The translations under genes were made by a program, and so were the position numbers. Of a stretch of DNA of 64,000 bases, positions 1 through 64,000 are shown piece by piece. Source of the DNA: Acholoe squamosa (taxonomy: Eukaryota > Annelida > Polychaeta > Phyllodocida > Polynoidae); the NCBI GenBank assembly GCA_949317995.1, contig OX439047.1, positions 49,549,505-49,613,504 of the forward strand, in the 5' to 3' direction. Numbering within the stretch: the first letter of the stretch is position 1; each line of letters opens with the position of its first letter. A model generated the notes under the pieces. That model saw only the letters and a program-made list of their open reading frames with translations, made no database searches and was not told the origin of the DNA.

Positions 1-1938
1 ATTCTACTGGCAAAATGGACCCTATAAAGGAAAACAAAATCGGAAACACTGATGTGTTAGGATTTAGAGTGGGAATTAATGTCGACCCTACTACTACACA
101 CTACCTTTATATCACTGGGAAGCTTCTATTATTCATACACCCCTGATACAATATCTTGTGTTAATAGGTTTCCTTCTTGCAGAAGATTATAGATAGCTTT
201 GCTGTTCATTGCTTTATTACATCATCTGCTGAGTCACTTTAGATTACCAGTTCTAAATAGGGCTAATGGGCACAAAAGGCAAAGTGATGAGATACGAGAT
301 GATGAGTGGTTACAATACTAATCAAATATGTACTACTCAAACAGGATTCTCAACAAAAAGGCCTTATGGATTACAATAACGACTGAGACCAAATGATTTA
401 TAAACGTTTGCCTCTGTGGGTATACAGTGCATTGTAGCTAAAATCACAACAATGTGTTACCAATTTTGCTTTTTCAATCAATCATAGCCACAACCTCAAT
501 GATTTATGATATGTATTTCAAACGGAAACTAATATTCATCTTGAATACAAATTTATATATTTGATCCATGAACTGCACAACATTTTAGAGGTTACAATAA
601 TGGGACAATTCCCTGATGGTAAATCAGTAAAGTCTTGTCAATCAGCTGACTGTGAAATAGATGGTACACAATACCCTTCCAGTATGATACTGACTATAGA
701 GTATAAGACTGCCCCTGAGGGGAAGCCTTATCACAACTGATAATCATCTGTTGCTTATGTACGCCATTAAGTAGCTCACTGAGCAAGCTAAGGCTTCGAC
801 CTAATTACTTCAGGTTAATGGATAATTGAAATGTAATTGGGAGCTATTATTGGCAGGGTGCTCAATCAATCATTGGGGTAATTAGGTGTAGATATCAGGT
901 ATTTACTGCAGGGCAGTGGTTTCTTATAGAAGGGAAGATGAAGCCTACTGTACTGAGAAATATTATATAGGCATTGCAGTATGAAGCCTTGATGATCCCC
1001 CTTGATGGGGAAGCTGACATATTTATTACTACTATATGTCCTTTATATTGATGATGGTTTGGTATATTTCCGTGTCGTATTTTCATACTATGTACACTTT
1101 GCTAAATATCTAAATCATTCAATACCCATGCTTCTAGTACAGAAAGGTTATACCATCATCTATTCGTTCGTCAGGCAATGCTGCTACCCTGCCCATATGA
1201 GGCATCGTGGTCTAGGTAACCAAATAGCAAATACAAATTAGTTAATTAATGTCCAAAACCAGCCGTACCAGGGATCATTAGGTTACTGCACTGCACCACG
1301 GGAAATGATTAAGAAAAGTGCCTTTTCCCCTGAGGGAAGCTGCTGATTTTCCTCCCTTTATCCTCGCATCATCGACCACTGGGAGTGCTGATGCAGTAGA
1401 GGTTGCATTATTACATGAAATATCATATGTTCATGTCTGGTCGCAGTCTCTATATTGATAGGGCAGACTTCGCGCACTGGGGGTAGATGCAGGTCCAGGT
1501 ACTGAGCAGTCAGGGCGCCCCTGAATGCCATCATTATCAATATGATTTACTCAGTGTCACACAACATAATTATACACAGTATATATGGCATGGTTTCTCT
1601 GTTACGTAAAGTTAAGTAAACACTCTATATACCAATGTTCAACAATAGTAACAATGAGTCTGCATATAACTGCTATTGTCATGTTAAGATAGAAGGGAGA
1701 TGTGAAAAGTACAGGAGCCACCTGACTTGGAACATGACAATGAATGAAGATGGAGTAGCTGTTCAATGTTGATATATAAAAGGGTTTTTACCCGATATAC
1801 AGCCACTGTAATACGATTAAAAAGGAGCCGTTTGAAATGTGCACTGAGATAAGTTTGGCCTCTTCATTAGCTAGCCCAGCACAAAGTGGTCTTTATTGTT
1901 TTAATATATCAAAACCTACAGTAATCCAAACCACTTCA
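1..1938. other. Non-coding stretch, no gene seen
   Basis: Only short stop-bounded frames are present on both strands. None has a recognisable domain, a coding-like third-position pattern, or paired splice sites. I see no transposon ends or tandem array here. Confidence 0.6.
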
Positions 1939-2422
1939 TCTGGACTGCCACCTTTAGTGCACCTTACTACAGTATATCACTATCTGGACTGCCACCTTTA
2001 GTGCACCTTACTACAGTATATCACTATCTAGACTGCCACCTTTAGTGCACCTTACTACAGTATATCACTATCTAGACTGCCACCTTTAGTGCACCTTACT
2101 ACAGTATATCACTATCTAGACTGCCACCTTTAGTGCACCTTACTACAGTATATCACTATCTGGACTGCCACCTTTAGTGCACCTTACTACAGTATATCAC
2201 TATCTAGACTGCCACCTTTAGTGCACCTTACTACAGTATATCACTATCTAGACTGCCACCTTTAGTGCACCTTACTACAGTATATCACTATCTGGACTGC
2301 CACCCTTAGTGCACCTTACTACAGTATATCACTATCTGGACTGCCACCTTTAGTGCACCTTACTACAGTATATCACTATCTAGACTGCCACCTTTAGTGC
2401 ACCTTACTACAGTATATCACTA
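1939..2422. repeat. 44-bp tandem repeat, 11 copies
   Basis: The unit contains CTGGACTGCCACCTTTAG and ends in ACAGTATATCACTA. Spacing is exactly 44 bp and the block is 484 bp, giving 11 full copies. Copies differ mainly at one site (TCTGGAC or TCTAGAC) and by one TTTAG to CTTAG change. This near-identity implies recent amplification or homogenisation. There is no open frame across it and no unique spacers, so it is a minisatellite. Confidence 0.97.
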
Positions 2423-3600
2423 TCCTCAGCCGCCGCAGCTATATCATCCAAAAACTACAATGGACAAAAAGAGGCACCTTTTATAGCTCAGCCACGTCCT
2501 AGTCCTGTACACACACCTTCCACAAAATAGGCAAGGGTCCTATGGGCAACTGAGTACTGCATAGCCATTGCATTGTCAGACCACAGAATTGGATATACAG
2601 TCAAGTCTCGATATATCGGTCTTCAAAAGGTCGGTTGATTCACTTACCAGTCACCTATACCAGCAAACAGATTTGATGATTTCTATTGCAATCTATTGTA
2701 AACGTGATTCAGAGAACCAGCTGATTCAGGAACCAGCCAAATTTCATCTCAAACTGTGGTGGCCGGTTTATAGAGACATGACTGTATAAAGAAAATAGAG
2801 AAAATTTGACTGATATCCGTGACAATGTACCTCGCGTTTGAGAGGTCCTCCACAATGAAGCTGGTATAGACGATCGCGGGCGCCACACATCTGTCACTGT
2901 TTAGTAGCTTTAGGATATTTGATATGTCGAAACTGATCTTGATACAACTCCACAAAGATGGCATTGTAAACTTGAATTTGCCACCAAACGTCTGTCTTTA
3001 TCTTAGCGGCCAAACGACAGAAGAAATTCTTACTGACCTGTGGGGCGATGGGAAACGAATTTTCATCTCTTTTTTGTAACTTGTCTATCATTGAATAGGT
3101 GTTAACCATAACAGGTGTTTGGCTCTATATTCTCCTGAATTCTTACCACCTGCATCTCATTGCCCATAAATACAAACTGCAGCCTGCGTGTTCTGGAAAT
3201 GCTCCTGGTAGTATGGTAATACCATTTCAGATGATCACACAGTGTGCATACTACAAATACAAGTTTTTGTTTTTACTATGTGTCGTGTACATTGTAAGAA
3301 CACAGATTGTGGGACAATGTAATCTAACCTCATATACATTGCTCCCACAGTCACATGTGCACATGACAACATTTGTAAGCAAGTGAAATTCATTTCCGTA
3401 GTTTCAGAGTTCCACACGAAGATAATATGTATGGAAAATTAGTTAATGTTATGATTGACCTGAGTCTTATCCATTCATTGTTTTTCGATGATATATCACA
3501 AGATGCAATACTTCTGTAGCACCGATGATGTACCTCAACTAACTTAAAGAAAATGGCACGGTGAGGATAAAGAAAAGATATTTGACTTGTCAGCAATAGC
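2423..3600. other. Non-coding stretch, no gene seen
   Basis: Unique-looking AT-rich sequence. Frames on both strands are under 100 residues and resemble no family I know. Confidence 0.55.
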
Positions 3601-4060
3601 CCACAGCTCCCTATACAGCCTATGTACCTGGGTAAGTTCACACTGGCCTACCGCAGCTCCCTATACAGCCTATGTACCTGGGTAAGTTCACACTGGCCTA
3701 CTGTAGCTCCCTATACAGCCTATGTACCTGGGTAAGTTCACACTGGCCTACCGCAGCTCCCTATACAGCCTATGTACCTGGGTAAGTTCACACTGGCCTA
3801 CCGCAGCTCCCTATACAGCCTATGTACCTGGGTAAGTTCACACTGGTCTACCGCAGCTCCCTATTCAGCCTATGTACCTGGGTAAGTTCAAACTGGCCTA
3901 CCGCAGCTCCCTATACAGCCTATGTACCTGGGTAAGTTCACACTTGTCTACCACAGCTCCCTATACAGCCTATGTACCTGGGTAAGTTCACACTGGCCTA
4001 CCGCAGCTCCCTATACAGCCTATGTACCTGGGTAAGTTCACACTGGTCTACCGCAGCTCC
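3601..4060. repeat. 50-bp tandem repeat, about 9.2 copies, with splice-like motifs
   Basis: CAGCTCCCTATACAGCC recurs every 50 bp from 3601 to 4050, with a 10-bp partial copy to 4060. Each plus-strand unit holds an acceptor-like CTACCGCAG, then about 25 bases, then a strong donor-like CTGG|GTAAGT. Copies differ by single bases (for example CTGTAG for CCGCAG, ATTCAG for ATACAG). The spacing is far too short for working introns, so the splice resemblance is structural only unless one outer copy belongs to a real exon. Confidence 0.95.
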
Positions 4061-4786
4061 TTGTATGTGTGGAACGGGACAAACAGGAAATTAACTTTAT
4101 TCCACTGGAACCTGGTCTATTTATAGCAGGGTGAGTAGCTCTTGAGGTAAACAGAAAACATGACGTTAGGGCGCAGAGCATGCCCCTAGGGTGGTAACAG
4201 CCTCCTAAGTGGATCAGGGATATCTGGGGGTCAGGTCACCTCAAACCTTAGACCAAAGCAAAAGGTGCAACATGAACCTACCTTGCTAAGTTCTCCATGA
4301 TCGTGCTGGTCTGTGTTATATTCAGATTCAAAGGTAGACTTGCTCTAGTCTCTCAATTTTAATATGAGAGAATTGAAACAAAAATTGAAATGAATTGAAT
4401 TTTTAAACAGAACAATTAAGAGCTCTAGAGAATTGAGAGACTTGTCCAACAAGTACCAATCTCATTGAAGCCCCCCTCCATCTACCACTCCCCAGTTCTT
4501 CCCCTCTCAAGTGTCAGTGATGTAATCTGAGCAGTGTGGTTATCTCACTAATTGAGACTATCTGTGGTGACCTAGTAAAACTCCAGTAGACATACACCAC
4601 CACCCATACTTATTCAGTTTGGCAGTGCTGATAGCCTCTGTGGTAAGATAATTTCTTATAGACACCGAATTAGCCGACCAAAGTACACCTACCAGAACGT
4701 TCATGCCTGACCCAAAAATGAGGTCGGTCATGCGTGGGCAACATTCTGCCAATCAGCAGGGTGCCAAGACCAGTGTTACAAGTAAA
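4061..4786. other. Non-coding stretch, no gene seen
   Basis: No coding signature. It includes A-rich imperfect repeats of the type AATTGAAA around 4370-4440 and otherwise appears unique. Confidence 0.5.
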
Positions 4787-4807
4787 ACCAGCGCCTTCGG
4801 CGCTGGT
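4787..4807. other. Perfect GC-rich hairpin, 9-bp stem
   Basis: ACCAGCGCC, a 3-base TTC loop, then GGCGCTGGT. It looks like a bacterial terminator stem but lacks a T run, and the surroundings are eukaryotic. It sits 32 bp from a second GC-rich inverted repeat, so the two may be parts of one foldback unit. Confidence 0.8.
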
Positions 4808-4838
4808 ATGGTGCAAACGGCTATGTTATGTCTGACTA

Positions 4839-4889
4839 CGGTCGTCCCCGGGACTAAAGCGGCAGGCGCTGTAGTCCCGGGAACGACCG
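4839..4889. repeat. GC-rich inverted repeat, 18-bp arms
   Basis: The left arm CGGTCGTCCCCGGGACTA (4839-4856) is matched by the reverse complement at 4872-4889 at 17 of 18 positions, around a 15-base loop. GC content is much higher than in the flanks. It could be part of a small foldback or MITE. No target duplication was found. Confidence 0.8.
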
Positions 4890-5759
4890 AGACCGCCGTC
4901 ATCAGTCTCCTGCAGCCTAATCCAGTCCCCCTGCACTACCCCTGCTCCGCACACACACTGTACAGTAAGGGCAAGAGGCCAGTGTAGGTGGCAAAACCTG
5001 GGCAAAACGCACGACAGGAAACATCACTGAGACACTGGTGTAGCCTGAATTCACGACAGGGGGTATTGCAGCTGGATTCGGCGATGCTCTTTCCCTGTTC
5101 TAATGGAGGTTAGGTACTGTTGCCGGGTGTCAGAGGCCTTACATCATCGATCTACGGCCAAATTTATATAAGGTCTTTAATCACTGGAAGAGGAGTAGTG
5201 GGAGGGGTGAGAGAGAACCTAGGGACTAGCGCTAGTCTAATTCAAAGGGTATAGAGAGCGTGAAAATATGTTTCTCATCAGTTTGCATAGAAGTTCATTC
5301 TTTACTCAGTGCATGGATTGAATAACGCACACCCTATAGTCATCAATTTGTATATTATTTCTTCTTCTGAGGGGGCCTTTGCCCCCAGTGAACTGCAGTA
5401 CGCTTGTCAAAAGCCTTGTTAATTTAGAGAGGAAATATCTACCTAACTATATATTATAATACTTGCTCCTTTCCTTTTAAGCTGAAGCTGAAGTAGGGTG
5501 TTGTAAAGCTAAGCAGTAGGTTGGCTGGGGCTGAAGGAGGCAATGTCTGGGCTGCTCCTGCCGCCCACTCAACACACAATGAGCTGCTACAGTGAGTAGC
5601 TCTGAGCAGCTCATGCACGGCTGGTCTCCAAGTGGAACCAGCTATACACCCCCTCCCCGTACAAAGCTCTCTATCCAGGCTCCTGCACCGGCCAGGGTTC
5701 ACCTGAGTTAAGGTAGCCTGGTCTACCAGGAACCAGTTAACCTATAATAAGACATTTTA
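4890..5759. other. Non-coding stretch, no gene seen
   Basis: Mixed-composition sequence. A minus-strand frame at 5702-5454 (82 residues, Cys- and Ala-rich) has no recognisable domain and no clear splice context, so it is not called. Confidence 0.45.
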
Positions 5760-6355
5760 TTAACTTGGGCTATGTTCTGAGAGGAAATAGCTCATGCTAG
5801 CCCGGTGGTCTCCAGGTGTAATCAGGTACTCAAAATACTCCTCCAACAAAGAGGTTGTGACGTATCGAGACCCCACAATTCGATCTAACATTACACCAAA
5901 CGTCAAGTGCAATGATCTACTAACCAACATATCTTCACATTGGGAAGACTTCTTTGAAAATCTGATGAAAGAGTTATAGCATAATTGCGGAAGATTGCTT
6001 ATAAGGACAACATTGTTAGAGCAATACCCTTTGCACTTCAAACTGTCCATCAAAATTCTTTTGTGAATGCTCCTTGTGTTTGTTCCCCCACGTGACGTCT
6101 TTTAATATGTTGATGGGGTGTCCGGTGTATTCCCTCTATGGCCAGGAGCACATCGGGCCAAAGAATGTACAAGGTGCGGCCACCATCGATATTCACCTTG
6201 ACATAATCATCATATATTACATTCATACAGGCCACGATCTTGCACCTCTTATGGGATGTGAGAGTAAAGCAGAGGTGTGAGGGCCAATGTCTAAAGAGGA
6301 GAGTAGTTTTATCGAAAAGTAGTCTACTGACAATAAGATGGGGTTTGACTACCAT
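5760..6355 (-). other. Two adjacent unidentified frames, possible remnant
   Basis: Two minus-strand frames of 101 residues (6355-6050) and 97 residues (6053-5760) follow each other, with the second ATG overlapping the first stop. Their composition is more protein-like than most frames nearby (for example YDDYVKVNIDGGRTLYILW in the first). I recognise no family. They could be a decayed mobile-element or retrocopy ORF broken by one stop or frameshift, or simply chance. Confidence 0.2.
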
Positions 6356-6442
6356 ATTGATTTAACACGAAAGGAAGGAGTTTGGGATATTTGTAGTGAC
6401 GTCTGTACATTGCTGTGGTTATTGGTGACAACAGTTTTATGG

Positions 6443-6610
6443 GGGTGTGGATGGGGGGTCCCCCATGTCACATGTCAATTTTAAGAAATGGTTATGTCAC
6501 ATGTCACTTAAATCTCCATGTCCCATGTCACCTCTAAGAACCTCTCATGTCACATGTCGATTTTAAGAAATTGCCATGTCACCATGTCAAATTTAGTGGT
6601 CCACACCCAT
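6443..6610. mobile_element. Candidate small MITE-like insertion with internal 24-30 bp repeats
   Basis: The ends GGGTGTGGA and TCCACACCC are inverted. An 8-bp direct repeat TTTTATGG lies at 6435-6442 and 6611-6618. Inside, ATGTCACATGTC-type units start at 6464, 6494, 6518, 6547 and 6575. The inverted ends are only 9 bp and the right end has two extra bases, so this is tentative. Confidence 0.4.
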
Positions 6611-6618
6611 TTTTATGG

Positions 6619-7190
6619 AATCTCATAAGAAGAAGCGTACAACCAATATTTCCTTTACCCATCCACTCTCTATTCCTCAATACCCAAGATGAGATTACTA
6701 GCTACTTCTTGTTAAAACAGCGCTGAACCGGGACGGCGGGAAATATCCTTATCTCAACGCCTTAGTACCTGAGTGCCTTTGACAGAGGCTAATACTTCCT
6801 TCCCTCCAGCTTAGAGTAACTAATGTAGATGAGTGGGGGTTCTGTAGTCTAGAAAGTCTGCCTCCAAGTACTAGGCTCCCTCTGCTACTATTTAAGGCCT
6901 AGACAGCACCAGTGCTCTCATCGGTGGTAGCCCTAACAAGAATGGTATAGGTTCCCTAATAAGGATATATGCTAATCCAGAGGTCTATAGTACAGGCCTG
7001 CCCAAGGAAACCTTTTATGTTTGGTCCTATACAGGATTAGGTGGTGTACGGAGCTGCGGTTTATAAGGGTGAAATCCAATGAAAGGGGGAGACCTGATGG
7101 TTAAGAGTACTTCCCCTATCATGATTAATATGATTTTTACCTATCTTTAACATTGTCTATCACAAAGCCTACTTATCCCTCATTGTGCCT
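6619..7190. other. Non-coding stretch, no gene seen
   Basis: No open frame of note, no repeat units and no transposon ends. Confidence 0.5.
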
Positions 7191-9570
7191 AAGACAAGAC
7201 TGGGTAAGACAAGACTGGGTGCAGCAGGACTAGGTACAGCAGGACTAGGTACAGCACGACTAGGTACAGCAGGACTAGGTACAGCAGGACTGGGTGCAGC
7301 AGGACTAGGTACAGCAGGACTGGGTGCAGCAAGACCAGGTAAGCCAGGACTGGATACAGCAGGACTAGGTACAGGAGGACTGGGTGCAGCAGGACTAGGT
7401 ACAGCAGGACTAGGTACAGCAGGACTAGGTACAGCAGGACTGGGTACAGCAGGACTGGGTGCAGCAGGCCTGGGTGCAGCAGGACTAGGTACAGGAGGAC
7501 TGGGTGCAGCAGGACTAGGTACAGCAGGACTGGGTACAGCAGGACTGGGTACAGCAGGACTGGGTGCAGCAGGACTGGGTGCAGCAGGACTAGGTACAGG
7601 AGGACTGGGTGCAGCAGGACTAGGTACAGCAGGACTGGGTACAGCAGGACTGGGTACAGCAGGACTGGGTGCAGCAGGACTGGGTGCAGCAGGACTAGGT
7701 ACAGGAGGACTGGGTGCAGCAGGACTAGGTACAGCAGGACTGGGTACAGCAGGACTGGGTGCAGCAGGACTGGGTGCAGCAGGACTAGGTACAGGAGGAC
7801 TGGGTGCAGCAGGACTAGGTACAGAAGGACTGGGTACAGCAGGACTGGGTACAGCAGGACTGGGTACAGCAGGACTGGGTACAGCAGGACTAGGTACAGG
7901 AGGACTGGGTGCAGCAGGACTGGGTGCAGCAGGACTGGGTACAGCAGGACTAGGTGCAGCAGGACTGGGTACAGCAGGACTAGGTACAGGAGGACTGGGT
8001 GCAGTAGGACTAGGTACAGCAGGACTGGGTACAGCAGGACTAGGTACAGCAGGACTGGGTACAGCAGGACTGGGTGCAGCAGGACTGGGTGCAGCAGGAC
8101 TAGGTGCAGCAGGACTAGGTACAGCAGGACTGGGTACAGCAGGACTGGGTGCAGCAGGACTAGGTACAGCAGGACTGGGTACAGCAGGACTGGGTACAGC
8201 AGGACTGGGTGCAGCAGGACTGGGTGCAGCAGGACTAGGTACAGCAGGACTGGGTACAGCAGGACTGGGTGCAGCAGGACTAGGTACAGCAGGACTGGGT
8301 GCAGCAAGACCAGGTAAGCCAGGACTGGATACAGCAGGACTAGGTACAGGAGGACTGGGTGCAGCAGGACTAGGTACAGCAGGACTAGGTACAGCAGGAC
8401 TAGGTACAGCAGGACTGGGTACAGCAGGACTGGGTGCAGCAGGCCTGGGTGCAGCAGGACTAGGTACAGGAGGACTGGGTGCAGCAGGACTAGGTACAGC
8501 AGGACTGGGTACAGCAGGACTGGGTACAGCAGGACTGGGTGCAGCAGGACTGGGTACAGGAGGACTGGGTGCAGCAGGACTAGGTACAGCAGGACTGGGT
8601 ACAGCAGGACTGGGTACAGCAGGACTGGGTGCAGCAGGACTGGGTGCAGCAGGACTAGGTACAGGAGGACTGGGTGCAGCAGGACTAGGTACAGCAGGAC
8701 TGGGTACAGCAGGACTGGGTGCAGCAGGACTGGGTGCAGCAGGACTAGGTACAGGAGGACTGGGTGCAGCAGGACTAGGTACAGAAGGACTGGGTACAGC
8801 AGGACTGGGTACAGCAGGACTGGGTACAGCAGGACTGGGTACAGCAGGACTAGGTACAGGAGGACTGGGTGCAGCAGGACTGGGTGCAGCAGGACTGGGT
8901 ACAGCAGGACTAGGTGCAGCAGGACTGGGTACAGCAGGACTAGGTACAGGAGGACTGGGTGCAGTAGGACTAGGTACAGCAGGACTGGGTACAGCAGGAC
9001 TAGGTACAGCAGGACTGGGTACAGCAGGACTGGGTGCAGCAGGACTGGGTGCAGCAGGACTAGGTGCAGCAGGACTAGGTACAGCAGGACTGGGTACAGC
9101 AGGACTGGGTGCAGCAGGACTAGGTACAGCAGGACTGGGTACAGCAGGACTGGGTACAGCAGGACTGGGTGCAGCAGGACTGGGTGCAGCAGGACTAGGT
9201 ACAGCAGGACTGGGTACAGCAGGACTGGGTGCAGCAGGACTGGGTACAGCAGGACTGGGTACAGCAGGACTAGGTACAGGAGGACTGGGTGCAGCAGGAC
9301 TGGGTACAGCAGGACTAGGTACAGGAGGACTGGGTGCAGCAGGACTAGGTACAGCAGGACTATGTGCAGCAGGACTGGGTACAGCAGGACTAGGTACAAC
9401 AGGACTAGGTACAGCAGGACTGGGTACAGAGGACTGGGCGCAGCAGGACTAGGTACAGCAGGACTGGGTACAGAGGACTAGGTACAGCAGGACTAGGTAC
9501 AGCAGGACTGGGTACAGAGGACTGGGTGCAGCAGGACTAGGTACAGCAGGACTGGGTACAGCAGGACTAG
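7191..9570. repeat. 15-bp minisatellite, about 158 copies, with a 975-bp higher-order duplication
   Basis: The unit is close to GCAGGACTGGGTACA with a few alternating variants (CTAGGT, GGTGCA, ACAGGAGGA). A rare variant, GCAAGACCAGGTAAGCC, occurs at 7328 and again 975 bp (65 units) later. The sequence following each copy matches unit by unit apart from one lost 15-bp unit in the second, so a block of about 960-975 bp was duplicated. Near 9429 one-base losses break the 15-bp phase. Because 15 is a multiple of 3 and the unit has no stop, both strands are open for over 700 codons (a Leu-Gly-Thr-Ala-Gly type repeat on plus); I treat these as by-products. Confidence 0.97.
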
Positions 9571-9750
9571 GTGAGTGAGTAATAGATGTTTAAAGCCATT
9601 TCAACCGCTAAGGTCATATTCATGGCAAGAACAACATTACACAATTTCACAGAGGAATGTATCAGTGCCCGAGCATATGTGCACCACACACATCCTGCGG
9701 GGATAGGAAAGGTGGGAAGTAGACCATTTTAAGTGGGTTAGGAAAGCCTG
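9571..9750 (+). mobile_element. SINE-like dispersed element (family A) inside the 15-bp minisatellite
   Basis: It starts with GTGAGTGAGTAATAG, continues with GTTTAAAGCCATTTCAAC and ends near GGTTAGGAAAGCC. It matches the other family A copies in this window (16731, 28513, 29701, 29983, and the tail of 33272). The minisatellite resumes directly after it. The target duplication cannot be read because both flanks are the same 15-bp repeat. I see no clear Pol III A/B boxes or poly-A tail, so the class is uncertain. Confidence 0.85.
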
Positions 9751-10530
9751 AAGGACTAGGTACAGCGGGACTGGGTACAGCAGGACAAGGTACAGCAGGA
9801 CTGGGTACAGCAGGACTAGGTACAGCAGGACTGGGTGCAGCAGGACTAGGTACAGCAGGACTGGGTGCAGCAGGACTGGGTGCAGCAGGACTAGGTACAG
9901 CGGGACTGGGTACAGCAGGACTGGGTGCAGCAGGACTAGGTACAGCGGGACTGGGTACAGCAGGACTGGGTGCAGCAGGACTAGGTACAGCAGGACTGGG
10001 TACAGCAGGACTGGGTACAGCAGGACTGGGTACAGCAGGACTGGGTACAGCAGGACTAGGTACAGCGGGACTATGTACCGCAGGACTGGGTGCAGCAGGA
10101 CTAGGTACAGCGGGACTGGGTACAGCAGGACTGGGTGCAGCAGGACTAGGTACAGCAGGACTGGGTACAGCAGGACTGGGTACAGCAGGACTGGGTACAG
10201 CAGGACTGGGTACAGCAGGACTGGGTACAGCAGGACTAGGTACAGCAGGACTGGGTACAGCAGGACTGGGTACAGCAGGACTGGGTACAGCAGGACTAGG
10301 TACAGCGGGACTGGGTGCAGCAGGACTGGGTGCAGCAGGACTAGGTACAGCAGGACTATGTACAGCAGGACTGGGTACAGCGGGACTGGGCACAGCAGGA
10401 CTAGGTACAGCAGGACTGGGTACAGCAGGACTAGGTACAGCAGGACTGGGTACAGCAGATTAGGTAAGCCAGGACTGGTGACAGCAGGACCAGGTACAGC
10501 AAGACCGGATACAGCAGGACCGGGCCTGTG
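9751..10530. repeat. 15-bp minisatellite, second block, about 52 copies
   Basis: This is the same unit as the block at 7191-9570, interrupted by the SINE-like element. A frequent local variant is ACAGCGGGACTG. The last few units (from about 10458) degrade, with GGTAAGCC and CCGGATACAGC variants. The minus strand is open for 300 codons, again because the unit lacks stops. Confidence 0.96.
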
Positions 10531-10781
10531 ATGTGGCACTGAGCAGCTCCTGAGTTCCCATTAACGCCTAATGAACAGTCCAGGGAACCAGGGGACGCTT
10601 CACCTGAGCACAGGACACCCCTGGTACAGCAGCCGAGCCCTGAGGGGCTGGGGTCTGGGTACAGACTGAGCCTTCACTCTAGTCGGACACTAGGGGAATA
10701 CACATATATGCCAGTCTTACGTACGTTCATGATGACCTGATTCATTTCACGACCACTGTAATTAATTGCCTTGGGCAAATC
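10531..10781. other. Short GC-richer non-coding stretch
   Basis: Nothing recognisable between the minisatellite and the following two-copy repeat. Confidence 0.5.
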
Positions 10782-10875
10782 TAGGCTGACTGCTCTAAGT
10801 CTTCCAGTGACTTATCACAAAGACTCTATAGGCTGACTGCTCTTAGCCTTCCAAGGCATTATCACAAAGACACAA
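10782..10875. repeat. 47-bp tandem duplication, 2 diverged copies
   Basis: TAGGCTGACTGCTCT is repeated 47 bp later, and both copies continue to a shared TTATCACAAAGAC. They differ at several bases, so the duplication is older than the long arrays nearby. Confidence 0.85.
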
Positions 10876-11621
10876 TAGGTTTCTAAAGCAGGCACCACGT
10901 TGATATTTTTCCATTTAATTGGCGGAAGGGGTGGGAGAGGCCCCTTGTGCTGACAGGGCTAGCTCTAAAAAAAGAACCTATTTTCCGCCCACTGGGCCCC
11001 CTCACCTTTGTTACTTTTGCCAAGATTTCTTTTAAAAGTGAAGAGAGTTGTTAATCCCCCATGGTATCCTGACAATAAGTGGCACTGTACGTGGTATCTG
11101 TACATGTATAGCTCCTTATACATGGTAATACTTTGTACAGATAACTCATACCTTAATTACAGGCATGTGATAATCATCAGACCTTTTGGGTATTTACATG
11201 GCTAATCAATGCCTTCAATAACCTTGTGTTGATACCAGACATAACAGATCATTTGATTTTGGCTAAGTAGATCCCCTGCGCCTTAACAGTGCACTTAGAT
11301 CACTCAGTCATCCAGCATCAGGTTATGTTTTGCACCCGTAGGAGTGTCACTGTTCAGGTAATAATTATGTCAGGTTGACAAAGGGTGTGAAAAAGCTCAC
11401 CCACATCCTCTAATACACACCCTGGTCCTCCAGTACTTAGAAGGTAAGGGTTAGCTGGTCTGTTCCTGTACGTATCAATCACATTGTCACTGCCACAATA
11501 TTGGAGTTAATCACTCTATACATGACAGTCTTGGAAACTTTTTCTACTTGGACACTTGGTGCATCCTCCAGTGTTCAATACCCTCCCTGTGATGTAGACA
11601 TAGCTCCATGCTGACTGCCTG
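10876..11621. other. Non-coding stretch, no gene seen
   Basis: No coding signature or repeat structure was found. It lies downstream, in the minus direction, of the candidate terminal exon at 11622-11868, so part of it could be that gene's 3' UTR. Confidence 0.45.
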
Positions 11622-11868
11622 TCACATGATGCAGGATAAATCACTCTGTGACGGCAGTCCGTCTGGTGGTGTGTAGAGCAGGATGCTCTGTGTGTGTCCG
11701 TGCATGCAGGTAGTTGTAGCCTCCTGCACCAGCTGCACCAGCTGAGTGGAAGGCAGTGTGAGGAGGAAGGCCTCCTCCAGGGCTGTGTGCTCGATGTGGT
11801 TGGCTGCTGCTGCTGATGCAGGAGTTCCTCCTGTATGAGGTGCTGCTGACATTGCTGTCTGGGGGAGG
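11622..11868 (-). CDS. Candidate terminal coding exon of an unidentified gene
   Basis: Reading on the minus strand, a good acceptor (CTTACCCTCCCCCAG) at about 11869 is followed by roughly 81 open codons ending in TGA. Codon third positions are rich in C and G, unlike the AT-rich surroundings, and the codon use looks coding. The predicted stretch has an Ala-rich start, a helix-like acidic/hydrophobic segment (ALEEAFLLTLPSTQLVQLVQ), and a short tail ending SDLSCIM. The frame also continues upstream to an alternative acceptor (GGTTTTGGCAG, about 11922). I do not recognise the protein and it does not match any part of CASK that I know. It could be the last exon of a gene nested in, or lying beyond, the CASK locus. 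No companion exon was found, so an accidental open frame remains possible. Confidence 0.35.
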
Positions 11869-11922
11869 GTAAGCTTCACCTCATGCCACCTGGCACACCA
11901 CGAGGATACTTTCACTGCCAAA

Positions 11923-14900
11923 ACCTGGGTTTCTACGTAAAATGCTTCTATACCCCAAAATTATTATCACGTCAATCTAAGGAAATGCTATTTATATATG
12001 TAACAAGGTAAATTAAGGTCGACCCATGGGCGTCTGTGAAAAACACTTAGGTGTCGTGCCTGCTACCATTAACTTTCATGATAATAGAAGGCATTGTAAC
12101 CTATCTATTGGTGTGAAGGTAGTCCCCTTACTAAACCTGTATGAAGGCAACAAACCAACCCTTCAGTACCGTGTTATACCTGTAGGATACTGTGTACCAT
12201 GCCGGCAAATGGATCATGACAGGTTACTGGGACCATTGAGTCAGATACAGGACATTCACCTGCCCCTACTTTGTCGGCCTTAGCAGCAGCTGTCAGCCAA
12301 CAACTGAGGGGCCCAGTGTAGACCAAGTGTCCCCCTCCAGGCTGCTGTCCACAGGGTGGCTACCTACAAGTGTTGTCTGGAGGAGGCTCATTAAACAATT
12401 AAACTCATTAAGTGCTGTAAGCCGCCATTTTTTCACTCCTGTTGCTCAGGTACTGAGTCAGTAGTACCAGAAGCGAGAGCGGAAATCACATATTGCCATA
12501 TTAAGGAGTTTGAAGTGTGTCAGAGGGAGGAATGAATACATGACTTCTTTATCACTCTCTAGTCATAATGGATACTAGTTCTCTATAACTGTACTTTATC
12601 TACTACTGCCACTGCACTGAGCTGCAGTTGGCAGGTTACACCCCTATAGTGGTTACCCCTGGAGGGGTGAACGCCTCGTCAGCAGCCTGTCTGTCAATCA
12701 TGCACCAGTATGACACCTCTTCGTACTGAGTGTTCATAGCACGTGGGTTCTTATATCAAGTGATATGAAACAGTCTCACATTGATGTGCATGGAGAATCT
12801 GTATCACATGGGGCATGTAGAAACCGGTCTTACCTTTTACTGATGTAACATGGATGACATTTTATTTGACATATTCAATAAACATATAGTATGTAAATAC
12901 AATTTATAAAGCCCCTCTTTACTTACTTCCACTCCGACCCTGACTATAAGTGTCTACTATATATGTATAGATAGTAACAGCTAGAGCCAGTACCTCTTAC
13001 ATATTTAATGGTGCCCATCAGCTTTAACATGTCCTCTGATTACTTTCATTGGCCTCAAAGTAAACAAACACAAAATATAGGCAAAGTGATTTGAATCGCT
13101 GAAAAGTTAAAAAGATTTTTTGGTAACTGTGAGTTTCTGAAAACGGGCATCTGTAATGCCACGTTTCAAGATTCTATTTCTATATCCATGTTGTTTTATC
13201 AATATGCATGACTGAACTATGCTTGAAGGCTACTCTTTTGAGCTTTTTTCTTTAGTGCGGTTTGTAGCAGAGGAAGCGATATGACTTATATAAAGCAATA
13301 TGAACAGTCAAAGACACGATCAAGGCAGATACCATAGCGCAGAGGACAATGTAAAAGGGTAGGAGAAGAATGGTGACCTTGATGTTGGCTGTATTAATGA
13401 CTCACACAGGCTTGGTGAAGGAAGCTAACTAGTACAGGAGCCTCATATCAGTGATGATTACATTATACATATATATTGTCGAGTGAGACAATGCATTTAG
13501 ATGATGTTATGATAGGCAATTACCCTCACAGGGTAGTTTATTGGCATTTGGGTGTGTGCCTTTTATGGACATTTATATAATAGATATCGGGTCTTTTTAT
13601 CAGGTTTCCCTTAATGAAGTCTTAGTGCAGGAGGGCAGATGATGATTCAATAAACTCAAAATCGGCCATGGAAGGAGTGACCTAGAGGCCGGTCTAGTCA
13701 TTACAAGCTTGCCCAACATCATATAAACCAGAGTACACACACATTTGCCACCCTTATAACAAAAGTAAGAACACACATCGCCTACTTCACTGCAGTCCCT
13801 CAGTGTCTTCTACCTGGCAGTACCCCCTGCACTCTACATATCCTAACTGTACTCTCATACCACCTACAGGACATCCATGTGTTACACGAATTACTCTTCA
13901 CAGTGGTCAGCTAATGTGGCACACACTACTGTAAGATTTACTGTTATATCTGTCCTTTATCATTATTCTACAAGGGGCACACTCTACAATTCCCATTACT
14001 AGTTGTGAGGACCGCGTTAAAGAGGTATTGCATAATTGCTGAACATAACTTATGCTTTTCCTTCTGAATAAATGGAAGCAACCCTAAGGGCACATGGCAA
14101 TCAGAGTGCAGGGTAGGAGGTAGGAGACTGAGCGTGTAGTATGATAACGGGGGTTGAGCTGTTGAGTGTAAAGGGGGGGGGGGTATGGTGCTTACACCTT
14201 TTTACACCCGCCTGCTCACGTCAATCAATGCCTCTTCACTGACTTGGACAGGTAAAACTGTTACACTGACCTCCAACTGCATTAGGCGAGATATGGACTA
14301 GTCTAGCTATCGGTAGGTTGGTCCCAGATAACATGATCATACATTCAGGTATGCTTGAATGTGTTGGTTTTATATGAGTTGCCTATGTCTATTTGTGTTT
14401 CTTCGCCCAATTTCAAGAATATCACTTGTTTTTTCCCCTAAATAATGTCGATATCAATGCAAACAAAATCCGTTGGTCAGCATGTTTTGCTAACTATGAT
14501 TTAGCTACCTGAAACACATTCCAATAAATGTGCCTTAATTTGGTGCTAATTATGTATGTGGACTGCAACAAGGTGGCAGGCAGTCCTGCAGAGGGTGCCA
14601 GGCTGTTATCAGGATTTATCACATTGCTATGATATACCTAGTGAATTCAAACTCATCACAGGTTCAGATTTGTGTTTGTTTCCTTTCCTGCACAAAATGT
14701 ATGCAGTTCTTTGTCCCTATGCATATATCATGACATGATATGAAATAAACCTCTCCAAAATCATAGTTGATGAAATCATTGATTAAACCAGTCACCCCTT
14801 GTTGTGTTCTCTATTGAAGGCTTCAATCACAGGGTTCATATTTTATGTAGGACCATGATTTAAGTCCTCCTCTGTATCTTCAAGTGTGTGTGTGTGGGGG

Positions 14901-15521
14901 GGGGGGGGGTAGACTAAGGTGGGAAGCTTCCATGCACTGCTATAAGGAAACCAATAACAGGTTTTTACTTTCAAGTAATATCTATAATTAAGTACAATAC
15001 CTGCGGATAATTGGTGCAGAGCTTATGGAAGTAGCTGCACGTAGCAGATGAAACTAATCAAGTTTTTACCTGTTTCCCGACAGTGAGCAGTGGTGTAATG
15101 GAGGTATCTTAGATAAAAGGCCGTATTTGGAGCACCCGACATTAACTATACAACATGAGGTCTGTGTGTTATTCGCTTATTGAATGATATCCCCGGGGTA
15201 ACTTTTTTATGTTCTATAAAATAGGCATTTATTGTAACTGCACATGGCGATTTTCTGTTACAATATGAAGACAGAATATACAAGATCGGATACATTTGTT
15301 TAGTTTACCATGTAATATCAACTGTTGCAGCAATAATGAAAAGTACGAGTTAATGTAAGAGATTCCTCTATGGTACAAGTGGGAATGTGATTTCCTGTGG
15401 ACCATGAAGCCATGATGGTAGTAGGAAGAGAAGGACAGAACACACTACACCCTACACAACCCACCTAGCATATGACGCCATGCTTAGATTGTCATATCAG
15501 GTAGGGTATCTTACAAACCAC
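11923..15521. other. Non-coding stretch, no gene seen
   Basis: Only short frames are present. There are G-runs near 14171 and 14896. No tandem array, transposon ends or splice-paired open frames were found. Confidence 0.5.
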
Positions 15522-15553
15522 GACAAATCACATCACTAAGGATGTGATTTGTC
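15522..15553. other. Perfect hairpin, 13-bp stem and 6-base loop
   Basis: GACAAATCACATC (15522-15534), loop ACTAAG, then the exact reverse complement (15541-15553). It lies 45 bp before the 53-bp array. No function can be assigned. Confidence 0.85.
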
Positions 15554-15595
15554 AGACATAGACCCACATCAAGTCATTACTGGCTTCAAGATCCA

Positions 15596-15966
15596 ACGGC
15601 CTGAGTAATGAAGGACCTGCAAAACTGACATTCTTGTATCAGCAACAAACGGCCTGAGTAATGAAGGACCTGCAATACTGACATTCTTGTATCAGCAACA
15701 AACGGTCTGAGTAATGAAGGACCTGCAATACTGACATTCTTGTATCAGCAACAAACGGTCTGAGTAATGAAGGACCTGCAATACTGACATTCTTGTATCA
15801 GCAACAAACGGTCTGAGTAATGAAGGACCTGCAATACTGACATTCTTGTATCAGCAACAAACGGTCTGAGTAATGAAGGACCTGCAATACTGACATTCTT
15901 GTATCAGCAACAAACGGCCTGAGTAATGAAGGACCTGCAATACTGACATTCTTGTATCAGCAACAA
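15596..15966. repeat. 53-bp tandem repeat, 7 copies
   Basis: The unit contains CTGAGTAATGAAGGACCTGC and CATTCTTGTATCAGCAACA. CTGAGTAATG recurs at exactly 53-bp steps. Copies are almost identical, differing at GGCCTG versus GGTCTG and one A/T in the first copy. It breaks off into unique sequence at AACAAAAGAACATTTG. Confidence 0.96.
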
Positions 15967-16730
15967 AAGAACATTTGCTCTCTCCACCAAATGTCTGCTT
16001 TGTGTGGGTTAGACGAGGTCTCCTTAATTGTCTACAATACGTGCCGGGTTTTAGATCACAAAGGGTGCATGTATCTACCTGACCATGGACTGATTAGACT
16101 TGAACCCATGCCAGGGCGTGCTGTTGTCACTAGGCCTGCAATGTTACAGTTAGGTATTAACCCTCTCTGCACTTGGTATTCTAGATACCCTTCATTCACG
16201 ATCCTTCCCCGACTTCTAGGAAGAACTCTATGACATGGTACAATGCTGCAGGGGACTGATACCAATTATGGAATGATCGACACTACAACAGGTGCGTAAA
16301 TTTGAAGTTTAGTATTTACTTATCCCGCCTTTAAACATGGGAAATGTTAACATCAAGTCAAAGCCAAAGGAGAGAGGCTGAGAAACAGACGCCATTTTAC
16401 CCAATGCCGCTGTAACTTCATCCCAGTCATTTCATGACACAGTCTCCTTTTCACGGTTATTTCAAAAACCGAGATCCTTCATCAAGTTTTTGAAAATCAA
16501 TAAAAAGAAAGTTTAACTTGTCTGACATGTCGTTATGATATTGCATGTTTCATGAATCATTTCATAGAGAATGTCAAGCTCCGAGACTTTAAAACAGTAT
16601 CTGTTTAACGACTTTCTTTTCTAGATGAACACTTGTATTTACTGACACGTTGTAAATTAATATGTAATTCCAAGACGTCTTCACTATGCTATATGTCTTT
16701 CTCTTTTTTTGTGTTTGATATAGATTGTAA
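15967..16730. other. Non-coding stretch, no gene seen
   Basis: A plus-strand frame at 15952-16233 starts inside the tandem array and has no recognisable domain. Nothing else is supported. Confidence 0.5.
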
Positions 16731-16915
16731 GAGTGAGTAAGTGAGTAATAGTTGTTTAACGCCATTTCGACAGCTAAGGTCATATTCATGGCGAGAACTA
16801 CATTACACAAAGTCACAGAGAAATGTGTTGGCGCCCACGCATATGTGCACCACTCACCTCCTGAGGGGATAGGAAAGAGGAGATTTAGACCCTTTTAAGT
16901 GGGCTAGGGAAGCCC
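16731..16915 (+). mobile_element. SINE-like dispersed element (family A)
   Basis: The head is GAGTGAGTAAGTGAGTAATA, followed by GTTTAACGCCATTTCGACAG, a middle with GGCGAGAACTACATTACAC, and the end GGGCTAGGGAAGCCC. A candidate target duplication, AGATTGTAAGA on the left and AGATTGTTAGA on the right, flanks it. Orientation is taken from the tetranucleotide head. Confidence 0.85.
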
Positions 16916-17131
16916 GAGATTGTTAGACTGTCGTTCCAACCTCGATATTCATTAGAGTTGTGGATAGCTGACACCAGACGGCAAGGGGGCATTCCATATA
17001 TGAGTCTTTCCTATCCTAGTTTGATTCCCGTTTGACTGCAGATGACTGTACAAACATACCAGAGGTATGTATATGGGCTTGTATCGAGGGAGCTCCCTCT
17101 AATTTGAGGAGGGACCTCTACCTCTACTGTG

Positions 17132-17260
17132 GGCTGATCCATAAATTATGTCGCGTTTTTAGGGCCTTTTCGGACACCCCTACCCACCCCTTTGTCACGC
17201 TTTTACTTCCATGGACATCCCCCCTACCCCCTCCGGTGTGACATAATTTATGGGTCGGCC
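17132..17260. mobile_element. 129-bp MITE with inverted ends
   Basis: The left end GGCTGATCCATAAATTATG matches the reverse complement of the right end (GGCCGACCCATAAATTATG) apart from two bases, and the similarity continues a few bases inward. A 5-bp direct repeat CTGTG flanks it at 17127-17131 and 17261-17265. No coding capacity. The superfamily is not assigned. Confidence 0.75.
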
Positions 17261-17265
17261 CTGTG

Positions 17266-19648
17266 CATTTCAGTTGATCAATCTATTTCTCTACATATGT
17301 GTCATTTATCATATAATAGGGATATTCAGATTAAGCACCTATGTAGAGACGGCCTGTTATCGGTATGTCCCACCAGTCTATGTACAGTTGAATGTGACTG
17401 ATCCATCCCAGATATCTGGAGTCATATAGTGTGTAGGCCGCGTCCAGGGTACCAGTACAGTCATTGGTACACATCTCATCAGAACTGAATGTGTATACAT
17501 CATAACATGTACAATAACCCGTATAGAGCGTTTACTATCCAAAGTGTCTCTATTCTACAGAGATGACATGAAGTAGTTACATTATGTTTTGAAAAGTCGG
17601 ACCTTAAAACAATTTTATCCCCTGAATAACACGCTAAAACAAAGGGACAATTCAGCACAGGCTAGTCCTATACACCAGCTGCCGTGTGGCCCAGTATGGT
17701 CACCTACTGTACAGACACCAGGTACAGTAAGGGAATAAAGGTGTTTAGACAATGACTTGCTGATGTAGTCTACCTGTGACTCGTCTTCCTACCCCTCAGC
17801 TGCTCCACGTTTGAGCGTCATCTTAGTTTTATAATGAAATGCGCTAAAAATTATATTATCAACATCCACTCATCCTATCAACAAAAAACATCCTTGCATG
17901 TGCTGTTGCAATCTTTTGTGTAGTCTATTTCATCGCTGGACGCATATTTACAACCAGCAAAATTCCAATTACTAAAGGGTTTGTTATGGTGATAGGTGAA
18001 GGGAGCGCCTCCTACTGTAACACGGTCCAACCTACGACCTTGTCGGCTTTTAACCCCTGTTAGGCTGTTATAGGGGAGTTTCCCTACTATCCCAAACATC
18101 AACAGCCCCATTTGTATACAGTTACCACACAACTACCAACAGTCGCGTCAACAGCTCTACAACATGGCGCTATAAAAGTAATGACAGGTTCTGTCAAAGG
18201 TTGACTGAACCCATGCCCGTGTTTGTACATACACTACAGACAGATATCAGCTCCTGCAGAGTTGGCCATATATGACTGGGCTCTTAGTAGAATGGATGGG
18301 CAAATCCCATTGGTCAATGAAGGTGGGGGTCTTAGGTCAGGAGATGGACGTCCGTGCGATGTGTATTTTACTAAGGGTTGGAGGTTCAGGGGAGGGGGCA
18401 GTGGGAGAGGGTGTGAGGGGGGGGGGCTAATACACATCAGAGTTCAATCAGATTCTAATCTGGCTATATAATGATCAACACCAGGGTGTATATTCCCCAC
18501 TCCCTCCATCCTCATTTCCGATGAGGTGTACTGTCTGTTCTTACCACTTATACGGAATGACAACAATTTTATCCTTAACTTGAGATCATGAACAATAAAA
18601 CAATTAAGTAATTAGCTGGAATACATATCTAGATGTGGTGTGAAGGTCATTTCAGTATTTGCTGATACCTGGGTGATTATATGTTCTGCGACACTCCCCA
18701 GGGAAGCCAGGTTACTGTCAAAGGTACTGTCTGACTTCTTGTCAGTGAGAGGAGTCCTGTTTGTTGTAGCTAGCTATTTGAAACTCGCCACGGTGAACTT
18801 TGAAATTTCAAATTAACCTCTACCGTCTAAATGCGGTCCTTATACCCCCCCTCTTATGTTCAGGTCTATCGTTTTCCTTCTACAGGTCATAGCACCACCT
18901 ACCAATACAACATACATCTTAAGTCACGGTTACTATTACTCTGAAGAAAAGCCCTTATTGGACACTCCTCTAGGTAGTTATCATAAAAAAAAACACATGG
19001 GGCTGTGAAGGGTGGCCATGGCGCCTCTAGCTAATTATTATGAGACACCTATTTAATATGGAGGCACAATAGGTTCCCATTCAGGGCTTGGATAAGCATA
19101 AGGCTATTGCAATCATATGCATGTGTTCTTATCATGGCCGTACATTTCTTCACATAGACCCACTATGAAGTTATGGGAAAGAACACTGCTTTTTAAACTT
19201 AATCCATGCCTTATAAGAAATAGTACTGCATTCCACAGAATCCTTAGCTGAGAGGCATTCACTAAAACATTTATGTTGGTAATTGTGGTGGGGAATCTCT
19301 AATATATCAGAGGAACATTCCTTCCGTTCTGTTTCTGTGAACAAAAACAAAAGCCCTTGCGTGGAAAAATCCAGAAAATACAACACTTCAATACTACATT
19401 GTAGTCAAGGGCCATGTACGCACATGGTTACTATTGAACATATAGGGAGTGCCCCCCCCCCCGGGCAGGAAACCTCATGAAAACACCCTTCTCATAAATA
19501 TTCTGGGGAAAAAAATGAAAACAGAATAGGAAGGACATCTATGTCAAGCATTAGATGACAGATAGATTGTAGAGATAAATTACCTCTACATAGCCTTTTT
19601 CTCAGCGATCTTCCATTTCAGACCATTCTACCCACCCCAACACCAATA
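17266..19648. other. Non-coding stretch, no gene seen
   Basis: Short frames only. A G-rich strip occurs at 18390-18427. Nothing with a recognisable domain or repeat structure. Confidence 0.5.
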
Positions 19649-19702
19649 AGGGTGTGCCTTCTCTATATATAGATATATCTATATATAGAACAGGCACACC
19701 CT
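19649..19702. other. 54-bp near-perfect palindrome
   Basis: AGGGTGTGCCT on the left pairs with AGGCACACCCT on the right. The centre is a self-complementary CTATATATAGATATATCTA type core. Only a few central-arm bases mismatch, so the DNA can form a cruciform and an RNA would form one long stem. It could be a minimal foldback element. Confidence 0.85.
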
Positions 19703-20759
19703 AATTAGTTAGTCTCAGCATTAGCCTATTTTATCAGAGGAACTACAAGAGGTACATCGAATAGAATTGGGAACTTAAAGACTGATATACGACGGGACGA
19801 AGATCCTTTAAGTGCGTCCCTGATTGGCTGAGTGGCTACTAGGCTTATCATTGCTACTCAACTTATGTATTGTCTGATTGATGATCTAACTTACTGAGTA
19901 CACAGGTGCTAACTGTTAACTCTATATACGACTATGCTACATCTATCAATTTACTTCTTTTCATATATAAGGGCAGGCATAGCAGTTTTAAGTCAGAAAT
20001 CTGCCTTTGCTATCATATTATAACCATATTTACCATTGGCCTTGAACAAGAAAGAACTTCCATCCTTGGTGGGCCAATTATCAGACACCTTATATGTCTG
20101 AATACAATCCTCTCTGAATGCAATCGTAACTATCGATCCTATGCTGTCTAAAGGCCAATTGCTACAAGCTATTGCAGTCACTATCTCAAATAGGTCCCCC
20201 CTCCCCTATCCCCCAGCACTATGGCTAAATGTAAGGTCCGGTATCAGAAGCTCCTCGCAGGGCCTCAAACTGATACTATACAACACAATGCGAGGCTGCA
20301 TCGAGTGGTTAGCCATTGCAGCCAGTGACACTTTCCACCCTTTGTTAACTAGCCAGGAACGCTGACTTTGAACTTCCAGTAACGCTTCTCCCCTTAGGGG
20401 ACAGCAGGGGAGTGGGCTGTCGAATGAGCCTAATAAGGATGTAAGGGATCGATAGCAACGCCATGGTTAAAGTCGCTGTGGTAGGCATGAATTAAATCTT
20501 CCCATGGAAAATTGCATGTATGACTTGTTTTTATTAAATTCCTGTCCTTTTATTGGTTATTTATTTTTCATTTTGACATGTTCTCAAGATCTGTTTAACT
20601 GCCCGTTTGAGAAATGTCACTGTCATCTGATAAAATGGTTGGCATCCGTAACGGATTCGTCATGTACCTAGGCCTACCTAGGCCTATACATGCTGCATGT
20701 GTGAGTGTTAGATGTCAGCCTACATGAAACAACTACTGTATGCACTGTGTGCAGGATTA
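19703..20759. other. Non-coding stretch, no gene seen
   Basis: Frames of 62-81 residues overlap on both strands and look like chance. From about 20690 the sequence begins to resemble degraded 51-bp repeat units. Confidence 0.45.
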
Positions 20760-21880
20760 TATGAAGCAACTTATTATGTGCCTATATATTTAGCGTGATA
20801 CAAGATGGTGGCCTGCATGATGTCACTCACCATGTGCCTGTATACTTAGTCTATGATGGCGGCCTGCATGGCATGACCCGTCATGTGCCTGTATACTGAG
20901 TCTATGATGGCGGCCTCAATGGCATGACCCATCATGTGCCTGTATACTGAGTCTATGATGGCGACCTCCATGGCATGACCGGTCATGTGCCTGTATACTG
21001 AGTCTATGATGGCGGCCTCCATGGCATGACCCGTCATGTGCCTGTATACTGAGTCTATGATGGCGGCCTCCATGGCATGACCCATCATGTGCCTGTATAC
21101 TGAGTCTATGATGGCAGCCTCAATGGCATGACCCGTCATGTGCCTGTATACTGAGTCTACGATGGCGACCTCCATGGCATGACCGGTCATGTGCCTGTAT
21201 ACTGAGTCTATGATGGCGGCCTCCATGGCATGACCCGTCATGTGCCTGTATACTGAGTCTATGATGGCAGCCTGACTCGCCATGTGCCTGTATACTGAGT
21301 CTATGATGGCAGCCTGCATAGCATGACTTGCCATGTGCCTGTATACTGAGTCTATGATGGCGGCCTGCATGATGTGACTCGCCATGTGCCTGTATACTGA
21401 GTCTATGATGGCAGCCTGCATAGCGTGACTTGCCATGTGCCTGTATACTGAGTCTATGATGGCGGCCTCCATGGCATGACCCGTCATGTGCCTGTATACT
21501 GAGTCTGTGATGGCGGCCTGCATGATGTGACTTGCCATGTGCCTGTATACTGAGTCTATTATGGCAGCCTGCATGATGTGACTCGCCATGTGCCTGTATA
21601 CTGAGTCTATGATGGCAGCCTGCATAGCGTGACTTGCCATGTGCCTGTATACTGTGTCTATTGTGGCAGCCTGCATGATGTGACTCGCCATGTGCCTGTA
21701 TACTGTGTCTATGATGGCGGCCTGCATGGCGTGACTCGCCATGTGCCTGTATACTGAGTCTACAATGGCAGCCTGCATGGCGTGACTAGCCATATGCCTG
21801 TATACTGAGTCTATAATGGCGGCCTGCATGGCATGGCTCTTCATGTGCCTACATACTGAGTATGATATGCACACAGTCAT
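20760..21880. repeat. 51-bp tandem repeat, 21 clear copies plus degraded edge copies
   Basis: TGTGCCTGTATAC recurs from 20833 to 21844 at 51-bp steps, with a single 9-bp deletion in one copy near 21270. The distance of 1011 bp equals 20 x 51 minus 9. The minus strand is open from an ATG at 21880 for 344 codons, as a 17-residue repeat around DSVYRHMASHAMQAAII. The 9-bp loss keeps the frame. Many differences between copies change the amino acid, which argues against selection on a protein. Older, degraded copies extend to about 20760. I treat it as a minisatellite with a by-product ORF, but a repetitive-protein exon is not excluded. Confidence 0.93.
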
Positions 21881-22985
21881 CTAAGAGCAACTCAATGAAC
21901 AGCTCGATCCCTCCTATGGCTGTTGCCATGGTAACTGTTTTAGAACCAAGCAGAGTTTGGCGTTCATTGATGGTGGCGTACCTGGCCTCTGTACAAAGGG
22001 AGTACTAAGTCTTCAGCACGCTAGGACCAAGCTTCCTGGTGTCACTGGGGTCACTCAAATGGCGAATATTGAAAGGTATGTAGCCGTTGATGAGTGCTGT
22101 CTCAGGTCAAAGAACAAAGATTGGGTTCTTCCTGCAAGGATATTGCTGAATGAAGAGCACAGATCAAAGTGACTGAGCATAAATTTCCTAATATTCGAAA
22201 CCCTAAATTTTGGCCTCAGACTGTATGAGTCTGTCATTTTGAATTTGAAGATTTCTGAAATAAGAGAAAACCCTGGGGTCTCCCATCCTTGGACTAGGGC
22301 AATGCCTTCCCTGTGCTCAAAATTCCTGACATGAATTAATCATAGCAAATCCTTTGGAATTATCTTTGGACACAGTTAGCATGAACTGTGTGAATGATTG
22401 TCAAATATAAAAGGCTGTCTTTCCTAAAATTGACCCTTAACACGACCCTAACACAATGAGCTACTCCAAATTCTATGCAGCAGTCCAGCTTCCTCCAGAC
22501 AATAAGCAATAAGGGCACCCTATGTTGACACCTGCTGGGTCGCTATGGAACTAAAAGTCATTATAGTTCTGGTGCTTCCACACATTGCAATCACCATTCC
22601 TTTGCTATTCATGTAAAATTATTCAAAGTCTGACAGCATTGAAATTGGAATTGATGATTACAGGAGGTGGTGAGACATTTTGTAGTCTCCGCCAATTCCT
22701 CAACCAGTATTTGGACCTTAACATCTACTTCAATTTGAGATGACAGGTTGGAGTGTGTCCTCGGGCTGTAAACCCGGCTTGTCTTGTCCCCGTACGGTTA
22801 GGTAGAGGGGAAAGGTGGGGGAGGCGCTGGTGACATTTCCTTTTGAAACAACAATCTAACACTTGTGTCTCAAGCAGACTTCTGCAAACGAGGTTCTCGA
22901 CTTGTAGACGAGAGGTCATGGGGACGCTGAGAGCTTTGGGTGGTCTTGGCAACAGAAGGAGCAGGGGAGAGAAATGGATGGACGT
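21881..22985. other. Non-coding stretch, no gene seen
   Basis: No supported coding signature. A minus-strand frame (23204-22725, 159 codons) runs through the 45-bp repeat and this flank, but resembles nothing known. Confidence 0.45.
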
Positions 22986-23120
22986 ATCAGCAATATAGGA
23001 ACACCTCATATATGTACGTGCCTGTATGGTATCAGCAATATAGGAACACCTCATATATGTATGTGCCTGTATGGTATCAGCAATATAGGAACACCTCATA
23101 TATGTACGTGCCAGTATAGC
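22986..23120. repeat. 45-bp tandem repeat, 3 copies
   Basis: ATCAGCAATATAGGAACACC starts at 22986, 23031 and 23076. Copies differ at one or two bases. The unit length is a multiple of three, so a minus-strand frame stays open with a 15-residue repeat; no gene is inferred. Confidence 0.95.
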
Positions 23121-24450
23121 GTGTGCTTTTATAGTCTTAATATGTGCAGCCGTGTTTGCCAAACAGTACATTTTATCACGATTCTTCAAGGTATCCAGTA
23201 TCATTCATGTTTCGGAATTCAAAGAGACTATTTCTAGTTGCTACTAGCTTCAAGACGATGTCCTTTATTTCAAAATCTAGAGTTTTTTTTATGAAAAGGC
23301 TTTAGTCTATTTCTATATCTGGCCATCTAACCACATATTGGGTTTGAAATTACGCTGTCGAGAGACGGAATCCCACCTGGCTTTGTCATCCTTCACAGCC
23401 CCACTATATTCTAGTCTCATAAATGCTTTGAAATCATATCATTGATTTAATTGAAAATACATTTCCTCCCATCTCCATGGACAATAATCTAATCCCTTTC
23501 TCTAAAACCTGTAGACTACCACCGCTACAGTCGGCGTAACACAAGGATTTATCTATACCGAAGCTATCTCGATCGAATGGTTTGATGTAGGCTTGGGCTC
23601 ACTCAATCGAATCAGCTTCTATTTGGTATAGTAGCAAGTTGGCAATGCTGATGGAGAGTGGAAACTGCATAAAGGATTATAGGTACATCAGACACATTAA
23701 GTACCCACCTGGAGCCATGTTTTACTAAACAACTGTTGTCTTGATACCATTGATAAAAGAGAGTGAATGGTGATCATTATTTTCATTTACACACCTAAGA
23801 CAAAGCCTAACTTTATTTTCCAGCAATGGGCTAATATCAAATATTGCCCATTATCGCAGTATCCCATTTATTCAGTTGGGCAATGGAGTCTTCTATGAAT
23901 AATAAGCCCCTTTCCAGTCAAACAATTTTCTTCTTGGTGTTAGTTGTTTTGCCACGTTACAAAACTACGCTGGATGCTTAAAAATCCTCTATATAAGTTT
24001 ATATCCTCTAAATGTTACAAGTGGTTGTCTGAGGACAGCTATTAATCATGGCTCACAGAGAACATAGAACCAACGAGTTTGGCAAAGCTCGTTTGAATGG
24101 ATCTGATAGTTTAAGTCCTGCTCAGTGAGCCTCACACCAAAGTAGCAAATCTATATTGATTTATATGGACAATCTTGTATGAGATAGATTGACAGTCGAT
24201 GGATATACATGTGTAAGTCGTTTTACTGCATTCACTTCAAACTTTACCATTGAGTGATCTCAGTCTCAGTTTGCAATTTTTGAGACGATACTCGGTAAAT
24301 ATAAGTTGTATTTGGTTGAAGAGCTCACTTCTGGAGTTGTGTTTACGTGACAGTGGTGAAGGGTCTGGTATATGATACTAAAAGTCCACTTAAATTCAAT
24401 CTGTTTTCTACACTATTTATGGCAAGTGTGTCAGGCTATATCCACAAATC

Positions 24451-24453
<3 letters not shown>
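23121..24453. other. Non-coding stretch, no gene seen
   Basis: Unique-looking AT-rich sequence with no open frame of note. Confidence 0.5.

Positions 24454-24519
<66 letters not shown>
24454..24519. repeat. (TA)n microsatellite, about 33 units
   Basis: Uninterrupted alternating T and A for about 66 bp. Confidence 0.98.
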
Positions 24520-24521
<2 letters not shown>

Positions 24522-24830
24522 TTGGTAGGATGCCTACTTGGGGCGATGAGACAGCTACCACACATGTATGGTTGTATAGTGAGATGACCTAATTGGCTGA
24601 GACAGAGTAAAGGGTGAAAAAGGGAAAATGACTTAGTCCATCGGACAACACGCTAGCATCAGCCTATTCTAGTGCTTTACTAATAAAGTTTCCACTCCCA
24701 ACATGTGTTGCCTAGACAGTGGCAGCGCCATCTTGGCTCTGCAAACCTCATTATGGGGACCAGTTTTGGGATTTTTGTATGTCAACAACATGTGTCATAC
24801 CACTTTTGGAGTGATATGATGAGGCCTACT

Positions 24831-25048
24831 TTCCATGCTTGGATGCAAGCTCTGTACATCTGTAGCTATTCCCACTAGGCTCTGGTTGATGCGGGTATTA
24901 CCTTAAACCGTATATAGAAATACCCAGGACATCCAAGATTTCCATGCTTGGATGCAAGCTCTGTACATCTGTAGCTATTCCCACTAGGCTCTGGTTGATG
25001 CGGGTATTACCTTAAACCGTATATAGAAATACCCAGGACATCCAAGAT
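24831..25048. repeat. 109-bp exact tandem duplication
   Basis: TTCCATGCTTGGATGCAAGC begins at 24831 and again 109 bp later, and both copies run to CCCAGGACATCCAAGAT. I see no difference between copies, so it is either very recent or an assembly duplication. Confidence 0.95.
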
Positions 25049-25956
25049 GTCAGTACCTTTCCAACCTTATCGTGTGCTTATGGGTTGCACGACACCAATT
25101 GACGGGAGGTGGCTCAAAAAAGCTCATCAACCTATTTGATTGACCACCATGGTTCCAACCTCGGCCTTTAGGTTGCAGGACACCAATCGATGGGAGGTGG
25201 TCGTAGGAGACACTTTGTAACTCCGCACTGAAGGGTGTTGTACAATGATTATTGGTCTAAAATCTGACACTCTAAGGCCTATGGCCCTATAGCAAAAAAG
25301 GTTAAGCACATTGTACCACATGCCATGGCTCTAAATTATTGGGGAAATGTATTTCTACAAGAAAATAAAAGTGGCTAACCCCAGATACTTGCACAAATAT
25401 TTTATTTTCGCCCAAAAGCTATATAGGCCAACAGTGGAAAAATAATTAGTGTTCTGCAGCCTATGTGGGACAGAAGTAGCGCCGCACATGTGCAGAAACA
25501 ATGAGCAATGCCTTCCCTCAGACCATTGGCCATTTGCAAACATGGTCGTCCCAGGTTGCCATAGTTACTGTTACATGGGCGACAGAATGGCACACGAAAA
25601 TAGCAGAGCAATAGGAGTTAAAAGCGGAGAAGTGTCCTTTGGAAAGGGGCAGGAGAGCAAGGTCAGCAGACCTGTAACGGGAGCCGGGGGAGGGCAAAAA
25701 ATAAAAACACTGTAAGGAGCATGTACCCAGCACAGGATCAGTCATCATGTATAGCACAGAACAACACTCGCTGACCTCGTTATCCCCGAATATCTGCTTG
25801 GAGCGTGACTGACATGGCCAAGAGCTGAATTTCCATGTCTTTTTGCGGTAGGTCTACAGTCTGTCTCCGGCCCCAATAGCGACCGCTAGATGCTATCTAC
25901 ATCATGAGAAGGCCTATGGCTTTGGTTTGGTAGTATTTAAAAGAAAGCAGAGTTTC
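25049..25956. other. Non-coding stretch, no gene seen
   Basis: Overlapping short frames on both strands, no recognisable domain. The motif GGTTGCACGACACCAAT and its variant GGTTGCAGGACACCAAT occur about 90 bp apart (25083, 25171), a small diverged duplication. Confidence 0.45.
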
Positions 25957-26150
25957 TTTGGTTCTCGGACATTAAGTCCTTTCTTTTCAGTTTGGACAGG
26001 TATTAAAAAGCTGTTTTTCCTAACAGCTATACAGGTATTTATATGCTGCTTGTCGGACACAGCAGTAACTGCATTAAGAATGACCGAATCTTGTGGATGG
26101 GCGAGGGGGAAACCCGCTACCGGGGCTTCATTCCCCTACCACTACACATC
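25957..26150 (+). mobile_element. Dispersed repeat family B, copy 1
   Basis: It shares GGTATTTATATGCTGCTTG, GACACAGCAGT, GAATGACCGAATCT, CGAGGGGGAAACCCGCTACC and GGGGCTTCATTCCCCTAC with 44568-44785. A 125-codon plus frame across it arises from the repeat and is not called. End points are approximate because only two copies are visible here. Confidence 0.8.
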
Positions 26151-26693
26151 CAAAACAGTCACAGGCTTGGCACCTAGGGTTTGTAGTATCATGATATCTC
26201 TCACAACCATTGCCTTCTGTGCAGTACTTATACTGTCTGTTTTATACTATTGGCCATATCAAGTAAATACTACATGTGTACATGTACCATGCTTCCTATA
26301 TTAGTGCAACATTATGGACATCTCTGTAGGTAGGGCTAAGTGCTTTAAGAGGGGTCCACACTATGAGAGATGGAGTATAGAGAGTCAGGGGGCTGTGGAT
26401 GTTACATTAATGAACTACATTATGGCGGACAGCCGGGGAGGAACCAGGTCTACAAACCAGAGCTGGACGCTGACTGACTACAGACGTGGGACGTTTGTGA
26501 CAACTGACGTCACTGTAATAGTGCATATAGAGGCGTGTATTGATGGATTAAGGAAATGTCAAGTAAAGCACGGCATAGCCGTGGTGATTTATTTTGTCAT
26601 GGTTAATAATGCTGTTTCTTCATTGATCCATGCATTTATGCACTATGGGATACCAGTATATATAAAAATTTAACATGTGATATATATCACATA
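26151..26693. other. Non-coding stretch with a relative of the 29.4-kb array unit
   Basis: A plus frame of 119 codons (26314-26673) has no recognisable domain. At about 26492-26525, GTGACAACTGACGTCACTG with a following TAATAGTGCATATA matches the 44-bp unit amplified at 29443-30370, so this may be the single-copy relative of that array. Confidence 0.5.
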
Positions 26694-27596
26694 CACTGCA
26701 AAAATGGTGTTTAGATTTTAAACATGTTTAGGTCTAAACACGTTTAAAACCTAAACATATAGGTCAGTTAGGTGTCTCATAGACTACACATTTAGGAAAT
26801 GAACACTTTTATTCTAACTACATAAACATTTATGCTAAACATGTTTAGATGTTTAGAGTTGAAACAGTTGAATAAAAGGTGTTTAGATTTAAACATCAAT
26901 ATGTTTAGATACTTGGATTTTAAATCCACACCAGGTAGCAGCACTACCTTTGACTGGACTATCTGCACACAGTTATAATCAATTGTTGTGACAAATGTCC
27001 CCAAATCCCATGTTTATCATGGTTTCATTTCATAGAATGTCATGTGAATAGAAAGGGCAATAGAAAATTGACTAGATTCACCTTATGCCACCATCATTAG
27101 CATACAATAATCAATAAGCTCCATGCCTGACACCTATTTGATGTTATTCTGGAATAGATAAGGCAATGTTCTTCCTGCCAAGCTGTTGTACTTTCTCAAG
27201 TCTCTCATTCTGATGCAGTGTGTAATACATGTACATGTATATAGCTGTGGCTGACATCTTTGGAGACTTTGACAAGTAAATACCTGCTGATGTCCCCCCC
27301 CCCAGTAAATGAGAAAACAAACAAAATATATCTCTTTTTTTAATGCATACATGTCTGCAAACCTTAACTTTCCATCAAATCATTTAAACATCTAAACACA
27401 AAAATTCATAAACACCTAAACACAAAAATTCATAGATATCTAAACACAAAGTTTTAACCTAAACACCTACATTTCTAAACACTTGAGCTAAGTATATTGT
27501 TTGGCTAAACATGTTTAGGAAAATAATGTGATTACAAAAACGTTGCAAGAATATGTTTAGAATTGTGTTTAGGATCTAAACACCATTTTTGCAGTG
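26694..27596. mobile_element. 903-bp non-autonomous DNA transposon with TA target duplication
   Basis: The left end CACTGCAAAAATGGTGTTTA is a perfect inverted match to the right end for at least 22 bp, and both ends abut TA (26692-26693, 27597-27598). The interior is AT-rich with many short GTTTAG/CTAAAC motifs in both orientations, including three copies of CTAAACACAAAAATTCATA-like sequence at 27391-27450. No transposase frame. The TA duplication and end sequence fit a Tc1/mariner-type MITE (inference). Confidence 0.88.
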
Positions 27597-27598
27597 TA

Positions 27599-27815
27599 TG
27601 GCCCAGGGTCTACTACACCCCCCCCCAATATAAAAATTGGGCGTTGTGCATTGAAGCACAGAAGGCTCAGGGTAGGTACAATAAAACCCTCTATCAACCC
27701 TGTAGGGTCACAGGAATCAGCACTTGTGAAATATTGACTAATTACTTACAAATAGAGACTATTATCTATACATGTACTGACACCAGTTTGGCATAATCTT
27801 CTCTTACTAAACCCC
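27599..27815. other. Short non-coding stretch
   Basis: It contains a C-run at about 27619. No other structure was seen. Confidence 0.5.
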
Positions 27816-27978
27816 TTGGACCACTGGCCCCCTGGTGCTGGCCCCCCGGACAACTGGCCCCGGACACCTGGACACTTGGCCCCTGGACACTTGGCCCCCA
27901 GACACCTGGCCCTTGGAGAACTAGCCCCTGGACACCTGGCCCCCTGGAAACCTGGCACCCTGGAAACCTAGCCCCCTC
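27816..27978. repeat. C-rich diverged minisatellite, unit about 16-17 bp
   Basis: Units of the type CTGGACACCTGGCCC recur about ten times with frequent substitutions and indels. Strong strand asymmetry (C-rich plus strand). The minus-strand frame rich in Gly and Pro follows from this and is not called. Confidence 0.85.
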
Positions 27979-28485
27979 ACTCTCAAATCCCTCCCTCATA
28001 AATCTATTCACTTGAGCAAGTCAAATGTCAATTCACCGGGAGTTAGGCGTTGTACAGAAAACTTTATCCTTAGCATGCTTAGTTTATCGCTCAGTCCCCA
28101 ATGTGTTATGTGTATAGCTTGGACACTGTAAACATTGCCTGCTGAAAAAAAGTGTCTCACTTGGTGATTACCCATAGGACTCCTGTGCTAATTTCATCGC
28201 CAAAATCTATCTGACCCATAGACCCAATGGTTAAAGGACTTGTAGTCAGTATAGCTCCCAAAAACATGACTTAAGTACAGCAGCTTATTTCGTAGAGAAA
28301 GACATCACTCACCATAAAGGACAAAATGTTGTCTGATAGATGAGATTTGAAACTTTCCTTTGGCTTTTGAAAAATGTGTAAACTAACAGTATATCACTGA
28401 ATAATTACACCCTAAAGTTGGTGATTACAATTTTGTGGATCTGGCTGAAAACCCAGCTCCAATAGCCCAGGGGATACCCTGGGCC
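27979..28485. other. Non-coding stretch, no gene seen
   Basis: No open frame or repeat. Confidence 0.5.
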
Positions 28486-28512
28486 AATTAAATCTGATAG
28501 CTCATTGGATCA

Positions 28513-28693
28513 GTGAGTAATAGATGTTTAACGCCATTTCGACAGCTAAGGTCATATTCATGGTGAGAACTAAATTACACAATTTCACAGAGAAATGTGT
28601 CGGTGCCCGTGCATATGTGCACCACACACATCCTGAGGGGATAAGAAAGAGGAAAAATAGACCCTTTTAAGTGGGCTAGGGAGGCCATTATAT
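28513..28693 (+). mobile_element. SINE-like dispersed element (family A) with a 27-bp flanking direct repeat
   Basis: It begins GTGAGTAATAGATGTTTAAC and ends GTGGGCTAGGGAGGCC followed by ATTATAT. The flanks are identical 27-bp direct repeats beginning AATTAAATCTGATAGC at 28486-28512 and 28694-28720. This is long for a target-site duplication but clear, and supports integration as a unit. Confidence 0.9.
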
Positions 28694-28720
28694 AATTAAA
28701 TCTGATAGCTCATTGGATCA

Positions 28721-29435
28721 TGTGACGACCAATAGGCAAGTGTGTAGGGATGATTGTTATGGTGTATAAGGTGATGATTGTGTGTGTGTGGGGGTGGGGT
28801 GGAGTATAGGTTTGACCCGGGATGCATTTTCAACCAATCAGATTATTCCCCTTATTCACTACAGAATCTTTTGGGTACATTATGTAACACATGTTATCCA
28901 TCATGTTAGTGTCTATCAGTGATTATCTCGCCAGGTGCCATATCAAGCAATGGACGAACCACTAGACGTCCATACCAAGCCCTATATACTTGTACTAAGC
29001 CCCAGGTCTGTATGGGCCATCTACTGCCAAGGAGCTATCAGATTAAGCGCCAGTAGTTCATTGGTAGGTCCACCTGTTCTACTAAGCTTTACAAGTACAT
29101 GGGGCGGGGGGGGGGGTGGTAAAGGCTATGAGCATGTCCTAGGACGATCTGTGACAATAACAATTCACTACAGGGTGACTTGGCAAACACTCCATCCTAC
29201 GAGGCTCATGGGCATAAACTGGGTAGGCTTAGATTACCACTTTACTATAATCTAATATGTACCCAGTGCTTCACTTTGTGCGAATCTCAGTGATTTGTCT
29301 ATCAAGTCAATGCCCATGTGCATAGCAGTCTACGTCATGCACCATTGATTACAGTAGATGAGCTATTGGTCAAAATTTTGATGACATGGCTATACATGTA
29401 AATGATTTATTTTCATTGATGAAAAAAAATCAATA
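28721..29435. other. Non-coding stretch, no gene seen
   Basis: G-runs at 28785-28800 and 29102-29117. A 106-codon plus frame (28935-29255) has no recognisable domain. Confidence 0.5.
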
Positions 29436-29700
29436 ATGACGTGTGTGACAACTGACGTCAATATTATAGTGCACATATAATGACATGTGTGACAACTGGC
29501 ATCACTATTATAGTGCACAAATAAGGACATGTGTGACAACTGGCATCACTATTATAGTGCACATATAATGACATGTGTGACAACTGGCATCACTATTATA
29601 GTGCACACATAAGGACATGTGTGACAACTGGCATCACTATTATAGTGCACATATAATGACATGTGTGACAACTGGCTTCACTATTATAGTGCACATATGT

Positions 29701-29891
29701 GTGAGTGAGTGAGTGAGTGAGTAATATATGTTAAACGCCATTTCGACAGCTAAGGTCATATTTATGGCGAGAACTACATTACACAATTTCACATGGGAAT
29801 GTGTCAGTGCCCATGCATATGTGCACCACACACATCCTGAGGGGATAGAAAAGAGGAGAAATAGACCCTTTTAAGTGGGCTAGGGAAGTCC
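29701..29891 (+). mobile_element. SINE-like element (family A) within the 44-bp array, copy 1
   Basis: It starts with five GTGA units and TAATATATGTTAAACGCC and ends CTAGGGAAGTCC. It is nearly identical to 29983-30169, including the TTAAACGCC variant not seen in other family A copies. Confidence 0.9.
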
Positions 29892-29982
29892 AAATAACAT
29901 GTGTGACAACTGGCATCACTATTATAGTGCACATATAATGACATGTGTGACAACTGGCTTCACTATTATAGTGCACATATGT

Positions 29983-30169
29983 GTAAGTGAGTGAGTGAGT
30001 AATATATGTTAAACGCCATTTCGACAGCTAAGGTCATATTCATGGTGAGAACTACATTACACAATTTCACAAGGGAATGTGTCAGTGTCCACGCATATGT
30101 GCACCACACACATCCTGAGGGGATAGAAAAGAGGAGAAATAGACCCTTTTAAGTGGGCTAGGGAAGCCC
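29983..30169 (+). mobile_element. SINE-like element (family A) within the 44-bp array, copy 2
   Basis: It starts GTAAGTGAGTGAGTGAGT and ends CTAGGGAAGCCC. It shares its private variant and its insertion point with the copy at 29701, which points to segmental duplication rather than independent insertion. Confidence 0.9.
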
Positions 30170-30370
30170 AAATGACATGTGTGACAACTGGCATCACTAT
30201 TATAGTGCACATATGAGGACATGTGACAACTGGCATCACTATTATAGTGCACATATGAGGACATGTGACAACTGGCATCACTATTATAGTGCACATATGA
30301 GGACATGTGAAAACTGACGTCACTGTAATAGTGTACATAAAATGATGTGTGACAACTGACGTCACATGTG

Positions 30371-31625
30371 ACAACTGATGTACTAGCCATTTTTTCTCGT
30401 CTTGTATTATTTTTATTTCATTTTTTCTTTCTTTCTGAATAATGGTACTGATGAAGGGTAAAAGAGTTGTATATGACTGTTTACATGTTACTGTTCTGTA
30501 ACACAACAATGATACAATCAAATTCTACTATATTCATTTCAGTATTATAAATCCCAGTGTGATGACATTGGCTAGCCTTGATCAACCATATTGCCTTGGT
30601 ATTGCCCGGGCCGTGACATGATGGCCTCGGTGAAGGTAATTTTCTAACCTTCATCTCCTCCTTGGTGGAGTTTTTCCCCCTGTGACATGCTTCACCCTGG
30701 ACATGGGTGTTATTAATAGTATCCACGTGATGCCGTGGTTAATGATCCCTCCAGGCGCCGGTTTCTAATCATGTCACCAGGGGGCAGCAGGAGAGGCAGA
30801 GGGAGGGACCACGAGAACCGGGAGGAGCGAGTTTCAGACCACTTTGCACATCTGTCCCAAAAATCCACCACACAGACCGATAATAACACTACACGTAAAT
30901 AGATAATACTTAGCCCAAACCTTCACTTCCAACATTTAACATGTCAGTGCGGAGCGGAGTGGTGGAACTATTTTCCAGTGATAAACCTGCATGATATTAG
31001 TGTATTACCTTGTACCTCCACAGACCATGGCTATCTGTACACAGCTTCCAGTATAATGCCTTGTACAGCCCGGAGAGGGAGCATGACAGCAGCACTAGCA
31101 TTCTAATAATCATGTAACCATCCACCACAGTATTGGATTACTTCATACCAATTTCCAAACCTCCCTCCCCCCCCTTACCTGCCCCATCTCTAACCCCCAC
31201 CCATGTGGCTGTCCTCCCGAGGCACGTTGTCTTCTTGTATCTGCAAACATCGGGATGTAAAAGAAAGGGTGCAAACAGTGGCCGAGGTGGACGAACGCTG
31301 GGATGCCACTCACTTTGCAGAAGGCCTTTTCTTCCCACATAGGATTCCTTTTTTTGAGGACCTAAAAGTTTGCTAACCTGTTTTAGGACAACTGATTGTG
31401 AATGCAAGTCTAAGGCAATGTTTGTTAGTCTTTCTAGACATGCGATATAATGTGGTGCATCCTAATAAGCTCAGAGGACGCTGAATTCTTCTCTGATTGT
31501 ATTTCATGTCCTTCTATTTTACATTGTTTTCAAAAGTAGATCTATCCACGTAGAGATCAGTATTTACTAACAATGGTAACAATATAATGGTAGGACAGTT
31601 TTATGTTAATTTCCTGTTATATGGA

Positions 31626-31627
<2 letters not shown>
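30371..31627. other. Non-coding stretch, no gene seen
   Basis: Mostly unique sequence. A minus frame at 31407-31138 (89 codons) has no recognisable domain. Confidence 0.5.

Positions 31628-31716
<89 letters not shown>
31628..31716. repeat. (CA)n-(TA)n compound microsatellite
   Basis: About 29 bp of CA units run straight into about 60 bp of TA units. All steps alternate purine and pyrimidine. Confidence 0.98.
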
Positions 31717-31719
<3 letters not shown>

Positions 31720-32179
31720 TGTCAGTCATAAACACACCACTGGGCTGCATAAACATATTACTGTAGTGGGTATGATACCTTTACCACTGATAAATTACAC
31801 CCCTTACAATAGAGAGGTGAGCAGCATCCATATAGCACAAAGGTGTGGCCTAAAGCTGTCTACAAGAAGTCTTTATATGGGAGAATGTCTTATATCCACC
31901 CAGAGGCTGACCTATAAAGCACACAACTCTAACATAGCACAACAGTAATACATGTATATGGTATAATGATTCCCACCTCATGGCACCATGGTGAAGCTGC
32001 CACGTCCTGCTGCTGTCTTCTACACTGTCTGAGGTAGCTTCCAGCATGTAGATCCAGTTAGGCAGAAACCCTGATAATCCCACATCCAACTACAGAATCC
32101 CTACTTAGGTCTACACTGGTACCGATGGTAAAAGGTAATCCCTTTTACACTTAGCAGGCAGTGGTTCCAGATATAATCG
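31717..32179. other. Non-coding stretch, no gene seen
   Basis: No coding signature or repeat. Confidence 0.5.
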
Positions 32180-32830
32180 GTGGGAACTCTGCTGTGGACA
32201 TACACTGGGCTCCTTTGGTGTACAATACCACTGCTACTCAGTGTACTGCTAAAGTGTTGCCAGTCTACATAGGGTTCACATGGGGGGCTTGGACCCACCT
32301 TCTGGTGCTGATGATGTGAGATAATGGTGTTAACGTCTTATAGACACTGTCCCAGTATGGCACCATGTATAATACACCCACTAACACACCAACAGGGGAT
32401 GCAGCAGGTTGGATCAATCCTTCCTTCTTCTACACCAACTAATCCAGGTACCATCCCCAAATTCCACCACTCGTACCCATGGCAACGCAATCTATACACA
32501 GGGTGGGAGAGAGGTGGTGGTGGAGTCTGACGGTGGTGGTGGTGTTGGAGAGGGGGAGGGGGGTGTTGTTAGACATGGCATGACAACACACCCACCCCCA
32601 CCTTACACTGGACTCTGTGGTATACAATACTACTGGTAACTGCTAAACTGCTGATGTGGATATACACTGGGCTCTGTAGTATGTATGTATGTATGTGTAT
32701 ATACAATACCACTCATCAGTACCTGATAAACTGTTGGATGATGTGGACATGCACTGGGTACAATCTGACTGGTAAAAGCTGAACTGTTGGTGTTGGCATA
32801 CACTGGGCTCTGCAGAATAATGTACCTGCG
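32180..32830. repeat. Diverged repeat units built on ACACTGGGCTCTG
   Basis: The sequence GTGGACATACACTGGGCTC with a following GTACAATACCACT recurs in altered form near 32190, 32604, 32655, 32743 and 32797, with CTGCTAAACTGCTG-type spacers. A short (GTAT) run lies at 32680-32695. Old, irregular amplification. Confidence 0.7.
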
Positions 32831-33258
32831 GTGAATGCCAAAATGCTGGTGAGAGCGTTCTGTGGAATACCATTGGTAACAGGCAGCCTACTGCTCCTTG
32901 CACCTACCAGAAAATTTAGACCTATTACCGTCTGTGCTGATATGAAGTTGCCTGAACATTCCATGTTTGGTAGCTTCAGCGACTAGAGAGTGCCAGACAT
33001 CTTCTGGATATGAGTGTCTGCCAGTTTGGGACTGGAGGTCATGGCACATGTCAAGGATGTCTTAAAAGTAGCACCTAATAGACCAACCATGATCAGTACT
33101 TATTGTATACAGCCGTCTTTACCTCATAGTTTTCACAATGCAACTATCACAAAACTACCTTCACGTAGAATTCATATTCTTAGTTTCTTTTTCAGCATCA
33201 GCTGAGGATCGTACCCGAGTGCCTAATGGGAATTAAATATGCGCCACAGAAAAGATAT
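32831..33258. other. Non-coding stretch, no gene seen
   Basis: Short frames only. Confidence 0.5.
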
Positions 33259-33271
33259 TTGCTAAAAAGAA

Positions 33272-33453
33272 TGATTGATTGATTGATTTGTGTTTTACAG
33301 CACTTTAGCGGCACTAAGTGGCTATCCCGTGCTTCACAGGTTGGTAATTTAACAGAGGAATGTGTCAGTGCCTGCGCATATGTGCACCACACACATCCTG
33401 AGGGGATAGGAAAGAGGAGATATAGACCCTTTTAAGTGGGCTAGGGAAGCCCG
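33272..33453 (+). mobile_element. SINE-like element, variant head on family A tail
   Basis: It is flanked by perfect 13-bp direct repeats TTGCTAAAAAGAA (33259-33271 and 33454-33466). The head differs from family A: (TGAT)n then TTGTGTTTTACAGCACTTTA. From about 33346 the tail (CAGAGGAATGTGTCAGTGCC through CTTTTAAGTGGGCTAGGG and AAGCCC) is the same as in the other copies. It therefore has its own, unrelated 5' half. Confidence 0.93.
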
Positions 33454-33466
33454 TTGCTAAAAAGAA

Positions 33467-34399
33467 AGTTGGGGGGAGAGGGCTGAGGGGAAAAGCATGC
33501 CATGTTATGTCAGATTTCTAGAGTGGGTATCTAAATGAGATAAACATCATAACACCTATTGTTTTCACCGCAGCACTCTACATAGTATTGTCAGTGTGAA
33601 AGTTGCACCCTGTTAACCTATCTGAACTCATGCCTATACTGATAGAGCTGTCCCCAAAGCAGAGTACATGTATGTCACCCTGCAGGTGCTGCAGTCACAC
33701 CTGGCCAGGTAGCAGGGCACACCTAGGGATGCTGCTCACAGCCTCAGAGACACAGGTAAAGACCCACGTAAACTCCTACCAGCTGCACCTGGGGTCACGA
33801 TGTGTGTACAGGTAATCCGCCACCCACATTGACAGCTCGCCCTTCGAATCAGGATCCGCCCAGTGCCTTAATATCTTAGAGTTATCAGACTCACGTGGAG
33901 TACATCTCAGAATTACCAACCACCAGAGCTTACAGACTCCTGTATCCTGTATCCTCAGCTGTTTATCAATCACTACTTTGGTAGACGGGACATAATTATA
34001 TCCCTTTGGGTGGCCTCCAGTAACTTTGTTTGTAACTTGTGAATGAGTTCACTGCCTCAATGGATACAAAGTCAGACACTGTCGTTTCCTTGTCAGACTC
34101 CACCATGTCAGTTGGCTCAGATCCCCAGTACACACCCTCTGTGTCATTCAGCGGCTCTTGAGGATGAGTCACTTACTGTCCTGGCGGATTCCAGCACACT
34201 TCATAACAGACCTTCCAAGTTGGGTCAATAACCAGGCTATTCTGATGGTACTCAAACTGTCCAGGTATTTTTCTCCTATCTTCCTATCGAGGGATCCTTT
34301 GTCGTGGTCGTGTGCACGCCACACATATGCTGTCTCCAGTGCGTAGGTAGAGCCGTGTGTGGGTATGTTCCCCGTGCCTTACCACGTGTACTTCCTCCA
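33467..34399. other. Non-coding stretch, no gene seen
   Basis: Short overlapping frames. 33603-33815 on plus is GC-richer and contains a donor-like GTGTGTACAG|GTAATC, but I recognise no protein and call no exon. Confidence 0.4.
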
Positions 34400-34525
34400 G
34401 GGTGAGCCTCCTCAGGTGTGCCTACAGGAGGACAGGTGAGAGGGGTGGTGCTAGGTGTGAGGGGTGGTGCAGGAGGTGGTGCTGGTGGTGCCAGGTGAGT
34501 GGTGATGGTGCCAGGTGAGTGGTGA
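34400..34525. repeat. GT-rich degenerate minisatellite
   Basis: GGTGGTGC and GTGCCAGGTGAGTGGTGATG recur with small changes. The G-rich plus strand contains several donor-like CAG|GTGAGT motifs. Confidence 0.75.
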
Positions 34526-34738
34526 TGGGTCACGGGGTAGCTTTATGTAAGGGTACTTATGGAAGGCTTATGTAATGCAGTTGGGGACCGTGTGCCAGGG
34601 GGCGGGAAGACGGAATGTGTAGGTGAGGCTGCCAGGCGGCAGGAGATGGATGGATGCAGTTATGCCCTGGGTGGTAGCATGCAGTTCTGTGCCCTGGGTG
34701 GTAGCAGGAGGAGATAGAAGGGTCTGGGTAGACAGCAA

Positions 34739-35146
34739 GGTTACCTATCCTTCAGGCTGCCTATCCTTCATGGTATATAGCCCTCTGCCTACCTAATCAG
34801 CTATCTATGTATCTCTCACCTTGTATGCTATTCTTTCTACCTTTATAGTAGCTCTTATAGTCTATGCCTTGTGAAATATACCTATCGCTCATTGTACCTA
34901 TCCTCAAGTCTGCATATCACTCATGTTTACCTAACATATCCCTCATCCCATTGAATTATCATGCTTTTCTAAAATGCCTCACCATGGCTATCATTAGACT
35001 AGCTAACTTCCTATCCTACATGTATGTTGTTTATTCCCCTCTTCCTATCCTTTATGCTGCATATCGTTCATGCTATCCCACTTGACAAGTTAAAAAACTG
35101 AGGGCTATATACCATGAAGGATAGGCAGCCTGAAGGATAGGTAACC
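34739..35146. repeat. Perfect 47-bp inverted repeat separated by about 314 bp (foldback)
   Basis: 34739-34785 (starting GGTTACCTATCCTTCAGG) is the exact reverse complement of 35100-35146. The left interior is rich in CTATC motifs and the sequence right of the second arm in GGATAGG motifs, so the two halves look like parts of an older, larger inverted duplication. It could be a foldback element or an inverted duplication of the GGATAGGTA repeat. Confidence 0.9.
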
Positions 35147-35361
35147 ACAAGGATATATAGCATGAGTGATAGGTAGATATATGTGTGAGGTAGACTGTTA
35201 AATTTGTTCCTTAGGGGATAGGTTGACTAAGAGATCAAAATGAAGGTTGGTTGTGGGCTATCCCAGGTGATCAAGCTGTGATAGGTAGGAAAGCTATAAA
35301 GTGAGCTTGAGGGATAGGTATTGAAGAGGATGGGTAGCAAGGAGGATAGGTAATAAACAGT
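35147..35361. repeat. Diverged GGATAGGTA-type repeat region, left part
   Basis: Irregular units of about 15-20 bp around GGATAGGTA or GATAGGTAG recur here and continue after the inserted MITE to about 36530. They are strongly diverged. Confidence 0.65.
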
Positions 35362-35365
35362 TTAA

Positions 35366-36181
35366 CTCTTCCTTTACCAACATATTTTCAGAGCAAATTT
35401 TCGGTTGTTGCAGGTGACATAAGCTTTCAAAAACTGTTGGAATTATGTGGATATTCCAATTAGAAGGGAAATGGTGATGGTTTACACTAGCTCAGTTGAT
35501 CTCAAAATGTATCATTCCGGTTTTCTCTATCTATTTTCATTACTTAGATATATCATCATAAAGATAATGCTCTGATAATAAAATTTAATAATTTAGACAA
35601 ATTTCAAATTGTAATATTTTGGCATTCCATTTATTGATTTTGATGAAATAATTTGCACATTGTAGGAAATACGGAATATTTCTGAATTTTTGGTGCAGGT
35701 TGGATGTAAGAAACATTCTCTAAGGTTGCCATGGCAACCAAAACTAGGCAAAATCAATATTTTTAGCATAATCTGGCATGTCTGTAGCCATGGTAACCAA
35801 CCAAAATGGTCAACAATGCATTAAAAGTCAACAAAAAATGTTATGCCACTTTGTTGAGCATGAAAAAAATGTACAAAGTCGATTTTCACCCAAAGAATTA
35901 TATCATTCGATATTTTTCATGATTTTAGGCTTAAATACAGAGAAAATCTATAAAAAACCTTTATGGATTTTCAAAGTTTCCTCTCAAGTTAGCAAGGCTA
36001 CCATTTAAGAAGTAACAGAGATAGAAACTTATTTTTTTGCAGTCTGTAGAGGACCCAACTCACCCTATGACTATGAGAAAAATCTAGCCATTTCAGTGGA
36101 AATTAAGAAAGTTGCAGGGTATTCAAAATTGGGAAAAATCAGCCCAAACTACGCATAAATGCGTAATCGGTAAAGAAAGAG
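35366..36181. mobile_element. 816-bp TTAA-flanked MITE, piggyBac-like
   Basis: TTAA at 35362-35365 and 36182-36185 flanks inverted ends CTCTTCCTTTACC and GGTAAAGAAAGAG (12 of 13 paired). The right end carries a subterminal palindrome TACGCATAAATGCGTA. It splits the GGATAGGTA region: similar repeat sequence continues on both sides. There is no transposase frame; the 76-codon frame inside (35778-36008) is not recognisable. The TTAA target fits piggyBac-type elements, but the end sequence is not diagnostic. Confidence 0.85.
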
Positions 36182-36185
36182 TTAA

Positions 36186-36540
36186 GAGATAGGCACAGAG
36201 GGTACCTTGTAAGGTGAGCATATTCAAAAGATACATTGGTGCTAGGTAATATCACAGATGTGCCAGTCAAATATGAGGGATGTGCAGAGTTGGGGGATAG
36301 TCACCATGAGGGATAGGTAAAGTGAATGATAGGCAGATTGAGGATAGGTAGACTAATGGTAAAAATGTACAGAGAGAATTAGGTACAAAGGTGAAGGGTA
36401 AACTTTAATCCTTTAAGCCATTTGAGAGAAAACCTAATTAAACTCTAGATGTTTCAAGGGATAGGTAGTATGAGTGACAGGTAGACTAAGGGATAGGCAG
36501 TATGTGGGAGAGGCAGAGCTATACACAGGTAGAGTACTTG
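36186..36540. repeat. Diverged GGATAGGTA-type repeat region, right part
   Basis: GATAGGCACAG, GGATAGGTAAAG, GGATAGGTAGAC and GGATAGGTAGTATGAG are typical units. This continues the block left of the MITE. Confidence 0.65.
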
Positions 36541-36960
36541 TCAGGTTGAGATAGGCACACATTAGGATATGTAGATTCAGGTATTGACTTTGATTAGCAT
36601 GTTGCATCTATAAAAAGTTACAAGCATTTTCAATATAACTTTTGTACATTTTTAAAATATTCTCATCATCAAACCTCCTTTTTAGGTACTTTTGGTCAAA
36701 TTTTGAGAATCAATATCACAAATTTTGGATTCAGCAGGATATTTTGGTATAGGTGGCCCCTTGTTTCCATTTGATATCACTCTGCTAAAGATTCCTGACA
36801 TCTCTATAAACCCCCTTATCCTACATAGGACTCAATACTGAACATAAAAGGGAGCCTACTTTGAAGGGGGGGGGTAGAGGGGGGGGGGTGTTACACTGTA
36901 AAGCTCTGAGTTTCACCTCCTATCTATTGAAGCTTCTTGATAGAATTATGAAACGGCAGG
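36541..36960. other. Non-coding stretch with two G-runs
   Basis: G8-G10 runs at about 36867-36888 separated by TAGA. No gene or repeat unit was seen. Confidence 0.5.
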
Positions 36961-37174
36961 GACACTGGTGCCTACACAACACTGATCAGTCCTAGGGCTA
37001 ATAAAGGGAGGGGAGGTGCCTACACATAGCACTGACCAGTCCTACCGGTGATAAGGGGGAGGTAGGTGCCTACACTCAGCACTGACCAGTCCTCCCGATG
37101 ATAAGGGGGAAGTAGGTCCTGGACAAAGCACTGACCAGTCCTGGGGGTAATAAGGGGTAGGTAGATGCCTGGAC
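36961..37174. repeat. 50-bp tandem repeat, left part (4 copies)
   Basis: ACTGACCAGTCCT starts at 36981 (variant), 37031, 37081 and 37130. Each unit includes AAGGGGGAGGTAGGTGCC or a close variant. It is interrupted by the element at 37175-37825 and resumes after it. Confidence 0.9.
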
Positions 37175-37825
37175 CAGGGATGAAAGTCAACAATGACAAA
37201 AAACCTTGAAAAATGAAACAACTTTAAATGCATTGTATATGCCCTCCAGTCCTATCCATACGTGTGTTACAGGGTTTGTGTGGTTTTGGGAGGGGGTGCA
37301 GTAGGGGTTGTATAAGGATGTAGTTTGTCCTCAAATAACAGGAAAAGCTGTTTTCAAGATGTTGTTCGGATACTAGTAGTGGTGGTTTTGCACAACACGA
37401 CTTATGGTCCAAGTACAATGTTAAATGTATGCAGATAGGTCAAATGGTGCAGGGAATATATGACCAATATAGTTACATGGTGAAAGCATAACGCGCAGAA
37501 AAGAGGTATACTATCCGACACTCTTCTAGCATAGGAACTATAGCTTGCTGCTAAGACTACACTGAAGAGTGGAACAAACACCAATGTAGAGGGGAAAGTT
37601 TTCAAGGAAAAACTTGAGAATCCTTGAAAACCTTGAACTAAATACTGGCATGCTGCCATTGTATGCAGTTTTATGGGACCTGACAGTGTGCATGTATGCA
37701 ACCTCTGGAGGTAATTTTTGACTCCTTTATCCTGTTTTCAAAGGATTTTCAAGAAAACTTATTTTTTCTAAGTGAGTGAAAAAGAACCTTGAAATCAAGG
37801 AAAACCTTCAACTCTTTCATCCCTG
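37175..37825. mobile_element. 651-bp hAT-like non-autonomous element inserted in the 50-bp array
   Basis: The left end CAGGGATGAAAG and right end CTTTCATCCCTG are perfect inverted repeats. CTGGAC directly abuts both ends (37169-37174 and 37826-37831), and removing the element restores a normal repeat unit. The CAGGGATG start is typical of hAT-type elements, but hAT target duplications are normally 8 bp and only 6 bp match here. The interior has AACCTTGAAAA motifs near both ends in opposite orientation and no transposase frame. Confidence 0.88.
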
Positions 37826-37960
37826 CTGGACACAGCACTGACCAGTCCTACCAGTAATAAGGGGGAGGTAGGTGCCTGGACAAAGCACTGACCAGTCCTG
37901 GGGGTAATAAGGGGTAGGTAGATGCCTGGACACTGCACTGACCAGTCCTCTGAGAAAAGG
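37826..37960. repeat. 50-bp tandem repeat, right part (3 copies)
   Basis: ACTGACCAGTCCT starts at 37837, 37887 and 37937, continuing the left part after the inserted element. The last copy decays into GAGAAAAGGGGAGG. Confidence 0.9.
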
Positions 37961-38457
37961 GGAGGCAGGCACCAAGAGACTGGCAGAGAGAGGACTGGTA
38001 GGGTGGCCCTGCTGGTGCCAGCCTCGGCCCATGCCTATCCTACCAGAGGAGGGCAGAGGTATCGGGTAGGGGGTCAGAGCCTGTCCTGGTGCTGGAGGTG
38101 CGTGGTTGCAGTGACAAGTTGGTACTCCTCCTCCATACCTAGGCCTGCAGAAGAAGGAGGAGACCCACACCACAACACACACTCACACACCAAACAGGGA
38201 CGTCGTGGGGCTCATAGGGTGGTGGTGGTGGCTGCTGTTGCTGCTGGCAGTGGTTCTGTGTTGGGGATGGGAGGCGGATATAGAGAAAATGAATTGATGG
38301 GCATGTTGGTGACTGACATTACTGTTTAATGGTTCCACCTACAGTACCACCAGTTAGTATGTGACACATCGGAGTGCTGTCGGAAGGTGTTCAGAGGTTG
38401 TCATATAGTGGCCAGCTCCCTAGTTTTCTATTTCATGTGCTCTTAATAAATACCAAA
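37961..38457. other. GC-richer non-coding stretch
   Basis: Frames on both strands (121 codons minus, 135 codons plus) overlap and have low-complexity composition. No domain was recognised. Confidence 0.4.
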
Positions 38458-38829
38458 ATCACTGTATTGTCTGCAGCTGATGTAACTGTCTTATGTGTAT
38501 ATATGGTATACATATATAGCCAATCACTGTATTGTCTGCAGCTGATGTAACTGTCTTATGTGTATATATGGAATACATATATAGCCAATCACTGTATTGT
38601 CTGCAGCTGATGTAACTGTCTTATGTGTATATATGGTATATAGCCAATCACTGTATTGTCTGCAGCTGATGTAACTGTCTTATGTGTATATATGGTATAT
38701 AGCCAATCACTGTATTGTCTGCAGCTGATGTAACTGTCTTATGTGTATATATGGTATACATACATAGCCAATCACTGTATTGTCTGCAGCTGATGTAACT
38801 GTCTTATGTGTATATATGGTATATAGCCA
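38458..38829. repeat. 59-65 bp tandem repeat, 6 copies
   Basis: ACTGTATTGTCTGCAGCTGA starts at 38461, 38526, 38591, 38650, 38709 and 38772. Length varies because a small TATACATA segment is present or absent near the unit end. The conserved core is otherwise nearly invariant. Confidence 0.95.
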
Positions 38830-39477
38830 CTCTGGGTGATGCTTGACTTGGTCGGAGGCCCACAGCTAAATCACAAAGGTGATGACCAGCTACTAGGTAA
38901 TGTTTGCAGCATCGTGAGGAGATGAGGAAATCACTGCCCATCATTAAAAGGCTGACTGCTGCTGGGAGTGGTACAGGGCAGGCAGAAAGCTGGCAGCCCC
39001 GGCTATAAGAACTAGAAGGGTACGTCTCCAATAGTCTACAGCCTCACAAGGCAATGGTCGCAATGCCGCTACCGCTATGTAAGGCCTCAGCTGTGTCAGC
39101 ACCATTTTATCTCCTCGTAACAATGAGACTTTTACATTACAATGCTACATATCAGTCACTTTGTGTTTGGAGGGTGCGTGGCGTCCACATGAATGATATA
39201 CTACACAATGACTGCAGGACCATTGTCTAGTTGTGGACGGAATCCGAGCAGCAGTAGGGCCCACAATAGGAGAGTTTGTGGAGGAGGGGTGAGGGGCTGT
39301 GGCAGGGGTAGGAGGTCGGTATACGGACTTAGCAGGATTAATTATCAGCTAATTAGATAGTCCCAAAGATTCACTGCGGCCCTCTCTGGGGCTGACTGGT
39401 ACCCATCTGATAGGTCTTATCAGTAGAACTTGCTGGTAACAAGCTCCAGCGATGGCCGCGCCCCTCGGACAACATGC
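38830..39477. other. Non-coding stretch, no gene seen
   Basis: A minus-strand frame (39031-38804) has no recognisable domain and no good splice context. Confidence 0.45.
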
Positions 39478-39479
39478 TA

Positions 39480-39769
39480 CCGTAATCTCCCGCGTATAAG
39501 GCGCATCCTGCGTATAAGGCGCACCCAGAGTTTCAGAATATGGTCAAAAAAATAAAAAATTCCTAACTTTTGTTCTAATGAATGGATTTTCAAAATTCAA
39601 AAAGCTATGTGCTGTTTGGACCCCTGTGACCCTCCTGGACCCCAAATGCAGCAGATGAACTTATATGGAAGTGTAACATATCAAAGGAAAGGTCTTGGTG
39701 TCCCCCTTGTGGATCCAATGAGAACTAACCCCCCCGTATAAGACGCGCCTTATACGCGGGAGATTACGG
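39480..39769. mobile_element. 290-bp MITE with perfect 25-bp inverted ends and TA duplication
   Basis: The left end CCGTAATCTCCCGCGTATAA is the exact complement of the right end over 25 bp, and TA abuts both sides (39478-39479, 39770-39771). The motif GCGTATAAGGCGCA is repeated just inside the left end. This end style (CCGTAAT...TATAAGGCGC) is common in animal MITEs. No coding capacity. Confidence 0.93.
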
Positions 39770-39771
39770 TA

Positions 39772-42700
39772 CCTCGGAATAGTGGTAGGGGTGGCCAGGG
39801 ACAGACAGGAGATGTTAAACTGGCGGTGAGTCTAAGATTCCCTGAGGCTAAGGTGTGATAATGATGTTGGTAGTGGTGCCAGGATCCTACCAGAGAGGGC
39901 TCAAACTGCAGCTCTGCAGGAGTCTGCTCACATGGTAATCCTTTCCTACAGCCACCAAATGGGGACTTACTAAAGGTCTGTTACAGTGCACCCACCACCA
40001 TTTTGTAAAACACAGGTATTTCTTGCGTTAAGGGTACTCACGGAGATTGTCATAATGGTATCGTATCAGAGGTAGTCACAGACATGGTCTGGGGAGATAA
40101 GTGATGACATGGGGTGTGGAGCTTCATGGAGGGTAAGGGCATGGTTTGGACCCCTCCTGTACTTCAGTTAGAGTTCTGATGTTACCAGGACCATTGTGTT
40201 ACTGCTACAGCTCCCACATATGACGCTGCAGGAAACCGGGTAGGATCCAAGGCATTCTGGGTACAAAATGGCCCCGGCACTCACCAATATCATCCATAGC
40301 GCAGCAACCCAGGAGTTTGAATGAACTTGTAATATTGACGTTAGGTTGTGGGATAAGGGCTGGCACCTCTCTTCATATTAGACATCTCCTTTGGGCACTC
40401 TGTGTATCACATTCCTACAGAGATATTAAAAGCCCGGCTCAAATTCTCTCGCACTTTTTGCAAGATCAAAAAAACGTTGTTTTCCATCTGCGTTCCTCAG
40501 CCGACAAAGGGACTTCTGTGTTACATGTGTGTACACATCATTACTTAATTTCTAAGACAGAAGTATTCCTATTACAGCCACACCCAGGGAATGTCATTGC
40601 CTGTGTTCATGTACAACGAAACTGTCTCTCTCCGGAGAGTATTCTACACTAAGTATTTGTTATATCCAAATAAATGTACTTTAGATGCAACGCCTACCCT
40701 TACTTAAACTGTGTAAATCCCCCAATGTCAAAGTTCAAAGGTATTCATAACGAACCCACTTAAAGCCTGATGTATTCTAAAAGCACCTAATCGATGTATT
40801 ATATGCACTCTGCAGTGGATTAGGCTAGAGTTAAAAACCCTGAGTTTAATATAGTCTGAATTAAAAATGAGAAAAGAAGCACTTACCTCTTTGGTTTTAT
40901 CTCCAAGTTATGTAGCTTTCAATTCAGAGAACACAATATCCATCAATCCTCAGTTGATGGATGGGGTCGAGTGTCATGGTACTATTTAGATCTATATAAA
41001 TCCATTTATACGAACAAAGGGAGGTATAGGATATTCCCCATTTCTGTCTCCGGGACATGACATATGACATTGCCTTTTGTCATCTAATATCAATGGAAAT
41101 CAATCATGAACTTCACATGAATTACAAGATGAGGGAGTTAAGAACAGAGAACCTGAAAGTGTAAGTGATATCCTTTTCACTGCGCTGCTGAAAAGGAAAA
41201 CACACCTTGTGTTGCTGAAACACAAACAGTAAGTGAATACAGAGGACAGCATGATGAATAATTAAAGCAAATTTGTTCTTAGATTTGTGAAAGACTGGTT
41301 GTTTAGAATGAGACAGCAGAATGGACCCCGGCACAAAACAAATCGACCCTGGCACAAAACAAGACGATTTGCCAGTCGTTTGTGTGTGTGCGTGTCTGAC
41401 AGAGGGGAGGTTGAGATCAATATCTTGTGTTATATATCTCACTATCGCTGCTGCTACAGCCACCTTGGCTGAGGCTCACTGTGAACGCACGACGTCATTG
41501 GTATGTGTACATACAATTATATATCAGATCATACACTTATTTGTACTGATAAGCATCAAAAGGACATTAGGTTTGGTTCTGTGTGTGTTTTTGTTTTGTT
41601 TTTTATTTTAATGAATTGACATTCGACCATGATTTACTAAATGTTTGCATAACGTTGTGCGTTTACTGAACTGATTGGTCTATTAGTACCTTAGGTAAAG
41701 CTCTCAGCACAGCAAATGTTTTGTATTTTCCTGTACACATATCACAAGACAGAGGTCTTCTTTATACAATCCTGAGCCAAATCTGATTGGGAAAAGGTGG
41801 TTTCTTTTAGGCTAGGACTAACTGCATGTAGAGAGATCTCTCAAACGTAGATTATCATAAGGAATACGCCCGTCTAGTTGTTTTGAACCACAAGTCAGAT
41901 CTACTGTAAACTATCGATGTTTCTAATTATTAGCCTACATGGTCCAATATGCCTGGTATAACATATCAGGAATATGTAGAGCTACCTTTGACGAAAGGTT
42001 GGCTGGAAACAGCGGTTGAAATTACAAATTACCTGAGCTGTGAACCAAAGTACATGTCTCCTATCACAAAATGCTATCATGGAATACAAAATATAATGGT
42101 ACCATGTTATCTGGGTATGTTAGCAAGTCTTAATACTGTTAGTCCTAAACATGCCATGCTCTTATATCTAGAGTTTACCATGCAAATAAATGTTGCTTTA
42201 TATATCTGAAAAATTGCGTCGACCCAGTTATAGACTAATATAGGGCAAATAGAGATAGAAAGTACAAGGATATCAAAGTATTTGATGCTATGGTATGGAA
42301 ACCATACAAAGCTGAGGATATGGGTCGAGTGAATAATGATGGTGTCTAGAATTAAAATTATGCCAAATTGTAATAAAGAGGAGCATTCAGAGAATGAATT
42401 GTCTCTGATCTTGCAGAGATTTCCATGAAGAAGACAATTGCTTGAAAAACGGCATAGCTCTTCTTCTTTATAAGAGAGTGCGCATATCTTCTCATCTTCT
42501 TTAAGTGGGAGTTTTCAAATTAGGCACTTGAAAGGATTGACTAAAATAATTATCAAAGATACAAAATTGAGCAAAAGTCAAATGACTGTTCTTACCAGTC
42601 ATGGAATTCAAATCATACGAGGGACTCTCTGTTTTGTCAGGTGAGATAAAAAATACTACATAAACTAAAAACAGCCATTATAATTACAGAAAATAAAGTA

Positions 42701-43863
42701 AAACAAGGTACATAAAGCTGAGACACGACTAGGGGGGCAAAGCTACAAGACGAACAACTGATGGGGCTAATAATGACAAACACACCCATCCCAAAAATTA
42801 ATCTTTTCCTGGTGATTCTCCTCGTGAAGTTTTCGTCATCTTGCCAAAACCCTTACTGGAAGCAACGGGATCATTCAACACTTTGAAGCGCTACAGTGGG
42901 TCAGGGCATTCAATTTGACCAACGAGCTACAGATGGCTGGGGCGAATGCGGAGAAGAGTTTGTAACTAGATTGTGTTAATGATTAATCTAGCTGATGACT
43001 GATATATCTGAGGGTGCATATAGATGATAGGTAGGTGGGTGGAATACGGGGCACTTACTGTGTACTCCTGCAGGGCCTAATGGTGAACAAGGGACGAGAA
43101 GAACACATGCTTTTAGTACAAGACATCATCCAGTTATCAGTCTGTAAGTGCTTCTATCAAGTCTGCACCGGCCTATAATGGCAGATACCTGTATTAGACA
43201 TTGGCGTGTGGATCCATGTTACTGATAAAGCTTGTATTTATAAATAGGTCTCTGGAATCACAAACTGGTTAGTGGGATGGGGTATCAAAAGATGCAAGCC
43301 ACGATTCTGGTTAATTGGGACATTTTACACGTATTTTCGTGCCTTTATTTTAGTTTGTCATCTGGGGGGCGTCTATATATTGATAGGGTCGTGGTTATGA
43401 TAAACTGGAAATCGAAGCCATCTTCTTTGATTTTAAAGAGTCAGATTCCCTCATACAAATGTCTACTGAATTTGTTTGTAGTTTGTATATAATTACACAA
43501 AACGCAATATTACAGTCACCATGATAATTGATTAGGTTACTTATTCTGTTATTTCACCAACCAAAGCACATTTGACATCTGTGGTGAAATTAGAACACAT
43601 CATCACACCACAGACTCCACACTAACCATCACTGCAGACAAGTCACTCTGTGTATGACATCATGAGACACACATTGCATCTTAATGTTAAATTATACAAT
43701 CAGGAAAACTGATACCAAAATACTAAAATAGAAAATTAGTTCAACTAAGGATACAAAACAGATATCTTCCATTTCTGTTCATTTTTTTTCTAACTTTTAG
43801 TATTTTACGTCTAAAACCCCTGAGGTATGGGTCTAGGTGAGGTCTGATACTGGAGATAACGTA
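39772..43863. other. Non-coding stretch, no gene seen
   Basis: Frames up to 113 codons (40317-40652 plus, 41463-41122 minus) show no recognisable domain. A small direct repeat, GGCACAAAACAA, lies at about 41332 and 41351. No CASK exon was found here despite looking for conserved L27 and PDZ motifs by eye. Confidence 0.45.
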
Positions 43864-43940
43864 ATTGGCATAAACTCCCAATAAGTTTATAGATCGTGTA
43901 TAAGCTGTGGCTTATACAAGGGAGTTAACGATATGCCAAT
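43864..43940. other. Imperfect long hairpin
   Basis: The outer arms ATTGGCATAAACTCCC and GGGAGTTAACGATATGCCAA pair with bulges. An inner perfect 9-bp stem TGTATAAGC/GCTTATACA has a 4-base loop. It could be a decayed foldback or an RNA hairpin. Confidence 0.7.
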
Positions 43941-44567
43941 ATGGTGTTTGTTGTCTTTGTGTAGTCTAATTGATAACTGTAACTGATGTCCTTTCTGCTG
44001 TTCTTTTGAGTTAAAGAATTTAAAAATACAAAACAGAGAGGTAATTAACTAAACCTGAGTAGAAAGTATAAGTGGCCAGGCTGTAGGTGATGCAGACCTT
44101 ATGCTCCCCCATCTCCCAGTACCTTCAGTGTGCCTGAGGGCACTCGTTAGGGCCCCCTAGTGTCCCCCAAACAATCTTATTTACCCTGCCACTGGGAGCC
44201 AATCACTGGCCACACACCAGAAAGGATTGACATTTCAGCAGGTAACGACCTCACACATTCTCCATTGAATTCTGATGTCGTGTCCTGTCTACACTCCCCA
44301 ATACTTGGGTAAATGTGCGTGGAGAGTCGTAGAGTGATGTTACTAATGTGTCTGTGTGTGGTGAGGAAAGCCCTGACCTTGGCACTACCATGGAGCGGGG
44401 TGACAGTGCTGCCAACACATAGCTTGTAAAAGCCTTAAATGCCATTAGCCATTTTTGATACTTTCTATAACATTATGAGAAGGTTCAACAGAATGCCTTT
44501 GAAGTAGGTGATTCACTGTCATCTAACGGCATCGGAAAATTACAGGTTGTGGAGAGATTTGTTTGTT
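43941..44567. other. Non-coding stretch, no gene seen
   Basis: No coding signature, array or transposon ends. Confidence 0.5.
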
Positions 44568-44785
44568 TGTTTGTTTAGTTTTACGTCTGGGGGGGGGGGC
44601 CATCGAGGAACTCAGACATTCAAGGGTTCCTTTCTTTTCTTTTCGGACAGGTATTTATATGCTGCTTGCCCGACACAGCAGTGACCTAATCTATGAATGA
44701 CCGAATCTATGAGATGAATGACCGAATCTATGAGGAGGGTTGAGGGGGAAAACCGCTACCGGGGCTTCATTCCCCTACTCTTTTC
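44568..44785 (+). mobile_element. Dispersed repeat family B, copy 2
   Basis: The head (GTTT)n then AGTTTTACGTCTGG and a G-run are followed by TCGGACAGGTATTTATATGC, TGAATGACCGAATCTATGAG (doubled) and CTACCGGGGCTTCATTCCCC. It matches 25957-26150. The head design, a tetranucleotide run plus TTTTACG, parallels that of family A. Confidence 0.82.
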
Positions 44786-45468
44786 GAAGGATAGCAAGTG
44801 TTCTTTTATTTGCCTGGTCCCATAGGCAGGGCCAGACAAACCATGGCCTTTGATCACTCAGACGTGGTTCACTGAGGGGGAATCCCATGGAAAAAGACAA
44901 GCATGTAGACCCAGGCCCATGCATATGGACACCAGCTGCCCACATGCTCACCCCAAGCTACAAGAAACCCCAGCTTTGTCGCCTTTTACAAATCTGGTAT
45001 GCCCACTGTCAGTATGGAAGGAGATTTCTCCTTGTGGACTCCCAATGAAGTTATTCTGCTCCTCCATGCCCTCACATGAAGGTCCCACTCCACAGGGGGA
45101 GGTTGTGGAGAGAAGAGGATGTGTAGAGGTCATTGTATTCTACAATTCAGCGGTTAAGGAGCTAAGACACAAACGGAAGCTATGTTTTGGTGAGTCTGTA
45201 CACATGATAGAGTTTAGACAACAGTCTACTGGTGGAGACTACGTTAAATGTAGTTGTGACAGTGACTTTGGTGGTGGTTTTGGGTTGTTTGTGTGATTTT
45301 GAAATGATTATTTTACCTTTTAATAGAGTATAGATATAGAAAGCTAATGACAAGAGGACTGTCTCTCTTTCCATCTTTCCATCGATCTAATACCTAAAAG
45401 TATGTGATTTTCAATAGAATTACCTCTTTTTACACTAGAACTGTTAGAAGATGAAATATTTTACTTAC
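44786..45468. other. CASK intron or flank, no exon seen
   Basis: A 148-codon plus-strand frame (44850-45296) lies on the opposite strand to CASK, has no recognisable domain and no supporting signals. The intron following the exon at 45591-45469 starts here with GTAAGT on the minus strand. Confidence 0.45.
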
Positions 45469-45591
45469 CCGTATCCAGGGATGCGCTAGTGCCTCTTCAA
45501 TGGTAATCCGGCGCTCGGGATCAAGTTCTAGTAGGCGGTGGACAAGGTCTCGTGCATCCTCCGACACTGACTCCCATTGACGGCCCTGGAG
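45469..45591 (-). CDS. CASK: CASK exon: end of the CaM-kinase-like domain
   Basis: On the minus strand, an acceptor TTAAAG at 45592 opens a 123-base, phase-0 exon of 41 codons, closed by a perfect GTAAGT donor at 45468. It reads LQGRQWESVSEDARDLVHRL and continues to RITIEEALAHPWIR. This is kinase subdomains X-XI, including the invariant Arg of the LDPxxRI motif and the HPW motif. Joined to the previous exon, the length matches vertebrate CASK with no gap (GAYQ-LQGRQW against GKYKMNPRQW). It corresponds to about human residues 237-277. The next CASK exon, leading to the CaM-binding helix, was not found downstream. Family assignment rests on the combined four exons. Confidence 0.92.
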
Positions 45592-46506
45592 CTTTAAGCA
45601 CAAATACAATTCACTTACAGACACAGACACACAAAGAGAATGAATTGAGTGCATATGTGCCCATTATATTTTATCTATACAGAAGACAGCCTCTGCCTGA
45701 CATCTGCCACATTTGCAAATAAATTCCTTTAAAGGGCTATTGAAATAAGAACTTTTTGGCGACCTTAGGTGAGTAAAGCCAGGAAAAAGACAAACCTCTT
45801 TCTCATACGCCATCGTAAATAAAAACGTCATTTGATTCAACTTTCTGATATAAATATACTTAAAAAAATGAACAAAGTAGTTATGTTTCAGTTTGGTATC
45901 AAGTGAAAGCTTACCTGGTAGGCACCACGTGCTATCATGTCTACAGCTTACCTGGTAGGCACCACGTGCTATCATGTCTACAGCTTACCTGGTAGGCACC
46001 AAGTGCTATCATGTCTACAGCTTACCTGGTAGGCACCATGTGCTATCATGTCTACAGCTTACCTGGTAGGCACCACATGCTATCATGTCTACAGCTTACC
46101 TGGTAGGCACCACATGCTATCATGTCTACAGCTTACCTGGTAGGCACTATGTGCTATCATGTCTACAGCTTACCTGGTAGGCACCACATGCTATCATGTC
46201 TACAGCTTACCTGGTAGGCACTATGTGCTATCATGTCTACAGCTTACCTGGTAGGCACCACATGCTATCATGTCTACAGCTTACCTGGTAGGCACCACGT
46301 GCTATCATGTCTACAGCTTACCTGGTAGGCACCACATGCTATCATGTCTACAGCTTACCTGGTAGGCACCACGTGCTATCATGTCTACAGCTTACCTGGT
46401 AGGCACCACATGCTATCATGTCTACAGCTTACCTGGTAGGCACCACATGCTATCATGTCTACAGCTTACCTGGTAGGCACTATGTGCTATCATGTCTACA
46501 GCTTAC
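45592..46506 (-). other. CASK: CASK intron, 915 bp, mostly tandem array
   Basis: Bounded by GTAAGC at the 5' side (46506) and a TTAAAG acceptor at the 3' side. About two thirds of it is the 37-bp array described separately. The rest is AT-rich unique sequence. Confidence 0.85.
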
Positions 46507-46533
46507 CTGGTAGGCACCACGTGCTATCATGTC
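45905..46533 (-). repeat. 37-bp tandem array duplicating a CASK exon end and splice donor, 17 copies
   Basis: ACCTGGTAGGCACC recurs from 45913 to 46505 at exactly 37-bp steps, giving 17 copies. In gene orientation each unit is the last 27 bases of the exon ending at 46507 plus the first 10 bases of the intron, so every unit contains CAG|GTAAGC. The exon-proximal copy is the one in frame with the downstream exon. The copy farthest into the intron continues into the ordinary intron (GTAAGCTTTC). Copies vary mainly at GCACGTGG, GCACATAG and GCATGTGG. 37 is not a multiple of 3, and read-through in the exon frame meets TAG in the second added unit. Confidence 0.97.
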
Positions 46534-46682
46534 AAAGAGCCTGTCCTTGGTACCATAGAAGGGTAGTTGACCACTGAGTAGTATGTACAGCATGATGCCC
46601 ACTCCCCATACGTCTACTGGCTTGCCGTACGGCTCTCGACGTACCACCTCCGGGGCCATAAAATGGGGCGTCCCTATCCGAC
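46507..46682 (-). CDS. CASK: CASK exon: activation segment and middle of the kinase C-lobe
   Basis: The minus-strand acceptor TTGCAG at 46683 and donor GTAAGC at 46506 bound a 176-base exon. Its first two bases complete a Gly codon split with the previous exon. It then reads [40 protein letters not shown] and [26 protein letters not shown] is the activation-segment/APE motif, DVWGVG is subdomain IX, and [10 protein letters not shown] is the CaM-kinase-type segment. Sequence and length match CASK residues of about 179-236. The last 27 bases are the source of the tandem array in the following intron, so 16 further identical-type donors lie directly downstream of the working one. Confidence 0.95.
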
Positions 46683-47190
46683 CTGCAATGAAGATGCATC
46701 AAACTATTTCACACACAGTCCTTCAGCCCAAGTCTTCACAAATCGTTCATCCCAGATCTTCAATGCTGAGATTTCCTCAATAAAGCAATGCAATTTAATC
46801 ATTTTGGCATTTCATTCGCTATGTCCAGTGTTGTCTTGTAACCTGTGACACTATGTATATCAATAAGAAATCGGGGGTTTGAGTTAAAGGATTGGTTATC
46901 TTTAGTAACATCTTAATAGATGGATATTGGGGTTAGGGTTTCAACCTGCTGGATCACAATCATCTGTACTTGAGATATAATAATAATATATTTTATTGAC
47001 AGCAAAAAAGAGGTCATTACTGACCTATGTGTCATATACACAGCGTGTACTAGATATAGACACAGACCATAGAGACATGTATGATGACATGTATGATAGG
47101 GCTATTGTATAATTTTCTAGTATGAGTGATCCCCACTCCGGTTAGTAGATTAAGACTTAGTGTTTAGAGCACCCAGGAAGTAGGCAGTAT

Positions 47191-47278
47191 GTACAGGTGT
47201 AGATGTACAGATAATATCCATACATAGATACACAGTACAGGTGTAGATGTACAGGTAATATCCATACATAGATACACA
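47191..47278. repeat. 44-bp tandem duplication, 2 copies
   Basis: GTACAGGTGTAGATGTACAG starts at 47191 and 47235, and each copy continues to TCCATACATAGATACACA. Copies differ at about two bases. Confidence 0.92.
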
Positions 47279-48613
47279 CTGTCAGTATTGTGATGAGATA
47301 TCTGACCTTTTAAAACAATCACCATCTATGGATTATATGACATTGACGTCAGCCTATGTATTTGTAGATGTGAAAATATGACTAATACAGAGATACCACT
47401 CTCTGGTCGACAAAAAAACAGGAAAACTGGACTTGAGACACATTTCCCCAGGAATCTAACATGATTTATTACAGAAATCTTAGAATCAAAAACCAGGAAT
47501 TCCTGGTAAACCAGGAAAAGTGGCACCTCTGCTAATATCTGAATTCCACGTTCCTTGCTTACTAGAGTGACCCGTGGATGATCACCAGAAGATGTTCTGG
47601 TACACATTCTCGTTGGTAAATATCAATGTTTTTTATAACTTGTGTGACTTAAACATAAACAGTTCTTTTTGATTACATGGTTATTTGTTTATACTGAGCA
47701 CTACAGGTGTCCAGCCATGGTGAGCTGCTCATACCTTTCAGTTAGCACCTCATGGTGGAAGCATGGGCAGCTCGGTGCTGCTACCTGGTGTAAGCGGAGA
47801 GAATCACACTCCGGTATCACCCAGTTAGAGCATTGTAAACCTTTCCTGGTACCATTGATTACATCATGTGATGATGAACCCTCCAAACCAAGGAAACAGT
47901 TTTCTGGTTTAATTATCAACGGCACTGGTAGTCAAAATACGTGATTATAATCATCTCTCTCAGTATGATACAACTTTATAATTTTTAAATGAAACTAGCG
48001 TTACATTATTTAAAGATGTGACAGATACGACATAGAAGAGGGAAAAATATGCACCAATTCAAACATCAGTAAGAACCATGTTATAACATGGGAACATAAA
48101 ACATTTACATCTGGTAACACGTATTCAACTGTTTAATTCATTCTCTTTTAGGGAAAACATCCTCCCCCAAAATTGTAAAATTGGTGTTCACAAAGCGAAC
48201 ATAATTAAAAAGGTTAAAATACCGGTAAACATTATAGTTATTAAACAACGATACCTCAGATCTATCTAGAAAGTACCCTAAATATGATGCGCAAAATGCA
48301 GATAATACAGGTCTATCGACGTAGGCACTTCAACAATTTTTTTTAATGAAAACAGAAAAATCCCTTTAGTCACATTCGATTAAGCTTATGGAGACATTAT
48401 CAAAACTTTTGGAATTAAGTTTCTATCTGATCTAGAACCAGAGATATAAGAAAAACAGTGCCTGAAATTCTGAGGCAAGTACCACTATAGAAATGGTAGA
48501 AATAGGTGTCAGTTTTTGTAATGTGAGTGCAGTCATGCAGTGGCCACTGCCAGTGGCCCACCTGCTTGGCCACCACTTACCCACTATTGTGTGCTTCCTT
48601 TTCAATTTGTAAG

Positions 48614-48975
48614 TGTCTGGGAAAATAGGTTCTCAAGATCCGCCCTTCACAAACTTTAGATTTCTGAAATCTTTGGAATCTAAGCTGTTTGAATTTGTTA
48701 TTGAATTCTGTCCATGACTATTTTAAGTGGGTTTAAAATGCTTCTAAAAGATCATAAGATGACGGCAACAAGCATGAACATTAATTTTCTATTTCTTTAT
48801 CTAGAGGTCTAGGTCCATAGAAATATAGGTTCTAATTGTCCCATTTTAAAAAAACTTTACATTTCTCAAATCCTTGGAATCTCAGCTGTTTGAATCTGTT
48901 ATTGGGTTCCTTCCAGGCCTATTGTAAGTGGGTTTAAAATGCTCCCGGGAAATTGTAACATGAACGGCAATGCAC
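48614..48975. repeat. Diverged tandem duplication, about 205 bp per copy
   Basis: The blocks 48614-48782 and 48817-48975 share AATAGGTTCT, CTTTGGAATCT/CCTTGGAATCT, GCTGTTTGAAT, AAGTGGGTTTAAAATGCT and GCATGAACATT/ACATGAACGGC in the same order. Many substitutions separate them, so this is old. Confidence 0.8.
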
Positions 48976-50121
48976 ACAGGTAGTGATGATCACACCCACC
49001 TGGCAGAAATGTGAGAGGGAGTGGGAAATCTGTAAAATGCATCATATTTTGGTCCTCCTAAAAGTATCAGTGGGCAAAGTCATAGAAACATGAAATTTCA
49101 TATCCTAGGAGATTATTATGCCCTGAAGCTGTGTCTGGTGTCAGTTTTTTGGTGTCTCCATTGCTTGATATGTTTTTCAAAGCTTTAATATTACCTTCAT
49201 ATTCAACTTACTGTAAAACGGTTAATAATTGGATTTTTTCCTCCCAGATTTTGCTGGTGGATAGCTTAATATCTAAACTCTAGGGACAGCTATCAACATC
49301 CCAAACAGACAATATAATAATAGCCAAAATCAGCGATACCCCCAAAGCTGCCAATGATGGCCACACTGACACCTGACCAAAAGTGTCAAAGCTGTCTGCC
49401 AGCTTTTCTCAACCTCCACTGTGGGGATATCAAAGTGCCTACTATCGGGTACTCTCGAAATCTTTCAGTGAAAAGTCTATGCATGACAGTTTACTGAAAT
49501 CTTGTGAGTGATAATTGATAACTTACTAAGAGAATCAAGCAAAAATTGTGCATTTGCATTGCAAAAATCTATCTCTGCTGTGCAAAGTGTGGTAAAGATA
49601 CAGTTGAGTTACCGTTGACCCTGAACTCCTTCATATCATACATTCCCGTAGGCTGACCTGAGTGTTTACTGCGATTTGAGGTTGTCTAAATGAGCATCAT
49701 ATTTCGTAGGTACACCACAAGGTAGCATATTTATATTCGTTCCCCTTTTGTCTGTCGCTTTATGGGTCAGGTCGTCAGAAAGTATAAGATTCTGCCCTTG
49801 AAGGGCCTGAAAAATTAATTTTTTTGATTACTTTAATTATATAACCTTAACAAATTTGTGAAGGTACATCTCCTCAGCTCAGAAAACAACAAAAAAATAC
49901 CAACTTAGCATGTCCTGTTCCATCTTTATTGCTTGTTTTGTGTCATGTAACATCCTTTACCAAAATGATGAAATAAGAGGAAATTAAAGTTGCTCTCATG
50001 AATATAGGAATGTCCCCTTATGCTTAACAAACACATGGAATAACAAGGCCAATATGTCTATTATTGACTTTAATTACAAAATGGAACAAAATTTGAGTTA
50101 TGCATGCACAGTAGACTGCCT

Positions 50122-50206
50122 CTTATGTGATGATAAAAGTACCAGACGTTATGTAACCGGACGTTATGTAACGTCTGGTACTTTTATCAGAAATATTTCA
50201 CATAAG
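50122..50206. other. Strong palindrome, perfect 21-bp arms plus outer stem
   Basis: TGATAAAAGTACCAGACGTTA (50131-50151, 21 bp) is exactly reverse-complemented at 50169-50189 around a 17-base loop. Beyond a small bulge, CTTATGTGA and TCACATAAG pair again. It lies inside a CASK intron and could be a foldback MITE, or a pre-miRNA-like hairpin in the CASK pre-mRNA. Confidence 0.88.
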
Positions 50207-52025
50207 CTGCTCTCACACGGAGACAAATGCAGATAGATTCACAATTTTTTTCACCAAAGTAGGGGATAATAGGACCCTTCATATGGGTAATAATAAATAG
50301 TTTGAAGCTCCATTTTTCCATGTTTTATAACTGATTTAGATTTAGGTACTGGACGTTACAAATTGCAGATTTCAATTTTCAAAGACACATGATGAAAAAT
50401 TCTCACTCAGTAACATGTCCAAACCTCATGGAAATGATACCTATGATCATAAACAATACAAAATATAATTTTGGGATAATCCAGAGGTTCTTTCTTAAAT
50501 ACAGGACACTTGTAAAAAATACAAAAAGTAAAAAAAAAAGAACCAATTTGGCCATCTTTTTCACTTCGGCAGGCTATAAGTCTGAGATTTTTTGATGGAT
50601 GACCACAAATTTAAACAAATCTGATAGCCCTAAGTATCCTCTTTCAAATGAGTCTATGTAAGACAAGATTGGTTCACAATTTCTTTCTCCAGAGCCATAA
50701 GAGTTCAAAATTACCCAAAGAACCCAAAATCTACTGCTTTCTGGCGACTTGACCCTTATATCATACCGTATGTTATGTCATCTGAAGATGCTATCTCCAT
50801 GCCGGCTGTATCCATAGTTTATTAATTACAGGAGTAAAACCAGTTAATCCATCCTACAGGCTGCATTGTCGACCTAGAACTATCACGGTATTACAAACGG
50901 TTTTACTTAACTGTTGTACATATTCAAATAGATTTCATTTTTATCCAAAATTTGATGTTTTGAAGAAAGGTTGAATCTGACTTGAGTTGATTCTGTTGCT
51001 AAGGAACAAGTGATTCACCAGGTATTCATAGTTAAATTTATCATTAAACCAACAAGGAAACCTTGGTAACATCCCTTCTAACGTCGACAAAGCAAAGTTT
51101 TGTAATATTATTGTTAGCATAGAATGATGCATTAGCACAATAAAAACTGGAGTCAAAAAGTTAGATATTAAGAAGTTAGATATTAATGCTCATGCAGTGA
51201 CAAGTAATTCTGCGAGTAATGTTCAAGCGTCATAAACATCGGTATTCAACAAGCTATTTGAATTCGGATAAATCATGAAAGGACCTTTAATTTTGCAACA
51301 TTTTCTTTTGATAGGCTTAGAGAAAATCTCTTGGACTTCGTGTTTATATGTTAGGAGAGAGGTTCAAAGTAGCAAATCTTTACAAGGTTTAGTTCAGGAA
51401 TAAGATGTGCTTGGTTCTTATTGTATATCGGCATCCGACAGTCTCTTACCAAACTGATCATCTTGTAAACTTATCCATTGTTGTGTGCCGAACAGCGGTC
51501 CATCAGTAAGTTCTGTAAAAAGTGTGAGAATCTGCAAAGACTTCTGTCAAAACTTACCGCTTACCTTTTGTACATATACTCCTTTCTGTACACGGTTTGG
51601 GGCACAGTAATCTGTGTGCAAACACTTTGTAGAATTTCCTCTCAAACAACTATTCCGGCACTAAACTATTTCATATTCAACATGCCTGTGAGTTGACAAT
51701 TCTGAACAAAACACCATTAATGTCTATGAAGCTATTTCATATTTAGGTTATTGGCTCTACCTTACCCTTTCGTAACTCTGAATCTATTATCACACATGCC
51801 CCTCCATTCTAAGTACACAATCACACACAGACGAAAACAAATTTCTTTAATTTGCCTGGACCTGTTCCAGAAACAAGCAGATAGTAGCATCGTGATACAT
51901 CGGTACACTACAGATCAGTTGACAGGACTATTTTTAAAGTAGGATGGATATATCATTAAATAAGACCGAGATTGATAAGCGATGGTCATGTGGTTTCCAT
52001 GGCAACTGGCCGACTCTCCACACAC

Positions 52026-52145
52026 ATGCCTTTTTACCAGGAGTATCCTTCAAATAGAGTGTAACAGCTTTAATGTCCCATGCCTTGTCACCAGGAGTAT
52101 CCTTCAAATAGAGTGTAACAGCTCTAATCTGCCATCATGCAGAGA
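52026..52145. repeat. 54-bp tandem duplication with a third distant partial copy
   Basis: ACCAGGAGTATCCTTCAAAT starts at 52036 and 52090, and each copy runs on to AGAGTGTAACAGCT. TGTCACCAGGAGTATCCTTT recurs at about 52662 as a partial third copy. Confidence 0.88.
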
Positions 52146-53154
52146 TGTCAGTTGGGTATGGGCTCAACCTCTGAAATTGTTGGGTGTTAGCAAAGCACCC
52201 ATTTCTCTCAATTTATCATACTAAAAGCACCCATGTCATCTTCATTTCAACCTGTTCCTCTATTTCAAAACTTTTAAAACCATCTCCAGATTGGATGGTG
52301 ATAGAAAAACAATTAAAAGACTGCATCAGAATTTCAGCCAATCAGAAGCCAGCTTAGATTCATGTCCTCTGAAATGAGATTTCAGATATCCTCTGATCTC
52401 TGAAGGGTGGTTTGTCTAGAAAAGGCTAGAGGGCAGCACAAGGCATGCTGAATTTCCCCTGTTGAAGCCTTAACTGCTCAGCCTTATGCTCCATAGAAGT
52501 AGAAAGGGCATGTTGTAAGGGTATCTATGATTAATGTAATTCCCTCTATCTATATTATGACCACAAGATGGAAGAAGCCTCTGAGCTGTCTGACTTTTGA
52601 GAAAGTTTGAACATCTGAAAATAGACAGATCTCTGAAGGTCTGACATCTCTGTCCATGCATTGTCACCAGGAGTATCCTTTAATCGGCATCTTTAATGAC
52701 TCAGCAGCTTCTTGGCTAGCTCTCATTCATGGACTACAAGTCAAACCACTAACCTGTAGGTAAAGTGGATAAAAACATGAAACTCTACACTTTTTTAGTT
52801 TTGCACTACCTATACTTTGCTGTGTTGCTTTAACTTCTAGGGTAGTCCGTCCTAGACCTGACCTGTCTTTAGAAATTGAAGTGGGGTCGAGTCTTGGTCG
52901 GCTCACCCTGTGTAACATAATTTATCAAAGGGACGATTATACAAACGACTGCAGGCTGAGTGATTGAAATGGAATATCTTTTCTTCTGAATCTGTTTATC
53001 CTAGGGAAATAGCATTCTTATAAGGAATGTACCATCAGGAATCACACCGTTAACTGCACGGTATGCATCATGTACAGCTTCATTAGAGTCTATCTAGATG
53101 TCTGCGCCCATGACCAGTGTATACGGTGTTTGAGTGAACTTAACAAAGACCTAC

Positions 53155-53330
53155 CTCCTGATATACATCCTGTATGCGGCAGTTGTATGGCCACTCCAAA
53201 CCCTCCCAGCTTCACTGGAGCTGAGTTTTCTTTGGATGCGAGCAGGACGCAGTGAGGTTTCATGTCTCGGTGAATGATGTCATTCTCGTGACAGTACCGC
53301 AATGCCTCCAGGATTTGTCGCATGTAGTGG
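53155..53330 (-). CDS. CASK: CASK exon: catalytic loop and GFG segment
   Basis: The acceptor GCTGCAG at 53331 and donor GTAGGT at 53154 (minus strand) bound a 176-base exon. Its first base completes a Ser codon begun in the previous exon and its last base starts a Gly codon. It reads [20 protein letters not shown], then [20 protein letters not shown] and [20 protein letters not shown]. The catalytic loop HRDxKP is followed by HC where active kinases have xN, and GFG stands where they have DFG. These are the hallmarks of CASK (His145, Cys146 and Gly162 in human numbering, with identical spacing), a kinase described as acting without Mg2+. CASK is a membrane-associated guanylate-kinase scaffold at synapses and epithelial junctions. 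The identity of this exon is the main basis for the gene call. Confidence 0.97.
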
Positions 53331-53703
<373 letters not shown>

Positions 53704-53989
53704 TTACCGGTAAATCATAAGGTTACGTTCGATGGAATTGCCGTGAGGCATGTGTTAAGAACCCTTCCCCGATCCTAAATAGAGTTTCTGGTTCTGTAGA
53801 TTCGTAAATTAGGCCTCCCAGATCACCAAGGCGATGCACTGTGTGTGATGTGTTTTTTTTATTTCAAATTCTAAAATCGTTGTGAGAACGAAAGGAGGTG
53901 ACATCTCAGATTTTCCTATATGACGCCAATCAATAAGAGAGGTGTACAGAACACACAACTGTGCAGACCTCTCCACTTCACGTACAGAT

Positions 53990-54050
53990 ACACAGGTGCA
54001 GACTATATATGATAAAGACGAGTGGGGTGTGGAAGGAGATAAGGTAGGGA
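53990..54050. repeat. About 55-bp dispersed duplicate (partner at 56290-56345)
   Basis: ACACAGGTGCAGACTATATA followed by TGATAAAGACGAGTGGGGTG here matches 56290-56345 with a few changes. A further part of that unit, GGCAGGTAGAACATA, appears at 55866 and 56341, so these are fragments of one dispersed repeat. Confidence 0.8.
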
Positions 54051-54387
54051 CTTGCATAAATTTTTTTAATTGTTTGAAACATTTGATTATGGGCCCTGTC
54101 CTGTAGAGCTCATTGCCAGCTTTTCAGATCTGTTTAGATTGTCTTTCTACTGTATATAGTTCCCGAGCAATCTTAATCTAAGATCCAAAATTGATGGACA
54201 CTTGATCCCCATTGACACAATGGTTAAGCTGATAAGAGGACTGTTATCAAAATGGAATCCAGATAGGGCCAGAATAGACAGAGGAAAGAGGTTTTTTTAA
54301 CATAACTTAGTCAATAATTCATATTTTTGCATGAAATTTTCAGTATATATTTTTCAGATATCATGCCATTGTTCCTCTATGCCCATT

Positions 54388-55045
54388 TGACCTGTGACCT
54401 ACTTATGATTGACCTTTGACCTAATTAACTAGGTCAATTTGTTCAAACTATGATAAATACCAGAGGTTTCTCATAATTTGTGTACTTGCCATCAGAATTA
54501 ACATTTATCCTACTGATAAATGATAATGTATGATATTAAGGTCAACCTCTATGAACCTATAATTGACCTTTGACCTTCAAGGTCAGGCTATGAAGCCAAA
54601 ACATAGCTAAGTACCTGAATACAATGGACCTGTTGAGATGAGAATTTGTATGCTCCCTAATGTATTCTCATTTATCAGAATTCTCATGCATGTTATATAT
54701 CTTGACCTTAAATTTGACCTTTGACCTGATGAATCCATGCATGACCTAATTAATCACATTGTTTTCTCGCAATTCATAGGAAATTGCAGATATAACACTG
54801 AATTTTTGCATGAAGCACCAACAGCAAGAGGTACATATTTTGATACCTATCAAGTTTGTGTGTATTGACCTTTGACCTAGTAAAATAAGGTCAGTTCATA
54901 AATAGATCAACCTAGTTGAAATAGGGCAAGTCGAAATGCGGATTACCAGGGAAAGGTACATTGTAGATAACTTCTTTACTAGGGTCTGGACTAATAAATG
55001 GCTTTTTCAAAAGTCAATGTGTTTGTGTACATTGACCTTTGACCT
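54388..55045. promoter_or_regulatory. Six DR1-type nuclear-receptor motifs at about 152-bp spacing
   Basis: TGACCTTTGACCT (reverse complement of AGGTCA-A-AGGTCA) starts at 54410, 54564, 54715, 54866 and 55033. TGACCTGTGACCT lies at 54388. Intervals among the five identical sites are 154, 151, 151 and 167 bp. Flanks share fragments (for example TTTGTGTGTATTGACC and TTTGTGTACATTGACC), so this is a diverged tandem repeat of about 152 bp in which the DR1 core is the best-kept part. Extra half-sites (AGGTCA) follow several copies, including TGACCTTCAAGGTCA at 54571. DR1 is the known site type for RXR, HNF4 and COUP-TF receptors; use as an enhancer here is inference. It lies in the intron upstream of the first visible CASK exon. 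Confidence 0.7.
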
Positions 55046-56953
55046 AGAATTATATGTCCATTTCTGAATAAAATTGACCTAGAAAAGAAGGTCAATTATT
55101 ACTGTGGGCCAGTATAGTACGGCTTTCATTTTGATACTACCATGTTGAATAGAGGGGCTCCATAGGAGCCACTCAATAATTAATCCCCCAGAATTCGAAG
55201 GGACATGCTTCATGCTTTACTAATACACTACAGCATTTCTACAGCAAAGTGAGCATTTCTCTTAGATGTGTTCACACCCCTCAGAAGTGTGAGTGGGTGT
55301 GAAGGCATCATAAGCACCATTTCTTTTAAAACAACATCAAAGGGATGTTAATATATCTATAATATACACTTTATCTTATGCCCATAGAATGGCTCAGTCC
55401 CTATACTATGCTATAGTCCCAGTGTCTAGGACTAGGTTGCCTGCACTGAAGCTGTATTGACAAGGGTAAACTGTTATGGCCGGGGCTTCGTTGGGCTTAT
55501 TCCTTCAGACTTGAAATTTGCAGGGAATATACTTAGGATATGTAGGAACACAACTATGTAGGTGAACTTTGGCGAACCTTTTTTTTTTCTCTTAATTTTG
55601 GTCATTTTAAAATAAAAAATAAATTCAAAAACTATGACAATACAGAAATATTCTATGGACATCAAATATACACCTCTCATTGTAATCGCCTAATTCTAAG
55701 CTTCAATTTGGTATATTAACTTTTATTCTAGCCCAAATATTAAGCCCTCCAGCCCCTATTATCTGCTGCTTGTAATGTAGCAGCATGGAAAGTTGTTTTG
55801 ATAACAGTAACGGCGCTACACGCAGCGCAGACGCAGCAGTGGTTTATGCAAGTGCCTAGATAAGGCAGGTAGAACATACATACAGCCAAAACGCCTGGAT
55901 GAACAGATAGTGCATGAGTTTGCTCATAGGCGCTTATAGTACTTCCTGTGCCGTGACTCGGGCAGCTCTCTCTGCATAGAGCCTGCACTGCAACCACTGA
56001 TACATGTAGTTTTCTGTCCTATTCATTTTCTTAGACACTTCAAATAATTCAATCAAATAGTGAGTGATAATGCTAATACCATATATATAGTTATATTCCA
56101 CACTTAATTCAATAGATCAAAAGAATTTATAAGCCCCCCTGCCAACAACAATCCATTGGCTATTGAGGCCCAGCCAGGCCCAGGTATAGCTGTGAAAACT
56201 GCCCTAGCTACCTGCCACTGACCGCGGCAGATGTACTATGAGCACCTGGTGGCAAAGGTGAGAACCATCAGTTCATCCAGGCGTATAGTACACAGGTGCA
56301 GACTATATATGATAAGGACGAGTGGGATGTGGAAGGAGAAGGCAGGTAGAACATATATACAGCCTATAGTACACAGGTGCTTTAAGTGACTTGAGGGTGC
56401 AGGGTTAGTGCTTCCCCATAACACCAGATGGCACCGTCTGTAAGCTGGGTCGGCGCTGGGCGTCTATTAGCTCAATCCGGCTCACGTTCACTGAGCAGCT
56501 CTCAGAGAGGTTTTGCTGAAGCCCTGCTACTCTAACTGGGGATTTCCTGACCTACAACCCAGAACTTACTGAGGACTCTTTCATTAAGAAGTCTTTCAAG
56601 GCGACTGTAACGGGCAGGGACTTTGTAGATAGCCCTAATGGCTTACTTAAAAGGGTAATACTTGGGCATTCCCACATTAATTGTTTTATTAAAGATATAA
56701 TCAGCAAATAATAATTCACTATCAATGAAGCCTACTTCGAGATATTATAGCCTATTCCATTTACCTGATTAAAATGGAGATTTCACACTTCTTGCTAATA
56801 CTCTAAAATGTATTATAGGATAGCAATGTGCATTGCAGGTAACCCGAAAAAACAATTTTTTTCTTTTTTGCTTGAGAGAAAGAAGAGTTATAGGAGCCAC
56901 CTTGAATTAAGACTTTACGGGGGGTTGCAAAAATATCATGAAAATTGAAACTG
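55046..56953. other. Upstream CASK intron (inferred), no exon seen
   Basis: Short frames on both strands. It includes dispersed-repeat fragments at 55866 and 56290-56380. No match to the missing N-lobe motifs was seen. Confidence 0.5.
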
Positions 56954-59900
56954 TGTATGTATGTATGTATGTATGTATGTATGTATGTATGTATGTATGT
57001 ATGTATGTATGTATGTATGTATGTATGTATGTATGTATGTATGTATGTATGTATGTATGTATGTATGTATGTATGTATGTATGTATGTATGTATGTATGT
57101 ATGTATGTATGTATGTATGTATGTATGTATGTATGTATGTATGTATGTATGTATGTATGTATGTATGTATGTATGTATGTATGTATGTATGTATGTATGT
57201 ATGTATGTATGTATGTATGTATGTATGTATGTATGTATGTATGTATGTATGTATGTATGTATGTATGTATGTATGTATGTATGTATGTATGTATGTATGT
57301 ATGTATGTATGTATGTATGTATGTATGTATGTATGTATGTATGTATGTATGTATGTATGTATGTATGTATGTATGTATGTATGTATGTATGTATGTATGT
57401 ATGTATGTATGTATGTATGTATGTATGTATGTATGTATGTATGTATGTATGTATGTATGTATGTATGTATGTATGTATGTATGTATGTATGTATGTATGT
57501 ATGTATGTATGTATGTATGTATGTATGTATGTATGTATGTATGTATGTATGTATGTATGTATGTATGTATGTATGTATGTATGTATGTATGTATGTATGT
57601 ATGTATGTATGTATGTATGTATGTATGTATGTATGTATGTATGTATGTATGTATGTATGTATGTATGTATGTATGTATGTATGTATGTATGTATGTATGT
57701 ATGTATGTATGTATGTATGTATGTATGTATGTATGTATGTATGTATGTATGTATGTATGTATGTATGTATGTATGTATGTATGTATGTATGTATGTATGT
57801 ATGTATGTATGTATGTATGTATGTATGTATGTATGTATGTATGTATGTATGTATGTATGTATGTATGTATGTATGTATGTATGTATGTATGTATGTATGT
57901 ATGTATGTATGTATGTATGTATGTATGTATGTATGTATGTATGTATGTATGTATGTATGTATGTATGTATGTATGTATGTATGTATGTATGTATGTATGT
58001 ATGTATGTATGTATGTATGTATGTATGTATGTATGTATGTATGTATGTATGTATGTATGTATGTATGTATGTATGTATGTATGTATGTATGTATGTATGT
58101 ATGTATGTATGTATGTATGTATGTATGTATGTATGTATGTATGTATGTATGTATGTATGTATGTATGTATGTATGTATGTATGTATGTATGTATGTATGT
58201 ATGTATGTATGTATGTATGTATGTATGTATGTATGTATGTATGTATGTATGTATGTATGTATGTATGTATGTATGTATGTATGTATGTATGTATGTATGT
58301 ATGTATGTATGTATGTATGTATGTATGTATGTATGTATGTATGTATGTATGTATGTATGTATGTATGTATGTATGTATGTATGTATGTATGTATGTATGT
58401 ATGTATGTATGTATGTATGTATGTATGTATGTATGTATGTATGTATGTATGTATGTATGTATGTATGTATGTATGTATGTATGTATGTATGTATGTATGT
58501 ATGTATGTATGTATGTATGTATGTATGTATGTATGTATGTATGTATGTATGTATGTATGTATGTATGTATGTATGTATGTATGTATGTATGTATGTATGT
58601 ATGTATGTATGTATGTATGTATGTATGTATGTATGTATGTATGTATGTATGTATGTATGTATGTATGTATGTATGTATGTATGTATGTATGTATGTATGT
58701 ATGTATGTATGTATGTATGTATGTATGTATGTATGTATGTATGTATGTATGTATGTATGTATGTATGTATGTATGTATGTATGTATGTATGTATGTATGT
58801 ATGTATGTATGTATGTATGTATGTATGTATGTATGTATGTATGTATGTATGTATGTATGTATGTATGTATGTATGTATGTATGTATGTATGTATGTATGT
58901 ATGTATGTATGTATGTATGTATGTATGTATGTATGTATGTATGTATGTATGTATGTATGTATGTATGTATGTATGTATGTATGTATGTATGTATGTATGT
59001 ATGTATGTATGTATGTATGTATGTATGTATGTATGTATGTATGTATGTATGTATGTATGTATGTATGTATGTATGTATGTATGTATGTATGTATGTATGT
59101 ATGTATGTATGTATGTATGTATGTATGTATGTATGTATGTATGTATGTATGTATGTATGTATGTATGTATGTATGTATGTATGTATGTATGTATGTATGT
59201 ATGTATGTATGTATGTATGTATGTATGTATGTATGTATGTATGTATGTATGTATGTATGTATGTATGTATGTATGTATGTATGTATGTATGTATGTATGT
59301 ATGTATGTATGTATGTATGTATGTATGTATGTATGTATGTATGTATGTATGTATGTATGTATGTATGTATGTATGTATGTATGTATGTATGTATGTATGT
59401 ATGTATGTATGTATGTATGTATGTATGTATGTATGTATGTATGTATGTATGTATGTATGTATGTATGTATGTATGTATGTATGTATGTATGTATGTATGT
59501 ATGTATGTATGTATGTATGTATGTATGTATGTATGTATGTATGTATGTATGTATGTATGTATGTATGTATGTATGTATGTATGTATGTATGTATGTATGT
59601 ATGTATGTATGTATGTATGTATGTATGTATGTATGTATGTATGTATGTATGTATGTATGTATGTATGTATGTATGTATGTATGTATGTATGTATGTATGT
59701 ATGTATGTATGTATGTATGTATGTATGTATGTATGTATGTATGTATGTATGTATGTATGTATGTATGTATGTATGTATGTATGTATGTATGTATGTATGT
59801 ATGTATGTATGTATGTATGTATGTATGTATGTATGTATGTATGTATGTATGTATGTATGTATGTATGTATGTATGTATGTATGTATGTATGTATGTATGT

Positions 59901-62900
59901 ATGTATGTATGTATGTATGTATGTATGTATGTATGTATGTATGTATGTATGTATGTATGTATGTATGTATGTATGTATGTATGTATGTATGTATGTATGT
60001 ATGTATGTATGTATGTATGTATGTATGTATGTATGTATGTATGTATGTATGTATGTATGTATGTATGTATGTATGTATGTATGTATGTATGTATGTATGT
60101 ATGTATGTATGTATGTATGTATGTATGTATGTATGTATGTATGTATGTATGTATGTATGTATGTATGTATGTATGTATGTATGTATGTATGTATGTATGT
60201 ATGTATGTATGTATGTATGTATGTATGTATGTATGTATGTATGTATGTATGTATGTATGTATGTATGTATGTATGTATGTATGTATGTATGTATGTATGT
60301 ATGTATGTATGTATGTATGTATGTATGTATGTATGTATGTATGTATGTATGTATGTATGTATGTATGTATGTATGTATGTATGTATGTATGTATGTATGT
60401 ATGTATGTATGTATGTATGTATGTATGTATGTATGTATGTATGTATGTATGTATGTATGTATGTATGTATGTATGTATGTATGTATGTATGTATGTATGT
60501 ATGTATGTATGTATGTATGTATGTATGTATGTATGTATGTATGTATGTATGTATGTATGTATGTATGTATGTATGTATGTATGTATGTATGTATGTATGT
60601 ATGTATGTATGTATGTATGTATGTATGTATGTATGTATGTATGTATGTATGTATGTATGTATGTATGTATGTATGTATGTATGTATGTATGTATGTATGT
60701 ATGTATGTATGTATGTATGTATGTATGTATGTATGTATGTATGTATGTATGTATGTATGTATGTATGTATGTATGTATGTATGTATGTATGTATGTATGT
60801 ATGTATGTATGTATGTATGTATGTATGTATGTATGTATGTATGTATGTATGTATGTATGTATGTATGTATGTATGTATGTATGTATGTATGTATGTATGT
60901 ATGTATGTATGTATGTATGTATGTATGTATGTATGTATGTATGTATGTATGTATGTATGTATGTATGTATGTATGTATGTATGTATGTATGTATGTATGT
61001 ATGTATGTATGTATGTATGTATGTATGTATGTATGTATGTATGTATGTATGTATGTATGTATGTATGTATGTATGTATGTATGTATGTATGTATGTATGT
61101 ATGTATGTATGTATGTATGTATGTATGTATGTATGTATGTATGTATGTATGTATGTATGTATGTATGTATGTATGTATGTATGTATGTATGTATGTATGT
61201 ATGTATGTATGTATGTATGTATGTATGTATGTATGTATGTATGTATGTATGTATGTATGTATGTATGTATGTATGTATGTATGTATGTATGTATGTATGT
61301 ATGTATGTATGTATGTATGTATGTATGTATGTATGTATGTATGTATGTATGTATGTATGTATGTATGTATGTATGTATGTATGTATGTATGTATGTATGT
61401 ATGTATGTATGTATGTATGTATGTATGTATGTATGTATGTATGTATGTATGTATGTATGTATGTATGTATGTATGTATGTATGTATGTATGTATGTATGT
61501 ATGTATGTATGTATGTATGTATGTATGTATGTATGTATGTATGTATGTATGTATGTATGTATGTATGTATGTATGTATGTATGTATGTATGTATGTATGT
61601 ATGTATGTATGTATGTATGTATGTATGTATGTATGTATGTATGTATGTATGTATGTATGTATGTATGTATGTATGTATGTATGTATGTATGTATGTATGT
61701 ATGTATGTATGTATGTATGTATGTATGTATGTATGTATGTATGTATGTATGTATGTATGTATGTATGTATGTATGTATGTATGTATGTATGTATGTATGT
61801 ATGTATGTATGTATGTATGTATGTATGTATGTATGTATGTATGTATGTATGTATGTATGTATGTATGTATGTATGTATGTATGTATGTATGTATGTATGT
61901 ATGTATGTATGTATGTATGTATGTATGTATGTATGTATGTATGTATGTATGTATGTATGTATGTATGTATGTATGTATGTATGTATGTATGTATGTATGT
62001 ATGTATGTATGTATGTATGTATGTATGTATGTATGTATGTATGTATGTATGTATGTATGTATGTATGTATGTATGTATGTATGTATGTATGTATGTATGT
62101 ATGTATGTATGTATGTATGTATGTATGTATGTATGTATGTATGTATGTATGTATGTATGTATGTATGTATGTATGTATGTATGTATGTATGTATGTATGT
62201 ATGTATGTATGTATGTATGTATGTATGTATGTATGTATGTATGTATGTATGTATGTATGTATGTATGTATGTATGTATGTATGTATGTATGTATGTATGT
62301 ATGTATGTATGTATGTATGTATGTATGTATGTATGTATGTATGTATGTATGTATGTATGTATGTATGTATGTATGTATGTATGTATGTATGTATGTATGT
62401 ATGTATGTATGTATGTATGTATGTATGTATGTATGTATGTATGTATGTATGTATGTATGTATGTATGTATGTATGTATGTATGTATGTATGTATGTATGT
62501 ATGTATGTATGTATGTATGTATGTATGTATGTATGTATGTATGTATGTATGTATGTATGTATGTATGTATGTATGTATGTATGTATGTATGTATGTATGT
62601 ATGTATGTATGTATGTATGTATGTATGTATGTATGTATGTATGTATGTATGTATGTATGTATGTATGTATGTATGTATGTATGTATGTATGTATGTATGT
62701 ATGTATGTATGTATGTATGTATGTATGTATGTATGTATGTATGTATGTATGTATGTATGTATGTATGTATGTATGTATGTATGTATGTATGTATGTATGT
62801 ATGTATGTATGTATGTATGTATGTATGTATGTATGTATGTATGTATGTATGTATGTATGTATGTATGTATGTATGTATGTATGTATGTATGTATGTATGT

Positions 62901-63598
62901 ATGTATGTATGTATGTATGTATGTATGTATGTATGTATGTATGTATGTATGTATGTATGTATGTATGTATGTATGTATGTATGTATGTATGTATGTATGT
63001 ATGTATGTATGTATGTATGTATGTATGTATGTATGTATGTATGTATGTATGTATGTATGTATGTATGTATGTATGTATGTATGTATGTATGTATGTATGT
63101 ATGTATGTATGTATGTATGTATGTATGTATGTATGTATGTATGTATGTATGTATGTATGTATGTATGTATGTATGTATGTATGTATGTATGTATGTATGT
63201 ATGTATGTATGTATGTATGTATGTATGTATGTATGTATGTATGTATGTATGTATGTATGTATGTATGTATGTATGTATGTATGTATGTATGTATGTATGT
63301 ATGTATGTATGTATGTATGTATGTATGTATGTATGTATGTATGTATGTATGTATGTATGTATGTATGTATGTATGTATGTATGTATGTATGTATGTATGT
63401 ATGTATGTATGTATGTATGTATGTATGTATGTATGTATGTATGTATGTATGTATGTATGTATGTATGTATGTATGTATGTATGTATGTATGTATGTATGT
63501 ATGTATGTATGTATGTATGTATGTATGTATGTATGTATGTATGTATGTATGTATGTATGTATGTATGTATGTATGTATGTATGTATGTATGTATGTAT
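56954..63598. repeat. 6,645-bp uninterrupted (ATGT)n microsatellite, about 1,661 units
   Basis: From 56954 to 63598 every unit I read is ATGT with no interruption. It passes directly into an AT run. All three plus frames are open and read Met-Tyr-Val-Cys repeats for over 2,200 codons, and the minus frames read Thr-Tyr-Ile-His. These are by-products. Every step alternates purine and pyrimidine. Length and purity are extreme for a tetranucleotide repeat. It lies about 3.3 kb upstream of a CASK exon, probably within an intron. Confidence 0.98.
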
Positions 63599-63620
63599 AT
63601 ATATATATATATATATATAT
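63599..63620. repeat. (AT)n tail of the microsatellite
   Basis: About 11 AT units follow the ATGT array without a gap, ending at TTGTATTATC. Confidence 0.95.
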
Positions 63621-64000
63621 TGTATTATCTCCCTTAGATAAGCTGGTATCAGTGAGAAAGTTTAGGCATGCCTACCATCATTGCAAGGTGACGCTTCTTT
63701 GCTACAATTTTAAAGTATATGCATTCCATTTGGAAACCTTTTCCCTGCCCTTTTGTGGTGCTGTTAACTGGCTCTCCAAGCAGATGACTTGTGGTATTAG
63801 AACTACAGTATAACCAGCTTACACTAATTGATATCTGCTTGGAGCTAGTTCCTGCCTGTATGCTGATGTCATCCCCACCACCATCCCTCCTCTGCCTCCT
63901 GTTCGCACCACCTGCCTCAATGTCGGCCCTCATTTGCATGTATTTGCACCACCTCAGTCAAAAAGGACGGGAATGCTGATCCATGGATCAACATCATAGG
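63621..64000. other. Non-coding flank of the microsatellite
   Basis: Unique sequence. A minus-strand frame (63939-63649, 96 codons) has no recognisable domain and does not match the expected CASK N-lobe. Confidence 0.5.

Follow-up and report, generated by a model that had tools for sequence, protein, structure and literature searches.

Seventeen identical splice donors in a 37-bp minisatellite at the end of a CASK kinase-domain exon

Minisatellites that span an exon-intron boundary and repeat its splice signals are called mirages, a name reportedly introduced in a 2002 paper by Canestro, and a repeat across an exon boundary of human CBS is said, going by the title of a 2001 paper by Lievers, to be linked to reduced activity. 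Mirages have been described in lancelets at Adh3, at the globin genes BflGb6 and BflGb9, at troponin C and at PGBD5, and they are reported to leave regular splicing undisturbed (PMC3087553; PMC3902484). Their units are given as 10-72 bp in Adh3 and 150-160 bp in the globin genes (PMC3087553). In human CBS, a VNTR of 31 bp, c.1444_1467+7(16_21), is reported across the boundary of exon 13 and intron 13 (PMC2630376; PMC1395315). Among annelids, large minisatellites with monomers averaging 178 and 181 bp are reported from intron 1 of an earthworm metallothionein gene; they are intronic annelid minisatellites like those considered here, whereas repeated donors are not described in the available part of that report (PMC12783039). 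No annelid report of repeated donors was recognised by title or abstract among the literature matches listed.

Here, an array of repeated donors is found on the minus strand of a 64,000-nucleotide stretch of DNA (the window), where it covers the end of an exon of a CASK gene. Four CASK exons were mapped on that strand: exon A (53573..53650, 78 nt), exon B (53155..53330, 176 nt), exon C (46507..46682, 176 nt), which encodes part of the kinase domain and ends at the donor of the first array unit, which alone preserves the full frame, and exon D (45469..45591, 123 nt), the first exon beyond the array. The best match of exon C among PDB chains is CASK (phmmer, E 9.1e-29). Spliced together, the exons give one open frame with GT/AG at the junctions, corresponding to about residues 94-277 of human CASK, and this single frame bears out the junction of exons C and D at 46507-45591 that the first-pass annotation had proposed. 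With the first donor in use, the intron between exons C and D measures 915 nt (45592..46506), the initial 599 nt of which are array.

The gene reaches well beyond this segment. A tblastn search with human CASK, covering 264 kb around the window, places residues 54-92 at window coordinate +73136 and residues 276-305, 305-339 and 335-394 at approximately -30883, -40724 and -56160. CASK exons are thus present on both flanks and the gene extends past the window in both directions, with very long introns (about 76 kb following exon D); the idea that the locus is a four-exon fragment was rejected on the same grounds. The same 264 kb gave no match to residues 1-53 or to those beyond 394, so that the gene is not seen whole. 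Within a CASK intron, a short stretch with an LKDTPG reading frame is duplicated, with three related copies at 52025-52135 and about 52555-52692.

Tandem Repeats Finder (TRF) reports the array at 45908..46533 (minus strand) with a period of 37, 16.9 copies, 95% matches and a score of 1147, compared with a top score of 52 in shuffled windows (n=5). Cutting the minus strand every 37 bases from 46533 yields 17 units, and CAG|GTAAGC is present in all 17. The working donor, whose last exon base is 46507, is followed by 16 further donors at 45915..46470 (minus strand), their last exon-type bases running from 46470 in steps of 37 down to 45915. The unit listing and the spliced exons confirm that each unit consists of exactly 27 exon and 10 intron bases, as had been noted at first pass, and the 16 extra donors are indeed identical to the working one. 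Of the 9 bases of the consensus CAGGTAAGT, the array donor shares 8, and the other three mapped CASK donors share 7, 7 and 8. A genome search with the array as query returned a single match, the array itself, and none of the eight exon ends has a second copy elsewhere in the window outside the array (blastn, E 0.01).

By these features the locus resembles both of the described systems. Like lancelet mirages, it spans an exon-intron boundary, repeats the splice signals (17 of 17 units) and has a unit length, 37 bp, within the published range. Like the CBS repeat, it multiplies an exon end together with its donor, and its 17 copies fall in the range of about 16-21; judged by its name, the CBS unit contains 24 exon and 7 intron bases, whereas the CASK unit contains 27 and 10. 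The CBS repeat belongs to another gene in another phylum, and length alleles are known for it. Copy numbers are higher here than those given for lancelets, where two BflGb6 haplotypes are reported with 6 and 3 units and PGBD5 with up to 7, compared with 17 in CASK and about 90 in the ASCC3 array described below. The kind of array is therefore known from lancelet mirages and the human CBS VNTR; what is new is its occurrence in CASK, probably in a different phylum, at a higher copy number than in the lancelet cases compared and with recurrence in the same genome.

The animal is probably an annelid; a lancelet host was the first candidate and was dropped on mitochondrial gene order and genome size. 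The genome comprises 1.48 Gb in 63 contigs, at least 17 of which exceed 50 Mb, and its last contig (15,641 bp) is mitochondrial. In the 7.8 kb of this contig that were read, the genes lie on a single strand in the order ND4L-ND4-LSU rRNA-ND1-ND3-ND2 (protein genes named by eye), which appears to fit annelids and not lancelets. A long TA-rich, dinucleotide-like repeat lies beyond the large rRNA (L094:4417-4860). A search of this one genome for the annelid erythrocruorin linker PF16915 gave no match, and the control was silent as well.

To follow the consequences of donor choice, exons A to D were joined in silico using each of the 17 donors. Donor 1 alone gives the full frame, in agreement with the earlier claim that only the exon-proximal donor yields a complete protein. 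All 16 wrong choices share one ending, VSCRHDST*, at a TAG in unit 2 (46480..46482, minus strand, located from the unit listing) that is eight codons beyond the true exon end and is read on intron retention as well. The common stop arises because unit 2 is of the CACATAG variant. The first-pass annotation had expected one added unit to lead to a TGA in the next exon; this is incorrect for the real unit 2, in which the TAG comes first, and the TGA in exon D would require a unit 2 of type CACGTGG or CATGTGG. Through later donors, the 176-nt exon C would reach a length of as much as 768 nt.

The units differ from one another at very few positions. In units 1-16 variation is confined to columns 13, 14 and 16, the other 34 of 37 being constant, while columns 35 and 37 deviate in unit 17 alone. 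Columns 13 and 14 form the sole CpG of the unit (CACGTG) and column 16 lies two positions further. The CpG is lost in 12 of the 17 units (CATGTGG in seven, CACATAG in three, CACATGG and CACTTGG in one each), and the order of unit types is ABCCACACBCBCCDEAA, with the CpG type, taken as ancestral, retained in the end units 1, 16 and 17 and in units 5 and 7. The variation looks like CpG decay in a young array, and judged from the units themselves the loss pattern is a mutational one that would not require selection. Because nearly the whole rest of the unit is equally invariant, no special selection on the donor is evident. The two-unit periodicity expected from exchange is not significant (lag-2 matches 6/15, P 0.13), and lags 1, 3 and 4 of the unit-type order reach no significance either. 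The units kept at the array ends resemble what is reported for the lancelet BflGb6 mirage, namely that cluster edges are excluded from homogenization (PMC3087553).

Arrays of this kind are not confined to CASK. A first scan of the genome for three CAGGTAAG at a spacing of 18-48 returned 1600 matches; among the 100 listed, which run from contig C1 to the start of C3, 21 arrays were distinguished and the heads of seven inspected, three of which sit on exon ends. One of them, at C3:8561788-8558783, has a period of 34 and 89.9 copies with 72 perfect CAGGTAAG. The peptide leading up to its donor has ASCC3 as best PDB match (E 3.9e-19) and matches Pfam Sec63 (2.7e-14), and read-through meets a stop after 14 codons. 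The second lies in a gene that we take to be TTC27-like because the following exon contains the motif GKRT; its peptide has no Pfam match and only chance-level PDB matches (E 0.18 and 0.2). The third belongs to a gene with an open frame reaching the donor, for which Pfam gives only WSD (E 0.11) and no PDB match was obtained. Four further heads were not counted as exon ends: L024, with an unconvincing frame; L028, from a dispersed 41-bp family; and L026 and L027, which belong to one dispersed family with a common flank, though L027 is open for at least 70 codons to its donor. The L026/L027 element (C1:2127447-2127900 and C1:108309700-108310100) is dispersed and has three tandem CAGGTAAG units at its end, with an inverted copy of the unit behind them, by which it may form a hairpin.

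A second scan, restricted to a spacing of 35-39, gave 165 matches. Among the 100 listed were 14 distinct arrays on C3-C12, all 14 of which were inspected at the head (in one, L108, the head was not reached) and nine of which had their peptides run against Pfam. In three, a Pfam-supported exon reaches the first donor, with matches to APH (1.2e-8), TSP_1 (2.4e-12) and polycystin (6.1e-9). Read-through meets a stop after 9 codons at the TSP1 exon and after 1 at the polycystin exon. The APH array (L099, C7:19686600-19687900), in an exon presumed to be ACAD10/11-like, is built of 36-bp units that preserve the frame, each contributing about 12 residues (GKYFPDTIPQFP repeats), and runs on without a stop as far as the piece was read, although one listed unit near its end measures 35 bp and would shift the frame. 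Being in frame and stop-free in the piece read, this array could add protein repeats through alternative donors. Open frames of 81-89 codons lead to the donor in L097, L098, L104 and L106 and have no Pfam match; weaker ones of 49-51 codons do so in L096, likewise without a Pfam match, and L101; and no convincing frame reaches the donor in L095, L100, L102 and L107. The first-pass interpretation centred on CASK was thus too narrow: its repeat, the identity of the donors and the frame of the first donor stand, and the same arrangement is found at the exon ends of other genes. No genome-wide excess of donors in arrays is claimed from the counts (542+1058 compared with mirrored 91+106 in the first scan, 83+82 compared with mirrored 0+15 in the second), because they are inflated by single large arrays and by families of dispersed repeats.

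Minisatellites are abundant around the locus. With periods of at least 10, 112 loci occupy 49,578 bases or 18.8% of the 264 kb, and 27 such loci lie in the window; at such density, some arrays would be expected to straddle splice sites by chance. As a comparison, 40 of 141 protein-kinase exon matches were examined, each as the matched place ±250 nt, chosen roughly in rank order and without long single frames and contig-end copies. An array is present in 5 of these 40 loci (34 kb) against about 14.5 arrays expected from the density in the 264 kb, a thinning that is only approximate because TRF misses arrays cut at the edges of short pieces, and no array covers the matched exon part in any of the 40. 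In one locus (L049) an array ends 24 nt ahead of the matched kinase exon part. Around the four outer CASK exons, the only array within 150 nt has a period of 34 and 6.0 copies and lies about 90 nt past the match to residues 276-305. Since arrays appear sparser near exons, landing beside them may not be neutral. Elsewhere in the window, an almost pure TGTA repeat covers 6.6 kb (56954-63618). Rfam gave no match in the window, and Pfam searches of read-through frames on both strands at 1-45.4 kb (without 7.2-10.5 kb) gave only Gam (5.7e-6) and Gp49 pectate-lyase-like (0.0028), both on the minus strand and taken as chance or repeat matches. Kinase searches also revealed a frame of 316 aa near many contig ends, with near-identical scores (mostly 73 bits, profile 57-263; for example C1:127042068-127042670, C3:92949167-92949769, C13:71184769-71185371), which looks like a subtelomeric kinase family.

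The reading preferred here, with a probability of about 0.8, is that the CASK array is a near-neutral minisatellite of the mirage type and that splicing relies on the exon-proximal donor. It would have begun as a tandem duplication of a segment across the end of exon C and would then have grown by slippage or unequal exchange, as many times elsewhere in this minisatellite-rich genome, leaving copy 1 to provide the final nine codons and the functional donor while copies 2-17 would be intronic. Exon definition favours a donor at normal exon distance from the acceptor; the spliceosome would accordingly take donor 1, which would be transcribed earliest and would be linked over the short exon (176 nt) to its acceptor. 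Occasional use of another donor would lead into the one single frame with its TAG eight codons on, and nonsense-mediated decay would be expected. Near-neutrality would be workable because copy 1 is intact, the extra copies are intronic and each wrong choice meets an early stop, and the array would be tolerated because the exon-proximal donor is used. As donor arrays also occur at the exon ends of other genes, the cell presumably picks the first donor reliably. RNA structure was considered as the selector of donor 1, whose predicted accessibility lies about tenfold above the median for the other donors. It was rejected: many scrambled arrays (n=200) reach this ratio, 46.5% when the real unit 1 is followed by 16 scrambled units and 23% when all 17 are scrambled, so that structure fails to explain the choice.

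A role in dosage control, in which a fixed leak to donors 2-17 would yield unproductive CASK mRNA, array length would set the leak and copy number would tune CASK, appears unlikely. Such a role would be in keeping with 16 decoys identical in sequence to the real donor, all of them unproductive through one common stop. Outside the CpG, however, the donors are kept no better than the remainder of the unit, and not all ASCC3 copies have a perfect donor (72 in 89.9 copies). Early stops are moreover common on intron read-through, as seen at ASCC3 (14 codons), the TSP1 exon (9) and the polycystin exon (1), while the APH-domain array is in frame and stop-free in the piece read, its later one-base-shorter unit being expected to shift the frame.

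Recursive or corrective splicing would explain the same sequence differently: donor 1 would be spliced to an AG within a unit and a donor would be formed anew, so that the array would be invisible in the mRNA or a wrong first cut would be corrected. For each of units 2-16, a join from donor 1 to the unit's AG does recreate CAG|GTAAGC, and the 20 nt before the unit NAG contain 10 pyrimidines, compared with 11-16 at the four mapped CASK acceptors; yet a polypyrimidine tract is not clear by eye and the data are explained without this route, which is accordingly rated very unlikely. Equally improbable is an assembly artefact that turned one or few true copies into 17. The array is known from a single assembly, but the irregular order of its differing units (ABCCACACBCBCCDEAA), the chromosome-scale contigs and the similar arrays at other genes all argue for a real one. 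Beyond the preferred reading of a near-neutral array, a wider proposal is speculative, though somewhat less improbable than dosage control: exon-end donor arrays would form a genome-wide class affecting tens of genes or more, length-dependent splicing noise would set differences in expression between individuals, and in at least one gene, that with the ACAD10/11-like exon and its first units in frame and stop-free, a protein repeat of varying length could be generated by the choice of donor.

Studies of how one of several equal 5' splice sites is chosen usually rely on constructed reporters that contain few sites. CASK with 17 and ASCC3 with 72 provide natural rows of identical donors, in genes that are conserved and presumably have to yield an intact protein, and RNA-seq of this species would measure the rule that the first donor wins, together with its error rate, for each gene and array length. 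Mirages, known from lancelets and with a single close parallel in humans, are found again in a distantly related animal.
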